NCBI RefSeq assembly: GCF_000017205.1 | Contig: NC_009656.1 | Span: forward strand, 2,236,001 to 2,300,000 | Source of the DNA: Pseudomonas paraeruginosa PA7 | GTDB lineage: Bacteria > Pseudomonadota > Gammaproteobacteria > Pseudomonadales > Pseudomonadaceae | DNA length: 64,000 bases | Reading direction: 5' to 3' | In this document: positions 1 to 64,000 of the stretch, in pieces | How the letters are laid out: the number at the start of each line of letters is the position of its first letter | Position numbering within the stretch: the stretch's first letter is position 1 | Position numbers and translations under genes: made by a program | Notes under the pieces: generated by a model | What the model saw: only the letters and a program-made list of their open reading frames with translations | Databases searched by the model: none | Told to the model about the DNA's origin: nothing

Positions 1-509
1 AGCTGGTGCTGATCGATGCCGCGCGCGGTCTCGGTAACGGCCGCTGCCTGCCGGCCGGGCCGCTGCGCGAGCCGCGCGAACGGCTGGAGAGTGTCGACGC
101 GCTGCTCTACAACGGCGCCGATGAAGATCCCGAGGATGGTTTCGCCTTCCGCCTGCGGCCGGCGGCGCTGGTCAACCTGCAGAGCGGCGAGCGGCGAGCG
201 CTCGGGTATTTTCCCGCCGGCCAGATGCTGCACGCGGTGGCCGGGATCGGCAATCCGCAGCGTTTCTTCGGGACGCTCGAGGCGCTACACTGGCGACCGA
301 TTCCGCATGCCTTCCCGGATCACGCGACCTACAGCGCGACCGAGCTGACGTTCGATCCGCCGCTGCCGCTGCTGATGACCGAGAAGGATGCCGTGAAATG
401 CCGGGCTTTCGCAGCGGCCGACTGGTGGTACCTGGCGGTCGATGCGGTGCCTTCCCCAGCATTCGTCGCCTGGTTCGACGCCCGACTCGAGCATCTCCTG
501 GCGCGCTGA
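1..509 (+). CDS. lpxK: Tetraacyldisaccharide 4'-kinase, C-terminal part (partial at window edge)
   Basis: This is the 3' half of LpxK, the inner-membrane kinase that phosphorylates the 4' position of the lipid A disaccharide precursor. The frame is open from the first bases of the window, so the start lies outside. The segment begins in the conserved G-N-G[11 protein letters not shown] stretch and contains M-T-E-K-D-A-V-K near its end, both typical of LpxK. The N-terminal membrane anchor and P-loop are not in the window. It is followed closely by the Trm112-like gene and kdsB, the usual proteobacterial order. The apparent GTG near base 6 is an internal valine codon. Confidence 0.93.
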
Positions 510-546
510 CCGGCGGCCGTGCCGCCATTGTTTGAAGGACTCCGCC

Positions 547-732
547 ATGGACCCGAAACTCCTCGATATCCTCGCCTGCCCGCTGACCAAGGGGCCGCTG
601 GTGCTCAGCGAAGACAAGAGCGAACTGATCAGCAAGCAGGCCGGCCTGGCCTATCCGATCCGCGACGGCATCCCGGTGATGCTGGAGAGCGAGGCGCGCG
701 CCCTCAACGTGGACGAGCGGCTGGACAAGTAA
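547..732 (+). CDS. Trm112/YcaR-like small protein
   Basis: A 61-residue protein of the Trm112/UPF0434 (YcaR) family, a small beta-rich fold found between lpxK and kdsB in many gammaproteobacteria. It starts [12 protein letters not shown] and keeps the family's [14 protein letters not shown] core. Eukaryotic and archaeal Trm112 proteins activate methyltransferases, but the role of the bacterial form here is not settled. Only one cysteine remains (residue 11), so a four-cysteine zinc site is not possible. Its stop overlaps the kdsB start by one base, implying translational coupling. Confidence 0.9.
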
Positions 733-1496
733 TGACCCAGGCGTTCACTGTCGTCATTCCCGCCCGTTACGCCTCCACCCGCCTGCCTGGCAAGCCGCTG
801 CAGGACATCGCCGGCCAGCCGATGATCCAGCGCGTCTGGAACCAGGCGCGCAAGAGCGCCGCCAGCCGCGTGGTCATCGCCACCGACGACGAGCGCATCC
901 TGGCCGCCTGCCAGGGCTTCGGCGCCGAGGTCCTGCTGACCCGCGCGGATCACAACTCCGGTACCGATCGCCTGGAGGAAGTCGCTTCCCGGCTCGGCCT
1001 GGCGGCCGATGCCATCGTGGTCAACGTGCAGGGCGACGAGCCGCTGATCCCGCCGGCGCTCATCGACCAGGTGGCGGCCAACCTGGCGGCGCATCCGGAG
1101 TCGGCCATCGCCACCCTGGCCGAGCCGATCCATGACGTCGCCGCGCTGTTCAACCCGAACGTGGTCAAGGTCGCCACCGACGTCAACGGCCTGGCCCTGA
1201 CCTTCAGCCGCGCGCCCTTGCCCTGGGCGCGCGACGCCTTCGCCGGGGATCGCGACAGCCTGCCGGACGGTGTGCCCTACCGCCGCCACATCGGGATCTA
1301 CGCCTACCGCGTCGGCTTCCTCGCCGACTTCGTCGCCTGGGGGCCGTGCTGGCTGGAGAATACCGAGAGCCTCGAGCAACTGCGCGCGCTCTGGCACGGG
1401 GTGCGCATCCATGTGGCCGATGCCCGCGAAACCATGCTGCCGGGCGTGGATACGCCGGAAGACCTCGAACGCGTCCGCCGCGTACTGGGGGGTTGA
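732..1496 (+). CDS. kdsB: 3-deoxy-manno-octulosonate cytidylyltransferase
   Basis: Cytosolic KdsB, 254 residues, forms CMP-Kdo from CTP and Kdo for the lipopolysaccharide inner core. The nucleotidyltransferase signature [16 protein letters not shown] lies at residues 8-23, followed by V-N-V-Q-G-D-E-P-L, the metal-binding region of the family. Length is normal for KdsB (about 250). The ATG overlaps the upstream stop (TAATG), and its own stop overlaps the next start (TGATG), so the lpxK-ycaR-kdsB-phosphatase-murB genes look like one translationally coupled operon. A longer reading frame starting upstream at 519 is only an extension through the Trm112-like gene. Confidence 0.97.
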
Positions 1497-1960
1497 TGCG
1501 CGTCCTGTTCGTCTGCCTGGGCAATATCTGTCGCTCGCCCACCGCCGAAGGCGTGTTCCGGCGCAAGATCGAGGAAGCCGGGTTGGGCTCGCGCATCCAT
1601 GTCGACTCCGCCGGCACCGCCGGCTGGCATGTCGGCAAGGCGCCGGACCAGCGCACCCGCCTGGCCGCGCAGCGGCGCGGCTATGACCTGTCGGCGCTGC
1701 GTGGACGCCAGGTCGCTGCCGAGGATTTTTCCCGCTATGACCTGATCCTGGCCATGGATCACTCCAACCTGGCCGATCTCGAGGCGTTGCGCGCCGGGCG
1801 CGGCGCTGCCGAGCTGGATCTGTTCCTGCGCCGCTACGAATCCGAGCTGGACGAGGTGCCCGACCCCTACTACGGCGGCGAAGAAGGCTTCGAGCAGGTC
1901 CTCGACCTGATCGAGCGAGCCTGCGATCGCCTGCTGGTCGAAGCCAGGGGGCGCCTGTGA
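1496..1960 (+). CDS. Low-molecular-weight protein-tyrosine phosphatase
   Basis: A 154-residue cytosolic LMW-PTP. The catalytic loop C-L-G-N-I-C-R-S-P places the nucleophile at Cys7 and the arginine at Arg13. The general acid is in the D-P-Y-Y-G-G motif (Asp123). Length and motif spacing match the family. Bacterial homologues dephosphorylate tyrosine residues, often of tyrosine kinases for exopolysaccharide, but no such kinase is adjacent, so the substrate is unknown. It overlaps kdsB and murB at both ends. I recall a PAO1 counterpart annotated as a phosphotyrosine phosphatase (PA2978). Confidence 0.93.
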   Translation: MRVLFVCLGNICRSPTAEGVFRRKIEEAGLGSRIHVDSAGTAGWHVGKAPDQRTRLAAQRRGYDLSALRGRQVAAEDFSRYDLILAMDHSNLADLEALRAGRGAAELDLFLRRYESELDEVPDPYYGGEEGFEQVLDLIERACDRLLVEARGRL

Positions 1961-2976
1961 GCCTGGAATTGCAGGAGCAATGCTCGCTGAAGCCCTACAA
2001 CAGCTTCGGCATCGACGTTCGCGCCCGCCTGCTGGCGCACGCCCACGGCGAGGCTGATGTGCGCGAAGCTCTGGCGCTGGCTCGGCAACGTTCATTGCCG
2101 CTGCTGGTGATCGGTGGCGGCAGCAACCTGCTGCTGACTCGCGATGTCGAGGCGCTGGTGCTGCGCATGGCCAGCCAGGGACGACGGATACTTTCCGAGG
2201 CGGACGACATGGTGCTGGTCGAGGCGGAGGCGGGCGAGACCTGGGATCCCTTCGTCCAGTGGAGCCTGGAGCAGGGCCTGGCCGGCCTGGAGAACCTCAG
2301 CCTGATTCCCGGCACCGTGGGAGCGGCGCCGATGCAGAACATCGGTGCCTACGGGGTCGAGCTGAAGGACGTCTTCGACAGCCTCACGGCGCTCGATCGG
2401 CAGGATGGCAGCCTGCGCGAGTTCGATCGCGAAGCCTGCCGTTTCGGCTATCGCGACAGCCTGTTCAAGCAGGAGCCGGATCGTTGGCTGATCCTGCGTG
2501 TACGCCTGCGCCTGTCCCGGCGTTCGGGCTTGCACCTGGATTACGGACCGGTGCGCCAGCGGCTGCAGGAGGAGGGCATCGCCAACCCGACGGCGCAGGA
2601 CGTCAGCCGGGTGATCTGCGCCATCCGCCGGGAAAAGCTGCCCGACCCCGCCGTGCTGGGCAATGCCGGTAGCTTCTTCAAGAATCCGCTGGTCAGCGCG
2701 ACGCAAGCCGCGATGTTGCGCCGGACCTACCCGGACCTGGTGGCCTACCCGCAAGCGGACGGCCAGGTCAAACTGGCCGCCGGCTGGCTGATCGACAAGG
2801 GTGGCTGGAAGGGCTTCCGCGACGGCCCGGTGGGGGTGCATGCACAGCAGGCGCTGGTCCTGGTCAACCACGGCGGCGCCAGCGGCGCCCAGGTCCAGGC
2901 GCTGGCCGAGCGCATCCAGGCGGACGTGCGTCAGCGTTTCGGCGTCGAGCTGGAGCGCGAGCCGAACCTTTACTGA
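1957..2976 (+). CDS. murB: UDP-N-acetylenolpyruvoylglucosamine reductase
   Basis: MurB, 339 residues, is the FAD- and NADPH-dependent reductase making UDP-MurNAc for peptidoglycan. The FAD-binding V-I-G-G-G-S-N-L-L-L is at residues 51-60, and the catalytic serine lies in G-N-A-G-S-F-F-K-N-P (about Ser239). The C-terminal E-x-E-P-N-L is typical of the type I (E. coli-like) enzyme. Translation starts at a GTG overlapping the phosphatase stop by 4 bases (GTGA). It is the last gene of the operon and is followed by a strong hairpin terminator. Confidence 0.97.
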   Translation: MSLELQEQCSLKPYNSFGIDVRARLLAHAHGEADVREALALARQRSLPLLVIGGGSNLLLTRDVEALVLRMASQGRRILSEADDMVLVEAEAGETWDPFVQWSLEQGLAGLENLSLIPGTVGAAPMQNIGAYGVELKDVFDSLTALDRQDGSLREFDREACRFGYRDSLFKQEPDRWLILRVRLRLSRRSGLHLDYGPVRQRLQEEGIANPTAQDVSRVICAIRREKLPDPAVLGNAGSFFKNPLVSATQAAMLRRTYPDLVAYPQADGQVKLAAGWLIDKGGWKGFRDGPVGVHAQQALVLVNHGGASGAQVQALAERIQADVRQRFGVELEREPNLY

Positions 2977-2994
2977 GCCTGTCCCGGTGAAATG

Positions 2995-3024
2995 AAAAGG
3001 GATGCCGTCGGCATCCCTTTTTTA
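2995..3024 (+). terminator. Rho-independent terminator of the murB operon
   Basis: An A-tract, an 8-bp stem GGGATGCC/GGCATCCC and a run of T residues follow the murB stop by about 20 bases. Confidence 0.85.
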
Positions 3025-3073
3025 TTGTTGCCGAGAGGGCGGCAATCGTCGGACGGGGCGCGAAGGCTGCCCA

Positions 3074-3106
3074 TGAAAAAGGGGATGCCGATGGCATCCC
3101 CTTTTG
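3074..3106 (-). terminator. Bidirectional hairpin at the end of rne
   Basis: AAAAAGGGGATGCC, a 3-base loop, then GGCATCCCCTTTT. It has an A/T tract on both sides, so it can end rne transcription on the minus strand and act as a back-up for murB. Its arms contain the same GGGATGCC word as the preceding terminator. Confidence 0.8.
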
Positions 3107-3121
3107 CCGTCAGCCTGACAT

Positions 3122-6298
<3,177 letters not shown>

Positions 6299-6810
6299 GT
6301 AGTACCAATGGTTTCCGGGGCTACCGGAAACGGCGATCGGCACACACGACTCTCACGGTCGGTGTTCGGGCGCGTATTCAGGAATGGCGGGCCATTCCCG
6401 TGTCCAGCGGCGCTCGGCATCGGATGCCGGTCCGCGACTACGTCTCCTGCTTCCTGTGTTTCAGAAGCACTTGAGTCAGGAGGAGGAATCGACTGTCGGA
6501 GGCGGACGAAAAATGCGTCTGGATCAAGCTAGAAGCTACGCAGTCCAACAGCCGTACATCTCCACCCTACACATGTTCCTTAAGAATCGGGCGCCGCTCG
6601 CAGAATCCGGAGCGGGTTGGCATCTCGCGCTCACCGAAGTGGTCGCGGCTCATGTTTCAAGGCTTTGGTTCCGAGTCGTTCGCGGGTTAGGAATTTTCGT
6701 ATTCCGCTGAAACGCCTCTGCAGGACGGCCTGACGTCCGTTCAAAGTGTTTGCAGGCGAGGGGGAAATGCAGGTTGGCAATCATCCGCAGGCCTGGCCGC
6801 TTATGGCGGC
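6299..6810 (-). promoter_or_regulatory. Long 5' leader of rne
   Basis: About 510 bases between the predicted rne transcription start and its ATG hold no convincing gene. E. coli rne also has a long leader through which RNase E controls its own mRNA, so autoregulation is a reasonable inference. I did not recognise the enterobacterial rne5 fold by eye. Confidence 0.55.
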
Positions 6811-6816
6811 TTCCCG

Positions 6817-6845
6817 ACTATAGCAGCAATGATTAAGTGCTTCAA
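6817..6845 (-). promoter_or_regulatory. Probable sigma-70 promoter of rne
   Basis: On the minus strand TTGAAG (6845-6840), a 17-bp spacer and TATAGT (6822-6817) form a good sigma-70 promoter. Transcription would start near 6810, giving a leader of about 510 nt. Confidence 0.6.
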
Positions 6846-6861
6846 TTGAATGAAAAATTGT

Positions 6862-6867
6862 TATGAT
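6862..6867 (+). promoter_or_regulatory. Candidate -10 element of rluC
   Basis: TATGAT lies 7 bases before the preferred rluC ATG. No good -35 is visible at 16-18 bp. If it is used, the transcript would begin at or next to the start codon. Confidence 0.35.
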
Positions 6868-6873
6868 GTACGG

Positions 6874-7830
6874 ATGACTACTCCCGCCTCTCCGACCACC
6901 GGTGTCCAGCTGCTCGATGTGCCGCCGGAACTGGCTGGTCAACGTATCGACAATTTCCTCATCGCCCGTCTCAAGGGGGCGCCCAAGACCCTGATCTATC
7001 GCATCCTGCGCAAGGGTGAGGTGCGTGTGAACAAGGGCCGGATCAAGCCCGACTACCGGCTCCAGGCCGGCGACCAGGTGCGTGTTCCACCGCTGCGCCT
7101 GGCCGAACGCGACGAACCGGCGCCGCTGGCGCAGGGACTGCTGGAGCGCATGGAGGCGGCCATCGTCTACGAGGACAAGGCGCTGATCGTGGTCAACAAG
7201 CCCGCCGGGATCGCCGTGCACGGCGGCAGCGGCGTGAGCGCCGGGGTCATCGAGGTGTTTCGCCAGTTGCGTCCCGAAGCCAGGGATATCGAGCTGGTGC
7301 ATCGTCTCGACCGGGACACCTCCGGGCTGCTGATGATCGCCAAGAAGCGCAGCATGCTGCGCCATCTCCACGAAGCGTTGCGTGGCGAGAAGATCGTCGA
7401 CAAGCGCTACCACGCGCTGGTGCGCGGCCACTGGCCGGCCGGCAAGAAGAACATCCGTGCGCCGTTGCTGAAGAACAACCTGCGCTCTGGCGAGCGGATG
7501 GTCGAGGTCAACGTCGAAGGCAAGGACGCGCTGACCGAGTTCCGCGTGCTGCGTCGTTTCGGCGATTTCGCCACCCTGGTGGAGGCGCGCCCGATCACCG
7601 GGCGAACCCACCAGATCCGTGTGCACGCCAAGCATGCCGGTCATGCCATCGCCGGCGATCCGAAGTACGGCGACGAGGACTTTTCCCGCGAGATCCGCGA
7701 GCTGGGCGGCAAGCGCCTGTTCCTGCATGCCGCGCAGCTGCGCGTGCCGCTGCCCGATGGGCAGGTGCTGGAGCTGGAGGCGCCGGTGGATGAGGTGTGG
7801 CGGCGTTCGCTGGAGCGACTGGATGACTGA
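6874..7830 (+). CDS. rluC: 23S rRNA pseudouridine synthase C
   Basis: RluC, 318 residues from the preferred ATG, converts uridines 955, 2504 and 2580 of 23S rRNA (E. coli numbering) to pseudouridine. An N-terminal S4-like RNA-binding domain (G-Q-R-I-D-N-F-L ... [12 protein letters not shown]) precedes the RluA-family catalytic domain with H-R-L-D-R-D-T-S-G, catalytic Asp at about residue 146. An in-frame ATG at 6850 would add eight residues but has no ribosome-binding site. The gene is divergent from rne, an arrangement seen widely, and its stop overlaps the next gene by 8 bases. Confidence 0.94.
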
Positions 7831-8515
7831 GTATTCATTGCTGGTGTTCGACTGGGACGGCACGCTGGTCGATTCGATCGCGCGCATCGTCGATTCGATG
7901 AGGGCGGCTGCGATCGAAACCGGCTTGCCGGGGCGCGACGATGATCGGATCAAGGGCATCATCGGGCTCGGCCTGCCGGAGGCGATCGCCTCGCTCTATC
8001 CGGAGATCGGCGATCCGGTCCTGGTCGAGCGTTTCCGTTGCGCCTACAGCGAGCATTATCTGATGCTCGAAACCCAGCCGTCGCGGCTGTTCCCGGGTGT
8101 GGCCGAGGCCATGGCGCATTTCCGCGAGGCCGGGTTCCGTCTGGCGGTGGCCACCGGCAAGAGCCGGCGTGGCCTGGATCGGGTGCTGGCGGGGCAGGGC
8201 TGGAGCGATTTCTTCGATATCACCCGTTGTGCCGACGAGACGGCGAGCAAGCCGGACCCGCTGATGCTTCATGAGATCCTGGCGCATTGCCGGGTCGAGC
8301 CGGGGCGGGCGCTGATGATCGGCGATTCACCGTTCGACCTGGAGATGGCGCGGCGGGCGGGGATGGATTCGGTTGCGGTAGCCTATGGCGCCCAATCGCT
8401 GGAGCAGTTGCGGCCCTACGCGCCGCGGCTGGAGGTCGAACATTTCGGTGAGTTGCGCGCCTGGTTGAGCGGTGCGCGTCGCGAAACGGTTGCAGGAGTG
8501 GTGGAGCATGTCTGA
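7823..8515 (+). CDS. HAD-family phosphatase (phosphoglycolate phosphatase-like)
   Basis: A 230-residue HAD superfamily hydrolase. Motif I is [10 protein letters not shown] (Asp10 nucleophile, Asp12). The lysine motif lies in A-S-K-P-D-P, and motif IV is [11 protein letters not shown] helical cap follows motif I, as in Gph/PGMB-type phosphatases. The true substrate cannot be read from sequence. It overlaps rluC by 8 bases and the following peptidase gene by 8 bases, so the three genes are probably co-expressed, as in other Pseudomonas. Confidence 0.88.
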
Positions 8516-9488
8516 CGAGTGGAAGTCGGAAACGCCGGAGGCGAACGGCGACAAGAGCTGGAAGCTGCTGGAAAAGGCGGTCCTCGCTGGGGTCCAGGAG
8601 CAGAGGCGGGCGCGGCGCTGGGGAATTTTCTTCAAGTCGCTGACCTTCCTTTACCTGTTCGTCGTACTTCTGGCGTTCAGTCCGTTCGCCAGCCTGGAAA
8701 AGTCCGCTTCGCGCGGTGGCAGTCATACCGCGCTGATCGAAGTGAAGGGCATGATCGCCGACGACGAGCCGGCCAGCGCCGACAATATCGTCACGGCCCT
8801 GCGCGCGGCTTTCGAGGACGAAGGTACCAAGGGGATCGTGCTGCGGATCAACAGTCCTGGCGGGAGCCCGGTGCAGTCGGGCTATATCTATGACGAGATT
8901 CGCCGCCTGCGCGGCGAGCACCCGAACGTCAAGGTCTATGCGGTAATCAGCGACCTGGGTGCCTCCGGCGCCTACTACATCGCCAGCGCAGCCGACCAGA
9001 TCTACGCCGACAAGGCCAGCCTGGTCGGCTCCATCGGCGTGACGGCGGCCAGCTTCGGTTTCGTCGGCACCCTGGAGAAGCTCGGTGTCGAACGACGCGT
9101 CTATACCTCCGGCGAGCACAAGTCGTTCCTCGATCCGTTCCAGCCGCAAAAGCCCGAGGAAACCCAGTTCTGGCAGCAGGTACTGGATACCACCCACAAG
9201 CAGTTCATCGACAGCGTGAAGAAAGGGCGTGGCGACCGGCTCAAGGTCGATGGGCATCCCGAGCTGTTTTCCGGCCTGGTCTGGTCCGGCGAGCAGGCGC
9301 TGCAGCTTGGCCTGATCGACGGTCTGGGCAACGCCAGCTATGTGGCGCGCGAAGTGGTCAAGGAGAAGAAGATCGAGGACTACACCGTGCAGGAGTCGCC
9401 GTTCGATCGCTTCGCCAAGAAGTTCGGCGCCAGCGTGGCGGAACGTCTCGCGCTGTGGATGGGTTGGCAGGGGCCGGTGCTGCGCTGA
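8508..9488 (+). CDS. S49-family signal peptide peptidase (SppA-like)
   Basis: A 326-residue inner-membrane serine peptidase. One transmembrane segment lies at about residues 44-62, with the catalytic domain outside. The nucleophile is in G-A-S-G-A-Y-Y-I-A-S (Ser153), and the general-base lysine is in S-G-E-H-K-S-F (Lys205). The 52-residue spacing is that of the short SppA type. The family degrades cleaved signal peptides and membrane fragments. The start was placed at the ATG overlapping the HAD gene, preceded by GGTGGAG. A strong terminator follows. Confidence 0.9.
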   Translation: MSDEWKSETPEANGDKSWKLLEKAVLAGVQEQRRARRWGIFFKSLTFLYLFVVLLAFSPFASLEKSASRGGSHTALIEVKGMIADDEPASADNIVTALRAAFEDEGTKGIVLRINSPGGSPVQSGYIYDEIRRLRGEHPNVKVYAVISDLGASGAYYIASAADQIYADKASLVGSIGVTAASFGFVGTLEKLGVERRVYTSGEHKSFLDPFQPQKPEETQFWQQVLDTTHKQFIDSVKKGRGDRLKVDGHPELFSGLVWSGEQALQLGLIDGLGNASYVAREVVKEKKIEDYTVQESPFDRFAKKFGASVAERLALWMGWQGPVLR

Positions 9489-9512
9489 GGGCGTTTCCCT
9501 TCCTTATATAGG

Positions 9513-9546
9513 AAGAAGCCCGGCCGAAGCCGGGCTTCTTTTTTAT
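9513..9546 (+). terminator. Rho-independent terminator after the SppA-like gene
   Basis: AAGAAGCCCGGC and GCCGGGCTTCTT flank a 4-base loop, followed by T residues. The A/T tracts on both sides allow bidirectional use for the convergent Maf gene. Confidence 0.9.
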
Positions 9547-9560
9547 ATGGGCGTGTCGGC

Positions 9561-10139
9561 TCAGGGTATTTCGACGCCTTCGGCGAGGAGCATGTCGACC
9601 AGGCGGATAAGGGGCAGTCCCACCAGGCTGCTGGAGTCCTCCCCTTCGGTGGCGCGGAACAGGCTGACGCCCAGGCCCTCGGCCTTGAAGCTGCCGGCGC
9701 AGTCCAGCGGGCGCTCGGCTTCGACGTAGCGGCGGATACGCGCCTCGTCGAGTTGGCGGAAGTGTACGGTGAACGGGATGCAGTCGACCTGCATGTGCCG
9801 ATTGCGACTGTCGAGCAGCGCCAGTCCGGTGAGAAAGGTCACGCTCCTGCCGCTGGCGTCCAGCAGTTGCTGGACGGCGCGCTCGACAGTGTGCGGCTTG
9901 CCGAGGATATTGTCGTCGAGCACCGCGACCTGGTCGGAGCCGATGATCAGGTGTTGCGGATAGTGTCCGGCCAGCGCTTCCGCCTTGCTGGCGGAAAGGC
10001 GGCGCACCAGTTGTTCGGCGCTTTCCCCGGGGCGATGGCTTTCGTCGATGTCGGGGCTGGCGCATTCGAACGGAAGACGCAGGCGGGTCAGGAGTTCGCG
10101 CCGGTAGGGGGAGCTGGAGGCGAGGATCAGGCTGGGCAT
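9561..10139 (-). CDS. Maf/YceF-family nucleotide pyrophosphatase
   Basis: A 192-residue Maf-like protein opening with L-I-L-A-S-S-S-P-Y-R-R-E-L-L, the family signature. It continues with D-E-S-H-R-P-G-E-S and I-I-G-S-D-Q-V-A-V-L-D. Its position next to yceD-rpmF and overall similarity point to the YceF subgroup, which in E. coli hydrolyses 7-methyl-GTP and related modified nucleotides. It is transcribed divergently from yceD with a 110-base gap and converges on the SppA-like gene. Confidence 0.9.
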   Translation of the reverse strand: MPSLILASSSPYRRELLTRLRLPFECASPDIDESHRPGESAEQLVRRLSASKAEALAGHYPQHLIIGSDQVAVLDDNILGKPHTVERAVQQLLDASGRSVTFLTGLALLDSRNRHMQVDCIPFTVHFRQLDEARIRRYVEAERPLDCAGSFKAEGLGVSLFRATEGEDSSSLVGLPLIRLVDMLLAEGVEIP

Positions 10140-10212
10140 GAGGTTCTCCGTGGCGGGGCGGTCGATTTTAACGAAAAGACTCGTCCTTACAGCGGTTTAT
10201 GGCTAATTTCCT

Positions 10213-10240
10213 TTGACAGGCGCGGGGGCGTCCCTATAAT
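10213..10240 (+). promoter_or_regulatory. Consensus sigma-70 promoter of yceD-rpmF
   Basis: A perfect TTGACA (10213-10218), a 16-bp spacer and a perfect TATAAT (10235-10240). The expected start, about 10246-10248, is only 2-4 bases before the yceD ATG at 10250. Confidence 0.85.
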
Positions 10241-10249
10241 GGCGCGCTT

Positions 10250-10786
10250 ATGTTGAATGGGCCGATTCCACCTCATATCGATCCGCGCAAGTTGGTCGAC
10301 CGCGGCGCCACCCTCGAAGGTGTGTGCGCGCTCGCCGATATGCCGCGTGTATGCGAGCAGCTGACCAGCGATGCCGGTGACGTGCGCGTGAAGGTTTCCT
10401 TCGAACGCGACCATCAGAAGCTGGCGGTCATGCATATGCAGCTCGATACCGGGGTGAGCATGGTATGCCAACGCTGCCTGGATGCGGCGGCCATTCCCGT
10501 GCATGGCGAATATACCTACGCCATTCTCCGGGAAGGCCAGTCCGCAGACGGTCTGCCGAAGGGGTACGATGCGCTGGAAGTGGGGGAGGAACCCCTGGAC
10601 CTGCTGGCGCTGGTCGAGGACGAGCTGTTGCTCGCCTTACCCATCGTTCCGGCCCATGACCCCGAAGTATGTCAGCACCCGGCTGGATTCGTCGCCGAAG
10701 ACGAGCCGGAGTCGAGCGAAGTCGAGGACAAGCGTCCTAATCCGTTCAGCGTACTGGCACAGTTGAAGCGTGACCCAAACGTTTAG
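10250..10786 (+). CDS. YceD/DUF177 family protein
   Basis: A 178-residue DUF177 (YceD) protein. It has C-Q-R-C-L-D in the middle and a second cysteine region later (V-C-Q-H-P-A-G-F), as expected for the family. Homologues next to rpmF have been linked to 23S rRNA accumulation in plants and bacteria; the exact activity is not established. The start M-L-N-G-P-I-P-P-H-I-D-P matches other pseudomonads as I remember them, although the promoter leaves almost no leader. rpmF follows 13 bases downstream. Confidence 0.88.
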   Translation: MLNGPIPPHIDPRKLVDRGATLEGVCALADMPRVCEQLTSDAGDVRVKVSFERDHQKLAVMHMQLDTGVSMVCQRCLDAAAIPVHGEYTYAILREGQSADGLPKGYDALEVGEEPLDLLALVEDELLLALPIVPAHDPEVCQHPAGFVAEDEPESSEVEDKRPNPFSVLAQLKRDPNV

Positions 10787-10799
10787 GAGTTAATCAATC

Positions 10800-10982
10800 A
10801 TGGCTGTTCAGCAGAACAAAAAGTCTCGTTCCGCTCGTGACATGCGTCGTTCCCACGATGCGCTCGAGTCCAATGCTCTGTCCGTGGAAAAGAGCACCGG
10901 TGAAGTTCACCTGCGCCACCACGTATCCCCGGACGGCTTCTATCGCGGCCGTAAGGTAGTCGACAAGGGCTCCGACGAGTAA
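10800..10982 (+). CDS. rpmF: 50S ribosomal protein L32
   Basis: A 60-residue basic protein starting [19 protein letters not shown], the L32 signature. It has no cysteines, so it is the zinc-free form. A clear ribosome-binding site (AGGAG) lies 9 bases before the ATG. It sits between yceD and plsX, the conserved order that links ribosome and membrane-lipid synthesis. Confidence 0.97.
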
Positions 10983-10985
10983 TCC

Positions 10986-11996
10986 TTGTTCGCACCAATC
11001 ATCGCGATTGATGCAATGGGTGGGGACTTCGGTCCCCACTGCGTTGTTCCGGCCTCTATTGCCTTCCTGGCCGAGAATCCCTCCTCGCAACTGATCCTCG
11101 TCGGTCAGCCTGCTCTCCTCGAAGAACTCCTTTCCCGTCATCCGTCGCTCGACCGGCAACGCCTGCGCGTGCATGCGGCCAGCGAAGTGATAGGTTCCGA
11201 CGAACGTCCCTCCCAGGCCTTGCGCGGCAAGCCGGACGCTTCCATGCGCGTGGCGCTGGAACTGGTCCGCGATGGTTGTGCGCAAGCCTGCGTCAGCGCC
11301 GGCAATACCGGGGCGTTGATGGCGTTGTCGCGCCACCTGCTGAAGACCCTGCCCGGCATCGACCGGCCGGCGATGGTGACGGCGGTGCCGACCGAGAAGG
11401 GGCATTGCCACCTGCTCGACTTGGGTGCCAACGTCGATTGCAGCGCCGAGCACCTGTACCAGTTCGCCGTGATGGGCGCGGTGGCGGCCGAGGCGCTGGG
11501 CTGTGCGTCGCCGCGGGTGGCCCTGCTGAACGTGGGAGTCGAGGAGATCAAGGGCAACCAGCAGGTCAAGCTGGCGGCGAGCCTGTTGCAGAAGGCGGAG
11601 GGGTTGAACTTCGCTGGCTATATAGAAGGTGATGGCCTCTATCGCGGCGAGGCCGACGTGGTGGTCTGCGACGGCTTCGTCGGCAATATCCTCCTGAAGG
11701 CCAGCGAAGGCCTGGCGGCGATGGTGTCGGCGCGGATCGAGCAGCGCTTCCGCGACGGCCTGGCGGCGAAGCTGGTCGGCGCGCTGGCCCTGCCGTTGCT
11801 GCGGCGGCTGCGTGGCGACATTGCCCCGGCGCGTTACAACGGTGCGAGCTTCCTCGGCTTGCAGGGGATAGTGGTGAAAAGCCATGGTTCCGCCGCCGAG
11901 GAGGGTTTCCAGAGCGCCTTGCGACGTGCGGCGCTGGAGGTCAGGGAAAACCTGCCGCAACGATTGCATGGCCGTCTCGAGCATCTGCTGCTCTAA
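10986..11996 (+). CDS. plsX: Phosphate acyltransferase
   Basis: PlsX, 336 residues, makes acyl-phosphate from acyl-ACP, the first step of phosphatidic acid synthesis with PlsY. The N-terminus reads [13 protein letters not shown], the family signature. Later come [10 protein letters not shown] and V-V-C-D-G-F-V-G-N. The start is a TTG codon 3 bases after rpmF. The next ATG (about 11013) would cut into the signature, so TTG is preferred. This weak start may tune PlsX to rpmF translation. Confidence 0.95.
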
Positions 11997-12101
11997 TGTG
12001 TGACCGGGCGGTCCAGGCTGCCATCCAACACTCAGTTTCCTGCGCCGGTCACGGCTGGCGCGTTATCTCCGACGAGCAAAAGACCACAAGGGACCTATTC
12101 A

Positions 12102-13040
12102 ATGTCTGCATCCCTCGCATTCGTCTTCCCCGGCCAGGGTTCGCAATCCCTCGGCATGCTGGCCGAGCTGGGTGCCCAGCAGTCGCTGGTGCGCGATACC
12201 TTCGCCGAGGCCTCCGAGGCGCTCGGCTACGACCTGTGGGCGCTGGTCCAGAACGGCCCCGAGGAGCGCCTGAACCAGACCGACAAGACCCAGCCGGCGA
12301 TCCTGAGCGTCTCTATCGCGCTCTGGCGCCTTTGGCTGGCCGAGGGGGGCGCGCGTCCGGCGTTCGTCGCCGGGCACAGCCTGGGCGAGTACTCCGCGCT
12401 GGTGGCTGCCGAGTGCATTGCCTTCGCCGACGCGGTCAGGCTGGTCGAGCGCCGCGGTCAACTGATGCAGCAGGCGGTTCCGGCGGGGCAGGGCGGCATG
12501 GCCGCGATCCTCGGCCTGGAGGACGCCGACGTGCTGGCGGCCTGCGCCGAGGCGGCGCAGGGCGAAGTGGTCAGTGCGGTCAATTTCAATGCACCGGGGC
12601 AGGTAGTGATCGCCGGCGCCGCGGCTGCCGTGGAGCGCGCCATCGAGGCGTGCAAGGCGCGTGGCGCCAAGCGTGCGGTGGCGCTGCCGGTCAGCGTGCC
12701 GTCGCATTGCGAACTGATGCGTCCGGCGGCGGAGCAGTTCGCCGCCTCGGTCGAGGTCCTGCAATGGCAGGCGCCGAAGATCGCCCTGGTGCAGAACGTC
12801 AGCGCCGCGGTGCCGGCCGACCTGCAGGCCCTGCGTCGTGACCTGCTGGCGCAGCTGTACAGCCCGGTCCGCTGGGTCGAGAGCGTCCAGTTGCTGGCGG
12901 AAAAAGGCGTCACCGACCTGGTCGAGTGCGGCCCTGGCAAGGTCCTGGCGGGCCTCAACAAGCGCTGCGCCAAGGGCGTGAATACCCATGGCCTGGACGG
13001 TGTCGAGGCGTTCGCCGCCACCCGCGCCGCACTGGCCTGA
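12102..13040 (+). CDS. fabD: Malonyl-CoA:ACP transacylase
   Basis: FabD, 312 residues, moves malonyl from CoA to acyl carrier protein. F-V-F-P-G-Q-G-S-Q opens the protein, and the nucleophile is in A-G-H-S-L-G-E-Y (Ser93). The catalytic histidine is in the P-S-H-C-E-L-M region. An upstream in-frame start would add 34 residues through the plsX-fabD gap and was rejected, because the ATG at 12102 gives the normal family N-terminus. Confidence 0.97.
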   Translation: MSASLAFVFPGQGSQSLGMLAELGAQQSLVRDTFAEASEALGYDLWALVQNGPEERLNQTDKTQPAILSVSIALWRLWLAEGGARPAFVAGHSLGEYSALVAAECIAFADAVRLVERRGQLMQQAVPAGQGGMAAILGLEDADVLAACAEAAQGEVVSAVNFNAPGQVVIAGAAAAVERAIEACKARGAKRAVALPVSVPSHCELMRPAAEQFAASVEVLQWQAPKIALVQNVSAAVPADLQALRRDLLAQLYSPVRWVESVQLLAEKGVTDLVECGPGKVLAGLNKRCAKGVNTHGLDGVEAFAATRAALA

Positions 13041-13062
13041 GAAGAGAAAAGGAGAAAATCCC

Positions 13063-13806
13063 ATGAGTCTGCAAGGTAAGGTCGCATTGGTAACCGGCGC
13101 CAGCCGTGGCATTGGCCAGGCGATTGCGCTGGAGCTGGGCCGCCTGGGCGCCGTGGTCATCGGTACCGCGACCAGTGCGTCCGGCGCCGAGAAAATCGCC
13201 GAAACCCTCAAGGCCAACGGCGTCGAGGGTGCCGGCCTGGTTCTGGATGTTTCCAGCGACGAGTCCGTCGCCGCGACCCTGGAGCACATCCAGCAGCATC
13301 TCGGCCAACCGCTGATCGTGGTCAATAACGCAGGCATCACCCGCGATAACCTGCTGGTGCGCATGAAAGACGATGAGTGGTTCGATGTGGTCAACACCAA
13401 TCTGAACAGTCTCTACCGTCTGTCGAAAGCCGTTCTGCGCGGCATGACCAAGGCCCGCTGGGGGCGCATCATCAACATCGGTTCCGTGGTAGGTGCCATG
13501 GGGAACGCCGGGCAGACCAACTACGCCGCGGCGAAGGCCGGTCTCGAGGGTTTCACCCGTGCCCTGGCCCGGGAAGTCGGCTCGCGTGCGATCACCGTCA
13601 ACGCGGTGGCGCCGGGCTTCATCGATACCGACATGACCCGCGAGCTGCCGGAAGCCCAGCGCGAGGCGCTGCTGGCACAGATTCCGCTGGGTCGCCTGGG
13701 GCAGGCGGAAGAGATCGCCAAGGTGGTCGGCTTCCTCGCTTCGGACGGCGCAGCTTATGTGACCGGGGCCACTGTGCCGGTCAACGGTGGGATGTACATG
13801 AGCTGA
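13063..13806 (+). CDS. fabG: 3-oxoacyl-ACP reductase
   Basis: FabG, 247 residues, the NADPH-dependent short-chain dehydrogenase of fatty-acid elongation. The cofactor motif T-G-A-S-R-G-I-G is at residues 11-18 and N-N-A-G at 88-91. The catalytic Ser141, Tyr154 and Lys158 are visible in I-G-S-V-V-G and Y-A-A-A-K. The ATG is preceded by AAGGAGAAAA. It follows fabD by 22 bases; acpP has its own promoter 195 bases downstream. Confidence 0.97.
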   Translation: MSLQGKVALVTGASRGIGQAIALELGRLGAVVIGTATSASGAEKIAETLKANGVEGAGLVLDVSSDESVAATLEHIQQHLGQPLIVVNNAGITRDNLLVRMKDDEWFDVVNTNLNSLYRLSKAVLRGMTKARWGRIINIGSVVGAMGNAGQTNYAAAKAGLEGFTRALAREVGSRAITVNAVAPGFIDTDMTRELPEAQREALLAQIPLGRLGQAEEIAKVVGFLASDGAAYVTGATVPVNGGMYMS

Positions 13807-13923
13807 ATGTGACGTTACCTTTCTCCGGTCTGTCATAAGCGCTGTCTAAGATTCGTTGCGGAATTGCAGCCGGGTTATTAGATAGAATTATCGAAGTGGC
13901 CGTGGGAAGGTGAGGCGTTCAGC

Positions 13924-13951
13924 TTGAAAAGCAGAAAACCCTTTCTATACA
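13924..13951 (+). promoter_or_regulatory. Candidate acpP promoter
   Basis: TTGAAA (13924-13929), a 16-bp spacer and TATACA (13946-13951) lie about 50 bases before acpP. ACP is usually needed at far higher levels than its neighbours, so an internal promoter is expected. Confidence 0.5.
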
Positions 13952-14001
13952 CTTACCCGCAGCCCAGCTGCTCGGATTTTCCATAGGAGTGAAAACAAGG
14001 T

Positions 14002-14238
14002 ATGAGCACCATCGAAGAACGCGTTAAGAAGATCGTCGCTGAACAACTCGGCGTGAAGGAAGAAGAAGTCACCAACAGCGCTTCCTTCGTCGAAGACCTG
14101 GGCGCCGACTCCCTTGACACCGTCGAGCTGGTGATGGCTCTGGAAGAGGAATTCGAGACCGAAATCCCTGACGAGAAAGCTGAAAAGATCACCACCGTTC
14201 AGGAAGCCATCGACTACATCGTTGCTCACCAGCAGTAA
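14002..14238 (+). CDS. acpP: Acyl carrier protein
   Basis: The 78-residue acidic ACP of type II fatty-acid synthesis. The phosphopantetheine attachment serine is Ser37 in [10 protein letters not shown]. Codon choice and length are standard. It has its own candidate promoter upstream and a terminator downstream, consistent with a separate abundant mRNA. RgsA, identified in this same window, has been reported as I recall to repress acpP translation. Confidence 0.98.
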
Positions 14239-14265
14239 GTAGTCGTCGGATATTCCGACGTGGAG

Positions 14266-14302
14266 AAGCCGCACAGCCTGTAAAGGCGTGCGGCTTTTCT
14301 TT
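14266..14302 (+). terminator. Terminator after acpP
   Basis: AAGCCGCAC and GTGCGGCTT form a 9-bp stem followed by TTCTTT. It separates the acpP transcript from fabF, with partial read-through likely. Confidence 0.75.
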
Positions 14303-14366
14303 AGCGCCTTACCTACTCTGGTAACCTGTCGGCGCAACCCCGTGAAATGAGAAAGAGGAAGTCGTA

Positions 14367-15611
14367 GTGTCGCGTAGACGCGTCGTCATTACTGGCATGG
14401 GCATGCTGTCGCCGCTGGGCGTGGATGTCCCGAGCAGTTGGGAAGGTATCCTGGCCGGCCGCAGCGGGATCGCCCCGATCGAGCATATGGACCTGTCCGC
14501 CTACTCCACCCGTTTCGGTGGTTCGGTGAAAGGCTTCAATGTCGAGGAGTACCTGTCCGCCAAGGAAGCCCGCAAGCTCGACCTGTTCATCCAGTACGGT
14601 CTCGCCGCCAGCTTCCAGGCCGTTCGCGATTCCGGCCTCGAGGTCACCGACGCCAATCGCGAGCGTATCGGCGTATCCATGGGCTCCGGCATCGGCGGCC
14701 TGACCAATATCGAGAACAACTGCAAATCCCTGTTCGAGCAGGGGCCGCGGCGCATCTCGCCGTTCTTCGTGCCCGGCTCGATCATCAACATGGTTTCCGG
14801 CTTCCTGTCGATCCACCTGGGTCTGCAGGGCCCCAACTACGCCCTGACCACTGCCTGCACCACCGGCACCCACAGCATCGGCATGGCGGCGCGCAACATC
14901 GCCTATGGCGAGGCCGACGTGATGGTCGCCGGCGGCTCCGAAATGGCCGCCTGCGGCCTGGGCCTGGGCGGTTTCGGCGCGGCCCGCGCGTTGTCCACCC
15001 GCAATGACGAACCGACCCGGGCCAGCCGTCCGTGGGACAGGGACCGCGACGGCTTCGTCCTGTCCGACGGCTCCGGCGCCCTGGTGCTCGAAGAGCTGGA
15101 ACACGCCCGTGCCCGCGGCGCGCGGATCTACGCCGAGCTGGTCGGTTTCGGCATGAGCGGCGACGCCTTCCACATGACCGCGCCGCCGGAAGACGGTGCC
15201 GGTGCCGCGCGCTGCATGAAGAACGCGTTGCGTGACGCCGGGCTGGGCCCGCAGCAGGTCGACTACATCAACGCCCACGGTACCTCGACCCCGGCCGGCG
15301 ACATCGCCGAGATCGCCGCGGTGAAGAGCGTGTTCGGCGAGCATGCCCATGCGCTGTCGATGAGCTCGACCAAGTCGATGACCGGCCATCTGCTGGGTGC
15401 CGCCGGCGCGGTGGAGGCGATCTTCAGCGTGCTGGCCCTGCGCGACCAGGTCGCCCCGCCGACCATCAACCTGGACAACCCGGACGAGGGTTGCGACCTC
15501 GACCTGGTGGCCCACCAAGCCAAGCCGCGCAAGATCGACGTGGCCCTGTCGAACTCGTTCGGCTTCGGCGGCACCAACGGCACCCTGGTGTTCCGCAGGT
15601 TCGCCGACTGA
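14367..15611 (+). CDS. fabF: 3-oxoacyl-ACP synthase II
   Basis: FabF, 414 residues, is the elongating condensing enzyme. The catalytic cysteine is Cys164 in [11 protein letters not shown]. The two histidines lie in N-A-H-G-T-S-T and K-S-M-T-G-H-L-L-G. The C-terminal F-G-F-G-G-T-N is intact, so the gene looks functional. Translation begins at a GTG preceded by AGAGGAA. Its stop overlaps the pabC ATG (TGATG). Confidence 0.97.
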
Positions 15612-16426
15612 TGCTGGACTGGGTCGACGGCCGGCCCGCCGCCGAACTGTCCGTGCGCGATCGCGGACTGGCCTATGGCGACGGGCTGTTCGAGACCCTG
15701 GCGGTGCGCGCCGGCACGCCGCGTCTTCTGGAACGCCACCTGGCGCGCCTGGAAGAGGGGTGTCGACGGCTGGCGATCCCTCTCGACGCCGCGATGTTGC
15801 GCCAGGAGTTGCTGGCGTTCTGCGCGGCGCTGGGTGACGGTGTGGCCAAGCTGATCGTTACCCGCGGCGAGGGTCTGCGTGGCTACGCGCCGCCAGCCGA
15901 GGCTTCGCCGCGGCGGATCCTCGCCGCATCGCCGCGTCCGGCCTATCCCGAGCGCCATTGGCAGCGAGGCGTGCGCCTGTTCGCCTGCCGTACGCGCCTG
16001 GCCGAGCAGCCCCTGCTGGCCGGCCTCAAGCACCTCAATCGCCTGGAACAGGTCCTCGCCCGTGCCGAGTGGAGCGACGCCGAGCATGCCGAAGGGCTCA
16101 TGCTGGACGTGCACGAACGAGTGGTGGAGGGGGTGTTCAGCAACCTGCTGCTGGTTCTCGACGGCACCCTCGTGACGCCTGACCTGCGGCGCTGCGGCGT
16201 CGCGGGAGTGCTGCGCGCGGAATTGCTCGAGCGCGCCGGAAGAATCGGCGTCCCGCTGGCGATACGGGATGTTTCCCTGGCTGAACTGGCGGCGGCCGAC
16301 GAGGTCTTCCTGTGCAACAGCCAGTTCGGCATCTGGCCGGTCCGCGCATTGGACGAGCACGTCTGGCCGGTCGGCGAGCTGACCCGTAAACTGCAAGACC
16401 AACTTCGCGACGACCTGGATTTCTGA
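15611..16426 (+). CDS. pabC: Aminodeoxychorismate lyase
   Basis: PabC, 271 residues, is a fold-type IV PLP enzyme that releases pyruvate from 4-amino-4-deoxychorismate to give p-aminobenzoate for folate. It begins L-D-W-V-D-G-R-P with D-R-G-L-A-Y-G-D-G-L-F-E-T-L, the class IV signature. The PLP lysine lies in L-K-H-L-N-R-L-E. It sits in the conserved fabF-pabC-mltG-tmk-holB order. Start overlaps the fabF stop by one base. Confidence 0.95.
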   Translation: MLDWVDGRPAAELSVRDRGLAYGDGLFETLAVRAGTPRLLERHLARLEEGCRRLAIPLDAAMLRQELLAFCAALGDGVAKLIVTRGEGLRGYAPPAEASPRRILAASPRPAYPERHWQRGVRLFACRTRLAEQPLLAGLKHLNRLEQVLARAEWSDAEHAEGLMLDVHERVVEGVFSNLLLVLDGTLVTPDLRRCGVAGVLRAELLERAGRIGVPLAIRDVSLAELAAADEVFLCNSQFGIWPVRALDEHVWPVGELTRKLQDQLRDDLDF

Positions 16427-16431
16427 CTTTG

Positions 16432-19121
<2,690 letters not shown>

Positions 19122-19154
19122 AATCCCGCTGATATTCGACTGGCAGGAACCTGC

Positions 19155-19511
19155 ATGAGTTTGCCACCCAATCTCGGGCCGCGTAACGGCATCCTGTCCT
19201 TGACCATCAAGGACAAGTCCGTGCTGTACGCCGCCTACATGCCGTTCATCAGGAACGGCGGGCTGTTCATTCCCACCAACAAGAACTACAAGCTCGGCGA
19301 CGAGGTCTTCATGCTGCTCAACCTGATGGAAGAGCCGGAGAAGATCCCGGTGGCCGGCAAGGTCGTCTGGATCACCCCGAAGGGCGCCCAGGGCAACCGC
19401 GCGGCGGGCATCGGCGTGCAGTTCAACGACGGGGACAACACCGCCCGCAACAAGATCGAAACCTACCTGGCCGGGGCGCTGAAGTCGGACCGGCCGACCC
19501 ACACGATGTAA
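19155..19511 (+). CDS. pilZ: Type IV pilus assembly protein PilZ
   Basis: PilZ, 118 residues, is the founding member of the PilZ domain family and is needed for type IV pilus biogenesis and twitching in P. aeruginosa. The R-x-x-x-R and (D/N)-x-S-x-x-G motifs used to bind cyclic di-GMP are absent: the corresponding region reads P-R-N-G-I-L-S-L and R-N-G-G-L-F-I-P. This agrees with its known lack of ligand binding and its action through protein partners. It lies directly after holB, as in other gammaproteobacteria. Confidence 0.96.
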   Translation: MSLPPNLGPRNGILSLTIKDKSVLYAAYMPFIRNGGLFIPTNKNYKLGDEVFMLLNLMEEPEKIPVAGKVVWITPKGAQGNRAAGIGVQFNDGDNTARNKIETYLAGALKSDRPTHTM

Positions 19512-19525
19512 CGCTAGACAGGATC

Positions 19526-20308
19526 ATGCTGGTCGATTCCCACTGCCACCTCGATCGCCTCGACCTGGCCGCCCATGGCGGCTCGCTCGATGCGGCGCTG
19601 GATGCCGCGCGGGCGCGCGGCGTCGGTCAATTCCTCTGCATCGGCGTCAGCGCCGACAATGCCCAGGCGGTGAAGGCCCTGGCCGAGCGCCATGCCGACG
19701 TGCACTGCTCGGTCGGCGTGCATCCGCTGGACCTGGAGCCGGGGCGCGCGCCGGCGCTCGACTGGCTGCTGGGCGAACTGGCGCATCCGCGGGTGGTGGC
19801 GATCGGCGAGACCGGCCTCGACTACCACTACGAACCGGAAGCCGCCGAGTTGCAGCAGGAGGCGTTTCGCCTGCACCTGGAGGCCGCGCGGATCACCGGC
19901 AAGCCGGTGGTGGTGCATACCCGCGAGGCGCGCGCCGACACCCTGGCGCTGTTACGCGAGGCGGCGCTGCCGCAGGCCGGCGTGCTGCACTGCTTCACCG
20001 AAGACTGGGAAATGGCGCGGGCGGCTCTGGACCTGGGTTTCTACATTTCCCTGTCCGGCATCGTCACCTTCCGCAATGCCGATGCCCTGCGCGAGGTGGC
20101 TCGCCAGGTACCGGCCGACCGGCTGCTGGTGGAGACCGACTCGCCATACCTGGCACCGATTCCCCATCGCGGCAAGCCGAACCTGCCGGAATACGTGCGC
20201 GATGTCGCCGAGTTCCTCGCGCCGCTGCGGGGTGTCAGCCTGGAGATCCTGGCGGAGCAGACCACCGCCAACTTCCACCGGCTGTTCCCGCTGGCCAGGC
20301 CGGCATAA
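19526..20308 (+). CDS. TatD-family metal-dependent hydrolase
   Basis: A 260-residue TatD/YcfH-type protein with an amidohydrolase-like TIM barrel. Metal ligands appear in D-S-H-C-H-L-D near the N-terminus, in G-E-T-G-L-D-Y-H, in V-H-T-R-E-A, in L-H-C-F-T-E and in E-T-D-S-P-Y-L. Family members act as DNases or deoxyribonucleases; the cellular role here is not known. It is the last gene of the co-directional block that begins at yceD. Confidence 0.92.
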   Translation: MLVDSHCHLDRLDLAAHGGSLDAALDAARARGVGQFLCIGVSADNAQAVKALAERHADVHCSVGVHPLDLEPGRAPALDWLLGELAHPRVVAIGETGLDYHYEPEAAELQQEAFRLHLEAARITGKPVVVHTREARADTLALLREAALPQAGVLHCFTEDWEMARAALDLGFYISLSGIVTFRNADALREVARQVPADRLLVETDSPYLAPIPHRGKPNLPEYVRDVAEFLAPLRGVSLEILAEQTTANFHRLFPLARPA

Positions 20309-20319
20309 GCTGGCGAGTG

Positions 20320-20358
20320 GATAAAAAAAACCCGGGTTCTGGGGGATGAATCCGGGTC
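20320..20358 (-). terminator. Terminator of the RgsA transcript
   Basis: On the minus strand ACCCGG, a large loop and CCGGGT are followed by TTTTTTTT. It could also end transcripts of the upstream aminotransferase gene. Confidence 0.75.
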
Positions 20359-20443
20359 AAGACCATTAGGAGTGGAACAAAGGTACGCGTTCCTCGGTAC
20401 CTTCACTGGCTGGGTACTTGGGGGGAGATACCGCGCGCCAGTA
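20321..20443 (-). ncRNA. rgsA: RgsA small RNA (probable)
   Basis: Between tatD and the next gene the minus strand carries a transcription unit without a reading frame. A sigma-S-like -10 (CCAATACT, 20457-20450) is followed by about 120 bases ending in a hairpin with ACCCGG/CCGGGT arms and eight T residues. Size, location and RpoS-type promoter fit RgsA (P16, PA2958.1), an RpoS- and Gac-influenced Hfq-dependent sRNA of pseudomonads, as I remember it. The 5' end is estimated from the -10. Reported targets I recall are fis, acpP and rpoS. Confidence 0.72.
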
Positions 20444-20533
20444 CCTTTCAGTATTGGTCATGTTCGTGGGGCGTCCAGACGGGGCTGGTGGTTTTTTAAA
20501 CAGATTTGGAATACCGCTGCCATCCTTGAGCAC

Positions 20534-21667
20534 CTAGGCGCCTGCGGCCTGGCGTACTATCGCAAGCGTGTCGTCGATCACCGTCGAACTCGTGTAGAAA
20601 TGCGGGGAAAAACGGATACCTCCGCCACGCTGGGCGCAGATGATCCGCTCCTGGCGGAGTGTTTCGAAGAGTATCCGGTTGTCCCGGCCGTCCAGGCTGA
20701 AGGTCAGGATGCCCGCGCGCCGACTTGGATTCCGTGGGCTGTGCAGGCGGATCCCGGCGATGGCCGAGAGACCATCCTGCAGCCACTGTACGCGCTCGGC
20801 GAGCTGTCGGCCGACCTGCTCCATGCCGACCTCTTCCAGCAAACCCAGGCTGGCCTCCAGGGCCATCGCGCCGAGCATGTTCGGGCTGCCGCATTCGAAG
20901 CGCCGGGCGCTGCGCGCCGGCCGCCAGTCGCGGCGCTCGTAATCGAGGGCATGCTCCAGCATGTGCCAGCCATATTCGTGCAGCGCCAGGCGCTCACGCT
21001 GCCCGGGATGGCAATAGAAGACGCCCAGCCCTTCGGGGCCGAGCATCCACTTGTGCCCATCGGCCATGGCGAAGGCACAATCGTAGGCCTGTACGTCGAA
21101 GGGCAGGGCGCCGAGCTGCTGGATCGCGTCGATGCAGAACAGCACACCGCGGCGGCGACATCCCGCGCCGATGCGCTCCAGGTCAAGGCGCAGGCCGCTG
21201 GCGTACTGCACCGCGCTGATCGACAGCAGTCGGGCACGCGGGCCGCAGGCGGCGAGCAGGGCACCCTCGGGATCGTCGCCGGCGAGGTCGACCTCGATCA
21301 CCTCGACGCCGCGCGGACGCAAGGCTTCCCAGACCACCCTGTTGGAGGGGAACTCCTCATTGCCGATGACGACCTGGTCGCCCTCTCGCCAATCCAGGCC
21401 GAAGGCCACGAAGGAAAGCGCCTCGGAGGTGTTCTTGACCAGAGCGAGGTCGCTGCCGGCGCGCGCATTGAGCAGTCGGACAAGGCGCTCGCGCAGGCGA
21501 TGTTCTATCTTCAGCCATTCCGGATAGTCGCTGGCGCCTAGGGCGACGTTCTCCCGGGCGAAGGCGCTCACCGCGTCGGCGGCGCGTCTCGGCCAGGGTG
21601 CGACCGCCGCGTGGTTGAGGTAGCGCAGACCGTTGGTCTGGTCGAATTCGTCCTGGTAACAATTCAT
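20534..21667 (-). CDS. Aminotransferase class V / cysteine desulfurase-like protein
   Basis: A 377-residue fold-type I PLP enzyme of the class V group. N-H-A-A-V-A-P-W-P opens the fold, and N-T-S-E-A-L is the phosphate-binding turn. The PLP lysine is in D-G-H-K-W-M-L-G-P-E-G-L-G. The motif set is like IscS/selenocysteine-lyase and isopenicillin-epimerase-like proteins, so the substrate is open. The start M-N-C-Y-Q-D-E-F was preferred over a much longer extension that runs back through the TetR gene. It is divergent from tetR with an 85-base gap. Confidence 0.82.
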   Translation of the reverse strand: MNCYQDEFDQTNGLRYLNHAAVAPWPRRAADAVSAFARENVALGASDYPEWLKIEHRLRERLVRLLNARAGSDLALVKNTSEALSFVAFGLDWREGDQVVIGNEEFPSNRVVWEALRPRGVEVIEVDLAGDDPEGALLAACGPRARLLSISAVQYASGLRLDLERIGAGCRRRGVLFCIDAIQQLGALPFDVQAYDCAFAMADGHKWMLGPEGLGVFYCHPGQRERLALHEYGWHMLEHALDYERRDWRPARSARRFECGSPNMLGAMALEASLGLLEEVGMEQVGRQLAERVQWLQDGLSAIAGIRLHSPRNPSRRAGILTFSLDGRDNRILFETLRQERIICAQRGGGIRFSPHFYTSSTVIDDTLAIVRQAAGA

Positions 21668-21752
21668 CGTCGGATGTTCCGTGCATTTTCGTGCTGAATA
21701 GGCATAATACGCGGCTTCGATTTTTGACTCATTTTGACCTGACAGTCTTTTT

Positions 21753-22391
21753 ATGCAGAAAGAGCCTCGCAAAGTTCGTGAATTTCGTCGCCGTGAACAG
21801 GAGATTCTCGATACCGCCCTCAAGCTGTTCCTCGAACAGGGGGAAGACAGCGTAACGGTCGAGATGATCGCGGATGCCGTCGGCATCGGCAAAGGCACGA
21901 TCTACAAGCACTTCAAGTCCAAGGCGGAGATCTATCTGCGCCTGATGCTGGACTACGAGCGCGATCTCGCCGCCCTGTTCCATTCCGAAGACGTGGCCCG
22001 CGACAAGGAAGCCCTGTCGCGTGCCTATTTCGAGTTCCGCATGCGCGATCCGCAGCGCTACCGCCTGTTCGACCGCCTGGAAGAGAAGGTGGTGAAGACC
22101 AGCCAGGTACCGGAGATGGTCGAGGAGCTGCACAAGATCCGCGCCTCCAACTTCGAACGCCTGACCCAACTGATCAAGGAGCGGATCGCCGACGGCAAGC
22201 TGGAGAACGTTCCGCCGTACTTCCATTATTGCGCCGCCTGGGCGCTGGTGCACGGCGCCGTGGCGCTGTATCACTCGCCGTTCTGGCGCGAGGTGCTGGA
22301 AGACCAGGAAGGCTTCTTCCACTTCCTGATGGATATCGGCGTGCGCATGGGCAACAAGCGCAAGCGCGACGGCGAAAACCCGGCCGCCTGA
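21753..22391 (+). CDS. TetR-family transcriptional regulator
   Basis: A 212-residue TetR regulator. The helix-turn-helix is near residues 28-60 (V-T-V-E-M-I-A-D-A-V-G-I-G-K-G-T-I-Y-K-H-F). The C-terminal ligand-binding part is helical with F-F-H-F-L-M-D near the end. Ligand and targets are unknown; the divergent aminotransferase gene is the obvious candidate. A radical SAM gene follows 169 bases downstream. Confidence 0.9.
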   Translation: MQKEPRKVREFRRREQEILDTALKLFLEQGEDSVTVEMIADAVGIGKGTIYKHFKSKAEIYLRLMLDYERDLAALFHSEDVARDKEALSRAYFEFRMRDPQRYRLFDRLEEKVVKTSQVPEMVEELHKIRASNFERLTQLIKERIADGKLENVPPYFHYCAAWALVHGAVALYHSPFWREVLEDQEGFFHFLMDIGVRMGNKRKRDGENPAA

Positions 22392-22560
22392 GGCCGGTCT
22401 CCGCGCGGGACGCAGGCGCTGCGTCCCGCGTGTCGTTCGTCGGCGGGATATGCTGTCGCTCATCGATCCGTCGTAGCCGACCTGGCCCTCGGCCTGAAAA
22501 CCGCTGCGTCTACGTGCCGGCGCGGATGGCGACGGCACGTGGTCTTCCAGGAGAGCCCCG

Positions 22561-23457
22561 ATGATTGCCCATGAATTCCCCATCCATTACATCGAGCCGG
22601 TATTCCGGCCACCGAGCGAAGCGCACTCGCTGATCCTCCCGGTAACCAACGGCTGTTCCTGGAACCGGTGCGGCTTCTGCGAGATGTACACGCAGCCGCA
22701 GAAGAAATTCCGTGCCCGCGACGAAGCCGAGGTGCTGGAGGAGATTCGGCGCTGCGGCGAGCGCCTGATCGTCAAGCGCGTATTCCTCGCCGATGGCGAT
22801 GCGCTGGTATTGCCGACCCGACGCCTGCTCGTGGTGCTGGAGGCGATCAGGCGGCACCTGCCGGAGGTGGAGCGAGTCTCCAGCTATTGCCTGCCGCGCA
22901 ACCTGCGCAGGAAGTCGGTCGACGAGTTGCGCGAACTGGCCGACGCCGGGCTGCGAATGGCCTATGTCGGCGCCGAGTCCGGCGACGACGAAGTATTGGC
23001 GCGGGTCAACAAGGGCGAGACCTATGCCTCTACCCTGGATGCGCTGGAAAAGCTTGGCGAGGCGGGGATCAGTCGTTCGGTGATGATCCTCAACGGTCTT
23101 GGCGGAATGACCCTGAGCGCGCAGCACGCGGACAACTCCGCGCGCCTGATGAACGCTGCCCAGCCGGAGTACCTGTCGACCCTGGTGGTGAGTTTCCCTA
23201 CCGGCGAGCAGCGTTTCCGTGCTGGCTTCGCCGACTTCGAGGCGCTGGATCGGCGCGCCTTGTTCGTCGAGGTCGAGCGCCTGTTGCAGGGGTTGGAGCT
23301 CGAGGACACGGTATTTCGCAGCGACCACGCTTCCAACTATCTGGTGCTCAAGGGCGAACTGGGCGCCGACAAGGCGCGCCTGCTGGCCGAGGTCCGCCAG
23401 GCCATCGAGCAGCCGCAGCACGCGGCCTTGCGCCAGGAGTGGCAGCGTGGCCTGTGA
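22561..23457 (+). CDS. Radical SAM protein (Elp3/MiaB/NifB-type core)
   Basis: A 298-residue radical SAM enzyme with the iron-sulfur motif C-S-W-N-R-C-G-F-C (CxxxCxxC) near residue 36. A glycine-rich region follows, and V-G-A-E-S-G-D-D-E-V-L lies mid-protein, as in coproporphyrinogen/Elp3-like folds. There is no second cluster domain, so it is probably a single-cluster enzyme. The substrate is unknown. It is followed by a lipoprotein and a DUF1285 gene that could be co-transcribed. Confidence 0.88.
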   Translation: MIAHEFPIHYIEPVFRPPSEAHSLILPVTNGCSWNRCGFCEMYTQPQKKFRARDEAEVLEEIRRCGERLIVKRVFLADGDALVLPTRRLLVVLEAIRRHLPEVERVSSYCLPRNLRRKSVDELRELADAGLRMAYVGAESGDDEVLARVNKGETYASTLDALEKLGEAGISRSVMILNGLGGMTLSAQHADNSARLMNAAQPEYLSTLVVSFPTGEQRFRAGFADFEALDRRALFVEVERLLQGLELEDTVFRSDHASNYLVLKGELGADKARLLAEVRQAIEQPQHAALRQEWQRGL

Positions 23458-23521
23458 TGGCGCGGAAGCTGCATCGGCTCGTCATTCGCCGGTTTTCCGA
23501 CGCCGGCAGGGGAGATGACCG

Positions 23522-24154
23522 ATGTTGCACCTGTTCCGTATCGCCCTGGCGATGCTCCTGCTGGGTAGCCTGTCCGCCTGCATGAAGCCCGGCGACCTGG
23601 CCGACGGCGCCGACTACTACCTGCGCGATGCCGGGGTGCTCGACCACAGCGCCAGCCAGCGCAGCAACAACCGGCGGATCCAGGCCGACTCCTTCATCTA
23701 CATCGGCCAGGGGCCGTTCGTGCCGCCCGGCTATCGCTACGCGCGGCCGAACGTGGTGGCCGAGCAGGCCTTCGAGGGATTCGTCGAGTATTTCCCGCTG
23801 GTGCGCCGGGCCAAGGCGCCGCTCGGCCTGGACGACGCGATGCGCGAGGCGCGCGCGGCCGGCGCCCACTACCTGCTGTACTGCCGTTTCGCCCGTGGCG
23901 ACAACAGGATCGGCAACTGGGAGGAGTGGGAAGACGAAGAGGAACTCGGCCGGGTCGGGCGCGATCGCAGTGTCATCCAGGTCATGCTGATCGAGACCAG
24001 CACCCGTTTCCTGGTAGATAGCGCGACCATCCGCAGCCGCGGCGGTTTCCTGACGTTCTACGACGCCACCCCGGAAGACCTGCTGCGTCCGCCGCTGGAG
24101 CAATACGCCCAGGAACTGCTGGGCCTGAACAGTCGAGGAACAGGCTATGAGTGA
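23522..24154 (+). CDS. Putative lipoprotein (DUF4823-like)
   Basis: A 210-residue exported protein. The signal peptide ends in a lipobox G-S-L-S-A-C, with the lipidated cysteine at about residue 20. The mature part contains Y-L-L-Y-C-R-F and S-R-G-G-F-L-T-F-Y, as in the DUF4823 family of pseudomonads. Residue +2 after the cysteine is methionine, not aspartate, so outer-membrane sorting is likely. Function is unknown. It overlaps the DUF1285 gene by 8 bases. Confidence 0.82.
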   Translation: MLHLFRIALAMLLLGSLSACMKPGDLADGADYYLRDAGVLDHSASQRSNNRRIQADSFIYIGQGPFVPPGYRYARPNVVAEQAFEGFVEYFPLVRRAKAPLGLDDAMREARAAGAHYLLYCRFARGDNRIGNWEEWEDEEELGRVGRDRSVIQVMLIETSTRFLVDSATIRSRGGFLTFYDATPEDLLRPPLEQYAQELLGLNSRGTGYE

Positions 24155-24716
24155 TACCGGCAAGGCCAACGACCTGCTGGCGCAGATCCCCAGGGGCGAG
24201 AAGAAGGGCCTGCCGCCCGTGCACCTGTGGAACCCGCCGTTCTGCGGCGACATCGACATGCGCATCGCCCGCGACGGCACCTGGTTCTACCTGGGTACGC
24301 CGATCGGTCGCAAGCCGATGGTGAAGCTGTTCTCCAGCATCATCCGCCGCGACGGCGACGACTATTTCCTGGTGACGCCGGTGGAAAAGGTCGGCATCCG
24401 CGTCGATGATGCCCCGTTCGTGGCGGTGGCCCTGGAGGTGGAGGGCGAGGGCGAGGCGCAGGCGCTGCGCTTCGTCACCAATGTCGAGGACGAGGTCGAG
24501 GCGGATGCCGGGCATCCCCTGCGGGTCGAGATCGATGCCGCTACCCAGGAGCCAGCCCCGTACCTGCGGGTGCGCGACAACCTCGAGGCGCTGGTGCATC
24601 GCAACGTGTTCTACCAGTTGGTCGAGCTGGCGGTACCGCGCCGGATCGATGGCGTCGAATGGCTCGGCGTCTGGAGCCATGGCGAGTTCTTTCCCATCGG
24701 TCCGCAGCCGGACTGA
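24147..24716 (+). CDS. DUF1285 family protein
   Basis: A 189-residue soluble protein. P-P-V-H-L-W-N-P-P-F-C-G-D-I-D-M-R-I-A-R-D-G is characteristic of DUF1285. No signal peptide or membrane segment is seen. The family's role is not established. It overlaps the lipoprotein gene and is followed by a compact bidirectional terminator shared with the ETF oxidoreductase gene. Confidence 0.85.
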   Translation: MSDTGKANDLLAQIPRGEKKGLPPVHLWNPPFCGDIDMRIARDGTWFYLGTPIGRKPMVKLFSSIIRRDGDDYFLVTPVEKVGIRVDDAPFVAVALEVEGEGEAQALRFVTNVEDEVEADAGHPLRVEIDAATQEPAPYLRVRDNLEALVHRNVFYQLVELAVPRRIDGVEWLGVWSHGEFFPIGPQPD

Positions 24717-24726
24717 CAGGTGCAGC

Positions 24727-24757
24727 ATGAAAAAGGCTCCCGAGGGAGCCTTTTTCG
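24727..24757 (+). terminator. Bidirectional terminator
   Basis: AAAAAGGCTCCC and GGGAGCCTTTTT around a short loop between the DUF1285 gene and the convergent ETF oxidoreductase gene. Confidence 0.88.
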
Positions 24758-24763
24758 TTTGTC

Positions 24764-26419
24764 TTACATGTTGGGGTAGTTCGGCCCGCCGGTGCCTTCC
24801 GGCGCCACCCAGGTGATGTTCTGCGCCGGGTCCTTGATGTCGCAGGTCTTGCAGTGCACGCAGTTCTGCGCGTTGATCTGGAAGCGCTTGCTGCCGTCGT
24901 CGTTGGCCACCACTTCGTACACGCCTGCGGGGCAGTAGCGCTGGGCCGGCTCGTCGTAGAGCGGCAGGTTCTTCTCGATCGGGATGCTCGCATCGGCCAG
25001 CTTGAGGTGGATCGGCTGGTCTTCCTCGTGGTTGGTGTTGGAGAGGAATACCGAGGACAGCTTGTCGAAGCTGAGCTTGCCGTCCGGCTTCGGGTAGTCG
25101 ATCTTCGGCGCTTCGCTGGCTTTCTTCAGGCAGGCGTAGTCCGGCTTGTCGTCATGCAGGGTGACGGGGATCTTGCCGCCGAAGATGTTCTGGTCGATGA
25201 AGTTGAACGCGCCGCCGCCGATGGCGCCGAACTTGTGGATGGCCGCGCCGAAGTTGCGGCTGCGGAACAGTTCATCGTACAGCCAGCTGGCCTTGAACGC
25301 ATCGACGTAGCTGGCCAGCTCGTCGCCGCCTTCGCGGCCGGCGGCCAGGGCCTCGGCGATCGCTTCGGCAGCGAGCATGCCGGACTTCATCGCGGTGTGG
25401 CTGCCCTTGATCTTGGCGAAGTTCAGGGTGCCGAGGTCGCAACCGATCAGCGCGCCGCCGGGGAAGACCATCTTCGGCAGCGAGTTCAGGCCGCCCTTGC
25501 AGATGGCCCGGGCGCCGTAGGCCACGCGCTTGCCGCCTTCCAGGTACTGCTTGACCACCGGGTGGTGCTTGTAGCGCTGGAACTCGTCGAACGGCGACAG
25601 GTGCGGGTTGCTGTAGGACAGGTCGATGATCAGGCCGACGAACACCTGGTTGTTCTCCAGGTGGTAGAGGAACGAACCGCCGGTGTTCTCGTCGTTCAGC
25701 GGCCAGCCGGCGGTGTGCACCACCAGGCCGGGCTTGTGCTTGGATGGGTCGATGTCCCAGATTTCCTTGATGCCGATACCGTAGTGCTGGGCGTCGGCCT
25801 CGCTGTCCAGGTTGTATTTCTTGATCAGTTGCTTGCCGATGTGCCCGCGGCAGCCTTCGGCGAACAGGGTGTACTTGGCCCGCAGCTCCATGCCGGGGGT
25901 GTAGTAGCCTTCTTTCGGATTGCCTTCGCGGTCGACGCCGAGATCGCCGGTGACGATCCCGCGGACCACGCCGTTCTCGTCGATCAGCGCTTCCTGGGCG
26001 GCGAAGCCCGGGTAGATCTCCACGCCCAGGCCTTCGGCCTGCTGGGCCAGCCAGCGGCAGAGATTGCCCAGGGAGATGATATAGTTGCCCTCGTTGTGCA
26101 TGGTCTTGGGCACGAAGAAGTTGGGCACCTTGGTGGCGCTCTCGGCGCTCTTCAGGACGTAGATGTCGTCGCCGCTCACCGGAGTGTTGAGCGGTGCGCC
26201 GAGTTCCTTCCAGTCGGGGAACAGTTCGTTCAGCGCGCGCGGCTCGAACACCGCGCCGGAGAGGATGTGGGCGCCCACTTCGGAACCCTTCTCGACCACG
26301 CAGACGCTGATCTCTTGACCGGCTTCGGCGGCCTTCTGCTTCAGTCGGCATGCGGCGGACAGACCGGCGGGGCCGGCGCCGACGATGACGACGTCGAATT
26401 CCATGTATTCGCGTTCCAC
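24764..26419 (-). CDS. Electron transfer flavoprotein-ubiquinone oxidoreductase
   Basis: ETF-QO, 551 residues, passes electrons from reduced ETF to ubiquinone at the inner membrane during fatty-acid and amino-acid oxidation. The FAD motif V-V-I-V-G-A-G-P-A-G-L is near the N-terminus. The C-terminal [4Fe-4S] cysteines are in C-P-A-G-V-Y and C-V-H-C-K-T-C-D-I-K-D-P. The GTG start (V-E-R-E-Y-M-E-F) has GGAGAT at good spacing; the ATG five codons inside is an alternative. It is divergent from etfBA with a shared control region. Confidence 0.95.
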   Translation of the reverse strand: MEREYMEFDVVIVGAGPAGLSAACRLKQKAAEAGQEISVCVVEKGSEVGAHILSGAVFEPRALNELFPDWKELGAPLNTPVSGDDIYVLKSAESATKVPNFFVPKTMHNEGNYIISLGNLCRWLAQQAEGLGVEIYPGFAAQEALIDENGVVRGIVTGDLGVDREGNPKEGYYTPGMELRAKYTLFAEGCRGHIGKQLIKKYNLDSEADAQHYGIGIKEIWDIDPSKHKPGLVVHTAGWPLNDENTGGSFLYHLENNQVFVGLIIDLSYSNPHLSPFDEFQRYKHHPVVKQYLEGGKRVAYGARAICKGGLNSLPKMVFPGGALIGCDLGTLNFAKIKGSHTAMKSGMLAAEAIAEALAAGREGGDELASYVDAFKASWLYDELFRSRNFGAAIHKFGAIGGGAFNFIDQNIFGGKIPVTLHDDKPDYACLKKASEAPKIDYPKPDGKLSFDKLSSVFLSNTNHEEDQPIHLKLADASIPIEKNLPLYDEPAQRYCPAGVYEVVANDDGSKRFQINAQNCVHCKTCDIKDPAQNITWVAPEGTGGPNYPNM

Positions 26420-26493
26420 AATCGATCTCCTACTCAAGGCTCACGGTATCTGTTTATTGGTGGCTGAGATCTTTCCCTGATCAGAGCGGGCGC

Positions 26494-26522
26494 ATTATAT
26501 ATAGCTGCATGGGCAGGTCCAA
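26494..26522 (-). promoter_or_regulatory. Promoter of the ETF-QO gene
   Basis: On the minus strand TTGGAC (26522-26517), 17 bp and a perfect TATAAT (26499-26494). The PsrA-type box lies just upstream of the -35. Confidence 0.65.
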
Positions 26523-26524
26523 TA

Positions 26525-26538
26525 CAAACGTTTGTTTG
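26525..26538. promoter_or_regulatory. PsrA-type operator between ETF-QO and etfBA
   Basis: CAAAC, four bases, GTTTG matches the published PsrA motif (G/C)AAAC-N2-4-GTTT(G/C). It also contains the perfect 12-bp palindrome ACAAACGTTTGT (26524-26535). It abuts the minus-strand -35 and overlaps the region where a plus-strand -35 would lie. PsrA is the fatty-acid-responsive TetR regulator of P. aeruginosa, which fits electron-transfer genes of beta-oxidation. Confidence 0.65.
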
Positions 26539-26562
26539 AATTCTTTGGAAGCCTGATAGAAT
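26534..26562 (+). promoter_or_regulatory. Candidate etfB promoter
   Basis: TAGAAT (26557-26562) with GTTTGA (26534-26539) 17 bp upstream, overlapping the PsrA-type box. The -35 is weak. The transcript would have a leader of about 170 nt, in which I see no further element. Confidence 0.4.
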
Positions 26563-26739
26563 CGGCATTCGAGGGGGGAGAACCACCCTTTTGCCGTATT
26601 GACCGAAAAGGGTGATCCGGTCAAGATACGGGCGGTTTTGCGGTCGCTGTCTAGCAGAGTGTCGGTTTCCGGCCGGCGAGCATCACCGGCCAGGCCTGTC
26701 TGGCGACATCCTTATTCACCGGAGAATAACGAGGAATCC

Positions 26740-27489
26740 ATGAAGGTTCTTGTAGCAGTCAAACGAGTGGTCGACTACAACGTCAAGGTCCGCGTCAAGG
26801 CGGACAACTCCGGCGTCGACCTCGCCAACGTCAAGATGTCCATGAACCCCTTCTGCGAAATCGCCGTGGAAGAAGCCGTGCGCCTGAAAGAGAAGGGCGT
26901 GGCTAGCGAGATCGTCGCTGTCTCCGTCGGCCCGACCGCCGCCCAGGAGCAACTGCGCACCGCGCTGGCGCTGGGCGCCGACCGTGCGATCCTGGTGGAG
27001 AGCAACGACGAGCTGAACTCCCTGGCCGTGGCCAAGCTGCTCAAGGCCGTGGTCGACAAGGAACAGCCGCAGCTGGTGATCCTCGGCAAGCAGGCCATCG
27101 ACAGCGACAACAACCAGACCGGCCAGATGCTCGCCGCGCTGACCGGCTACGCCCAGGGCACTTTCGCCTCCAAGGTCGAGGTCGCTGGCGACAAGGTCAA
27201 TGTGACCCGCGAGATCGATGGCGGCCTGCAGACCGTCGCGCTGAACCTGCCGGCCATCGTCACCACCGACCTGCGTCTGAACGAGCCGCGCTACGCGTCG
27301 CTGCCGAACATCATGAAAGCCAAGAAGAAGCCGCTGGACGTGGTGACCCCGGACGCCCTGGGCGTTTCCACCGCTTCCACCGTGAAGACCCTGAAGGTCG
27401 AGGCGCCGGCTGCGCGCTCCGCTGGCATCAAGGTCAAGTCCGTGGCTGAACTGGTAGAGAAACTGAAGAACGAGGCGAAGGTAATCTAA
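26740..27489 (+). CDS. etfB: Electron transfer flavoprotein beta subunit
   Basis: EtfB, 249 residues, starts [17 protein letters not shown], the family N-terminus. It carries [17 protein letters not shown] near residue 115, the AMP-binding region. With EtfA it forms the FAD-containing dimer accepting electrons from acyl-CoA dehydrogenases. Ribosome-binding site GAGGAA precedes the ATG. The stop overlaps the etfA start by one base. Confidence 0.97.
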
Positions 27490-28418
27490 TGGCTATCCTG
27501 GTTATCGCTGAGCACAACAACGCCGCCCTGGCGGGCGCTACCCTGAACACCGTTGCCGCTGCCAAGGCCATTGGCGGCGACATCCACGTGCTGGTCGCCG
27601 GGCAGAACGTTGCCGCCGTGGCCGAAGCCGCCGCCAAGGTCGAGGGTGTCTCCAAGGTGCTGGTCGCCGACAACGCCGCCTACGCCCACCAGTTGCCGGA
27701 AAACGTCGCGCCGCTGATCGCCGAGCTGGGCAAGGGCTACAGCCATGTGCTGGCCCCGGCCACCACCAATGGCAAGAACTTCCTGCCGCGCGTCGCCGCG
27801 CTGCTGGACGTCGACCAGCTCTCCGAGATCGTCGAAGTGGTCAGCCCCGACACTTTCAAGCGTCCGATCTACGCCGGCAACGCCATCGCTACCGTGCAGT
27901 CCTCGGCTGCGGTCAAGGTGATCACCGTGCGTACCACCGGCTTCGACGCCGTCGCCGCCGAAGGCGGTTCGGCTGCCGTCGAGCAGGTTTCCGGTCCGGC
28001 CGATGCCGGCAAGTCCGCCTTCGTCGGCGAAGAGCTGGCCAAGTCCGACCGTCCGGAACTGACCGCTGCCAAGATCGTGGTCTCCGGTGGCCGCGGCATG
28101 CAGAACGGCGACAACTTCAAGATCCTCTACGCCCTGGCCGACAAGCTGGGCGCCGCCGTCGGCGCCTCCCGCGCCGCGGTCGACGCCGGTTTCGTGCCGA
28201 ACGACATGCAGGTCGGCCAGACCGGCAAGATCGTCGCCCCGCAGCTGTACATCGCGGTGGGTATCTCCGGTGCCATCCAGCACCTGGCGGGCATGAAGGA
28301 CTCGAAGGTGATCGTCGCGATCAACAAGGACGAAGAGGCGCCGATCTTCCAGGTCGCCGACTACGGCCTGGTCGCCGACCTGTTCGACGCCGTGCCGGAG
28401 CTGGAAAAGGCCGTCTGA
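27489..28418 (+). CDS. etfA: Electron transfer flavoprotein alpha subunit
   Basis: EtfA, 309 residues, holds the FAD. The C-terminal FAD domain contains V-V-S-G-G-R-G-M-Q and [20 protein letters not shown], the standard signature. Its ATG overlaps the etfB stop (TAATG). Acts in the cytosol with EtfB and donates electrons to the divergent ETF-QO product. Confidence 0.97.
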
Positions 28419-28438
28419 GCCTGATTCCAAGCCGAGAA

Positions 28439-28467
28439 GACCCGCTCTCCGGAGCGGGTTTTTTTAT
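28439..28467 (+). terminator. Terminator of etfBA
   Basis: GACCCGCTC, short loop, GAGCGGGT followed by seven T residues. Confidence 0.88.
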
Positions 28468-28482
28468 GCCTGGGCTGCGCCG

Positions 28483-28500
28483 CGTGACCCTTTGGTCACG
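28483..28500. promoter_or_regulatory. Perfect inverted repeat upstream of fabV
   Basis: CGTGACC, four bases, GGTCACG: seven-base perfect arms about 100 bases before fabV. It is not followed by a T-run, so it looks like an operator, not a terminator. The binding protein is unknown. Confidence 0.45.
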
Positions 28501-28602
28501 ATTCCTGTCTTCGGCCCGCCCAAGCGGAGGTGTCTCATTTACAATGCGCGACGTCTCTAGCTCCTGAATGTGCTTTTCCGGCATCTAGCAACCGAGGTTT
28601 TC

Positions 28603-29799
28603 ATGATCATCAAACCGCGCGTGCGTGGCTTCATCTGCGTCACTACCCATCCGGCAGGCTGCGAGGCCAACGTCAAGCAACAGATCGACTACGTCGAGGC
28701 CAAGGGCCCCGTCGTCAACGGACCGAAGAAGGTCCTGGTCATCGGTTCCTCCACCGGCTATGGCCTGGCTGCCCGCATCACCGCCGCGTTCGGTTCCGGC
28801 GCCGATACCCTCGGGGTGTTCTTCGAGCGTCCGGGCAGCGAGAGCAAGCCTGGCACCGCCGGCTGGTACAACTCGGCGGCCTTCGAGAAGTTCGCCCACG
28901 AGAAAGGTCTGTACGCGCGCAGCATCAACGGCGACGCGTTCTCCGACGAAGTGAAGCGGCTGACCATCGAGACCATCAAGCGCGATCTCGGCAAGGTCGA
29001 CCTGGTGGTCTACAGCCTGGCTGCGCCGCGCCGTACCCATCCGAAGACCGGCGAAGTGTTCTCCTCGACCCTCAAGCCGATCGGCAAGTCGGTCAGCTTC
29101 CGTGGCCTGGACACCGACAAGGAAGTGATCAAGGACGTGGTCCTGGAGGCGGCCAGCGACCAGGAAGTCGCCGATACCGTTGCGGTGATGGGCGGCGAAG
29201 ACTGGCAGATGTGGATCGACGCGCTGCTCGAGGCCGACGTGCTGGCCGACGGCGCGAAGACCACCGCGTTCACCTACCTGGGCGAGAAGATCACCCACGA
29301 CATCTACTGGAACGGCTCGATCGGCGCGGCCAAGAAGGATCTCGACCAGAAGGTCCTCGGTATTCGCGACAGGCTCGCCCCGCTGGGCGGCGACGCGCGG
29401 GTCTCGGTGCTCAAGGCGGTGGTGACCCAGGCCAGTTCGGCGATCCCGATGATGCCGTTGTACCTGTCGCTGCTGTTCAAGGTAATGAAGGAGCAGGGCA
29501 CCCACGAAGGCTGCATCGAGCAGGTCGATGGCCTGTACCGCGAGAGCCTGTACGGCGCCGAGCCGCGCCTCGACGAGGAAGGCCGCCTGCGTGCCGACTA
29601 CAAGGAACTGCAGCCGGAAGTGCAGTCCCGCGTCGAGGAACTGTGGGACAAGGTGACCAACGAGAACCTCTACGAGCTGACCGACTTCGCCGGCTACAAG
29701 AGCGAATTCCTCAACCTGTTCGGTTTCGAGGTCGCTGGCGTCGACTATGAGCAGGACGTCGACCCGGACGTGCAGATCGCCAACCTGATCCAGGCCTGA
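28603..29799 (+). CDS. fabV: Enoyl-ACP reductase FabV (triclosan-tolerant type)
   Basis: FabV, 398 residues, is a large SDR-type NADH-dependent enoyl-ACP reductase that P. aeruginosa carries besides FabI. The start [12 protein letters not shown] matches the family; an upstream in-frame start would add 11 residues. [13 protein letters not shown] is the cofactor loop. The catalytic pair Tyr235 and Lys244 shows the Y-x8-K spacing that separates FabV from the Y-x6-K of FabI. It is encoded alone with its own terminator. Confidence 0.96.
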
Positions 29800-29844
29800 A
29801 GCCTGTATCCGAGCCGTCCCCGCGACGGCTCCCGCTCCCCCGGA

Positions 29845-29874
29845 CCGGCGCCCCAGGCGCCGGTTCGCGTTTTC
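29845..29874 (+). terminator. Terminator after fabV
   Basis: CCGGCGCC, CCA loop, GGCGCCGG, then TTCGCGTTTT. Confidence 0.65.
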
Positions 29875-30820
29875 AGCGACCGGCCACCTGGGCGTTCCGT
29901 ACGCCGTCGAGGAAGGCCTGGTAGTGCTGCGCGGTTTCCTCCGGGCGCTCGACCATCGGCACGTGTCCGCAGTTTTCCATGATCACCACGCTGGGCCGCT
30001 TCAGCAGCGGACGCATCACCTCGATGCTGGAGACATCCAGCACGCGGTCGCGGTCGCCCCACAGCAGCAGGGTCGGCGCCTCGATCTTCGGCAGTTCCGG
30101 CTCCAGCGGGATGTAGCGCTGGCGCAGTTGTTCGAATATCTGCGCGTTGAACGCCGAGGCAGCTACCGCGCGCTCGCCGAGGTAGCGCTTGAGCGGTGCC
30201 GGCAGCGGCGGTTGCTGGACGAACACGAAGTCGAGCAGCTTCTGGAAGTCTTCCGGCTGGCGTACCACCAGGGGATTCTCGCCGCGCTCCAGGTCCTCGA
30301 ACAGTTCGCTCTTGCGTGCCGGCATCACCCCGGCGTTGTCGATCAGCGCCAGCGATAGCACCTGTTCCGGATGGCGCGCCGCGTAGAGCGCGGCGATGTG
30401 CCCGCCCATGGAGTTGCCGGCCAGGTGCAGGCGGCGCACGCCGATGGCGGCGGCGAAGTTGGCGACTCGCTCGGCCTGGGTGCCGACGTCGTAGCTGGCC
30501 TGTTGCGGCTTGCTGCTGTCGCCGAAGCCGGGCAGGTCGAGGGCGACCACATGGTAGCGCTCGGTCAGCGGCCGGGCGAAGCGCAGCCAGTTGTCCTTGT
30601 CGGCGCCGAAGCCGTGGATCAGCAACAGGGTCGGGTTCTTTTCCGAGCCACCTTCCAGGTAGGCGATCTCCAGGTTGTCGACCTGCACGCTGTGCTCGCT
30701 GAGACCGGCGAGACCGCGCTCGACGGTGCGTACGCTGGCGAGGAGGGTAGCGGGGACGAAGTAGAGGACGCCGGCGGCGACCGCCAGCAGCAGGAGCAGA
30801 CCGAGGAGGAATCGTTTCAT
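29873..30820 (-). CDS. plaF: Membrane-bound phospholipase A PlaF (alpha/beta hydrolase)
   Basis: A 315-residue alpha/beta hydrolase with an uncleaved N-terminal hydrophobic anchor (about residues 4-26). The nucleophile elbow G-N-S-M-G-G places Ser137, the L-I-H-G-F-G oxyanion motif is near residue 69, and G-H-V-P-M carries the catalytic histidine. Sequence and length match my memory of PlaF (PA2949), a cytoplasmic-membrane phospholipase A1 that remodels glycerophospholipids. It is separated from the cob genes upstream by a terminator, so it is probably expressed independently. Confidence 0.88.
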   Translation of the reverse strand: MKRFLLGLLLLLAVAAGVLYFVPATLLASVRTVERGLAGLSEHSVQVDNLEIAYLEGGSEKNPTLLLIHGFGADKDNWLRFARPLTERYHVVALDLPGFGDSSKPQQASYDVGTQAERVANFAAAIGVRRLHLAGNSMGGHIAALYAARHPEQVLSLALIDNAGVMPARKSELFEDLERGENPLVVRQPEDFQKLLDFVFVQQPPLPAPLKRYLGERAVAASAFNAQIFEQLRQRYIPLEPELPKIEAPTLLLWGDRDRVLDVSSIEVMRPLLKRPSVVIMENCGHVPMVERPEETAQHYQAFLDGVRNAQVAGR

Positions 30821-30840
30821 GGGTGTCCGAGGGCTTCAGG

Positions 30841-30870
30841 AAAAAAGGGGCCAGCGCTGAACGCTAGCCG
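30841..30870 (-). terminator. Terminator of the cbtB-cbtA-cobE-cobM unit
   Basis: On the minus strand GGCTAGCG, loop, CGCTGGCC (one G-T pair), then CCTTTTTT. Confidence 0.75.
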
Positions 30871-30948
30871 GGCCGGCCCGCTGTCGCAAGCCTTGCGGCG
30901 AGTCCAGGCGCGCTGCCGGCGGTCGGCGCCGAACCCGAGGCCGGCGGT

Positions 30949-31701
30949 TCATTCGCCGGCTCGATAGAGGTGTCTATGCCCGGCGCGGTACAGCGAGGAG
31001 TCGGCGAAGCCTTCGGCGGCCAGCACCTCGCCGACCAGGATCAGCGCGGTGCGGCGGAAATGCCTGGCGGCGACCTTGGGCAGGATGTCGGCGAGGGTGC
31101 CGCGAACCTGTTCCTGGTCCGGCCAACTGGCCCGGTGGATCACCGCGATCGGGCAGTCGGCGCCGTAGTGCGGCAGCAGTTCCTCGACGATCTTCGCCAG
31201 GTGGGCGACGCCCAGGTGGATCGCCAGGGTCGCCCGGTGCCGCGCCAGGTCGCCCAGGCTCTCGCCTTCCGGCATCTTCGTGCGCGCGGCGTAGCGGGTC
31301 AGGATCAGCGTCTGGGACACCTCGGGCAGGGTCAGCTCGCAGCCGAGCAGGGCGGCGCAGGCGGCGGTGGCGGTGACCCCGGGGACGATCTCATAGGGGA
31401 CGCCGAGTTCGCGCAGGTGGCGGATCTGCTCGCCGATGGCGCCGTACAGGGACGGATCGCCGGAATGCACGCGGGCGACGTCGAGGCCGCGGCGATGGGC
31501 TTGCGCGAGTAGCTCGACGATCTGTTCGAGGTTCAGCTCGGCGGTGTTCACCACCTGGCCGGCCTGGTGTCCCTCGAGCAGCGCTTGCGGAACCAGCGAG
31601 CCGGCGTAGAGGATCACCGGGCACTGGCGGATCAGGCGCTGCCCCTTGACGGTGATCAGGTCGGGGTCGCCGGGACCGGCGCCGATGAAATAGACGGTCA
31701 T
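30949..31701 (-). CDS. cobM: Precorrin-4 C11-methyltransferase
   Basis: CobM, 250 residues, methylates C11 of precorrin-4 in aerobic cobalamin synthesis. It starts V-Y-F-I-G-A-G-P-G-D-P-D-L-I-T-V-K-G, the SAM-dependent tetrapyrrole methylase signature, and has Y-A-G-S-L-V-P near residue 32 and V-H-S-G-D-P-S-L-Y-G-A-I-G-E. Its ATG overlaps the cobE stop (ATGA). It is the last gene of the riboswitch-led minus-strand operon. Confidence 0.95.
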   Translation of the reverse strand: MTVYFIGAGPGDPDLITVKGQRLIRQCPVILYAGSLVPQALLEGHQAGQVVNTAELNLEQIVELLAQAHRRGLDVARVHSGDPSLYGAIGEQIRHLRELGVPYEIVPGVTATAACAALLGCELTLPEVSQTLILTRYAARTKMPEGESLGDLARHRATLAIHLGVAHLAKIVEELLPHYGADCPIAVIHRASWPDQEQVRGTLADILPKVAARHFRRTALILVGEVLAAEGFADSSLYRAGHRHLYRAGE

Positions 31702-32126
31702 GGGAGTTCTCGTTCGGTGAAAGGGCGTGCCAGGGCGATGCTCGCCCGGTCGTCGCTGCGTTTCGCCCCGAGCAGATCGGCGCGACCGCCGCCCAGGCGT
31801 TCGGCCAGGGCCAGGGCGGCGGCCTCGGCGACGCTGGAGCAGCCGGTTTCGCGCAGCGCGACGGCGGAGGGACTGAGCAGGCGCGGCTCGTAGTCGAGCA
31901 GGGCGGCGGGCGCCAGGAAATGCACGGGGCGTCCGAGCAACGTAGCCAGTTGCCGCAGGCCGGGTTCGTCGCGCTTGCCGTCGATGCTGGCGAGGGCGTC
32001 CAGCTCGGCCAGGGTGTGCCCGTGTTCGGCCAGGGTTCGCTCCAGCAGCGCGCGCAGATGCCTGGCGCTACAGCCTCGGCGGCAGCCGATGCCGGCGATC
32101 AGCAGGCTGGGGGTGGGCAGGGGCAT
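31698..32126 (-). CDS. cobE: Cobalamin biosynthesis protein CobE
   Basis: A 142-residue CobE/CbiG C-terminal domain protein. It carries G-I-G-C-R-R-G near the N-terminus, L-A-S-I-D-G-K-R-D-E-P-G-L, and S-V-A-E-A-A-A-L at the end, the family pattern. The free-standing form is found next to cobM in aerobic-pathway organisms, and its chemical role is not fully settled. It overlaps cobM by four bases. Confidence 0.9.
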   Translation of the reverse strand: MPLPTPSLLIAGIGCRRGCSARHLRALLERTLAEHGHTLAELDALASIDGKRDEPGLRQLATLLGRPVHFLAPAALLDYEPRLLSPSAVALRETGCSSVAEAAALALAERLGGGRADLLGAKRSDDRASIALARPFTERELP

Positions 32127-32198
32127 GCGCGGACCGGAGGAAGTGGAAGGGGAGACACTATGGACCCGCGACCGGCAAGGGGCGCGGGTGGACGGAGG

Positions 32199-32900
32199 TC
32201 AGGCGTCGACACCGGCGCGGTTGCGCCGGAACAGCCAGGCAGCGGTCAGGCCGAGGGCGGCCCAGAACAGCGCATTGCTGACCAGCGAGGCGATCACGAA
32301 ACGTTGGGCCAGGGCTGCCGGCGCCAGGCTGGCGTGGACCTCGGGCTGCGGCGCGCCGAACAGGTGCGGCAGCGCCAGCAGCGCGGCGCCGACCAGCTTC
32401 AGCGGCCAGTTGCCGCCGAACGCCAGCAGGGCCAGGCCCACCGCGGTGGCGGCTGCGGTGGCGATCCACCAGTACTGGCGTTGCACCAGGTCGGCCGCGG
32501 CGGTTCCCGGCAGCTCCGGCGGCAGGCCCAGCGACGGCGCAAGGCAGAACACCGCGTAGCCGGCCAGGCCCCAGAGCAGGCCCTGCCAGGTCCGGCCCGG
32601 CGCGCGCAGGGTGAACAGGCCGGCGAGCATCAGGGCGAAGCCGACCGCCACCACCAGGTTGCCGCCGGTGGTGGAGAGGGTACGCTGCCAGCCGTTCTCC
32701 GGCTCCCAGGCCTCCTCGTCGTGAACATGGGCGGCGACGCCGGGAGCATGTTCGTGGGGCTGGGCCGCGACCGGCTCGCTGTTCTCGTAGGTCTCCGCCT
32801 CGAGGATCAGCGGGGTGACCCAGAGAATCTGCAACAGTGACAGCAGCAGGGCGGCGAGCAGGCCGGCGAAGCCGGCGGTCTGGGCGATGCGTTTGATCAT
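32199..32900 (-). CDS. cbtA: CbtA-type cobalt transport membrane protein
   Basis: A 233-residue integral membrane protein with about five hydrophobic segments and a histidine-containing stretch after the first one. The CbtA family is predicted to form a B12-riboswitch-controlled cobalt transporter with CbtB; transport is inferred from genomic context. Here cbtA follows cbtB by 17 bases behind a cobalamin riboswitch, the classic arrangement. Confidence 0.88.
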   Translation of the reverse strand: MIKRIAQTAGFAGLLAALLLSLLQILWVTPLILEAETYENSEPVAAQPHEHAPGVAAHVHDEEAWEPENGWQRTLSTTGGNLVVAVGFALMLAGLFTLRAPGRTWQGLLWGLAGYAVFCLAPSLGLPPELPGTAAADLVQRQYWWIATAAATAVGLALLAFGGNWPLKLVGAALLALPHLFGAPQPEVHASLAPAALAQRFVIASLVSNALFWAALGLTAAWLFRRNRAGVDA

Positions 32901-32917
32901 CGGAAGTTCTCGCGCGC

Positions 32918-33100
32918 TCAGTGGCAGGGGAAGCCGGAGCTGTGCCGGGTGTCGTGGGCGGCGTTGTGCACCGCGTCGATGTGCGAGAAGCCGGCGAAGT
33001 ACACCAGCAACGCGCCGAGCAGGCCGGCGCCGATGGCCAGGCTCAGTCGCTTCGATAGGGAGATGGTGGCGCTGGCGTGCGCCAGGGTGCTGCTCGACAT
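32918..33100 (-). CDS. cbtB: CbtB small cobalt-transport-associated protein
   Basis: A 60-residue protein with one transmembrane segment (about residues 21-38) and a C-terminal histidine-rich tail (H-I-D-A-V-H-N-A-A-H-D-T-R-H and a final C-H), the hallmark of CbtB and a likely metal-binding site. The longer in-frame reading to 33289 runs through the riboswitch and was rejected. The ATG is preceded by GAGGGAACGCACC. Confidence 0.9.
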   Translation of the reverse strand: MSSSTLAHASATISLSKRLSLAIGAGLLGALLVYFAGFSHIDAVHNAAHDTRHSSGFPCH

Positions 33101-33171
33101 GGTGCGTTCCCTCTGGATTGGCTGGACTTGCAGAGGCGTACGCACGAGGAACGGGACCGGATGGCCCGCTT

Positions 33172-33345
33172 CACGCTTGCGCCCGCCCACCGCGGGTGAA
33201 TCAAACGAAAGGTTCCAGGCCGGTCTCCGGGCTCGCGCGATGCGCTTACCGTTGCGGGGGCAGCGCCGGACTGGCTCGAAGAGCGTCACCGGCTTCCCGT
33301 TTCACCTCGTGCGCGCCGGCACGAGACACCTGGGACAACCCGCCT
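33172..33345 (-). promoter_or_regulatory. Cobalamin riboswitch controlling cbtB-cbtA-cobE-cobM
   Basis: On the minus strand the leader contains GAAACGGGAAGCCGGTGA, then the B12-box core GCTGCCCCCGCAACGGTAAG and a GGAGACCGGCCTGG element, in the order of the AdoCbl riboswitch. It ends about 70 bases before cbtB, so repression of translation or early termination by cobalamin is expected. Boundaries are approximate. Confidence 0.92.
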
Positions 33346-33384
33346 AGGACAGCATGAAGGCAGACCGGGCGTCAACCGGCCCGA

Positions 33385-33413
33385 TTGACCCTGGCCGGCG
33401 CACTGCGTAGCCT
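33385..33413 (+). promoter_or_regulatory. Promoter upstream of the cobW riboswitch
   Basis: TTGACC (33385-33390), 17 bp, TAGCCT (33408-33413). A minus-strand TTGACG (33375-33370) lies back-to-back with it and is a candidate -35 for the cbtB leader, although its -10 is poor. Confidence 0.55.
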
Positions 33414-33415
33414 TG

Positions 33416-33590
33416 CCGGTTCGAGGTTCCTCGCCGGCGACGGCGGGGCTAAGAGGGAACGCGGTCGATGCCGCGGCTGCCCCCGCAACTGTGAACGGCG
33501 ATCGTTCCCCAATGCCACTGCGTGACGCGGGAAGGCGGGGAACCGGCGGCGACGCCAGACCGTGAGCCAGGAGACCTGCCTCGTCGATCC
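33416..33590 (+). promoter_or_regulatory. Cobalamin riboswitch controlling cobW-cobN
   Basis: Starts with GGTTCGAGGTTCC, has AAGAGGGAACGCGGT, the core GCTGCCCCCGCAACTGTGAAC, and CGTGAGCCAGGAGACCTGCC at the end. All are hallmarks of the AdoCbl riboswitch. It ends about 130 bases before the cobW ATG. Boundaries are approximate. Confidence 0.95.
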
Positions 33591-33717
33591 CGCGGTGCGA
33601 TGCGCGGGGAACAAGACTTCCATACAACCGGGCGGGGTGATCCGGTGGCGAATCCGTTGCGCGGCCAGCGTCCGCGCCACTCGTCCGCATGCCCGCCGAG
33701 CTGAACAAGGGCTGCCC

Positions 33718-34770
33718 ATGAAAACCCTGGCGAAACTCCCCGTCACCATCGTCACCGGCTTCCTCGGTGCCGGCAAGACCACCTTGCTCCGGCACATGCT
33801 GGACCACGCCGAAGGCCGGCGCATCGCGGTGATCGTCAACGAGTTCGGCGAACTCGGCATCGACGGCGAGATCTTCAAGCAATGCTCCATCGGTTGTAGC
33901 GAGGAGGAGGCGCAGGGCCGGGTCTTCGAACTGGCCAACGGCTGCCTGTGCTGCACCGTGCAGGAAGAGTTCTTCCCGGTGATGCGCGAGCTGGTGGCGC
34001 GCCGTGGTGACCTTGACCAGATCCTCATCGAGACCAGCGGCCTGGCCCTGCCCAAGCCGCTGGTGCAGGCCTTCCAGTGGCCGGAAATCCGCAACGCCTG
34101 CACGGTCGACGCGGTGATCACCGTGGTCGACAGCCCGGCGGTGGCGGCCGGCACCTTCGCCGCCCATCCCGAGCAGGTCGACCAGCAACGCCGCCAGGAC
34201 CCCAACCTCGACCATGAATCGCCGCTGCACGAACTGTTCGAGGACCAGTTGGCCAGCGCCGACCTGGTGATCCTGAACAAGGCCGACCAGCTCGACGCCG
34301 AGGCCCTGGCGCGGGTCCGCGCGGAGATCGCCGGGGAGCTGCCGGCGGCGGTGAAGATCGTCGAGGCGAGCCGGGGCGAGCTGCCGCTCTCGGTCCTGCT
34401 GGGACTCAACGCCGAGGCCGAGCTGCACATCGACCGCCGGCCCACCCATCACGACCACGAAGGCCACGAGGACCACGACCACGACGAGTTCGACTCCTTC
34501 CACGTCGATCTCCCCGAGGTGGAGGAAGCCGCGCTGCTCGAGGCCCTCGGCGAGCTGGTGGAGCGTCACGACATACTTCGCATCAAGGGGTTCGCCGCCA
34601 TTCCGGGCAAGCCCATGCGCCTGCTGGTGCAGGGTGTCGGCAAGCGTTTCGACAGGCACTTCGATCGCCAGTGGCTGGCCGGCGAGAACCGCCGTAGCCG
34701 CCTGGTGGTGATCGGCCAGGAACTGGACCAGGCGGCCATCGCCAACGAGCTGCGCACCGCGCTGGCCTGA
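33718..34770 (+). CDS. cobW: CobW G3E GTPase metallochaperone
   Basis: CobW, 350 residues, is a COG0523 G3E GTPase thought to deliver cobalt during corrin ring metallation. Walker A G-F-L-G-A-G-K-T-T-L-L is near residue 15, the metal-binding C-x-C-C lies in N-G-C-L-C-C-T-V, and I-L-N-K-A-D-Q is the guanine-recognition motif. A histidine-rich stretch (H-H-D-H-E-G-H-E-D-H-D-H) separates the GTPase and C-terminal domains. It sits directly upstream of cobN under the same riboswitch. Confidence 0.95.
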   Translation: MKTLAKLPVTIVTGFLGAGKTTLLRHMLDHAEGRRIAVIVNEFGELGIDGEIFKQCSIGCSEEEAQGRVFELANGCLCCTVQEEFFPVMRELVARRGDLDQILIETSGLALPKPLVQAFQWPEIRNACTVDAVITVVDSPAVAAGTFAAHPEQVDQQRRQDPNLDHESPLHELFEDQLASADLVILNKADQLDAEALARVRAEIAGELPAAVKIVEASRGELPLSVLLGLNAEAELHIDRRPTHHDHEGHEDHDHDEFDSFHVDLPEVEEAALLEALGELVERHDILRIKGFAAIPGKPMRLLVQGVGKRFDRHFDRQWLAGENRRSRLVVIGQELDQAAIANELRTALA

Positions 34771-34844
34771 CCCGTGATCCCGGGCCGGGGCCGGCCAGCT
34801 AGCGCCTGCCTCCAGGCCTCCCGCCTCCCATCGGTGGAACGCCC

Positions 34845-37800
34845 ATGCACCTGTTGCGCACCCAACCCGGCGGCTTCGTCCCCGACGACGGCATCGCCCA
34901 CCTGGCCCAGACTCCCGCCGAGCTGGTGATCCTCTGCAGCGGCGATTCGCACCTCGCATTGCTGGCCGAGGCTGCCCGGGAGTTGCCGGACGACTACCCG
35001 AGCCTGCGCCTGGCCAATCCGATGCAATTGCAGAACCACGCCTCGGTCGACCTCTATGTCGACGAGGTGCTGCGGCATGCGCGGGTGATCCTGCTTTCGC
35101 TGCACGGCGGCATCGGCTACTGGCGCTATGGCGTCGAACAACTGGTGGCGTTGGCCGGGCGCGGCTGCGTGCTGATCCCGGTGCCCGGCGACGACCGCCC
35201 AGACCCAGAGCTGAGCGCCCTCGGCAACCTGCCGGCGGAGCAGGCCGAGCGCTTCTGGCAATACCTGCGCCAGGGCGGCCTGGAGAACGCCGGGCAGTTC
35301 TACCGTTGCCTGGCCAATCAGTGCCTGGGTCGCGACTACGCCTGGCACGAGCCGCAGGCACTGCCACGGGTGGCGCTGTTCCATCCACGGCATGCCGAGG
35401 CGACCCTGGAACACTGGCGTGCCGACTGGCAGGCCGGGCGTCCGGTGGCCGCGTTGCTGTTCTATCGCACCCACCTGCAGGCGGCGAACACCGCCTTCAT
35501 CGCACGCTTCTGCGAACGCCTCGCGGCGCAGGGGCTGAACCCGCTGCCGATCGCGGTGGCCAGCCTGAAGGAAGGTGCCTGCCTGGCCCAGGTGGAAGAC
35601 TGGCTGGCGCGCAGCGATGCCGCGCTGATCGTCAATACCACCGGCTTCGCCCAGTCCAATCCGGAAGCGCCCGAACTGCGTCCGTTCCGCCGCGACGTGC
35701 CGGTGTTGCAGGCGATCTGCTCGCTGGACAACCGTCCGCTCTGGCAGGACAACCCACAGGGCCTGGGCCCGCGCGACCTGGCCATGCACGTGGCGCTGCC
35801 GGAGCTGGACGGGCGCATCGTCACCCGGCCGATCAGCTTCAAGGGCCTGGCCTGGCGCAGCGAGCGCAGCGAGAGCGACGTGGTCTGCTACCTCGCCGAC
35901 GACGAGCGCATGGACTTCGTCGCCGAGCTGGCGCGGCGCTGGACCGAACTGGCGCGCAAGCCCTGCGCGGAAAAGCGGGTGGCGCTGGTGTTGGCCAACT
36001 ACCCGACCCGCGACGGGCGGATCGGCAACGGCGTCGGCCTGGACACCCCGGCGGCGGCGCTGAACATCCTCCGTGCCTTGCGCCAGCAGGGCTATCCGGT
36101 CGACGGCCTGCCCGCCAGCGGCACCGAGCTGATCCGCCAGTTGCTCGGTGGCGTCAGTAACGACCTCGACGACAACGACCTGCGACCCTGCGCCCAGAGC
36201 CTGGCGCTGGACGACTACCTGGCCTGCTTCGCGCGCCTGCCGGAGCGCAATCGCCAGGCGGTGCTGGCACGCTGGGGCGAGCCGCGGCAGGACCCGATGT
36301 TCCGCGGCGGGCGGATGATGATCGCCGGCCTGCGCTATGGCCTGACCTTCGTCGGCATCCAGCCGGCACGGGGTTACCAGCTCGATCCGGCGGCGGTCTA
36401 CCACGATCCCGACTTGGTGCCGCCGCACGGCTACCTGGCGTTCTATTTCTGGCTGCGCCATGCCTACCGCGCCGACGCCCTGCTGCACGTCGGCAAGCAT
36501 GGCAACCTGGAATGGCTGCCGGGCAAGGGCGTCGGCCTGTCCGCCGAATGCTGGCCGGACGCGCTGCTCGGCCCGCTGCCGAACATCTATCCGTTCATCG
36601 TCAACGATCCGGGGGAGGGCGCCCAGGCCAAGCGTCGTACCCAGGCGGTGATCATCGATCACCTGATGCCGCCGCTGACCCGCGCCGAGAGCTACGGTCC
36701 GCTGCGCGACCTGGAGCGCCTGGCCGACGAATTCTACGATGCCTCGCTGCTCGATCCCCGGCGCGCCGGGCAGTTGCGCGAGGAGATCCTCGATCTGCTG
36801 CGCGGCAACCGCCTCGACCGCGAGATCGGCCTGCAGCTCAGCGACGATCCGGACAGTTGGCTGCCGCAGCTGGACGCCTATCTCTGCGACCTGAAGGAAT
36901 CGCAGATCCGCGACGGCCTGCATGTGTTCGGCGAATCGCCGAGCGGGCGCTTGCGCCTGGACACCCTGCTGGCGCTGCTGCGGGTCCCGCGCGGCGACGG
37001 CAAGGGCGCCAACGCCGGCCTGCTGAAGAGCCTGGCCGACGACCTCGGGCTGGGCTTCGACCCGCTGGCCTGCGCCATGGGCGAGCCCTGGCAGGGCCCG
37101 CGCCCGGAATGCCTGGCGCGCGTGAGCGAGGAGCCCTGGCGCAGCCTCGGCGATACCCGCGAGCGCCTGGAGCTGCTGGCGCTGCACTGGATCGAACGCT
37201 GCCTGGAGGGCCAGCCGCCGCCCGCCGCGTGGCGCGCCAGCGGCGAGGTGTTGCGCGGCTTGTGCGAACGGGTGGCGCCGACCCTGGACGCCTGTGGCGC
37301 GGCCGAGATCGACGGGCTGCTGGCAGCCCTCGAAGGGCGCTTCGTTCCGGCCGGTCCGAGCGGCGCGCCGAGCCGCGGGCGGCTCGACGTGCTGCCCACC
37401 GGTCGCAACTTCTTCTCGGTGGACGTGCGCAACCTGCCGACCCCGACCGCCTGGCGCATCGGTTTCCAGTCGGCCAACCTGCTGCTCGAACGGCACCTGC
37501 AGGAGCATGGCGATCACCTGCGCCAGCTCGGCCTCTCGGTATGGGGCACGGCGACCATGCGCACCGGTGGCGACGACATCGCCCAGGCCTTGGCGCTGCT
37601 TGGCGTGCGCCCGGTATGGCAGGCCGGCAGCCAGCGCGTCGCCGATTTCGAGATCCTGCCGGTCTCGCTGCTGGATCGGCCGCGGGTCGACGTGACATTG
37701 CGGGTCTCCGGGTTCTTCCGCGACGCCTTCGCCAACCTGATCCGCCTGTTCGACGCGGCGGTGCAGGCGGTGGCCGGGCTGGACGAGCCCGAAGAGCTGA

Positions 37801-38591
37801 ACCCGCTGGCCGCCCGTGTGCGGCTGGAGCGGCGGCGCCTCGAAGAGCAGGGGGTTGCGCCGGCGGAAGCGCGCCGGCAGGCCGGCTGGCGGATCTTCGG
37901 CGCCAAGCCGGGCGCCTATGGAGCAGGCGTGCAGGGGGCTATCGAGGAGCGGTTGTGGCAGACCCGCGCCGACCTCGCCGAGGTCTACCTGAACTGGGGC
38001 GGCTATGCCTACGGTGCCGGCGACGACGGCACGCCGGCGCGGGAACGCTTCGCCCAGCGCCTGGAGCGCCTGCAGGCGGTGCTGCACAACCAGGACAACC
38101 GCGAGCACGACCTGCTCGATTCCAACGACTACTACCAGTTCCAGGGCGGCATGCTGGCGGCGGTGGAAACCCTGCGCGGCGCGCCGGTGGCCAGTTACCA
38201 CGGTGACCACAGCCAACCGGACAACCCGCGCATCCGCACGCTCAAGGAAGAGCTCAACCGGGTGGTGCGGGCGCGCGCGGCGAATCCGAAGTGGATCGCC
38301 GGGATGAAGCGCCACGGCTACAAGGGCGCCTTCGAACTGGCGGCGACGGTGGACTACCTGTGCGCCTTCGATGCCACCAGCGAGCTGATCGACGACCACC
38401 AGTACGCGCTGCTGGCCGACGCCTACCTGCTCGACGCCGAGACCCGCGAGTTCGTCCGCCAGCACAACCCGCGGGCCTTGCGCGACATGGCCGAGCGCCT
38501 GGTGGAGGCGCAGCGGCGCGGGCTCTGGCAGGAGCCGGGGGCCTATCGCGAGGCTCTGGAGAACCTGCTGCTGGACGTCGAAGAGGAATAG
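34845..38591 (+). CDS. cobN: Cobaltochelatase subunit CobN
   Basis: CobN, 1248 residues, is the large subunit that inserts cobalt into hydrogenobyrinate a,c-diamide. It shows L-H-V-G-K-H-G-N-L-E-W-L-P-G-K, the CobN/BchH hallmark, and a C-terminal region with N-P-K-W-I-A-G-M-K-R-H-G-Y-K-G. No CobS or CobT is visible; the small subunits are instead ChlI/ChlD-type proteins encoded at 40280-41955. Length is typical. Confidence 0.97.
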   Translation: MHLLRTQPGGFVPDDGIAHLAQTPAELVILCSGDSHLALLAEAARELPDDYPSLRLANPMQLQNHASVDLYVDEVLRHARVILLSLHGGIGYWRYGVEQLVALAGRGCVLIPVPGDDRPDPELSALGNLPAEQAERFWQYLRQGGLENAGQFYRCLANQCLGRDYAWHEPQALPRVALFHPRHAEATLEHWRADWQAGRPVAALLFYRTHLQAANTAFIARFCERLAAQGLNPLPIAVASLKEGACLAQVEDWLARSDAALIVNTTGFAQSNPEAPELRPFRRDVPVLQAICSLDNRPLWQDNPQGLGPRDLAMHVALPELDGRIVTRPISFKGLAWRSERSESDVVCYLADDERMDFVAELARRWTELARKPCAEKRVALVLANYPTRDGRIGNGVGLDTPAAALNILRALRQQGYPVDGLPASGTELIRQLLGGVSNDLDDNDLRPCAQSLALDDYLACFARLPERNRQAVLARWGEPRQDPMFRGGRMMIAGLRYGLTFVGIQPARGYQLDPAAVYHDPDLVPPHGYLAFYFWLRHAYRADALLHVGKHGNLEWLPGKGVGLSAECWPDALLGPLPNIYPFIVNDPGEGAQAKRRTQAVIIDHLMPPLTRAESYGPLRDLERLADEFYDASLLDPRRAGQLREEILDLLRGNRLDREIGLQLSDDPDSWLPQLDAYLCDLKESQIRDGLHVFGESPSGRLRLDTLLALLRVPRGDGKGANAGLLKSLADDLGLGFDPLACAMGEPWQGPRPECLARVSEEPWRSLGDTRERLELLALHWIERCLEGQPPPAAWRASGEVLRGLCERVAPTLDACGAAEIDGLLAALEGRFVPAGPSGAPSRGRLDVLPTGRNFFSVDVRNLPTPTAWRIGFQSANLLLERHLQEHGDHLRQLGLSVWGTATMRTGGDDIAQALALLGVRPVWQAGSQRVADFEILPVSLLDRPRVDVTLRVSGFFRDAFANLIRLFDAAVQAVAGLDEPEELNPLAARVRLERRRLEEQGVAPAEARRQAGWRIFGAKPGAYGAGVQGAIEERLWQTRADLAEVYLNWGGYAYGAGDDGTPARERFAQRLERLQAVLHNQDNREHDLLDSNDYYQFQGGMLAAVETLRGAPVASYHGDHSQPDNPRIRTLKEELNRVVRARAANPKWIAGMKRHGYKGAFELAATVDYLCAFDATSELIDDHQYALLADAYLLDAETREFVRQHNPRALRDMAERLVEAQRRGLWQEPGAYREALENLLLDVEEE

Positions 38592-38618
38592 CGGAGCGGC
38601 GTGGCCGCCCCGCCAGGT

Positions 38619-39713
38619 TCAGGTGCCTGCCGCGAGGCGCCGGGCGGCGTCGCGGAGGATCCGCTCGGTGCCCTCCCAGCCGAGGCAGCCGTCGGTGATC
38701 GAGACGCCGTAGCGCAATTCGCCGCCGAGTGCCTGGCAGCCGTCGAACAGGTGGCTTTCCAGCATCACCCCGACCAGGTCGCTGGCGCCCGCCAGGCGCT
38801 GGTCCAGCACGCTGGCGAGGACGCCGGGCTGGTTCAGCGGGTTCTTGCCGCTGTTGGCGTGGCTGCAATCGACCATCATCCGCGTGGCGATGCCCTGGCT
38901 TTCCAGGGCCTGGCGTACGGCCTGCACCTGCTCGGGGCCATAGTTCGAACCGTGGCGGCCGCCGCGCAGCACCACATGGGTGTCCGGGTTGCCACGGGTT
39001 TCGATCAGCGCCGGGTGGCCGTGCGGGTCGAGGCCGAAATGGCGATGGCCGTGGGCCGCCGAGCGGATCGCGTCGCAGGCGATGCCGACGCCACCGTCGG
39101 TGCCGTTCTTGAAGCCCACCGGCAGACCGAGGCCGCTGACCAGTTCGCGGTGGATCTGCGATTCGCTGGTGCGCGCGCCGATCGCCGCCCAGCTCAGCAG
39201 GTCGTCGAAGTAGCCGGCGGCCAGCGGTTGCAGCAATTCGGTGGCCAGCGGCAGGCCGAGGCGCAGCATGTCCAGCATCAGTTGCCGGGACAGCCCCAGG
39301 CCGGCGGCCATGTCGTCGCTGCCATCCAGGTGCGGGTCGTAGGCGAGGCCTTTCCAGCCCACCGTGGTGCGTGGCTTTTCCACATAGGCGCGCATCACCA
39401 GCAGCAACTGGCCGTCGAGTTCGTCGCTCAGCGCGGCGAGGCGTTCGGCGTACTCGAGGGCGGAGCGGGGATCGTGGATCGAACAGGGACCGACTACCAC
39501 CAGCAGGCGCGGGTCGTCGCCGTCGAGGATGGCGCGGATGGCGTCGCGGCTGGCGGCGACCTGGCTGGCCAGCTCCAGCGGCAACGGCTGGCGGGCCTTG
39601 AGTTCGAGCGCGCTGGGCAGGCGCTCCAGCGCGGTGCGGGCGGCGGCGCTGGGCAGGGCGACGGCCTGGACGTTGGGCGAAAGGGCGGTCAGTGCGGATA
39701 CGGATGAATTCAT
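38619..39713 (-). CDS. 3-deoxy-7-phosphoheptulonate (DAHP) synthase, type I
   Basis: A 364-residue AroF/AroG/AroH-type enzyme that condenses PEP and erythrose-4-phosphate at the entry of the shikimate pathway. V-V-V-G-P-C-S-I-H-D appears near residue 92, then R-A-Y-V-E-K-P-R-T-T-V-G-W-K-G and G-F-K-N-G-T-D-G, with V-D-C-S-H-A-N-S-G-K at the C-terminal side. Its transcript begins with an aromatic-rich leader peptide and a terminator (attenuator) upstream, so expression is tied to aromatic amino-acid supply. It interrupts the cobalamin genes without an obvious functional link. Confidence 0.94.
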   Translation of the reverse strand: MNSSVSALTALSPNVQAVALPSAAARTALERLPSALELKARQPLPLELASQVAASRDAIRAILDGDDPRLLVVVGPCSIHDPRSALEYAERLAALSDELDGQLLLVMRAYVEKPRTTVGWKGLAYDPHLDGSDDMAAGLGLSRQLMLDMLRLGLPLATELLQPLAAGYFDDLLSWAAIGARTSESQIHRELVSGLGLPVGFKNGTDGGVGIACDAIRSAAHGHRHFGLDPHGHPALIETRGNPDTHVVLRGGRHGSNYGPEQVQAVRQALESQGIATRMMVDCSHANSGKNPLNQPGVLASVLDQRLAGASDLVGVMLESHLFDGCQALGGELRYGVSITDGCLGWEGTERILRDAARRLAAGT

Positions 39714-39760
39714 GGTCTGGCTTCCTGGGCTGGCGGCGGGCGTCCCGCGCGCGTCGTGCC

Positions 39761-39865
39761 CTATCGAGGTGTTCGGCGATGTCGTGTCCTGGCGAGCGGC
39801 TGGCAGCCGTCGCTAAATCGCCAGGTGTTGAGCGGGTAGCCAGTGCGGTAGCGGTATGCGGTCAT
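39761..39865 (-). CDS. Second short aromatic-rich reading frame before DAHP synthase
   Basis: A 34-residue frame beginning M-T-A-Y-R-Y-R-T-G-Y-P-L-N-T-W-R-F: three Tyr, one Trp and one Phe within 17 codons. It lies between the attenuator and the DAHP synthase gene, with AGGAC 9 bases before the ATG. A perfect 8-bp inverted repeat (CCTGGCGA/TCGCCAGG on the minus strand) brackets its W-R-F codons. No T-run follows, so any regulation would act on translation or RNA stability. The coding status is uncertain. Confidence 0.45.
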   Translation of the reverse strand: MTAYRYRTGYPLNTWRFSDGCQPLARTRHRRTPR

Positions 39866-39925
39866 GATCGATGTCCTGTGCGTTCGTCTGTGGTTGTGGC
39901 CTTGTGGGCCGGGAAAACGGGCCGG

Positions 39926-39961
39926 AAAAACAAAACCCCCGGTCGGGGAGCCGACCGGGGG
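39926..39961 (-). terminator. Attenuator terminator of the DAHP synthase leader
   Basis: On the minus strand CCCCCGGTCGG, a 4-base loop, CCGACCGGGGG (11-bp perfect stem), then TTTTGTTTTT. It starts about 50 bases after the stop of the aromatic leader peptide and lies 200 bases before the DAHP synthase ATG. Confidence 0.88.
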
Positions 39962-40011
39962 TTTGCGTGTGCAGGGTAGGCGTCCCGTATACCGTGGGCG
40001 CCGTTGGGGTA

Positions 40012-40143
40012 TCAGGCGCCGGAGTGGCTAAACCAATACCCGAAGAAATACGCGGCACGGGGTGCCTGCGGCGCACGCGCGCGCAACGGCAGACCAGGGC
40101 GCGAGGCGCTGGAATGCAGGTGCGGATGGTGGGTGTGCGGCAT
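40012..40143 (-). CDS. Leader peptide with aromatic run (DAHP synthase attenuator)
   Basis: A 43-residue frame ending in A-Y-F-F-G-Y-W-F-S-H-S-G-A: six aromatic residues (2 Tyr, 3 Phe, 1 Trp) in seven positions just before the stop. GGGAG stands 7 bases before the ATG. This is the architecture of the pheA/trp leader peptides, where ribosome stalling at aromatic codons prevents a downstream terminator from forming. The terminator is present at the right distance. The product itself is probably non-functional. Confidence 0.82.
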   Translation of the reverse strand: MPHTHHPHLHSSASRPGLPLRARAPQAPRAAYFFGYWFSHSGA

Positions 40144-40168
40144 GGGTTTCTCCCGTGGACGAGTCCCG

Positions 40169-40198
40169 AGCTTACTGCAAGCGAGGCGGCCGGTTCAA
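40169..40198 (-). promoter_or_regulatory. Candidate promoter of the DAHP synthase leader
   Basis: On the minus strand TTGAAC (40198-40193), 18 bp, TAAGCT (40174-40169), about 26 bases before the leader-peptide ATG. Confidence 0.4.
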
Positions 40199-40279
40199 CG
40201 ACTGTTTCACGGTTCGATACCGGCGCCGGCGGCCTGATAGACTTGGCGGTCTGTATTTCCGTCCGTTGCAGGAATCCCC

Positions 40280-41290
40280 ATGAGCGCTACCGTGCATTAT
40301 CCCTTGTCCGCCGTGGTCGCCGCCGACGAGCTGAAGCTGGCGCTATGCCTGGCCGCGGTCGATCCGGCGATCGGCGGGGTACTGATCGAGGGGCCGCGCG
40401 GAATGGCCAAGTCGACCTTGGCGCGGGGCGTCGCCGAGCTGCTGCCGGAGGGGGAGTTCGTTACCCTGCCGCTGGGCGCCAGCGAGGAGCGCATCGTCGG
40501 CAGTCTCGATCTGGACGCCGCTCTCGGCGAGGGCCGCGCGCGGTTTTCCCCGGGCGTGCTGGCCAGGGCCGACGGCGGCGTGCTCTACGTCGACGAAGTG
40601 AACCTGCTGCCGGACCACCTGGTGGACCTGTTGCTCGACGTCGCCGCCAGCGGCGTCAACCTGGTCGAGCGCGACGGCATCTCCCACCGGCATCCGGCGC
40701 GCTTCGTGCTGATCGGCACGATGAACCCGGAGGAGGGTGAGTTGCGTCCGCAACTGCTGGACCGTTTCGGCCTCGATGTACGCCTCGACAGCCAGCCGCG
40801 GCCGGCCGAGCGCGCCGAGATCATCCGTCGCCGGCTGGCCTTCGACGCCGATCCGCAGGCCTTCGTCGCGCGCTGGGCCAGCGAACAGGAGGCACTGCGC
40901 CGCCGTTGCGCCGAGGCGCGCCGGCGGCTGGCGCGGATTCCCTTGGACGACGCGGCGCTGGACAGCATCGCCCGGCGCTGCTTCGAGGCGGCGGTCGACG
41001 GCCTGCGCGCCGACCTGGTCTGGCTGCGCGCGGCGCGCGCCCATGCGGCCTGGCGCGGCGGCGAGAGGATCGAGGCGGAGGACATCGACGCGGTGGAACA
41101 TTTCGCCCTGTCGCATCGTCGCCGCCAGCAGTCACCGCCGACCTCGGCGGCGAATCCACCGCCCGCGGCGCCCCCCGCCAGCGGAGCGGCGGGTACCGCC
41201 GGTGGCGAAGGCCAGTGGGGCGAGCTGCCGGCGCAGCCGGTGGCCATGGGCGTTGCCCGCGAGCTGCCGCGCTGGGCAAAAAAGCCCTGA
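40280..41290 (+). CDS. ChlI-type AAA+ chelatase subunit (cobaltochelatase partner)
   Basis: A 336-residue AAA+ ATPase of the Mg-chelatase ChlI/BchI family. Walker A is [10 protein letters not shown] near residue 39, Walker [11 protein letters not shown] near 100, and [13 protein letters not shown] is the sensor/family motif. Since Pseudomonas does not make chlorophyll, and cobN is nearby without cobST, it most likely energises cobalt insertion. The last codons GCA-AAA-AAG form a -1 slippery site just before the stop, which can join this frame to the ChlD-like frame. Confidence 0.92.
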
Positions 41291-41324
41291 GCATCCGCCC
41301 GCGCTCGGTCATGGGTGCGGATGC
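41278..41324 (+). promoter_or_regulatory. Programmed -1 frameshift signal
   Basis: The heptamer A-AAA-AAG (41278-41284) is in the zero-frame phase needed for tandem slippage. A 6-base spacer containing the stop TGA follows, then an 8-bp perfect stem GCATCCGC (41291-41298) / GCGGATGC (41317-41324). After a -1 shift the ribosome reads [11 protein letters not shown] directly into the ChlD-like frame. The fused product would be about 558 residues. Confidence 0.85.
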
Positions 41325-41955
41325 CAGGACCAGACCCGGGGCGCTGCGCGGCGGTCGCAACGGCGCTCTCAGCCAGGGCGCGGAGGGCGCCATCCAGTGG
41401 CTGCCGACCCTGCTGCGCGGGCGCCCACGGCAACGCCGCGATCTGTTGCGGCAACCGCGGAGCCGAAGGCCCGGCGAACTCTGGCTGGTGATCGTCGACG
41501 CTTCCGCCAGCACCCGTCGGCACGGCGCCCTGGCCCAGGCCAAGGGGCTGCTGGCGAGCCTGTTCGAAGAGGCCTACCGGCAGCGCGCGCGCCTTGCCGT
41601 GCTGCATGCCACTGGCGCTCGGGCGCAATGGCTGTGGCAGGGGCAGAAGGTCTCGCGGGAGCTCCAGGACTGGCTGCAGCAGCTCGGCGCCGGCGGCGGT
41701 ACGCCGCTGCTCGACGCCCTGGGCCAGGCCGCCGACTGGCTGGCGCGCCGGCAACGACAGAAGCCTGCCGAGCGGCAATGCCTGCTGCTGCTTACCGACG
41801 GCCGCCTGCGCGACTGGCCGGCCGTACCGGCGGCCGCCTGCCCGAGCCTGCTGGTCGACCTGGAAAGCGGCCCGCTGCGCCTCGGCAAGGGCGAGCGCCT
41901 GGCCCGGGAACTGGGCGCGCAGTACTTGCACATCAGCGCGCTGCAGCCCGCCTGA
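41311..41955 (+). CDS. ChlD-type VWA chelatase subunit (frame reached by -1 frameshift)
   Basis: A von Willebrand A domain region, 214 residues from the first ATG. The MIDAS motif is V-D-A-S-A-S-T, and L-L-L-L-T-D-G-R follows later. This is the ChlD/CobT-type C-terminal half that bridges ChlI and the large subunit. The ATG at 41311 has no good ribosome-binding site and lies inside the frameshift stem-loop, so the main product may be the ChlI-ChlD fusion made by frameshifting at 41278-41284. A basic linker (R-G-R-P-R-Q-R-R) precedes the VWA domain. Confidence 0.85.
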   Translation: MGADARTRPGALRGGRNGALSQGAEGAIQWLPTLLRGRPRQRRDLLRQPRSRRPGELWLVIVDASASTRRHGALAQAKGLLASLFEEAYRQRARLAVLHATGARAQWLWQGQKVSRELQDWLQQLGAGGGTPLLDALGQAADWLARRQRQKPAERQCLLLLTDGRLRDWPAVPAAACPSLLVDLESGPLRLGKGERLARELGAQYLHISALQPA

Positions 41956-41977
41956 GAGTGCCGGCCGCCCAATGAAA

Positions 41978-42000
41978 AGGCCCGGCGCATGCCGGGCCTC
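41978..42000 (-). terminator. Hairpin between the chelatase genes and the aminopeptidase
   Basis: AGGCCCGGC/GCCGGGCCT around a short loop. On the minus strand it is followed by TTTTCATT, so it mainly serves the aminopeptidase transcript. Confidence 0.7.
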
Positions 42001-42042
42001 GAGGGAGTTCTGCGCCGGCGGCCTGGCGCAGGACGGTCGCGG

Positions 42043-43650
42043 TTACTTGATGAAGTCGTGGCCCCAGCGCTCGATCTGGCTGGCGCTCTTCTGCATCTGC
42101 AGCGAGGACCTGGCTTTCTGTCCGGCAGCGGCGATCTCGTCGTCGACCACCTTGGTCGACAGCGACAGCCAACTGGTCACGAAGGCCATGGCATCGCTGT
42201 GGATCTCCAGGGCGTCCTGGTTGATGTTGGCGATGCCGTCGCACTTGCTGTGGTAGCACTCGTCGTAGGCCTTGCCGGCGGTGCCGCCGTACTTCTGCGC
42301 CTGTTCTTCGGTCTTCAGACCCTCGGCGCCGGTGAACAGGCCGCCGAAGGCGATGCCGCTGTTGAAGAATTCGGCGTAGTCGGAGCGGAAGTCGATCTCG
42401 GTGCCTTCCGACTGCTGGCCGCGCAGGCGGAAGTAGGCCTCGAACAGGCGCTCGATGGCGGCCGAGCCGGGCGGGCCCTGCAGGCCGAAGTCGGAGCCGT
42501 CGCCGTCATAGATGAAGTTGCCGAAGTTCGGCGAACCGATCATGTCGAAGTTCAGGTAGGCCTTGATCTTCTTCTTCTCTTCCGGTGCGAGGTTCTGCAC
42601 GTAGTAGGTCGAGCCGACCAGCCCGGCTTCCTCGGCGCCCCACCAGGCGAAGCGCACCTTGTTCACCGGCAGCGCCTTGGCCAGCAGCACGGCCATTTCC
42701 AACTGAGCGGCGCTGCCCGAGCCGTTGTCGTTGATGCCGGGACCTTCGAACACCGAGTCGAGGTGCGCGCCGACCATCACCACGTTGTTCGGGTTGCCGC
42801 GCCGGGTCTCGGCGACCACGTTGTAGGTCTCGGTCTTCTTGCGTACCACGTCGACCACCAGGTGCAGCTGCAGGTCCGGGGTCTGCGACCAGGCCACGCC
42901 GTTGTCGTAGGTGGCGAAGATCACCGGGATGCCGCCCTCGTAGGATTCGCCCACGGTGACGTTCTCCAGGCCCTTGCGGTCGTCGGTATTGCCCTGGTTG
43001 AAGATGATCACCCCGGCGGCGCCGGCGGCCGCGGCGTTCTCGGCCTTCTGTTCGAAGTTGCAGGTGCCGCGCTGGATCAGCGCGATCGAGCCGGCCGGGA
43101 AGTTGGCGAAGTCTTCCGCCTCGCAGCCGCTGGTGGAGGTGTTGCCGGCGCCGAGGGACAGGTCCACCGGGACCACCTTGGCGGTGACGTCGCCGGCCTC
43201 GGTCTGCGACAGGTAGGTGAAGTCCTTCTCCCATTCGTAGGTGACCGGCTGCGGCACGGTGGCGCTCAGGCTGCCCGGGCCTTTCGGATAGTAGGCGGTG
43301 AACGGGAAGGGCTGCACCGAAACCTTGTAGCCGGCCTTCTCAAGCGTCTGCTTCACGTAGTCGACGGAGGCCTGGTAGCCCGGCGTGGCGGCGGCGCGGT
43401 TGCCGTCGTTGAGGGTGGCGATGTCCTCGAGCTTCTGCAGGCGCTTCGTCACGTTGCTCGCCTGCAAGCAGCGTGGCAGTCCGAGCGGGGTGCTGACCAG
43501 CAGCGGTGACTTGCAGATCGACGGGTTGGGTTTGCCCGGGGTCCAGAACTCGGTGAACTGTTGCGCTTCCGAGGGGGCTGCCAGGCTCGCGGCGGAGACC
43601 GACAGGGCCAGGGCGCCGAGGGCGAATCTGAGATTGTTCTTGTTGCTCAT
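42043..43650 (-). CDS. Secreted M28 zinc aminopeptidase (PaAP)
   Basis: A 535-residue secreted leucine-type aminopeptidase. A signal peptide ends about residue 24 (A-L-S-V-S-A-A-S-L-A-A). A protease-associated (PA) domain is inserted mid-protein, followed by the M28 core with V-G-A-H-L-D-S-V, N-D-N-G-S-G-S, and W-G-A-E-E-A-G-L-V-G-S carrying zinc and catalytic residues. It corresponds to PaAP (PA2939), a type II-secreted, quorum-sensing-controlled enzyme abundant in vesicles and biofilm. A CT-N12-AG element lies about 90 bases upstream. Confidence 0.95.
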   Translation of the reverse strand: MSNKNNLRFALGALALSVSAASLAAPSEAQQFTEFWTPGKPNPSICKSPLLVSTPLGLPRCLQASNVTKRLQKLEDIATLNDGNRAAATPGYQASVDYVKQTLEKAGYKVSVQPFPFTAYYPKGPGSLSATVPQPVTYEWEKDFTYLSQTEAGDVTAKVVPVDLSLGAGNTSTSGCEAEDFANFPAGSIALIQRGTCNFEQKAENAAAAGAAGVIIFNQGNTDDRKGLENVTVGESYEGGIPVIFATYDNGVAWSQTPDLQLHLVVDVVRKKTETYNVVAETRRGNPNNVVMVGAHLDSVFEGPGINDNGSGSAAQLEMAVLLAKALPVNKVRFAWWGAEEAGLVGSTYYVQNLAPEEKKKIKAYLNFDMIGSPNFGNFIYDGDGSDFGLQGPPGSAAIERLFEAYFRLRGQQSEGTEIDFRSDYAEFFNSGIAFGGLFTGAEGLKTEEQAQKYGGTAGKAYDECYHSKCDGIANINQDALEIHSDAMAFVTSWLSLSTKVVDDEIAAAGQKARSSLQMQKSASQIERWGHDFIK

Positions 43651-43733
43651 GAGACTCCGTTCCTTGTGAGGCGATTATCGATAAGCCGTTGATGGCATGG
43701 CGCTATTGCCCGTGATACGGCCTCGGGCACGGC

Positions 43734-43749
43734 CTGACTGGCAGACTAG
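43734..43749 (-). promoter_or_regulatory. Candidate las/rhl-type box upstream of PaAP
   Basis: CT-N12-AG (CTGACTGGCAGACTAG) about 85 bases upstream of the aminopeptidase start. Most but not all positions fit the las-rhl box. The gene is known to be LasR-dependent. Confidence 0.35.
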
Positions 43750-44010
43750 GAGCGGTTTCCGGGCTGTCCCGGCGTATTTTCGAAAACGTGAAGTCGATCA
43801 ACTTTTTGCAGAGGGATCGCTGATAGCTCGCTGGCGCGACAGGGTTCGGCTTTCTATCGTTATTGCCCCCCGTCGAGGGCGGGTGGCCGTTGGTCGGACG
43901 TGGGGAGGCCGGGTGGAGCGGGGTGGGCGGTCTGGCACGCGGCCCAGCGCGCGAAGCACGGACGCTGGCGACAGCGCTGTCACAAATTTGTCGAGCTTTT
44001 TGTATACATT

Positions 44011-44018
44011 TGTCTGGA
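44011..44018. promoter_or_regulatory. TGTATACA palindrome upstream of the nucleobase permease
   Basis: An 8-bp perfect palindrome in an AT-rich patch, with a looser inverted repeat (ATTGTCT ... AGAACAAT, about 44033-44057) further down. Palindromes of this type are bound by several GntR-family regulators. Nothing else is seen in the 428-base gap apart from the PaAP promoter region. Confidence 0.3.
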
Positions 44019-44078
44019 TATTTGAGGATCGAATTGTCTACAGTGTGCGCAGAACAATAAAAGCGAGAAAAGCGCACC

Positions 44079-45608
44079 ATGAAAACCACGTCCCCCGGAA
44101 CTCCTCCCGTTCCACGTCCTGAAGACGAGAACCTCGGTGTCGGCGCGAACATGGCCTACGGCCTGCAGCATGTGCTGACCATGTACGGCGGTATCGTCGC
44201 GGTCCCGCTGATCCTCGGTCAGGCGGCCGGGCTGGCGCCCGGCGACATCGGCCTGCTGATCGCCGCCTCGCTGTTCGCCGGTGGCCTGGCGACCCTCCTG
44301 CAGACCCTCGGGGTGCCGTTCTTCGGCTGCCAGCTGCCGCTGGTCCAGGGGGTCTCGTTCGCCGGCGTGGCGACCATGGTGGCGATCATCGGCAGCGGCG
44401 GCAGCGGCGGCATCCCCGCGGTGCTCGGCGCGGTGATGGCGGCCTCGCTGATAGGACTGCTGATCACGCCGGTCTTCTCGCGCATCACCAAGTTCTTCCC
44501 GCCGCTGGTGACCGGTATCGTCATCACCACCATCGGCCTGACCCTGATGCCGGTCGCCGCGCGCTGGGCGATGGGCGGCAACAGCCAGGCGCCGGACTTC
44601 GGCAGCATGGCCAACATCGGCCTGGCGGCGATCACCCTGGTCATCGTGCTGCTGCTGAGCAAACTCGGCAGCGCCTCGATCTCGCGCCTGTCGATCCTCC
44701 TGGCGATGGTCATCGGCACCGTCATCGCGGTGTTCCTCGGCATGGCCGACTTCTCCAGGGTCACCGAAGGGCCGCTGGTGGCGTTCCCCACGCCGTTCCA
44801 TTTCGGCATGCCGACCTTCCACGTCGCCGCGATCATCTCGATGTGCATCGTGATCATGGTGACCCTGGTGGAAACCTCGGCGGACATCCTCGCGGTGGGC
44901 GAGATCATCGACACCAAGGTCGACTCCCAGCGCCTGGGCAACGGCCTGCGCGCGGACATGTTCTCCAGCATGCTGGCGCCGATCTTCGGTTCCTTCACCC
45001 AGAGCGCGTTCGCCCAGAACGTCGGCCTGGTCGCGGTGACCGGAATCAAGAGTCGCTACGTGGTCGCCACCGGCGGGCTGTTCCTGGTCATCCTCGGGCT
45101 GCTGCCGGTGATGGGCCGGGTGATCGCCGCGGTGCCCACCGCGGTGCTCGGCGGCGCCGGCATAGTGCTGTTCGGCACGGTCGCCGCCAGCGGCATCCGC
45201 ACCCTGTCGAAGGTGGACTATCGCAACAACATGAACCTGATCATCGTCGCCACCTCGATCGGCTTCGGCATGATCCCGATCGCCGCGCCGAGCTTCTACG
45301 ACCACTTCCCCAGCTGGTTCGCCACCATCTTCCATTCCGGCATCAGCTCCTCGGCGATCATGGCGATCCTGCTCAACCTGGCGTTCAACCACTTCACCGC
45401 CGGCAATTCCGACCAGCAGTCGGTGTTCGTCGCCGCCAGCGAGCGGACCCTGCGCTACCAGGACATCGCTGCGCTGCACGAGGGCGACTATTTCCTCGAC
45501 GGCAAGCTGTACGACGCCCAGGGCAACGAGGTACCGCTGGCTGGCGAGGACTGCCATGGCGCGCCGCCGCGACGGCGCAGCGAAACCGTGGAAGCCGGTA
45601 GCGCCTGA
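44079..45608 (+). CDS. Nucleobase:cation symporter-2 family permease
   Basis: A 509-residue inner-membrane transporter of the NAT/NCS2 family (uracil, xanthine or urate). It has about 12-14 hydrophobic segments and the family signature Q-N-V-G-L-V-A-V-T-G near residue 313. V-E-T-S-A-D is the conserved glutamate motif before it. An N-terminal soluble tail contains P-G-T-P-P-V-P-R-P-E-D-E. The substrate cannot be assigned with confidence; xanthine or urate types are closest by eye. Confidence 0.88.
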   Translation: MKTTSPGTPPVPRPEDENLGVGANMAYGLQHVLTMYGGIVAVPLILGQAAGLAPGDIGLLIAASLFAGGLATLLQTLGVPFFGCQLPLVQGVSFAGVATMVAIIGSGGSGGIPAVLGAVMAASLIGLLITPVFSRITKFFPPLVTGIVITTIGLTLMPVAARWAMGGNSQAPDFGSMANIGLAAITLVIVLLLSKLGSASISRLSILLAMVIGTVIAVFLGMADFSRVTEGPLVAFPTPFHFGMPTFHVAAIISMCIVIMVTLVETSADILAVGEIIDTKVDSQRLGNGLRADMFSSMLAPIFGSFTQSAFAQNVGLVAVTGIKSRYVVATGGLFLVILGLLPVMGRVIAAVPTAVLGGAGIVLFGTVAASGIRTLSKVDYRNNMNLIIVATSIGFGMIPIAAPSFYDHFPSWFATIFHSGISSSAIMAILLNLAFNHFTAGNSDQQSVFVAASERTLRYQDIAALHEGDYFLDGKLYDAQGNEVPLAGEDCHGAPPRRRSETVEAGSA

Positions 45609-45625
45609 GCGCCCGGCGGATGAGA

Positions 45626-45650
45626 AACGGCCCTCGTCGAGAGGGCCGTT
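45626..45650 (+). terminator. Hairpin after the permease gene
   Basis: AACGGCCCTC/GAGGGCCGTT perfect inverted repeat between the convergent permease and hypothetical genes. The T-run is weak. Confidence 0.5.
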
Positions 45651-45662
45651 CGCATTGGCGGC

Positions 45663-45911
45663 TCAGAACAGCGTCCGGCCCTGGTCCAGGCGTTGGTCCA
45701 CCAGCCATTTGCCGTGGGCGATGGAGGCGCGCTGGGCGTTCTCCAGGTCGGCGAGAAAGGCGAAGCGCACCGGCAGCGCGATACGCTTGCTGGTGTGGCC
45801 GTCCGGGTCGGTGATGTGGCAGCCGCCAGCCCAGGGCGTGGGAATCCCAGGGTGTTCGACGACGTCGGCGGTGATGGTGTGGTCGCGGTGCTGGCAATGC
45901 AAGCTGGTCAT
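45663..45911 (-). CDS. Small hypothetical protein (82 aa)
   Basis: An 82-residue soluble protein starting M-T-S-L-H-C-Q-H-R-D-H-T-I-T-A-D. It is rich in His near the N-terminus and has P-W-A-G-G-C-H-I-T-D-P-D-G-H in the middle. The ATG has GAGGACA upstream. I do not recognise a domain. By gene order it would be PA2937. A weak metal-binding possibility rests only on its Cys/His content. Confidence 0.65.
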   Translation of the reverse strand: MTSLHCQHRDHTITADVVEHPGIPTPWAGGCHITDPDGHTSKRIALPVRFAFLADLENAQRASIAHGKWLVDQRLDQGRTLF

Positions 45912-46066
45912 GGCCTGTCCTCTCTGTCGGAGGCCGACCCGGCTACCTGCGCGACGCTTGCTGTTGCCACGGAGGAGCCTCGGGGCGGCGAGGTTTTACC
46001 TGCGTGTCCCTACCTCTATAGCAGATGCCCGCCGGCAGGCCGTGGCAGCCGACGAAGGGGCGGCGC

Positions 46067-46648
46067 TCAGGAACGCCCGCGGCGGCCAAGCATGCGTTCC
46101 AGCGTGCCGTCGCGGCGTACCCACTGGTGGTAGCCGGCGGCGATCGCGTGGAGCAGCACCACCGAGGTGCTCAGCCACAGGCCGAGCACGCGGTGAACGG
46201 CGTCGAAGGGCTTCTCGAACGCCTCCCAGCTCAGGTTCCAGGTCTGCGAAATCCAGGCGAACAGCGCGGTGTCCTTGAAGCTGGGTATCACGAACAGGCC
46301 GAAGTCGGTGGGCAGGCGGGTGCCGACGTAGCCGGTGAACGGCATCACCAGCATCAGGGCGTACAGCGACAGGTGCGCATAGTGCGCCAGGCGGTGCTCC
46401 AGTGGCGTCCCGGGGACTGCTGGCAGGCGTGGCCCGCCCAGCCGCGAGACGATCCGCGGGATCAGCAGCAGGCCGACCAGCAGGCCCAGTACCCAGTGCA
46501 GGTTGAGCACCGGCAGGCGTTGCGGGTGATCGTGGCCGAGCACCCAGATGACGAAATAGGCCAGCGCGATCGCGCCGATGAAGCAGAACGCCATGCTCCA
46601 GTGCAGCAGGCGGGTGGTCAGGCTGTAGACGGTCGCTGGATGCGTCAC
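46067..46648 (-). CDS. Cytochrome b561 family protein
   Basis: A 193-residue membrane protein of the prokaryotic cytochrome b561 (YodB/YceJ) family with four transmembrane helices. Heme-ligand histidines appear in R-L-L-H-W-S near residue 16, in L-H-W-V-L-G near 50, and in the H-R-V-L-G and L-L-H-A-I-A-A-G-Y-H region near the C-terminus. It would move electrons between quinol and a periplasmic acceptor, for example superoxide in CybB-type proteins. No partner gene is adjacent. Confidence 0.87.
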   Translation of the reverse strand: MTHPATVYSLTTRLLHWSMAFCFIGAIALAYFVIWVLGHDHPQRLPVLNLHWVLGLLVGLLLIPRIVSRLGGPRLPAVPGTPLEHRLAHYAHLSLYALMLVMPFTGYVGTRLPTDFGLFVIPSFKDTALFAWISQTWNLSWEAFEKPFDAVHRVLGLWLSTSVVLLHAIAAGYHQWVRRDGTLERMLGRRGRS

Positions 46649-46980
46649 GGGAATGCCTCGCGGATAATGAAGGTGTGCAATCTATGAAACGTCCGGGAGC
46701 ACGATCAAACGTATTTATGGATGATCGATAACGGAAAATTTAATCGAAACTTTCAAGTGTGAAGTCATTGCACCGAAACAGTGCTGGAATACACTTTTCC
46801 AGTAAGGGCGGGATAATTCCGGGCGGGATCATTGCAAGTTGATTTTTCCTTCGCCGAGGCTGTCGCACCACGCCGGGAGAGCCTGGAGGCGGCGCGCGAA
46901 GCCCCCGTGAGCATCATCGGGAAATATATTGCGTTTCTTTCCACTGACGTTTTGCCGACAGCAAGCTGACACAGATGTAA

Positions 46981-47008
46981 TTGAACTTGATTGCTTCATC
47001 TCTATAGT
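46981..47008 (+). promoter_or_regulatory. Sigma-70-type promoter before a small membrane protein
   Basis: TTGAAC (46981-46986), 16 bp, TATAGT (47003-47008). It drives rightwards toward the 43-aa frame at 47093. The rest of 46649-47080 is an AT-richer stretch with no recognisable gene and a small hairpin (CTGGAA/TTCCAG near 46783). Confidence 0.55.
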
Positions 47009-47092
47009 CTTTGAACACTTCGCCGTGCACTTGAAAGGACGGCAGCTACATATCCTGCGTCTTTTCCCCCATGACGGTTTCCCGAGGTGAGC

Positions 47093-47224
47093 ATGAGTAG
47101 TGAGCACGATGGCAAGGACCAGAGTGACCTGTTTTCGCCGTTGCCTTACCTGCTGGGTTCCGGCGCTGTCGTGCTCATGACCCTGCTGCTGCGCTGCCTG
47201 TTCTGCCCGGGCGAGCAGTTCTGA
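47093..47224 (+). CDS. Putative 43-aa single-pass membrane protein
   Basis: The frame encodes M-S-S-E-H-D-G-K-D-Q-S-D then a hydrophobic segment (about residues 17-38) and ends C-P-G-E-Q-F. AGGTGA stands just before the ATG, and a good promoter lies about 85 bases upstream. The hydrophilic N-terminus and single membrane helix are plausible for a small regulatory membrane protein. No family is recognised, and it may be absent from standard annotation because of its size. Confidence 0.55.
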   Translation: MSSEHDGKDQSDLFSPLPYLLGSGAVVLMTLLLRCLFCPGEQF

Positions 47225-47379
47225 GCGCCGATTCTGGAATCGCCCATGCCGCCACGAGCGCGCCACCGGCGAGGGTCATGCTCGGTATCTTCAGACCGAT
47301 CTTCGCCAGTTTGGCGTCCTGGCCGGTATTGCTGACGGCGGTCGAGCGGTCGCTGCGCGCCTGGCCCTGAGCGCTGCGG

Positions 47380-48309
47380 TCAGGCCGCCGCGCTGCGCCG
47401 CAGCCAGTCCAGCAGCAGCGTGGCCGGTTCACCGTCTCGCAGCGGCCGCGGGCTCAGCAGGTGATAGCTGCTGCCGTCGGCGAGGAACCCCAGCGGCGCC
47501 GCCAGCAGGCCGGCGGCGAGGTCGTCGCGCACCAGCTGCCAGGGGCCGATGGCCACGCCGAGCCCGGCGGCGGCGGCCTGCAGGCTCAGGTAGAAGTGCT
47601 CGAAGCGCTGGCCCGCGGCGCTGGCGGGAGCCTGTCCGGCGAGCCCGGTCCAGGTGTCCCAGGCCTGGGCGCGGCTCGCCGTGTGCAGGCGCGGAGCCTC
47701 GGGCTTCAGCTGTGGCGCGCCGGCCTTGCCGGCCTGGATGTGCCGGGTGGCGTCGCCGGCCCGGCAGACCGGCCCGACCTGCTCGTCGAACAGCCAGTGG
47801 GCGTGGCTGCCGGGCGGCCAGGGGAAGTCGTTGCGGCGGATCGCCAGGTCGATGCCGCGGCCGAAGGCGAACGGCCCGCCGCCGGCGACCAGCTGGATCG
47901 ACAGCGGCGGCTGTTCCGCCATGAACCCGGCGATCCGCGGGATCAGCCAGCGCATAAGCAGGGTCGGCTCGCAGGACAGCACCAGGGCCGTGGGTCCGGC
48001 CTCGGCGCGCAGGGCGTCGCTGGTGCGCTCGATCAGGTCGAGGGCCTGGCCGGTGCCGTCGAGCAGGCGGCGCCCGGCCGCGCTGAGGAACACCCGCTGG
48101 CCGCGCCGCTCGAACAGCGCGCAGCCGAACTCCTCTTCGAGACTCCGTACCGCGCGGCTGATCGCACCATGGGTCAGGCACAGGGCCTCGGCGGCCCGGG
48201 AAAAATTCTCCAGGCGGGCGGCGGCCTCGAAGCAACGCAGGGCGTTCAGCGAGGGTAGGCGACGGCGTCTGAATTGTGAGTTCTCCTCACCATGATTGTC
48301 AGTATTCAT
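47380..48309 (-). CDS. LysR-family transcriptional regulator (GcvA-like)
   Basis: A 309-residue LysR regulator. The HTH lies at about residues 20-60 (L-N-A-L-R-C-F-E-A-A-A-R and T-H-G-A-I-S-R-A-V-R-S-L-E). The effector domain contains A-I-R-R-N-D-F-P-W-P. The start M-N-T-D-N-H-G-E was chosen over an upstream ATG because it gives the usual tail before the HTH. It is divergent from a LysE-family exporter (66-base gap), the classic regulator-exporter pair. Confidence 0.9.
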   Translation of the reverse strand: MNTDNHGEENSQFRRRRLPSLNALRCFEAAARLENFSRAAEALCLTHGAISRAVRSLEEEFGCALFERRGQRVFLSAAGRRLLDGTGQALDLIERTSDALRAEAGPTALVLSCEPTLLMRWLIPRIAGFMAEQPPLSIQLVAGGGPFAFGRGIDLAIRRNDFPWPPGSHAHWLFDEQVGPVCRAGDATRHIQAGKAGAPQLKPEAPRLHTASRAQAWDTWTGLAGQAPASAAGQRFEHFYLSLQAAAAGLGVAIGPWQLVRDDLAAGLLAAPLGFLADGSSYHLLSPRPLRDGEPATLLLDWLRRSAAA

Positions 48310-48374
48310 CGTTCTCGCTCGGCGCTGGATACAGGTAAATTGCGCCATCCATTCTACCTTGGAGCCTTCCTGGC

Positions 48375-48989
48375 ATGACAGAGCTGATAGCTTTCCTGAC
48401 CATTACCGTACTCGCGGTGATCAGCCCCGGCGCCGATTTCGCCATGGTCTCGCGCAACAGCCTGCTGTATTCCCGCCGCGCCGGCCTGCTTACCGCGCTG
48501 GGCATCGGCGCGGGAGTGACGGTACATGTCGGCTACAGCATCCTCGGCGTCGGTATGCTAGTGCGCGAGTCGCTGGCGCTGTTCACCGCGTTGAAGCTGG
48601 CGGGCGCGGCCTACCTGGTGTTCCTCGGCCTGCGCATGCTGCTGGCGCGGGAGGTCGCGGTGGCGGACGAGGTGGCGGGCGGCGCCGGGGTTTCGTCCTG
48701 GGCGATGCTGCGCGGCGGCTTCCTGACCAATGCGCTCAATCCGAAGACCTGCCTGTTCGTGGTCAGCCTGTTCATGCAGGTGATCGATCCGCATAGCGTC
48801 CTGCCTGCGCAACTGGGCTACGGCGCCTTCATCGTCGCTGCCCACCTGGCCTGGTTCGGCCTGGTCGCCTGCTTCCTTTCCAGCCCGCCGGTCCGCGCCC
48901 GGCTGGTACGTTTCCGCCGGCGCATCGACCAGTTCTTCGGCGCCCTGCTGGTGGGCTTCGGCGTGTTGCTGGGGACGAAGAGTTCGTGA
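48375..48989 (+). CDS. LysE/RhtB-family amino-acid exporter
   Basis: A 204-residue inner-membrane protein with about six hydrophobic segments. The N-terminus contains S-P-G-A-D-F-A-M-V-S-R-N-S, the LysE/RhtB signature, and N-P-K-T-C-L-F-V lies mid-protein. It exports amino acids or related small molecules; the substrate is unknown. Likely controlled by the divergent LysR gene. Confidence 0.9.
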   Translation: MTELIAFLTITVLAVISPGADFAMVSRNSLLYSRRAGLLTALGIGAGVTVHVGYSILGVGMLVRESLALFTALKLAGAAYLVFLGLRMLLAREVAVADEVAGGAGVSSWAMLRGGFLTNALNPKTCLFVVSLFMQVIDPHSVLPAQLGYGAFIVAAHLAWFGLVACFLSSPPVRARLVRFRRRIDQFFGALLVGFGVLLGTKSS

Positions 48990-49110
48990 GCGCGCGCCAC
49001 TGATGGCCGCCTGCCGCCTTTGAGCCGGGCCCGGCGGCTCCCTACAATGCGTCATTCATGCCGTCGCCGCTGCGCGACGGTCCCAGGAGTCCGGGACGCA
49101 CGGGAGTTGC

Positions 49111-50622
49111 ATGGACAAGGGAGCGAAGTTGTTCGCCGTCTTCTGGGTGGTGCTCGGCCTGGGCCTGGTGGTCGGCCTGCCGGTAGGCATCCATTTCATT
49201 CTCGGCCAGTACGACGATGCCCGTTTCAGCGGGCCGCAACTGGCGTTCGAAGAGCAGGGGCGCGCCTACCTGGCATTCACTCTCGACGAGTACCGGGCCG
49301 ACGAAGTGGACAATGGCGTGGTCCACGGCAGCAGCCGGGTCTACGCCCAGGTGGTCGACCTCGCGGACGGCCGCCTGCGCTGGAGCACGCGACTGGACGC
49401 CGACAACGCGCGCGGCGACGACTGGGGCGCGGGTGAACTGCTCGGGCAATCGTCGCGCTACCTGTTCTACCTGCGCAACGCGCTCTACGTGCTCGACCGG
49501 CGCAGCGGCGAGCCGGTGCTGGCGTTCGACGAGCTGGAGCGGCGCACTGGAGGCCTGCCGTTGAAGTCGGCGCCCTGGGGGAAGGACGCCTATCGTTACG
49601 ACCAAGGCCGGGGCGGATTGCTGATGCTCGCCCTGGACGGCCGCGTCTGGTTCCTCGACGGTGACAGCCTGGCCCTGCGCGAAGCCCCGGAGGTGGATGC
49701 GGCGCGGTACTTCCATGGCGACCCGCCGGCGCCAGCGGGCTCCGGGATCGCCTGGCAGGCGCCGGGCCTGGCGCGACTGCCCGACGGGCGCCTGCTGGTC
49801 TTCGCCAGCGACCACGAGGCCCGCGCCCTGGAACGCGGCGAGGCGCTGCCGGCGGCGAACGAACGGCTGCGGCGCCAGCGCCTGCAGCTCGGCACGCTGG
49901 ATTGGCGCTCGCCTGCCGGCAACCGGCTGACACCCTTGCTCGACACGGCTTTCCTGCGGGCCGGGCTGTTGCCGGATCCGGACTCCGCCGAAGCGGTGGC
50001 GAAGCTGTTCGACGAACCCGCCGAGCGCGAGCGCCAGCGCCCGCACCTGCCGCCCGAGCCGCAGCCGCCGGCGGAGTTCGACGAACGGCTGGAGCGCTTC
50101 CCCGGCCCCCGCGCGTTCCTCGCCGCACGCGACGCCTATCGCCAGGAACGGCGACGCTGGATCGCCGCGCACGAGGCCTGGCGCGACCGCGTCGCCGCCC
50201 TCGAGGCGGCGGCGGACGCCGAGTATCGGCGCCGCCGCGACGAGCAGGCGCGCGAGCAGGCGCTGTATCGCCGCTATGCCCAGGCGCTGCCCGGCGGCGC
50301 TTCCGGACTGGCGCGGCGGCCCTGGCAGGTGGATGGCAACTGGCTGGTGGTGCACCGGCGCAGCCTGGCCGAACGCAGCGAGCTGCTGCTCAGTTCGGTC
50401 TCCGCCGGGGGCCACCTGAACTGGACCCTGGAACTGCCCGTCGAGTACCCCGAACGGTTGTTCCGGCTGGACGGGGAGAACCTGCTTCTCAGCGGGCGCG
50501 CAGAAGATGGTGGACGCGTGCTGCGGGTCGACTTGCGCCGCGGCGCTGGCGTCGCCCATCGCCTCGCGCGCGGCGCCGGCGCGCCGTTGCGGCGGATCGA
50601 ATGGCCAGAGGCAAGGCCATGA
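49111..50622 (+). CDS. Membrane-anchored protein, PQQ-like/beta-propeller repeats suspected
   Basis: A 503-residue protein with one N-terminal membrane helix (about residues 7-30) and a large exported part. Repeated segments such as V-V-D-L-A-D-G-R-L-R-W-S and L-Y-V-L-D-R-R-S-G-E-P-V look like PQQ-type propeller blades. An Arg/Glu-rich coiled section lies around residues 310-390. I do not recognise a specific function. By order it may be PA2928. Downstream lies a GST remnant, not a gene partner. Confidence 0.7.
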   Translation: MDKGAKLFAVFWVVLGLGLVVGLPVGIHFILGQYDDARFSGPQLAFEEQGRAYLAFTLDEYRADEVDNGVVHGSSRVYAQVVDLADGRLRWSTRLDADNARGDDWGAGELLGQSSRYLFYLRNALYVLDRRSGEPVLAFDELERRTGGLPLKSAPWGKDAYRYDQGRGGLLMLALDGRVWFLDGDSLALREAPEVDAARYFHGDPPAPAGSGIAWQAPGLARLPDGRLLVFASDHEARALERGEALPAANERLRRQRLQLGTLDWRSPAGNRLTPLLDTAFLRAGLLPDPDSAEAVAKLFDEPAERERQRPHLPPEPQPPAEFDERLERFPGPRAFLAARDAYRQERRRWIAAHEAWRDRVAALEAAADAEYRRRRDEQAREQALYRRYAQALPGGASGLARRPWQVDGNWLVVHRRSLAERSELLLSSVSAGGHLNWTLELPVEYPERLFRLDGENLLLSGRAEDGGRVLRVDLRRGAGVAHRLARGAGAPLRRIEWPEARP

Positions 50623-50702
50623 ACGCGGGCCAGCGGCGCACACGAGGCATCTTCGTCGAACAGGCGTAGCAGCGCGGCGACCGCCGGCGAGGGCGCGCCG
50701 CG

Positions 50703-50822
50703 CGCCTGCTCAGGTGCTTCGAGCCGCTGCAGGCGCGGCGGCGGGGCGAGCAGTACCTGCTCGGCGATTTCGGCGTGGCCGATGCCTATCCGTTCAGTGT
50801 GCTGCGCGGACGCCATGCTTCG
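50703..50822 (+). pseudogene. Remnant of a glutathione S-transferase C-terminal domain
   Basis: In one frame the sequence reads R-C-F-E-P-L-Q-A-R-R-R-G-E-Q-Y-L-L-G-D-F-G-V-A-D followed by A-Y-P-F-S-V-L-R. This is the Y-L-L-G-D-x-x-x-V-A-D-A-Y-x-F-x-V-L-R-W signature of GST C-terminal domains. There is no N-terminal thioredoxin domain before it, and similarity ends after about 40 residues. It sits between the PQQ-like gene and the convergent lipase-like gene. Confidence 0.65.
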
Positions 50823-50866
50823 CCATCGAGCCACGCCGCTGGCCGGCGCTGGCGCAGGGCGGTTGG

Positions 50867-52198
50867 TCAGGCGTCCTTGAGGAGGAACACCCGGCCGTCC
50901 ACCAGGCGGGTCAGGCGGATGCGCAGCAGCAGGGTCTGGTGGGCGGCGAAGAACTCCCCGAGGCGCTCACGCGGAACGCCCAGGCCCTCGCTGTCGCCGG
51001 GACCCACCGCGCTGTAGCCGACCGGTTGGCGCGGCGGGTCGAACAGCGGCTGGGCGGAGACGCTGAGCGACAGGCTGTCCACGGCGAAACCGGCGAGCAG
51101 TTCGTCGAGGGCCTGCACCGACAGATGGATCGAACGGTACGCAGGGTTGTCCTCGTAGGGGTGGACATCGGCGATCACCCGTTCGTAGAAGCGCTGTTCG
51201 AAACGCCGGTCGCTGTTCAGCTTGCGGAAGAACTGGATGAAATAGTCGTGCACTTCCTGGCCGAGGTCGTCGCAGACGTGACTGACCAGGTTCAGGTAGC
51301 GCGGCGAGCGCTCGGCGATGCCCGGATCGAACTGGTCGATGCGGCGCTGCCAGGGGAAGCTTCCGGCGGACGTCTTGTAGTCGGCGTCCTCGACTTCCAG
51401 GGCGGCGCGGATCAGTTCCAGGCTGAGCGGATTCTTCGGTCCGCGGTCCTTGAGCGCCAGGGTGGAATGATTCTCGCCGTCGAGGATCGCGAAGGCGATC
51501 TCGCCACGCGAGCGTTCCAGGCTCCAACCGGGCCTGGCGCGCTGGCGCACGTCCAGCTCCAGGGTCAGGCGGCGGGCGTTGAGGTTGGCGGTGGAGATGC
51601 GCACCGTGCCGTCGCCACCGGCTTCGTTGGCGATGGCCTCCACGCCGTTGTAGCCGACGTTGCCCACCAGCACCGTGGCGAGCAGGCGGCCGGCGCCGTA
51701 CCAGCTCTCGGCGGCGAACAGGTCGCGCTCGGCGAGAGTCCAGGAGTACGGCGAGCCGAGTTCCAGGCCCTTGAGCACCTGGGTGCCGGTCTGGCCGACG
51801 AAGCGGTTCCAGCCTTTCAGCACGCGGCCGATGAAGGAGCGCCCCTTGTGCGCCAGCGGCGAGCCGAAGTTGGCCGGGGCGAGCATCAGCAAGCGCTTGA
51901 CCGGCGCGCTGGCCGGGGTGAAGCGGCGGGTCAGCCAGTCGCGCAGGACCAGCGCGCCGGCGCTGTGCACCACCACGTCCACGCTGCGCGGCGCCCGCGA
52001 CAGGCCACTGGCGGTCCAGGCGCGGTCGAGGGCGGTGGCGAGATCGGCGTAGGTGACGTCATCCTGCAGGGAAACCCAGTCGGCCAGGCGGATCTGCGTC
52101 GGCGCGCTGCCGAACCAGGCCTCGAGTTGCTCGGCGAGGCGGCGGAACGACTTCGAATCGTCGCTCCAGCCGTGGACGATGACGATCGAACGGGGCAT
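50867..52198 (-). CDS. Alpha/beta hydrolase, lipase-like (large)
   Basis: A 443-residue protein starting M-P-R-S-I-V-I-V-H-G-W-S-D-D, the oxyanion H-G motif. V-V-V-H-S-A-G-A-L-V is the nucleophile elbow with the serine in H-S-A-G. L-A-P-A-N-F-G-S-P-L-A is typical of PGAP1/LCAT-like lipases. The last 200 residues resemble no domain I know and may bind lipid or a partner. No signal peptide is seen. Function is unassigned (perhaps PA2927 by order). Confidence 0.78.
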   Translation of the reverse strand: MPRSIVIVHGWSDDSKSFRRLAEQLEAWFGSAPTQIRLADWVSLQDDVTYADLATALDRAWTASGLSRAPRSVDVVVHSAGALVLRDWLTRRFTPASAPVKRLLMLAPANFGSPLAHKGRSFIGRVLKGWNRFVGQTGTQVLKGLELGSPYSWTLAERDLFAAESWYGAGRLLATVLVGNVGYNGVEAIANEAGGDGTVRISTANLNARRLTLELDVRQRARPGWSLERSRGEIAFAILDGENHSTLALKDRGPKNPLSLELIRAALEVEDADYKTSAGSFPWQRRIDQFDPGIAERSPRYLNLVSHVCDDLGQEVHDYFIQFFRKLNSDRRFEQRFYERVIADVHPYEDNPAYRSIHLSVQALDELLAGFAVDSLSLSVSAQPLFDPPRQPVGYSAVGPGDSEGLGVPRERLGEFFAAHQTLLLRIRLTRLVDGRVFLLKDA

Positions 52199-52306
52199 GT
52201 CGAGAGTTCTCCGGCGCGGCTCCTGCGGACTATAGTTCAGCGCTCGCAGCCGCGTGGCGCGACCTGTGAAAACATCCAGGATGCGCCTGCCGGTCCTGGA
52301 GGACGC

Positions 52307-52490
52307 ATGCCGCCGTCGACGCTTCGCATCCGCCCGGGTCGCCGGGCCGACCTCGCCGGCCTGCTGGCCATCGACCCGCTCGCCCGCGAGCAGGCCGGGC
52401 GCCGCGCATTCCTCGGCGGACGCCTTGGCCAGGGCGAATGCCCGCTGGCCGAAGCGCCGTGGCGGGCTATCGTCAGGAGAGGCCGGCTCA
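52307..52490 (+). pseudogene. N-terminal remnant of a GNAT acetyltransferase
   Basis: An ATG with an excellent ribosome-binding site (GGAGG) opens a frame reading [19 protein letters not shown] and then G-Q-G-E-C-P-L-A-E, the start of a GNAT fold. After about 45 residues similarity stops, and the frame runs out of phase into the MCP gene. The acetyl-CoA binding motif is missing, so it looks like a truncated gene whose start is still intact. Confidence 0.6.
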
Positions 52491-52514
52491 AGTTTGTCCG
52501 GCCGGCAACGATAG
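52488..52514 (+). promoter_or_regulatory. FliA (sigma-28) promoter of the MCP gene
   Basis: TCAAGTTT (52488-52495), an 11-bp spacer, AACGATAG (52507-52514), compared with TAAAGTTT-N11-GCCGATAA. The start would be near 52521, about 22 bases before the MCP ATG. A 9-bp inverted repeat (GGCTATCGT/ACGATAGCC) spans the same region. Confidence 0.72.
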
Positions 52515-52542
52515 CCTGGGAAGCCCTGTCGAGGATGACGAC

Positions 52543-54180
52543 ATGCCGCAATGGTTCGCCGATCTCTCGTTTCGCAGAAAGATCGCCCTGCCGATCCTTC
52601 TGCTTGCCGTTCTGCTGTTGCTGGTGGGTGCGCTCGCCGTACACGGCCTCGCTCAATTGAATGAGTCCAACCAGCGCCTGGGCAAGCGTTTCCTTCCCGG
52701 CATCGCCCTGCTGCTGAATGCCGACCGCGACCTGTACCAGGCCTTCGTCGCCGAGCGCAGCCTGCTCGCCGGCCACCTGGCCCCCGAGCAGGTGGCAGGG
52801 TTGCGCGGCGACCATGCGGAGAACCTGCAGCAGGCGCTGGACCGGGTCCGCCAGTACGCGGCCATGCAGCCGGGCGAGGCGGCCCAGGCCAAGGTGGCCG
52901 AGTTCGAGCGGGGCTATGCCCTCTGGAGCGCGACCTCGGCGCGGGTGCTGGCGCTGGCGGCCAGTGACCCGGCCGCTGCCGCGCAGCTCAGCTACGGCGA
53001 CAGCGACCGGCAGTTCGGCGCCATGCGCGAAGCGATCGATCAGCTCGACGGGATGGAGGAGACGGCCGCGACCGGCGAAGGCGCCGCGGCCGCCGCGCTG
53101 GGCGAGCGCCACCGCTGGCAGCAGATGGCGCTGGTGGCGTTCGGCCTGCTGGTGTGCCTGTCGCTGGTGCTGGTGTTCCCCGGCCTGGTGACCCGCCCGC
53201 TGCAGCGGCTGTTGCAGCGCCTGGAGGAAATCGCCAACGGTGATGGCGACCTGCGGGTGCGCCTGGAGGTCGTCTCGCGCGACGAGCCCGGGCGTCTCGG
53301 CAGCGCCTTCAACGCCTTTCTCGACAAGTTGCAGCCGCTGATCCGCGAGGTCGGTCGGGTCACCGGCGAGGTGGCCGGCTCGGCCGGTTCGCTGGCCGGC
53401 ATGACCGCCGCCAACGATCGCCTGATCAGCAGCGAACACAGCGCGGTGGACCAGGTCAGTACCGCCGCCACGCAGATGAGCGCGGCGGTCCACGAAGTGG
53501 CGCGCAACGCCCAGAGCGCCGCCCAGGTGGCCCATGAGGCGCTCGAACAGGCGCGGCAGGGGGCCGGTGTGGTGGAGGCGACCATCGAGGCGATTCGTCA
53601 ATTGGCGCGCGAGGTGGAGAGCAGTTCCGAGAGCATCGAGCAACTGGCCCAGGAAACCGCCAGCATCGACGCGGTGCTGACGGTGATCAAGGGCATCGCC
53701 GAGCAGACCAACCTGCTCGCTCTCAACGCGGCGATCGAGGCCGCGCGGGCCGGCGAGCAGGGGCGCGGTTTCGCCGTGGTCGCCGATGAGGTGCGGGCGC
53801 TGGCGGCGCGCACCCAGGACTCGACCAAGGATATCCAGGCGCGCATCGAGCGCCTCCAGTCCGGAGTGCGCAACGCGGTACGCGCCATGCAGTCGGGCAG
53901 CCTGAAGGCGCGCGACAGCGTCGAACGCGCCGCCGGCGTCGACGGCGTGCTGGCCGCCACCGGCGAGGCGGTGGGGCGGATCAACGACCTCGCCGCGCAG
54001 ATCGCCTCGGCCTGCGAGGAGCAAAGCCGGGTGATCGACGACATCGCGCGCAACATCAGCGACGTCCGCGAACTCTCCGCCCAGGCAGCGGAACACTCCG
54101 AGCAGGGCACCGGCGCCAGCCGCCGGCTGTCCGAACTGTCCTCGGAGCTGGCGCGGCTGGTCGGGCGTTTCCGCGTCTGA
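52543..54180 (+). CDS. Methyl-accepting chemotaxis protein
   Basis: A 545-residue transmembrane chemoreceptor. TM1 is at about residues 13-34, then a helical periplasmic ligand domain of about 150 residues (four-helix-bundle size) and TM2 at about 190-212. A HAMP domain and the cytoplasmic hairpin follow, with tip [20 protein letters not shown] near residue 387. No C-terminal CheR pentapeptide is present. The start has GAGGATG upstream. It is driven by a FliA-type promoter, consistent with flagellar co-regulation. The ligand is unknown. Confidence 0.93.
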
Positions 54181-54195
54181 GCCGCCGCTGCCGCT

Positions 54196-54462
54196 TCAGC
54201 GCGGCAGCAGCCAGAGCAGCATGCCGGCCAGCGCAGCCGGCAGCGCGAAGACCAGCAGCAGGATCGGCAATTCTTCCTGCAGGCCGTAGCCTGCGTGGCG
54301 CACACCGATCCACAGGTTGACCAGGGCCACGCCCAGCCAGACAGGGACGAACAGCGTCGCGGCCAGGCCCAGGCTGGCCGGATCGCCACCCCAGAGCTTG
54401 CCGAACAGCAGGAACAGGCCGAGCAGGACGATGCCGCCGGCGATCACCAGGGTCACGTGCAT
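54196..54462 (-). CDS. Small three-helix membrane protein
   Basis: An 88-residue very hydrophobic protein with three predicted membrane helices (about residues 4-22, 34-54 and 66-86) and little soluble sequence. I do not recognise a family. It lies convergent with the MCP gene, 15 bases from its stop, and downstream of an SDR gene on the same strand. Confidence 0.68.
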   Translation of the reverse strand: MHVTLVIAGGIVLLGLFLLFGKLWGGDPASLGLAATLFVPVWLGVALVNLWIGVRHAGYGLQEELPILLLVFALPAALAGMLLWLLPR

Positions 54463-54514
54463 GGGGGTTCCCGTTGGCAGGCGGCGGCCGCCGCGTTGGC
54501 GGCCGCTGCGCGGC

Positions 54515-55288
54515 TCACTTGGTGGTGTAGCCGCCGTTGATGAGGATGGTCTGGCCGGTGATCCACCAGCCGTCGCTGACCAGGTGGCGGATGAACGGCA
54601 CCACGTCCTCGATATCGGTCAGGCCGGTCCTGGAGAACGGCGACAGCGCCGCGGCGGTCTTGTGGTAGGCCACCGCGTCGGCGCCTTCGGCGGGGTAGAA
54701 GAACGGCGTGTCCATCGGTCCCGGGCCGACCGCGGTGACCGAGATGCCGCGCGCGCCGAACTCCTTGGAGGCGGCACGGGTGAAGTGCTCGACCGGCGCC
54801 TTGGTGCCAGCGTAGGCGGCGTAGTAAGGGGTATAGGCGCCGAGCAGGGAGGTCACCAGGGTGCAGATCTTGCCGTTGTCGTTGACATGCTTGCCGGCCT
54901 CGCGCAGGAAGAAGAACGCCGACTTGGCGTTGACCGCGGACATCTCGTCGTACTCGGCTTCGCTGATTTCGGTGAAGGGCTTCTTCAGCACCTTGCCCAC
55001 GGTATTGATCGCGATGTCCGGCTTGCCGACCGCGGCCATGGTGTCGGCGAACAGCCTTTCCATGGCCGCCGCGCTGGTGAGGTCGCCCTGCAGGGCCACG
55101 GCCTTGGCGCCGGCGGCCTGCAGCGCGGCGACGGTGGCGTCGGCATCGGCCTTGCTCGCCGCGCTGTTGTAATGGATGGCGATAGCCTTCGCGCCGTGGC
55201 TAGCGAGATCGCGGGCGATCAGCCCACCCAGGTTCTTGGCGCCGCCGGTGATGAGGACGGTCTTGCCCTTGATGGAGTGGTCGGCCAT
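54515..55288 (-). CDS. Short-chain dehydrogenase/reductase
   Basis: A 257-residue SDR. The cofactor loop is T-G-G-A-K-N-L-G-G near residue 15. N-T-V-G-K replaces the usual N-N-A-G. The catalytic set is S in V-T-S-L-L-G-A and Y-x-x-x-K in Y-A-G-T-K. The C-terminal I-N-G-G-Y is standard. The substrate is unknown. The divergent AraC gene starts about 210 bases away and is a candidate regulator. Confidence 0.88.
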   Translation of the reverse strand: MADHSIKGKTVLITGGAKNLGGLIARDLASHGAKAIAIHYNSAASKADADATVAALQAAGAKAVALQGDLTSAAAMERLFADTMAAVGKPDIAINTVGKVLKKPFTEISEAEYDEMSAVNAKSAFFFLREAGKHVNDNGKICTLVTSLLGAYTPYYAAYAGTKAPVEHFTRAASKEFGARGISVTAVGPGPMDTPFFYPAEGADAVAYHKTAAALSPFSRTGLTDIEDVVPFIRHLVSDGWWITGQTILINGGYTTK

Positions 55289-55497
55289 GAGGTGTTTCTC
55301 CTACGGTGAGTGGAGAAAACAGTGTAGGTAGCGCTGCCTGCGGGATTAATCAGGGCGGCCTGGATAGATTGTCCAGAAACGCCGATCAATTGCCGTCCGC
55401 GCTGGACAGTGCCGGCTGCACGAATCTTCTAGAACGCCAGTCCAGGCACGTTATAGTCGCGACGATGAACTGTTCCACGGGAAAATGCCGACGCACG

Positions 55498-56334
55498 ATG
55501 GGAAGCCGAGACTGGATCGACCTGGCCCGCGACGCCGAGACCGGGATCGAGACCCTGCGCGCCCATTTCGAGGGCCATGCCTACGATCCGCACTGGCACG
55601 ACAGCTACCTGATCGGCTACACCGAGATCGGCGTGCAGCAATTCAACTGTCGCCGTCGGCGCCACGACAGCACCGCCGGCCAGGTATTCCTGGTCGAGCC
55701 GGGGGAGATCCACGACGGTCGTGCGCCGAGCGCCGGCGGCTTCACCTATTCGATGCTGTACCTGCAGCCGGACTGGCTGCGGCGCGAACTGCAGGCGACC
55801 TTCGCCGATGCGCCCGGCGACCGCGATCCCGGCTTCCACGCCAATCTCACCGAAGATCCGCGCCTGACCCTGGCCATCGCCCAGGCTTTCCGCGTCCTGC
55901 ATGGCCGCGAATTGCGGCTGCTGCGGCAGACCGCCCTGGAACTGGTGCTGGAACGGCTGCGCGTCCACCTCGGCTGGCGCGAGGCGAAGCCGTTCGATCC
56001 GCGCCTGCCGCTGGTGGCGCAGAAAGCCCGCGACTACCTGCACGCGCACTTCTACCAGGACATCGGCCTGGACGAGCTGGCCAGCGCCTGCGGTACCGAC
56101 CGCTTCCGCCTGAACCGTGCATTCAAGGCCGCCTACGGCTTGCCGCCCTACGCCTACCTGGTCCAGCTGCGCCTGGCCAGGGCGCGGCAGATGCTCGCTG
56201 TCGGCGGGCAACCGGCGGACCTCGCCAGTGCCCTCGGCTTCGCCGACCAGAGCCATCTCGGGCGCTGGTTCCGCCGTGCCTACGGGATGACCCCGGCGGC
56301 CTACCGCCGGCAATGCACCCAGCTTCCAGACTGA
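55498..56334 (+). CDS. AraC-family transcriptional regulator
   Basis: A 278-residue AraC regulator. The N-terminal cupin-like sensor contains H-W-H-D-S-Y-L-I-G and V-E-P-G-E-I-H-D-G-R. The C-terminal double HTH has I-G-L-D-E-L-A-S-A-C-G-T-D-R-F-R-L-N-R-A-F-K and A-L-G-F-A-D-Q-S-H-L-G-R. The start is uncertain: ATG at 55465 would add 11 residues but sits only 8 bases after a TATAGT -10-like element (55452-55457). A LysE-family gene follows within 50 bases. Confidence 0.86.
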   Translation: MGSRDWIDLARDAETGIETLRAHFEGHAYDPHWHDSYLIGYTEIGVQQFNCRRRRHDSTAGQVFLVEPGEIHDGRAPSAGGFTYSMLYLQPDWLRRELQATFADAPGDRDPGFHANLTEDPRLTLAIAQAFRVLHGRELRLLRQTALELVLERLRVHLGWREAKPFDPRLPLVAQKARDYLHAHFYQDIGLDELASACGTDRFRLNRAFKAAYGLPPYAYLVQLRLARARQMLAVGGQPADLASALGFADQSHLGRWFRRAYGMTPAAYRRQCTQLPD

Positions 56335-56383
56335 GAGCCGGCGGGCCGCCAGGATGAGGGCTCCCCCTCAATGGAGCCCGCCC

Positions 56384-56977
56384 ATGCAATCCCTCGTTCC
56401 CTTCCTGCTGTTCGCCGTCGTCGCCTCGATCACCCCGGGGCCGACCAATATCCTGGTCCTGAGCAACAGCCAGCGCTACGGCCTGGCCGCTACCTGGCCG
56501 ATCGTGATCGGTGCCTGCGCGGCGGTGGCGGCGCTGATCCTGCTGCTCGGGCTGGGCCCGGGCGAGTTGCTGCGGCGCCACCCATTGGCCCGGCAGGGGC
56601 TCGCCTGGCTGGGCGTGGCCTGGCTCAGCTACCTGGCCTGGAGTCTGTTCCGCGCCGCCGGCGGCATCGACGACGCGAAAGCGCCACGGCGCCTCGGCGT
56701 GCTCGGCGGCGCGGCGCTGCAACTGGTCAACCCCAAGGCCTGGATGATGGCCCTGGCCGCGCTGGCGCTGTTCGCCGGCGAGGGCGCCGGACAGGCCGGG
56801 CGGATCGGCCTGCTGGCGCTGCTGTTCTTCCTGGTCTCGCTGCCGTGCCTGGCCAGCTGGGCCTTGCTCGGCGTCGGCAGCGCGCGGCTGCTGCGCTCGC
56901 CGTCGCTGATGAAACGCTTCAACCAGGGCATGGCGCTGGTGCTGCTGGCCTCGGCCTGGGCCGCGCTGCTGCTGTGA
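56384..56977 (+). CDS. LysE-family exporter
   Basis: A 197-residue inner-membrane protein. S-I-T-P-G-P-T-N-I-L-V-L-S near residue 20 is the LysE/RhtB signature, and N-P-K-A-W-M-M-A follows mid-protein. Five to six hydrophobic segments are present. It is co-directional with the AraC gene 49 bases upstream, suggesting regulator-exporter pairing. The substrate is unknown. Confidence 0.88.
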   Translation: MQSLVPFLLFAVVASITPGPTNILVLSNSQRYGLAATWPIVIGACAAVAALILLLGLGPGELLRRHPLARQGLAWLGVAWLSYLAWSLFRAAGGIDDAKAPRRLGVLGGAALQLVNPKAWMMALAALALFAGEGAGQAGRIGLLALLFFLVSLPCLASWALLGVGSARLLRSPSLMKRFNQGMALVLLASAWAALLL

Positions 56978-57096
56978 ACCGATCCGGTAGCTTCCTGACA
57001 AACCTCTGGGTTGGTACGCGGGGCCCGGGTTGGCTATGGTGGGACGATCCGTAGCCATGGCGCGGCCGCCGTCAGGACGCCGCGCAAGGAACTCCC

Positions 57097-57963
57097 ATGT
57101 TGAAACCCGACATCACCGCCTTCTTCGACCCGGCCACCTCCACCTACAGCTACGTGGTGCGCGACCCGTCCAGCCGCGCCTGCGCCATCCTCGACCCGGT
57201 GCTGGACTACGACCCGGCTGCCGGGCGCACCAGCCATGCCAGCGCCGAACGCCTGATCGCCTACGTTCGCCAGCACGACCTGCAGGTGCAATGGCTGCTG
57301 GAGACCCACGTGCACGCCGACCACCTGTCGGCGGCCATCTTCCTGCAGCGCGAGCTGGGAGGGCGCCTGGCCATCGGCGCGCGAATCACCCAGGTGCAGG
57401 CGAAATTCTCCGGCCTGTTCAACCTCGGCGAGGCTTTCCCGGTGGACGGCCGCCAGTTCGAGCACCTGTTCGAGGACGGCGAGTCGTTCCGCATCGGCGC
57501 CCTGGAATGCCGCGCGCTGCATACCCCGGGGCATACCCCGGCGTGCATGACCTACCTGGTCGGCGACAGCGCCTTCGTCGGCGATACCCTGTTCATGCCC
57601 GACTACGGCACCGCCCGCTGCGACTTCCCCGGCGGCGACGCGCGCCAGTTGTATCGCTCGATCCAGCGCCTGTTCGCGCTGCCCGACGCGACCCGCCTGT
57701 TCATGTGCCACGACTACACGGCGCCCGGCCGCGACGAGCACCGCTGCGAAACCAGCGTCGGCGAGCAGCGCCGGCACAACGTGCACGTCCGCGAAGGCGT
57801 CGACGAGGAGGCGTTCGTCGCCATGCGCCAGCAGCGCGATGCCAGCCTCGGCATGCCGACCCTGATGCTGCCGGCGATCCAGGTCAACATGCGCGGCGGC
57901 AACCTGCCGCCGGTGGAAGGCAACGGGGTGCGTTACCTGAAGATCCCGCTGGATCTGTTCTGA
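57097..57963 (+). CDS. MBL-fold hydrolase, persulfide dioxygenase/ETHE1-like
   Basis: A 288-residue metallo-beta-lactamase fold protein. Metal-binding T-H-V-H-A-D-H-L-S is near residue 69, H-T-P-G-H-T-P near 148, G-D-T-L-F-M-P-D-Y-G-T-A-R near 163 and C-H-D-Y near 208. The D-Y-G-T-A-R motif is typical of the ETHE1/BlhA persulfide-dioxygenase group, not glyoxalase II. Sulfur oxidation is therefore likely but not proven. It converges directly on the ABC permease gene with no gap. Confidence 0.85.
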   Translation: MLKPDITAFFDPATSTYSYVVRDPSSRACAILDPVLDYDPAAGRTSHASAERLIAYVRQHDLQVQWLLETHVHADHLSAAIFLQRELGGRLAIGARITQVQAKFSGLFNLGEAFPVDGRQFEHLFEDGESFRIGALECRALHTPGHTPACMTYLVGDSAFVGDTLFMPDYGTARCDFPGGDARQLYRSIQRLFALPDATRLFMCHDYTAPGRDEHRCETSVGEQRRHNVHVREGVDEEAFVAMRQQRDASLGMPTLMLPAIQVNMRGGNLPPVEGNGVRYLKIPLDLF

Positions 57964-58995
57964 TCAGCTGCGGCGCCGCAGCAGGAGAATGAAGAACAGC
58001 CCGCCGATGGCCGCGGTGGCGATGCCGATGGGCAGGTCCTGGGGGGCGATCAGGGTGCGCGCGGCGACATCCATCCAGACCAGGAACAGCGCGCCGAGCA
58101 GGGCGCACACCGGCAGCAGCCGGCGGTGCTCGGCACCCACCAGCAGGCGCGCGGCGTGCGGCAGCATGAGACCGACGAAGCCGATCGCGCCACTCACCGA
58201 GACCAGCACGCCGGTCAGCAGCGAGCAGCAGACGAAGACCCACAGGCGTACGCGGCGGGCGTCCAGGCCGAGGGTCACGGCGGTCTGTTCGCCGGCCATC
58301 AGCGCGTTCAGCGCGCGGCCCAGGCCGAGTAGCAGCAGAAGGCCGCCGGCCACGCACAGCGCCGGCAGCCAGATCAGCGACCAGCGCGCCAGGCCGAGGC
58401 CGCCGAGCATCCAGAACAGTACCGAGGAGGCGGCGCGGTGGTCGCCGAGGAACAGCAGCAGATTGGCCAGCGCCAGCAGCACGAAGGACACCGCGACCCC
58501 CGCCAGCAACAGCCGCTCGCGGCCCAGGCGGCCGCCGCGGCTGGCCACGCCGAGCACCAGCAGCATGCTGCCGAGGGCGCCGAGGAAGGCCGCCAGCGGC
58601 AGGGTCAGCAGGCCGATCACCTCGCCGATGTAGAGCACGACCAGCACCGCACCGAGGGTCGCGCCGGAGGTGGCGCCGAGCAGGTGCGGATCGGCCAGGG
58701 GATTGCGCGTGACCGCCTGCAGCGCCGCGCCGACCAACGCCAGGCCGGCGCCGACGCAGGCGCCGAGCAATACCCGCGGGGCGCGGATCAGCCAGACGAT
58801 ATGCTCCTGGCCGGCACTCCAGGCGCCGGGCTCCGCGGCCACGCCGAACAGGCGCTGGAGGACGATGCGGCCGACCAGGCCGCTGTCCAGTCGCGCCGGG
58901 CCGAAGCCGAGGGCGACCACGCAGGACAGGCCGAGCAGCAGGGCCAGGCCGGCCAGCAAGAGGAAATAGGCGCGCGGGCTGCGGAACAGGGTCAT
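57964..58995 (-). CDS. FecCD/BtuC-type ABC permease
   Basis: A 343-residue inner-membrane permease with about ten hydrophobic helices. R-A-P-R-V-L-L-G-A-C-V-G-A-G-L-A and G-F-V-G-L-M-L-P-H-A-A-R are hallmarks of the BtuC/FecCD family that imports cobalamin, iron chelates and heme. It is the last gene of a four-gene operon (receptor, ATPase, binding protein, permease) and overlaps the binding-protein gene by four bases. Confidence 0.93.
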   Translation of the reverse strand: MTLFRSPRAYFLLLAGLALLLGLSCVVALGFGPARLDSGLVGRIVLQRLFGVAAEPGAWSAGQEHIVWLIRAPRVLLGACVGAGLALVGAALQAVTRNPLADPHLLGATSGATLGAVLVVLYIGEVIGLLTLPLAAFLGALGSMLLVLGVASRGGRLGRERLLLAGVAVSFVLLALANLLLFLGDHRAASSVLFWMLGGLGLARWSLIWLPALCVAGGLLLLLGLGRALNALMAGEQTAVTLGLDARRVRLWVFVCCSLLTGVLVSVSGAIGFVGLMLPHAARLLVGAEHRRLLPVCALLGALFLVWMDVAARTLIAPQDLPIGIATAAIGGLFFILLLRRRS

Positions 58996-59963
58996 GGACG
59001 TGGCGCCCGAGGGTGGAAGCCGGCGACCAGGGTCTCGATCGCCGCGGCGTTGCCGATGCCCGGCGTGGCCTGGTTATAGGGCAGGACGATGAAGCGTCGC
59101 TCGCGGATCGCGGTCAGGCTGCGCAGCGCCGGGTTGTCTTCGAGGAAGCGCTGCTTCTGCGCGGCGCTGGTCTCGCCGTAGTCGACGATGACGATCACCT
59201 GCGGATCGCGGGCGACCACGCTTTCCCAGTTGACCTGGGTCCAACTGGCCGCCACGTCGTCGGTCACGCTGCGACCGCCGGCGGCCTCGATCAGCGCCTG
59301 CGGCATGCCCAGGCGGCCAGAGGTGAAGGGGCGGTCCTCGCCGCTGTCGTAGAGGAATACCCGCGGCGCCTCGGCGTTCGCCGGGATGCCGGCGCGGGCG
59401 CGCTCGATGCGTGCCTGGAGGCTGGCGATCAGGCGCTCGGCGCGCGGTTCGACGTCGAAGATCCGCCCCAGGTTGCGCAGGTCGCGGAACAGCTCGTCGA
59501 GGCTGGCGCGGCGCGGCTCGCCGATCTGCGCGCAGGATTCGCTCAGCTCGTAGACCTTCACCCCCAGCGGCTCCAGGCTGGCCGGGGTGAGGTCGCCGCC
59601 GACGCGCATGCCGTAGCCCCAGCCGGCGAAGAAGAAGTCGGCGTCGACATCGAGCAGGGTTTCCGCCGTGGGGTAGCGCGCCACCAGCTCGGGCAGCGGC
59701 TTGAGCGCGGCGATCAGTCCGGGATCGGCATTCTTCCACCAGCCGCTGATGCCGGTATAGCCGACCATGCGCGTCTGCAGGCCGAGGGCGACCATCATCT
59801 CGGTGAGGTTGATGTCGTGGCTGACCGCGCGCGACGGCGCCCGCTCGAAAGTCACCTCGCGCTCGCAACTGCGCACGCTGAGCGGATAGTGGTCGGCCAG
59901 GGCGGCATCGGCGCAGGCGAGCAGGACGCCCGGCAGCAGGTGGCGCAGGAGTGCGTGCTTCAT
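58992..59963 (-). CDS. Periplasmic metal-chelate binding protein (BtuF/FecB-like)
   Basis: A 323-residue exported protein. The signal peptide is about 24 residues (L-L-P-G-V-L-L-A-C-A-D-A-A-L-A). The mature part is a helical-backbone cluster A-III binding protein, with R-A-V-S-H-D-I-N-L-T-E-M-M-V-A-L and D-V-D-A-D-F-F-F-A-G-W-G. The cysteine at about residue 18 is not in a clean lipobox, so a soluble periplasmic protein is preferred. Starts at an ATG overlapping the ATPase stop (ATGA). Confidence 0.9.
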   Translation of the reverse strand: MKHALLRHLLPGVLLACADAALADHYPLSVRSCEREVTFERAPSRAVSHDINLTEMMVALGLQTRMVGYTGISGWWKNADPGLIAALKPLPELVARYPTAETLLDVDADFFFAGWGYGMRVGGDLTPASLEPLGVKVYELSESCAQIGEPRRASLDELFRDLRNLGRIFDVEPRAERLIASLQARIERARAGIPANAEAPRVFLYDSGEDRPFTSGRLGMPQALIEAAGGRSVTDDVAASWTQVNWESVVARDPQVIVIVDYGETSAAQKQRFLEDNPALRSLTAIRERRFIVLPYNQATPGIGNAAAIETLVAGFHPRAPRP

Positions 59964-60733
59964 GCTTGGGTAATCCAGGTCAGGCGCGGGTGGTCGGCAA
60001 GGGGGTGGCGGTCGACCAGGGCGCGGACGCCGAACACCCGCCACAGCAGGTCGGCGTCGAGTACCTCGGCCGGCGTACCCTGGGCGACGATGCAGCCGCC
60101 GTCGAGCACGTAGAGGCGATCGCAGAAGGCCGCCGCCAGGTTGAGATCGTGGAAGCTCGCCAGGGTACTCAGGCCGAGGCCGCGCAGCAGGCGCAGGAGT
60201 TCCAGCTGGTAGCGCGGGTCGAGGTGGTTGGTCGGTTCGTCGAGGATCAGCAGGCGCGGCTCCTGGACCAGCGCGCGGGCCAGCAGGGTGCGCTGCTTCT
60301 CGCCACCGGAGAGGCTGGCGAAGGGGCTCGCGGCGCGCCCTTCGAGACCGACCGCGAGCAGTGCCCGCTCGACTCGCCGACGGTCGTCCGCGCCGTGGCC
60401 GTCGAACAGGCCCTGGTGCGGCGTGCGGCCCATGGCGACCACGTCGTCGACGGCGAGGCCGAAGTCCTCGGGGAATTCCTGCAACACCACCGCGATGCGC
60501 CGGGCGGCCCAGCGCGGTGGCTGGCGCCAGAGGTCGTCGCCGTCGAGCACCACCCGGCCGCGCTGCGGTCGCGCATAGCGGAAGGCGCAGCGCAGCACAC
60601 TGGTCTTGCCGCTGCCGTTGGGGCCGATCAGGCCGACGAAACTGCCGGCCGGGACTTCCAGGTGCACGCCGCGCAGCAACTCGGTGGAGGCGTCGGGTGA
60701 CCAGTGCAGGGCATCGAGGTGAAGGGACGACAT
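59960..60733 (-). CDS. ABC transporter ATPase (BtuD/FecE-like)
   Basis: A 257-residue ABC ATPase. Walker A is G-P-N-G-S-G-K-T-S near residue 37, the signature L-S-G-G-E-K-Q-R near 137, and Walker B L-L-I-L-D-E-P-T-N-H-L-D near 158. It is of the iron-chelate/B12 import type. It follows the TonB receptor gene by 52 bases and overlaps the binding-protein gene. Confidence 0.94.
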   Translation of the reverse strand: MSSLHLDALHWSPDASTELLRGVHLEVPAGSFVGLIGPNGSGKTSVLRCAFRYARPQRGRVVLDGDDLWRQPPRWAARRIAVVLQEFPEDFGLAVDDVVAMGRTPHQGLFDGHGADDRRRVERALLAVGLEGRAASPFASLSGGEKQRTLLARALVQEPRLLILDEPTNHLDPRYQLELLRLLRGLGLSTLASFHDLNLAAAFCDRLYVLDGGCIVAQGTPAEVLDADLLWRVFGVRALVDRHPLADHPRLTWITQA

Positions 60734-60785
60734 GGCTACTCGCAGGTCCGGTGGTTCAGCAGAGACGATTGCCGCGGCGCCGGCT

Positions 60786-62948
60786 TCAGAAACTGAAGTC
60801 GGCGGTGACGTTGAACGAGCGCGGCTGGCCCATGATCCATTGCTGGCCGTTGTTGTTGTCAGCCAGGGCGTACTGGCGGTCGAACAGGTTGTACAGCTCG
60901 AGGCCGAGGGTCAGGTCCGGCCGTACCCGCCAGCCCAGGTTGGCGTCGACCACCGTGTAGCCGGGCAGGCTGGCCTGGTTGGCGGCGTCGGCGTAGCGCC
61001 GGTCGACGTAGCGCAGCCCGGCGCCGACGCGCAGGGTATCGGCGAAGGACTTGTCCAGCCAGAGGTTGGCGGTGCGGCGTGGCACGTTCCTGGGGCGGTT
61101 GCCGTTGCGCGAGTAGGTCTGCCCATTGATCGATTCGTCGAAGTCGTCGTATTCGGCACGCACCAGCGCGGCGTTCGCCGACAGCCGCCAGTCCTGGGCC
61201 AGGTTCAGCTCCAGGCTGGCCTCCAGGCCGTCCGAGCTCTGCTGGCCGACCTGCTGCGCGTCGTGCGGCGGCAGCGGGCTGGCGCTGAGCAGCTTCTTCT
61301 TGACGATATGGTAGGCGGCCAGGGTCCATTCGCCGCGACCTTCCGGGAACAGCTGCTTGAGGCCGACCTCGGTCTGCTTCGAGTGGGTCAGGTCCATCTG
61401 CTGCTGGGTCGGGCTGAGGGTGATCAGGTTGCTCACGCCGTCCTCGCTGGTGGAGTACTGGCCGTACAGCGACAGTTCCGGGGTCAGCGCGAAGACCAGC
61501 CCGGCGCGCCAGTTGCCGCCCTGCAGGCTGCGGTCGCTGCGGCTGCCGTCGCGCAGGTCGGCGCGCTCGATATGGTTCTGGTCGCGGCGCACCCCGGTCA
61601 CCAGCGACAGGCGCTCGTTGAGCTGCAGGCGGTTCTCGGCGAACAGGGCGAAGGTGCGGGTCTGGCTGCGCGAGTGCGGCCGGTAGGGCGAGCGGCTTTC
61701 GAAGTAGCCGGGCGCGGGATGCCAGGGGTCGATGCTTTCGCCGCCGTCGACAACGTCCTCATATGGCGCGTTGTTGGTCAGGCGGAAGCGGATGCGGTTG
61801 TACTCGGCGCCGATCAGGGTGCGGCTGTCGAGGCCGAACAGGGCGTGCTGGAAGGCGAAGGTCTGGCGGTCGCCGATCTGCTCCTGCTCGTGGCTGATGC
61901 GCAGGTAGTCCTTGCGCAACAGCTCTTCGCGCGGCACGTCCCATTCGTAGGTTTCGGCGTTGCGCCAGTGGCGGCGGGCCTTGATGTAGTACAGCTGGTT
62001 GCTCGCGCTGACGCTGTCGGAAAGGCTCCAGTCGGTGGTCAGGCGGGTCCACTGGTCGTTGTAGCGCTGCACGTCGTTGCGCACGTTGTAGTTCTTCTCG
62101 CGCAGGCGCTTGTGGTACTTGCCGCCGACCAGCGGGGTGCCGAAGTCGTTCATCGGCTCCTGGTCGCCATAGTCGTGGGCGAGGGTGAAGGCCAGATCGT
62201 CGCTGGCCTGCCAGCGCAGCGCCGCGCTGATGCCCAGGTTGCGCGAGTCGCCACGGTCGATCCAGCCGTGGCTCTGCTGCTGGTTCAGGTTGAGCCGGTA
62301 GCTGAGGCTGTCGGTCAGCGAGCCGCCGCTGTCCAGGGCCAACTGGCGGTTGTCGTAGGAACCGTAGCCAAGGCGCAGGTGGTTGCGGATCTCGCCGGCG
62401 AAAGGCTTCTTCGGCACCACGTTGATCACCGCGCCAGTGGCGCCTTCGCCATACAGCACCGAGGCCGGGCCGCGGATCACGTCGATGCGCTCGACCATCC
62501 ACGGATCGCTGGGGAAGTTCACCGTGCCCATGCCGGTGTACAGGCGCGTGCCGTCGAACAGTTGCATCACCGACGCATGGCCGCTGAAGCCGCGCGCCGA
62601 GAGGCCGGTGCCGCCGTCGCCGGGGGTGCCGATGAAGCTGATACCGGGGCTGCGGGTGACGGCGGCCTGGACGCTGGGGTTGTTGCGCCCGCGGACTTCC
62701 GCGCCGCTGATGCTGCTGGTGCTGGCCGGGGTGTCCAGGGCGCTGAGGCCCAGGCGCGAACCGGCGTCGACCGGGGTGGCGAGGTCGATGTGGTCGGCTT
62801 CGGCGGGATCCTGGCGGGCGCTGACCCACTGGCTGGGCAGGGCGAGGGCGGCTTCTTCGGTTTCGGCGAGGGCGGGCGGCACCAGCAGCAGGCTGGTGGA
62901 CAGGCCGAGGGCGAAAGGCTCGGTGCGCAAACGGCTGAAGCGGGGCAT
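60786..62948 (-). CDS. TonB-dependent outer-membrane receptor
   Basis: A 720-residue receptor with a signal peptide ending near P-P-A-L-A-E (about residue 28). A plug domain follows (A-V-T-R-S-P-G-I-S-F-I-G-T-P-G-D-G-G and R-G-P-A-S-V-L-Y-G-E-G-A-T-G-A-V-I-N), then a beta-barrel ending in aromatic F-S-F. It heads an ABC import operon under a cobalamin riboswitch. A Zur-box palindrome lies upstream of that leader. I recall that the PAO1 operon PA2911-PA2914 is induced by zinc limitation. The ligand may be a corrinoid or a metal chelate. Confidence 0.93.
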   Translation of the reverse strand: MPRFSRLRTEPFALGLSTSLLLVPPALAETEEAALALPSQWVSARQDPAEADHIDLATPVDAGSRLGLSALDTPASTSSISGAEVRGRNNPSVQAAVTRSPGISFIGTPGDGGTGLSARGFSGHASVMQLFDGTRLYTGMGTVNFPSDPWMVERIDVIRGPASVLYGEGATGAVINVVPKKPFAGEIRNHLRLGYGSYDNRQLALDSGGSLTDSLSYRLNLNQQQSHGWIDRGDSRNLGISAALRWQASDDLAFTLAHDYGDQEPMNDFGTPLVGGKYHKRLREKNYNVRNDVQRYNDQWTRLTTDWSLSDSVSASNQLYYIKARRHWRNAETYEWDVPREELLRKDYLRISHEQEQIGDRQTFAFQHALFGLDSRTLIGAEYNRIRFRLTNNAPYEDVVDGGESIDPWHPAPGYFESRSPYRPHSRSQTRTFALFAENRLQLNERLSLVTGVRRDQNHIERADLRDGSRSDRSLQGGNWRAGLVFALTPELSLYGQYSTSEDGVSNLITLSPTQQQMDLTHSKQTEVGLKQLFPEGRGEWTLAAYHIVKKKLLSASPLPPHDAQQVGQQSSDGLEASLELNLAQDWRLSANAALVRAEYDDFDESINGQTYSRNGNRPRNVPRRTANLWLDKSFADTLRVGAGLRYVDRRYADAANQASLPGYTVVDANLGWRVRPDLTLGLELYNLFDRQYALADNNNGQQWIMGQPRSFNVTADFSF

Positions 62949-63029
62949 GGGCGTTCCATCTCATGACCGGGCAGGACGGAACGCGCGGGAAATCGCAGGC
63001 GCGACAGCGCCTCGAACAACCGGCTCGCT

Positions 63030-63240
63030 CCCGCCCACCGCGGGTGTGCCAACAGGGCGTTGCAGGCCGGTCTCCGGGCTTGCGAGGGTCGTGAGATCCT
63101 CGCCTTCCCATGCCGGAGCACAGTGGCCTGATGAGGATCTCGCTCGCTTACCGTTGCGGGGGCAGCGCCGGACTGGTCACCGAAGTGACGCACCGGCTTC
63201 CCGTTTCACTCCCTGCGCGGCGGCAGGGAGCACCTGGAAC
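63030..63240 (-). promoter_or_regulatory. Cobalamin riboswitch before the TonB receptor operon
   Basis: On the minus strand: GTGAAACGGGAAGCCGGTG, the core AGTCCGGCGCTGCCCCCGCA with ACGGTAAGCG after it, and CCCGGAGACCGGCCTGCAAC. This is the AdoCbl riboswitch pattern. Its downstream end shares the 15-base word CGCCCACCGCGGGTG (plus strand 63032-63046) with the cbtB riboswitch (33184-33198). Boundaries are approximate. Confidence 0.93.
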
Positions 63241-63303
63241 GGGGCGGATGGGAACATCCGCACCCTTTCCAGTCAAGCCTTGAACGATCTGGATTGGAAA
63301 AAA

Positions 63304-63318
63304 TGTTATACTATAACA
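63304..63318. promoter_or_regulatory. Zur-box palindrome
   Basis: TGTTATACTATAACA is a 15-base perfect palindrome matching the gammaproteobacterial Zur operator (TGTTATA-N-TATAACA). It lies about 65 bases upstream of the minus-strand riboswitch and contains TATAGT/TATAAC words usable as a -10 on that strand. A TTGACT further downstream on the minus strand may be a second -35. Confidence 0.8.
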
Positions 63319-63531
63319 ATTCGCCTGTGCAGACTTTTCTTCGCCACCGCCTGCGTGGCGGCGCAGTCCATCCTCCATCGCATAATTTTCATGCCTGCCA
63401 GGTTGCCGACCTTCCCTGGGGAGTAGCCCGCCATCAGCCCGCCGCCGGCGCGCTGGTCAACATTCTTGGCAACCGCCATGGCCAGCGCCTCCATCCGGAC
63501 TGGTGAGACCAACGACATTCCTGCGCCGAAG

Positions 63532-63660
63532 CCGGGCCGCGGGGCCCTGATGCTCGGCCAGGCACTCGGCGCGGTGACCGACACGCGTGCGGAGATCGTC
63601 GGCGGGGTAGGGCTGATCCTGGTTGGCGCGACCCTCCTCTACGAACATCTCAGCGCGGCG
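63532..63660 (+). pseudogene. Remnant resembling the C-terminus of MntP (YebN)
   Basis: One plus-strand frame reads [12 protein letters not shown], then [14 protein letters not shown] and L-L-Y-E-H-L-S-A. This is the last-helix pattern of the MntP manganese exporter family. The N-terminal 140 or so residues expected of MntP are not found upstream in any plus-strand frame. The frame continues without a proper end into antisense of cobK. From 63319 to 63531 I see no gene. Confidence 0.45.
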
Positions 63661-63712
63661 TGGGCGGCGCCGGAGACGGGGCGGGGCAGCTCGGGGCGGA
63701 TGAGCGTTCGTT

Positions 63713-64000
63713 TCAGGCGCTTTCCCAATCGCGGATCGCCGCCAGCAGCGCCTCGCCGTCGGCGAACTCGCGGTCCGCCGGCGGCAGCGCCGGACGCGCC
63801 AGGACCAGCACCGGCAGGCGCATTTCCCGCGCCACCTGGAGCTTCGGCTCGGTGGCCTGGCTGCCGCTGTTCTTGCTCACCAGCACGTCGCAGCCCAGGC
63901 GTTCGAACAGCGCCCGCTCGCCGTCCAGGCTGAACGGGCCGCGTGCGCCGATCACCTCGGCGCGCGGACCGGCCGGCTGGCCGTGCAGGCAGCGTACGGT
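63713..64000 (-). CDS. cobK: Precorrin-6A reductase, C-terminal part (partial at window edge)
   Basis: The minus strand is open from the window edge. It reads [17 protein letters not shown], then [16 protein letters not shown] and [11 protein letters not shown], which is the C-terminal half of CobK/CbiJ. CobK reduces precorrin-6A to 6B with NADPH in the aerobic cobalamin pathway. Further cob genes are expected beyond the window. Confidence 0.92.

Follow-up and report, generated by a model that had tools for sequence, protein, structure and literature searches.

A ChlI-like ATPase frame in Pseudomonas paraeruginosa PA7 is followed by a VWA (ChlD-like) frame in the -1 phase, which raises the question of how the VWA half is translated and which proteins the two frames give. 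The locus was analysed in a window of 64,000 nucleotides (the whole stretch of DNA studied; contig NC_009656.1, positions 2,236,001 to 2,300,000 of the forward strand) and compared across related genomes. Judging from these sequence comparisons, the answer is very probably programmed -1 frameshifting in the fs-chlD gene of the aerobic vitamin B12 pathway, which would yield the ATPase as a short product and a ChlI-ChlD fusion as a long one, and this is by far the best reading of the locus. The same reading had been put forward in a preliminary description of the window and is upheld by a slippery heptamer found in all 131 shifted loci, by a stem that is conserved and covarying in the core group of relatives and by the lack of a conserved ATG for the VWA half. 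The PA7 gene would be a clean case of one gene giving two vitamin B12 enzyme subunits via frameshifting and, for the window, a probable route to the small and medium cobaltochelatase subunits.

Reading frames and slip site at the PA7 locus

The last codons of the 0 frame in the window are GCA AAA AAG CCC TGA, so that the A_AAA_AAG at 41278-41284 lies in phase for a -1 slip (Table 1). Beyond the spacer, GCATCCGC (41291-41298) and GCGGATGC (41317-41324) can form a perfect 8-bp stem. The -1 open reading frame with the VWA half spans 40906-41955 in the list of open reading frames and remains open to 41955, and a slip would join 335 residues to 223 residues in a predicted product of 558 aa. The ChlI-like end, the in-phase heptamer, the 6-base spacer, the 8-bp stem, the -1 frame leading into the VWA domain and a fusion of roughly 558 aa had all been listed in the preliminary description, and each of them is present in the sequence. 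The VWA part contains DASAS, which we take to be a MIDAS-type DxSxS motif.

Table 1. Features of the fs-chlD locus and its neighbourhood, in window positions.
Feature	Position	Strand	Evidence
Cobalamin riboswitch upstream of cobW-cobN	33407..33597	+	Rfam RF00174, 109 bits
cobW	33718..34770	+	TIGR02475, 569.6 bits vs cut-off 332.1
cobN, aerobic cobaltochelatase large subunit	34845..38591	+	TIGR02257, 1847.7 bits vs cut-off 822.05
DAHP synthase gene, between cobN and ChlI frame	38619-39713	-	ORF list and profile match
sRNA P15, between cobN and ChlI frame	39936-40054	-	
0-frame ORF, predicted short product, ChlI-like AAA+ ATPase, 336 aa	40280..41290	+	ORF list and profile matches
Slippery heptamer A_AAA_AAG, -1 phase	41278..41284	+	Window letters; kept in relatives
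Spacer CCCTGA, 6 nt, contains 0-frame stop codon 41288-41290	41285..41290	+	Window letters
Stem-loop, likely stimulatory, 8 bp, possible extra inner pairs	41291..41324	+	Folding, covariation, anchored search
In-frame ATG of VWA frame, rival start, inside stem loop, not conserved	41311..41313	+	Window letters; relatives
Predicted -1-frame part after slip, linker and VWA (ChlD-like) domain, 223 aa	41284..41955	+	ORF list and profile matches

In the proposed mechanism, ribosomes that stay in frame would stop at 41288-41290 and release the 336-aa ChlI-like ATPase as the small subunit, and the stem-loop 6 nt downstream would help a fraction of the ribosomes to slip by -1 on A_AAA_AAG. The slipped ribosomes would read the VWA frame and produce the 558-aa ChlI-ChlD protein as the medium subunit; together with CobN, the short and long products would then form a cobaltochelatase that dispenses with CobS and CobT. 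The occurrence of frameshifting in PA7 itself, its rate and the assembly of both products with CobN are what we infer, and our literature search found no protein or ribosome data for the PA7 fs-chlD gene.

The ChlI-like and VWA halves were found to match different parts of the single-chain NCBIfam model TIGR02442, the first with 1.2e-121 and the second with 2.6e-22 at model positions 458-640. Scored separately, they reach 407.3 and 79 bits, both below the whole-protein cut-off of 779.45. The ChlI-like half also matches TIGR02030 (under the cut-off) and the Pfam families AAA_5, AAA_lid_2 and Mg_chelatase, and the VWA half also matches Pfam VWA_2. The in-frame single-chain cobaltochelatase subunit described by TIGR02442 has the same two domains as the PA7 gene, whereas in 8 relatives it is encoded in one open frame without a -1 shift.

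The arrangement at this locus is more than would be expected by chance. A total of seventeen A6G runs, on either strand, were counted in 464 kb sampled from the 6.59-Mb genome (the window and 20 further stretches, each of 20 kb). Two of them passed a frame filter that required 100 or more open codons before the run, a 0-frame stop no more than 15 codons away and 100 or more open codons in the -1 frame, namely the chlI/chlD site and a site at L193:8556. The latter lies upstream of an AraC-like frame and, by reading, its stretch resembles the antisense of a transporter gene; it was therefore taken as a chance occurrence and rejected as a second frameshift site.

Conservation of the slippery heptamer

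The loci compared came from genomes of the genus, genomes of the family and additional named genomes. The ChlI part was present in 24 of 25 genus genomes and in 272 of 398 genomes in the family sample, and junctions were read in the best matches together with 26 genomes picked for spread, 25 of which matched. Among the loci L001-L149, only L002 had no match, and the 148 loci with a ChlI match comprise 131 that are -1-shifted at the VWA half, 8 in which both halves share a frame and 9 that were unreadable, having no readable stop or VWA match (L026, L035, L100, L105, L106, L107, L122, L138 and L139). Most of the lineages examined keep the shift and a few use a single chain. The window's own sequence is represented twice (L001 and L003), and comparison over 120 nt leaves 124 distinct sequences among the 131. 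Loci whose identity to the ChlI part of the window exceeds 65%, mostly from Pseudomonas or its family, are referred to here as the core.

An in-phase heptamer just before the stop codon was observed in every one of the 131 shifted loci, as A_AAA_AAG in 126 and A_AAA_AAA in five. All 110 distinct core genes use nnA-AAA-AAG at this place. Elsewhere in the same genes AAA accounts for 330 of 1098 lysine codons, CCA for 396 of 4010 proline codons and GCA for 753 of 8925 alanine codons, and the encoded protein would not by itself require the run to be kept. As in fs-chlD genes, the in-phase A_AAA_AAR is thus under purifying selection, by its presence in 131/131 loci and by the codon control. This conservation is the strongest evidence for the frameshift signal at the junction. 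In an Azotobacter plasmid copy, the heptamer, spacer and outer stem arms are the same as in PA7.

Such conservation bears directly on the two weakest of the competing explanations. The idea that a mutation or a sequencing error has shifted the frame of a formerly fused gene, which would fit the in-frame arrangement seen in 8 of 117 readable sequences (three of the 117 are copies of the window's own), is refuted by the conservation of the -1 arrangement and the same signal in 131 loci from many genomes, and we regard it as practically out of the question. Slippage of RNA polymerase at the A run, giving a mixed mRNA pool from which a fusion could be made without any ribosomal slip, is somewhat less remote but still highly improbable: although some relatives have at least seven A, PA7 has six, which is short for polymerase slippage. 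Phase and final G are preserved in 126 of the 131 loci, and 92 of 98 core junctions preserve the stem, at a distance that is usual for ribosomal frameshifting.

The downstream stem and other possible stimulators

In an anchored search, a stem of at least 8 bp, with G-U pairs allowed, was found at those 92 distinct core junctions, compared with 4.3% of 1960 random places, and the other six have a stem of 6-7 bp. Conservation of the heptamer and stem across relatives had been suggested beforehand as a check on the frameshift reading, and the outcome speaks for it on both counts. In two loci (L099 and L104) the arms are quite different and still pair. Stems of this length were found in five of the 14 distant sequences.

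When 90 distinct core junctions were aligned, 94.0% of the stem cells paired, against 24-53% with one arm slid by 1-3 columns, and these aligned counts come out too low in junctions with a shorter loop (fewer than six of the eight pairs in 10 of the 90 rows). The covariation score of the stem is 0.159, compared with a shuffled mean of 0.116, and none of 500 shuffles scored as high. One pair varies in these junctions, being C-G in 56 rows, U-A in 17 and U-G in 11. Neither the number of pairs changed on both sides (three; 136 of 500 shuffles as high) nor the number of further pair types (nine; 130 of 500 as high) exceeded the shuffles. An 11-bp version with three inner pairs added was tried and rejected. 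Only 86.5% of its cells pair, and sliding one arm by +2 gives more cells changed on both sides than the true register does (32 versus 24); we therefore limit the claim of a stem to the outer 8 bp.

Folding energy is weak evidence here, as it does not by itself mark the window's stem in GC-rich DNA. The window gave a z of -0.57 over 61 nt (58 of 200 shuffles as good) and -1.58 over 34 nt (13 of 200), and the values in four relatives were -5.20 (L076), -3.17 (L093), 0.02 (L119) and -3.85 (L116). It is the comparison between species that establishes the predicted stem. A downstream RNA structure of the kind that stimulates fs-chlD frameshifting is thus seen at this locus, and it would presumably act as a stimulator.

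The shift site in E. coli dnaX is A_AAA_AAG, the same as in the PA7 gene, and dnaX likewise makes two products from one gene. The dnaX shift yields the short product and has a Shine-Dalgarno-like element upstream, whereas in PA7 the shift would yield the long product. Also unlike dnaX, a Shine-Dalgarno-like 4-mer upstream is rare in core junctions (11 of 108); it was found in 10 of the 14 distant ones. The upstream element in the window is weak, with a pairing energy of -2.2 kcal/mol that is equalled at 64% of background places, and the upstream stimulator of a dnaX-type cassette was not found there. The pairing in the distant group is modest as well, and we treat it as a lead only because 23% of background places are as good as its median sequence. 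The reverse arrangement, in which a shift would give the short form as in dnaX, was looked for as in-phase slippery heptamers and A/T runs in the 8 in-frame genes and in L122 (among the matches listed, with its VWA half N-masked), and no shared linker signal was found.

CobS, CobT and the need for two products

The preliminary description further held that the products of this gene replace CobS and CobT. This would hold for the PA7 genome (G000), where cobN is present and no CobS or CobT match and no other small-subunit gene (chlI/cobS) was found, but it does not extend to the frameshifted genes in general. PA7 has one ChlI locus, matched as two pieces of one gene, and weaker AAA relatives, the best at 2.7e-11. 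Among ten other frameshifted genomes, a CobS match was found in four, strong in G031, G408 and G411 and weak in G407 (7.2e-35), none of them over the cut-off, and six were without one. The lack of another small-subunit gene is therefore not general, and these matches argue against the shift simply replacing CobS. The frameshifted genes that stand in the same genomes as the three strong matches are L144, L117 and L123 respectively, so that sources of the small subunit can coexist.

CobS was found in three of the eight in-frame relatives (G399, G402 and G404) and was not found in five. A full-length CobN match was observed in four of the CobS-less relatives (G398, G400, G401 and G403, with the single-chain loci L109, L111, L112 and L115), and no second close ChlI was found in any of the five; these absences of CobS and ChlI hold as far as the genome sequences of the in-frame relatives are complete. 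No CobN match was found in G404. The CobN match of G405 (Marinomonas sp. MED121; L207 and L208) is split into two parts that lie about 13 kb apart on one contig and on opposite strands, which may reflect a rearrangement, a misassembly or two genes.

The existence of eight single-chain relatives, four of which have CobN while neither CobS nor another close ChlI was found in them, argues against a strict need for two products. The frameshift accompanies a missing small-subunit gene in PA7, but neither is universal, as CobS is present or absent in both frameshifted and in-frame genomes. It is conceivable, though on balance unlikely, that the frameshift is not what makes the enzyme possible and instead adjusts how much long subunit is made relative to the short one, perhaps in response to conditions; the core, with its stem and rarely a Shine-Dalgarno-like element, and the distant group, mostly with the Shine-Dalgarno-like 4-mer and often without the stem, would in that case rely on different stimulators of one and the same slip. 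This suggestion arises because in-frame relatives with CobN seem to manage with just the long chain and because CobS is retained in some frameshifted relatives.

Possible separate initiation of the VWA half

The main alternative to the -1 slip as a source of the VWA half is that two separate genes exist, with the VWA protein started at the ATG at 41311 by coupling or reinitiation past the ChlI stop. This ATG begins 21 nt beyond the last base of the stop codon, and a public Azotobacter record indeed annotates a VWA CDS overlapping the AAA gene, which illustrates that annotation can split fs-chlD into two genes. On the other hand, within about 60 nt an in-frame ATG occurs in only nine of the 131 loci (two of them the window's own), only GTG or TTG in 21 more and no start in 101, so that initiation near 41311 cannot be the conserved route to the VWA half. 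By reading, no sequence resembling a ribosome-binding site lies just upstream of the ATG. Its position in the stem-loop and its poor initiation context had been pointed out in the preliminary description; the window letters agree, and the comparison adds that the codon is not conserved. Separate initiation would also leave the kept heptamer and stem unexplained, and the stem would if anything hinder it. As an account of the locus it is very improbable, although the ATG may add some separate VWA protein in PA7. Programmed -1 frameshifting would account for the VWA half together with the heptamer and the stem.

Published precedents

Frameshifting of fs-chlD in Pseudomonas has been in the literature since 2013, and the finding in PA7 is correct and not new. 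Antonov et al. 2013 (PMC3711429) found frameshifted 'magnesium chelatase' genes, 23 in all, in six genera, Pseudomonas among them, and measured 63, 40 and 10% frameshifting in E. coli for cassettes whose A runs are 11, 9 and 7 long. As PA7 has A6G, these values, as far as the available text goes, do not give the rate for its gene. The chlD frameshift is linked to cobN by Kuznetsov et al. 2022 (PMC9227772), which matches the report to which the preliminary description alluded; earlier measurements (PMC3711429) and a review (PMC5009743) also exist. As portrayed in PMC3711429 and PMC9227772, the fs-chlD cluster resembles PA7 in having its halves in different frames, a -1 shift on an A run, a downstream structure and genomes with cobN, and it differs in nothing essential, the cassettes tested having longer A runs.

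The review by Atkins et al. 2016 (PMC5009743) reports A_AAA_AAR for the magnesium chelatase genes of Pseudomonas and shows the stem of P. protegens, whose outer arms GCATCCGC/GCGGATGC match the PA7 stem. It does not consider the sequence of the structure to be strongly conserved and proposes that purine-rich arms form a triplex, whereas the stem is well conserved in the 90 core junctions analysed here. In the 3' arm, five of the outer 8 nt are purines in 82 of the 90 core rows and fewer in eight, and in no row are all of them purines; such counts would neither prove nor exclude a triplex in the inner part. What our analysis adds is how far the signal is conserved, that the stem covaries and that the rival start is not conserved.

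Gene neighbourhood

The gene had been described as standing beside CobN. In PA7 it is not directly adjacent, as the DAHP synthase gene and the sRNA P15 intervene. A cobN upstream on the same strand was found for all 67 of the -1-shifted named loci, and the DAHP synthase gene intervenes in six of these, so the PA7 order is a minority arrangement. Within the 3-kb flank of the in-frame loci, cobN was found upstream on the same strand in one of eight.

A second cobalamin riboswitch (33201-33348, minus strand) lies back to back with the one listed in Table 1 and faces a minus-strand run that includes CbtA, a CbiG-like piece and CobM. A third is located at 63048-63252, also on the minus strand. Downstream of the VWA frame, at 42043-43650 (minus strand), lies an aminopeptidase-like gene that matches the M36 and LapA models below their cut-offs.
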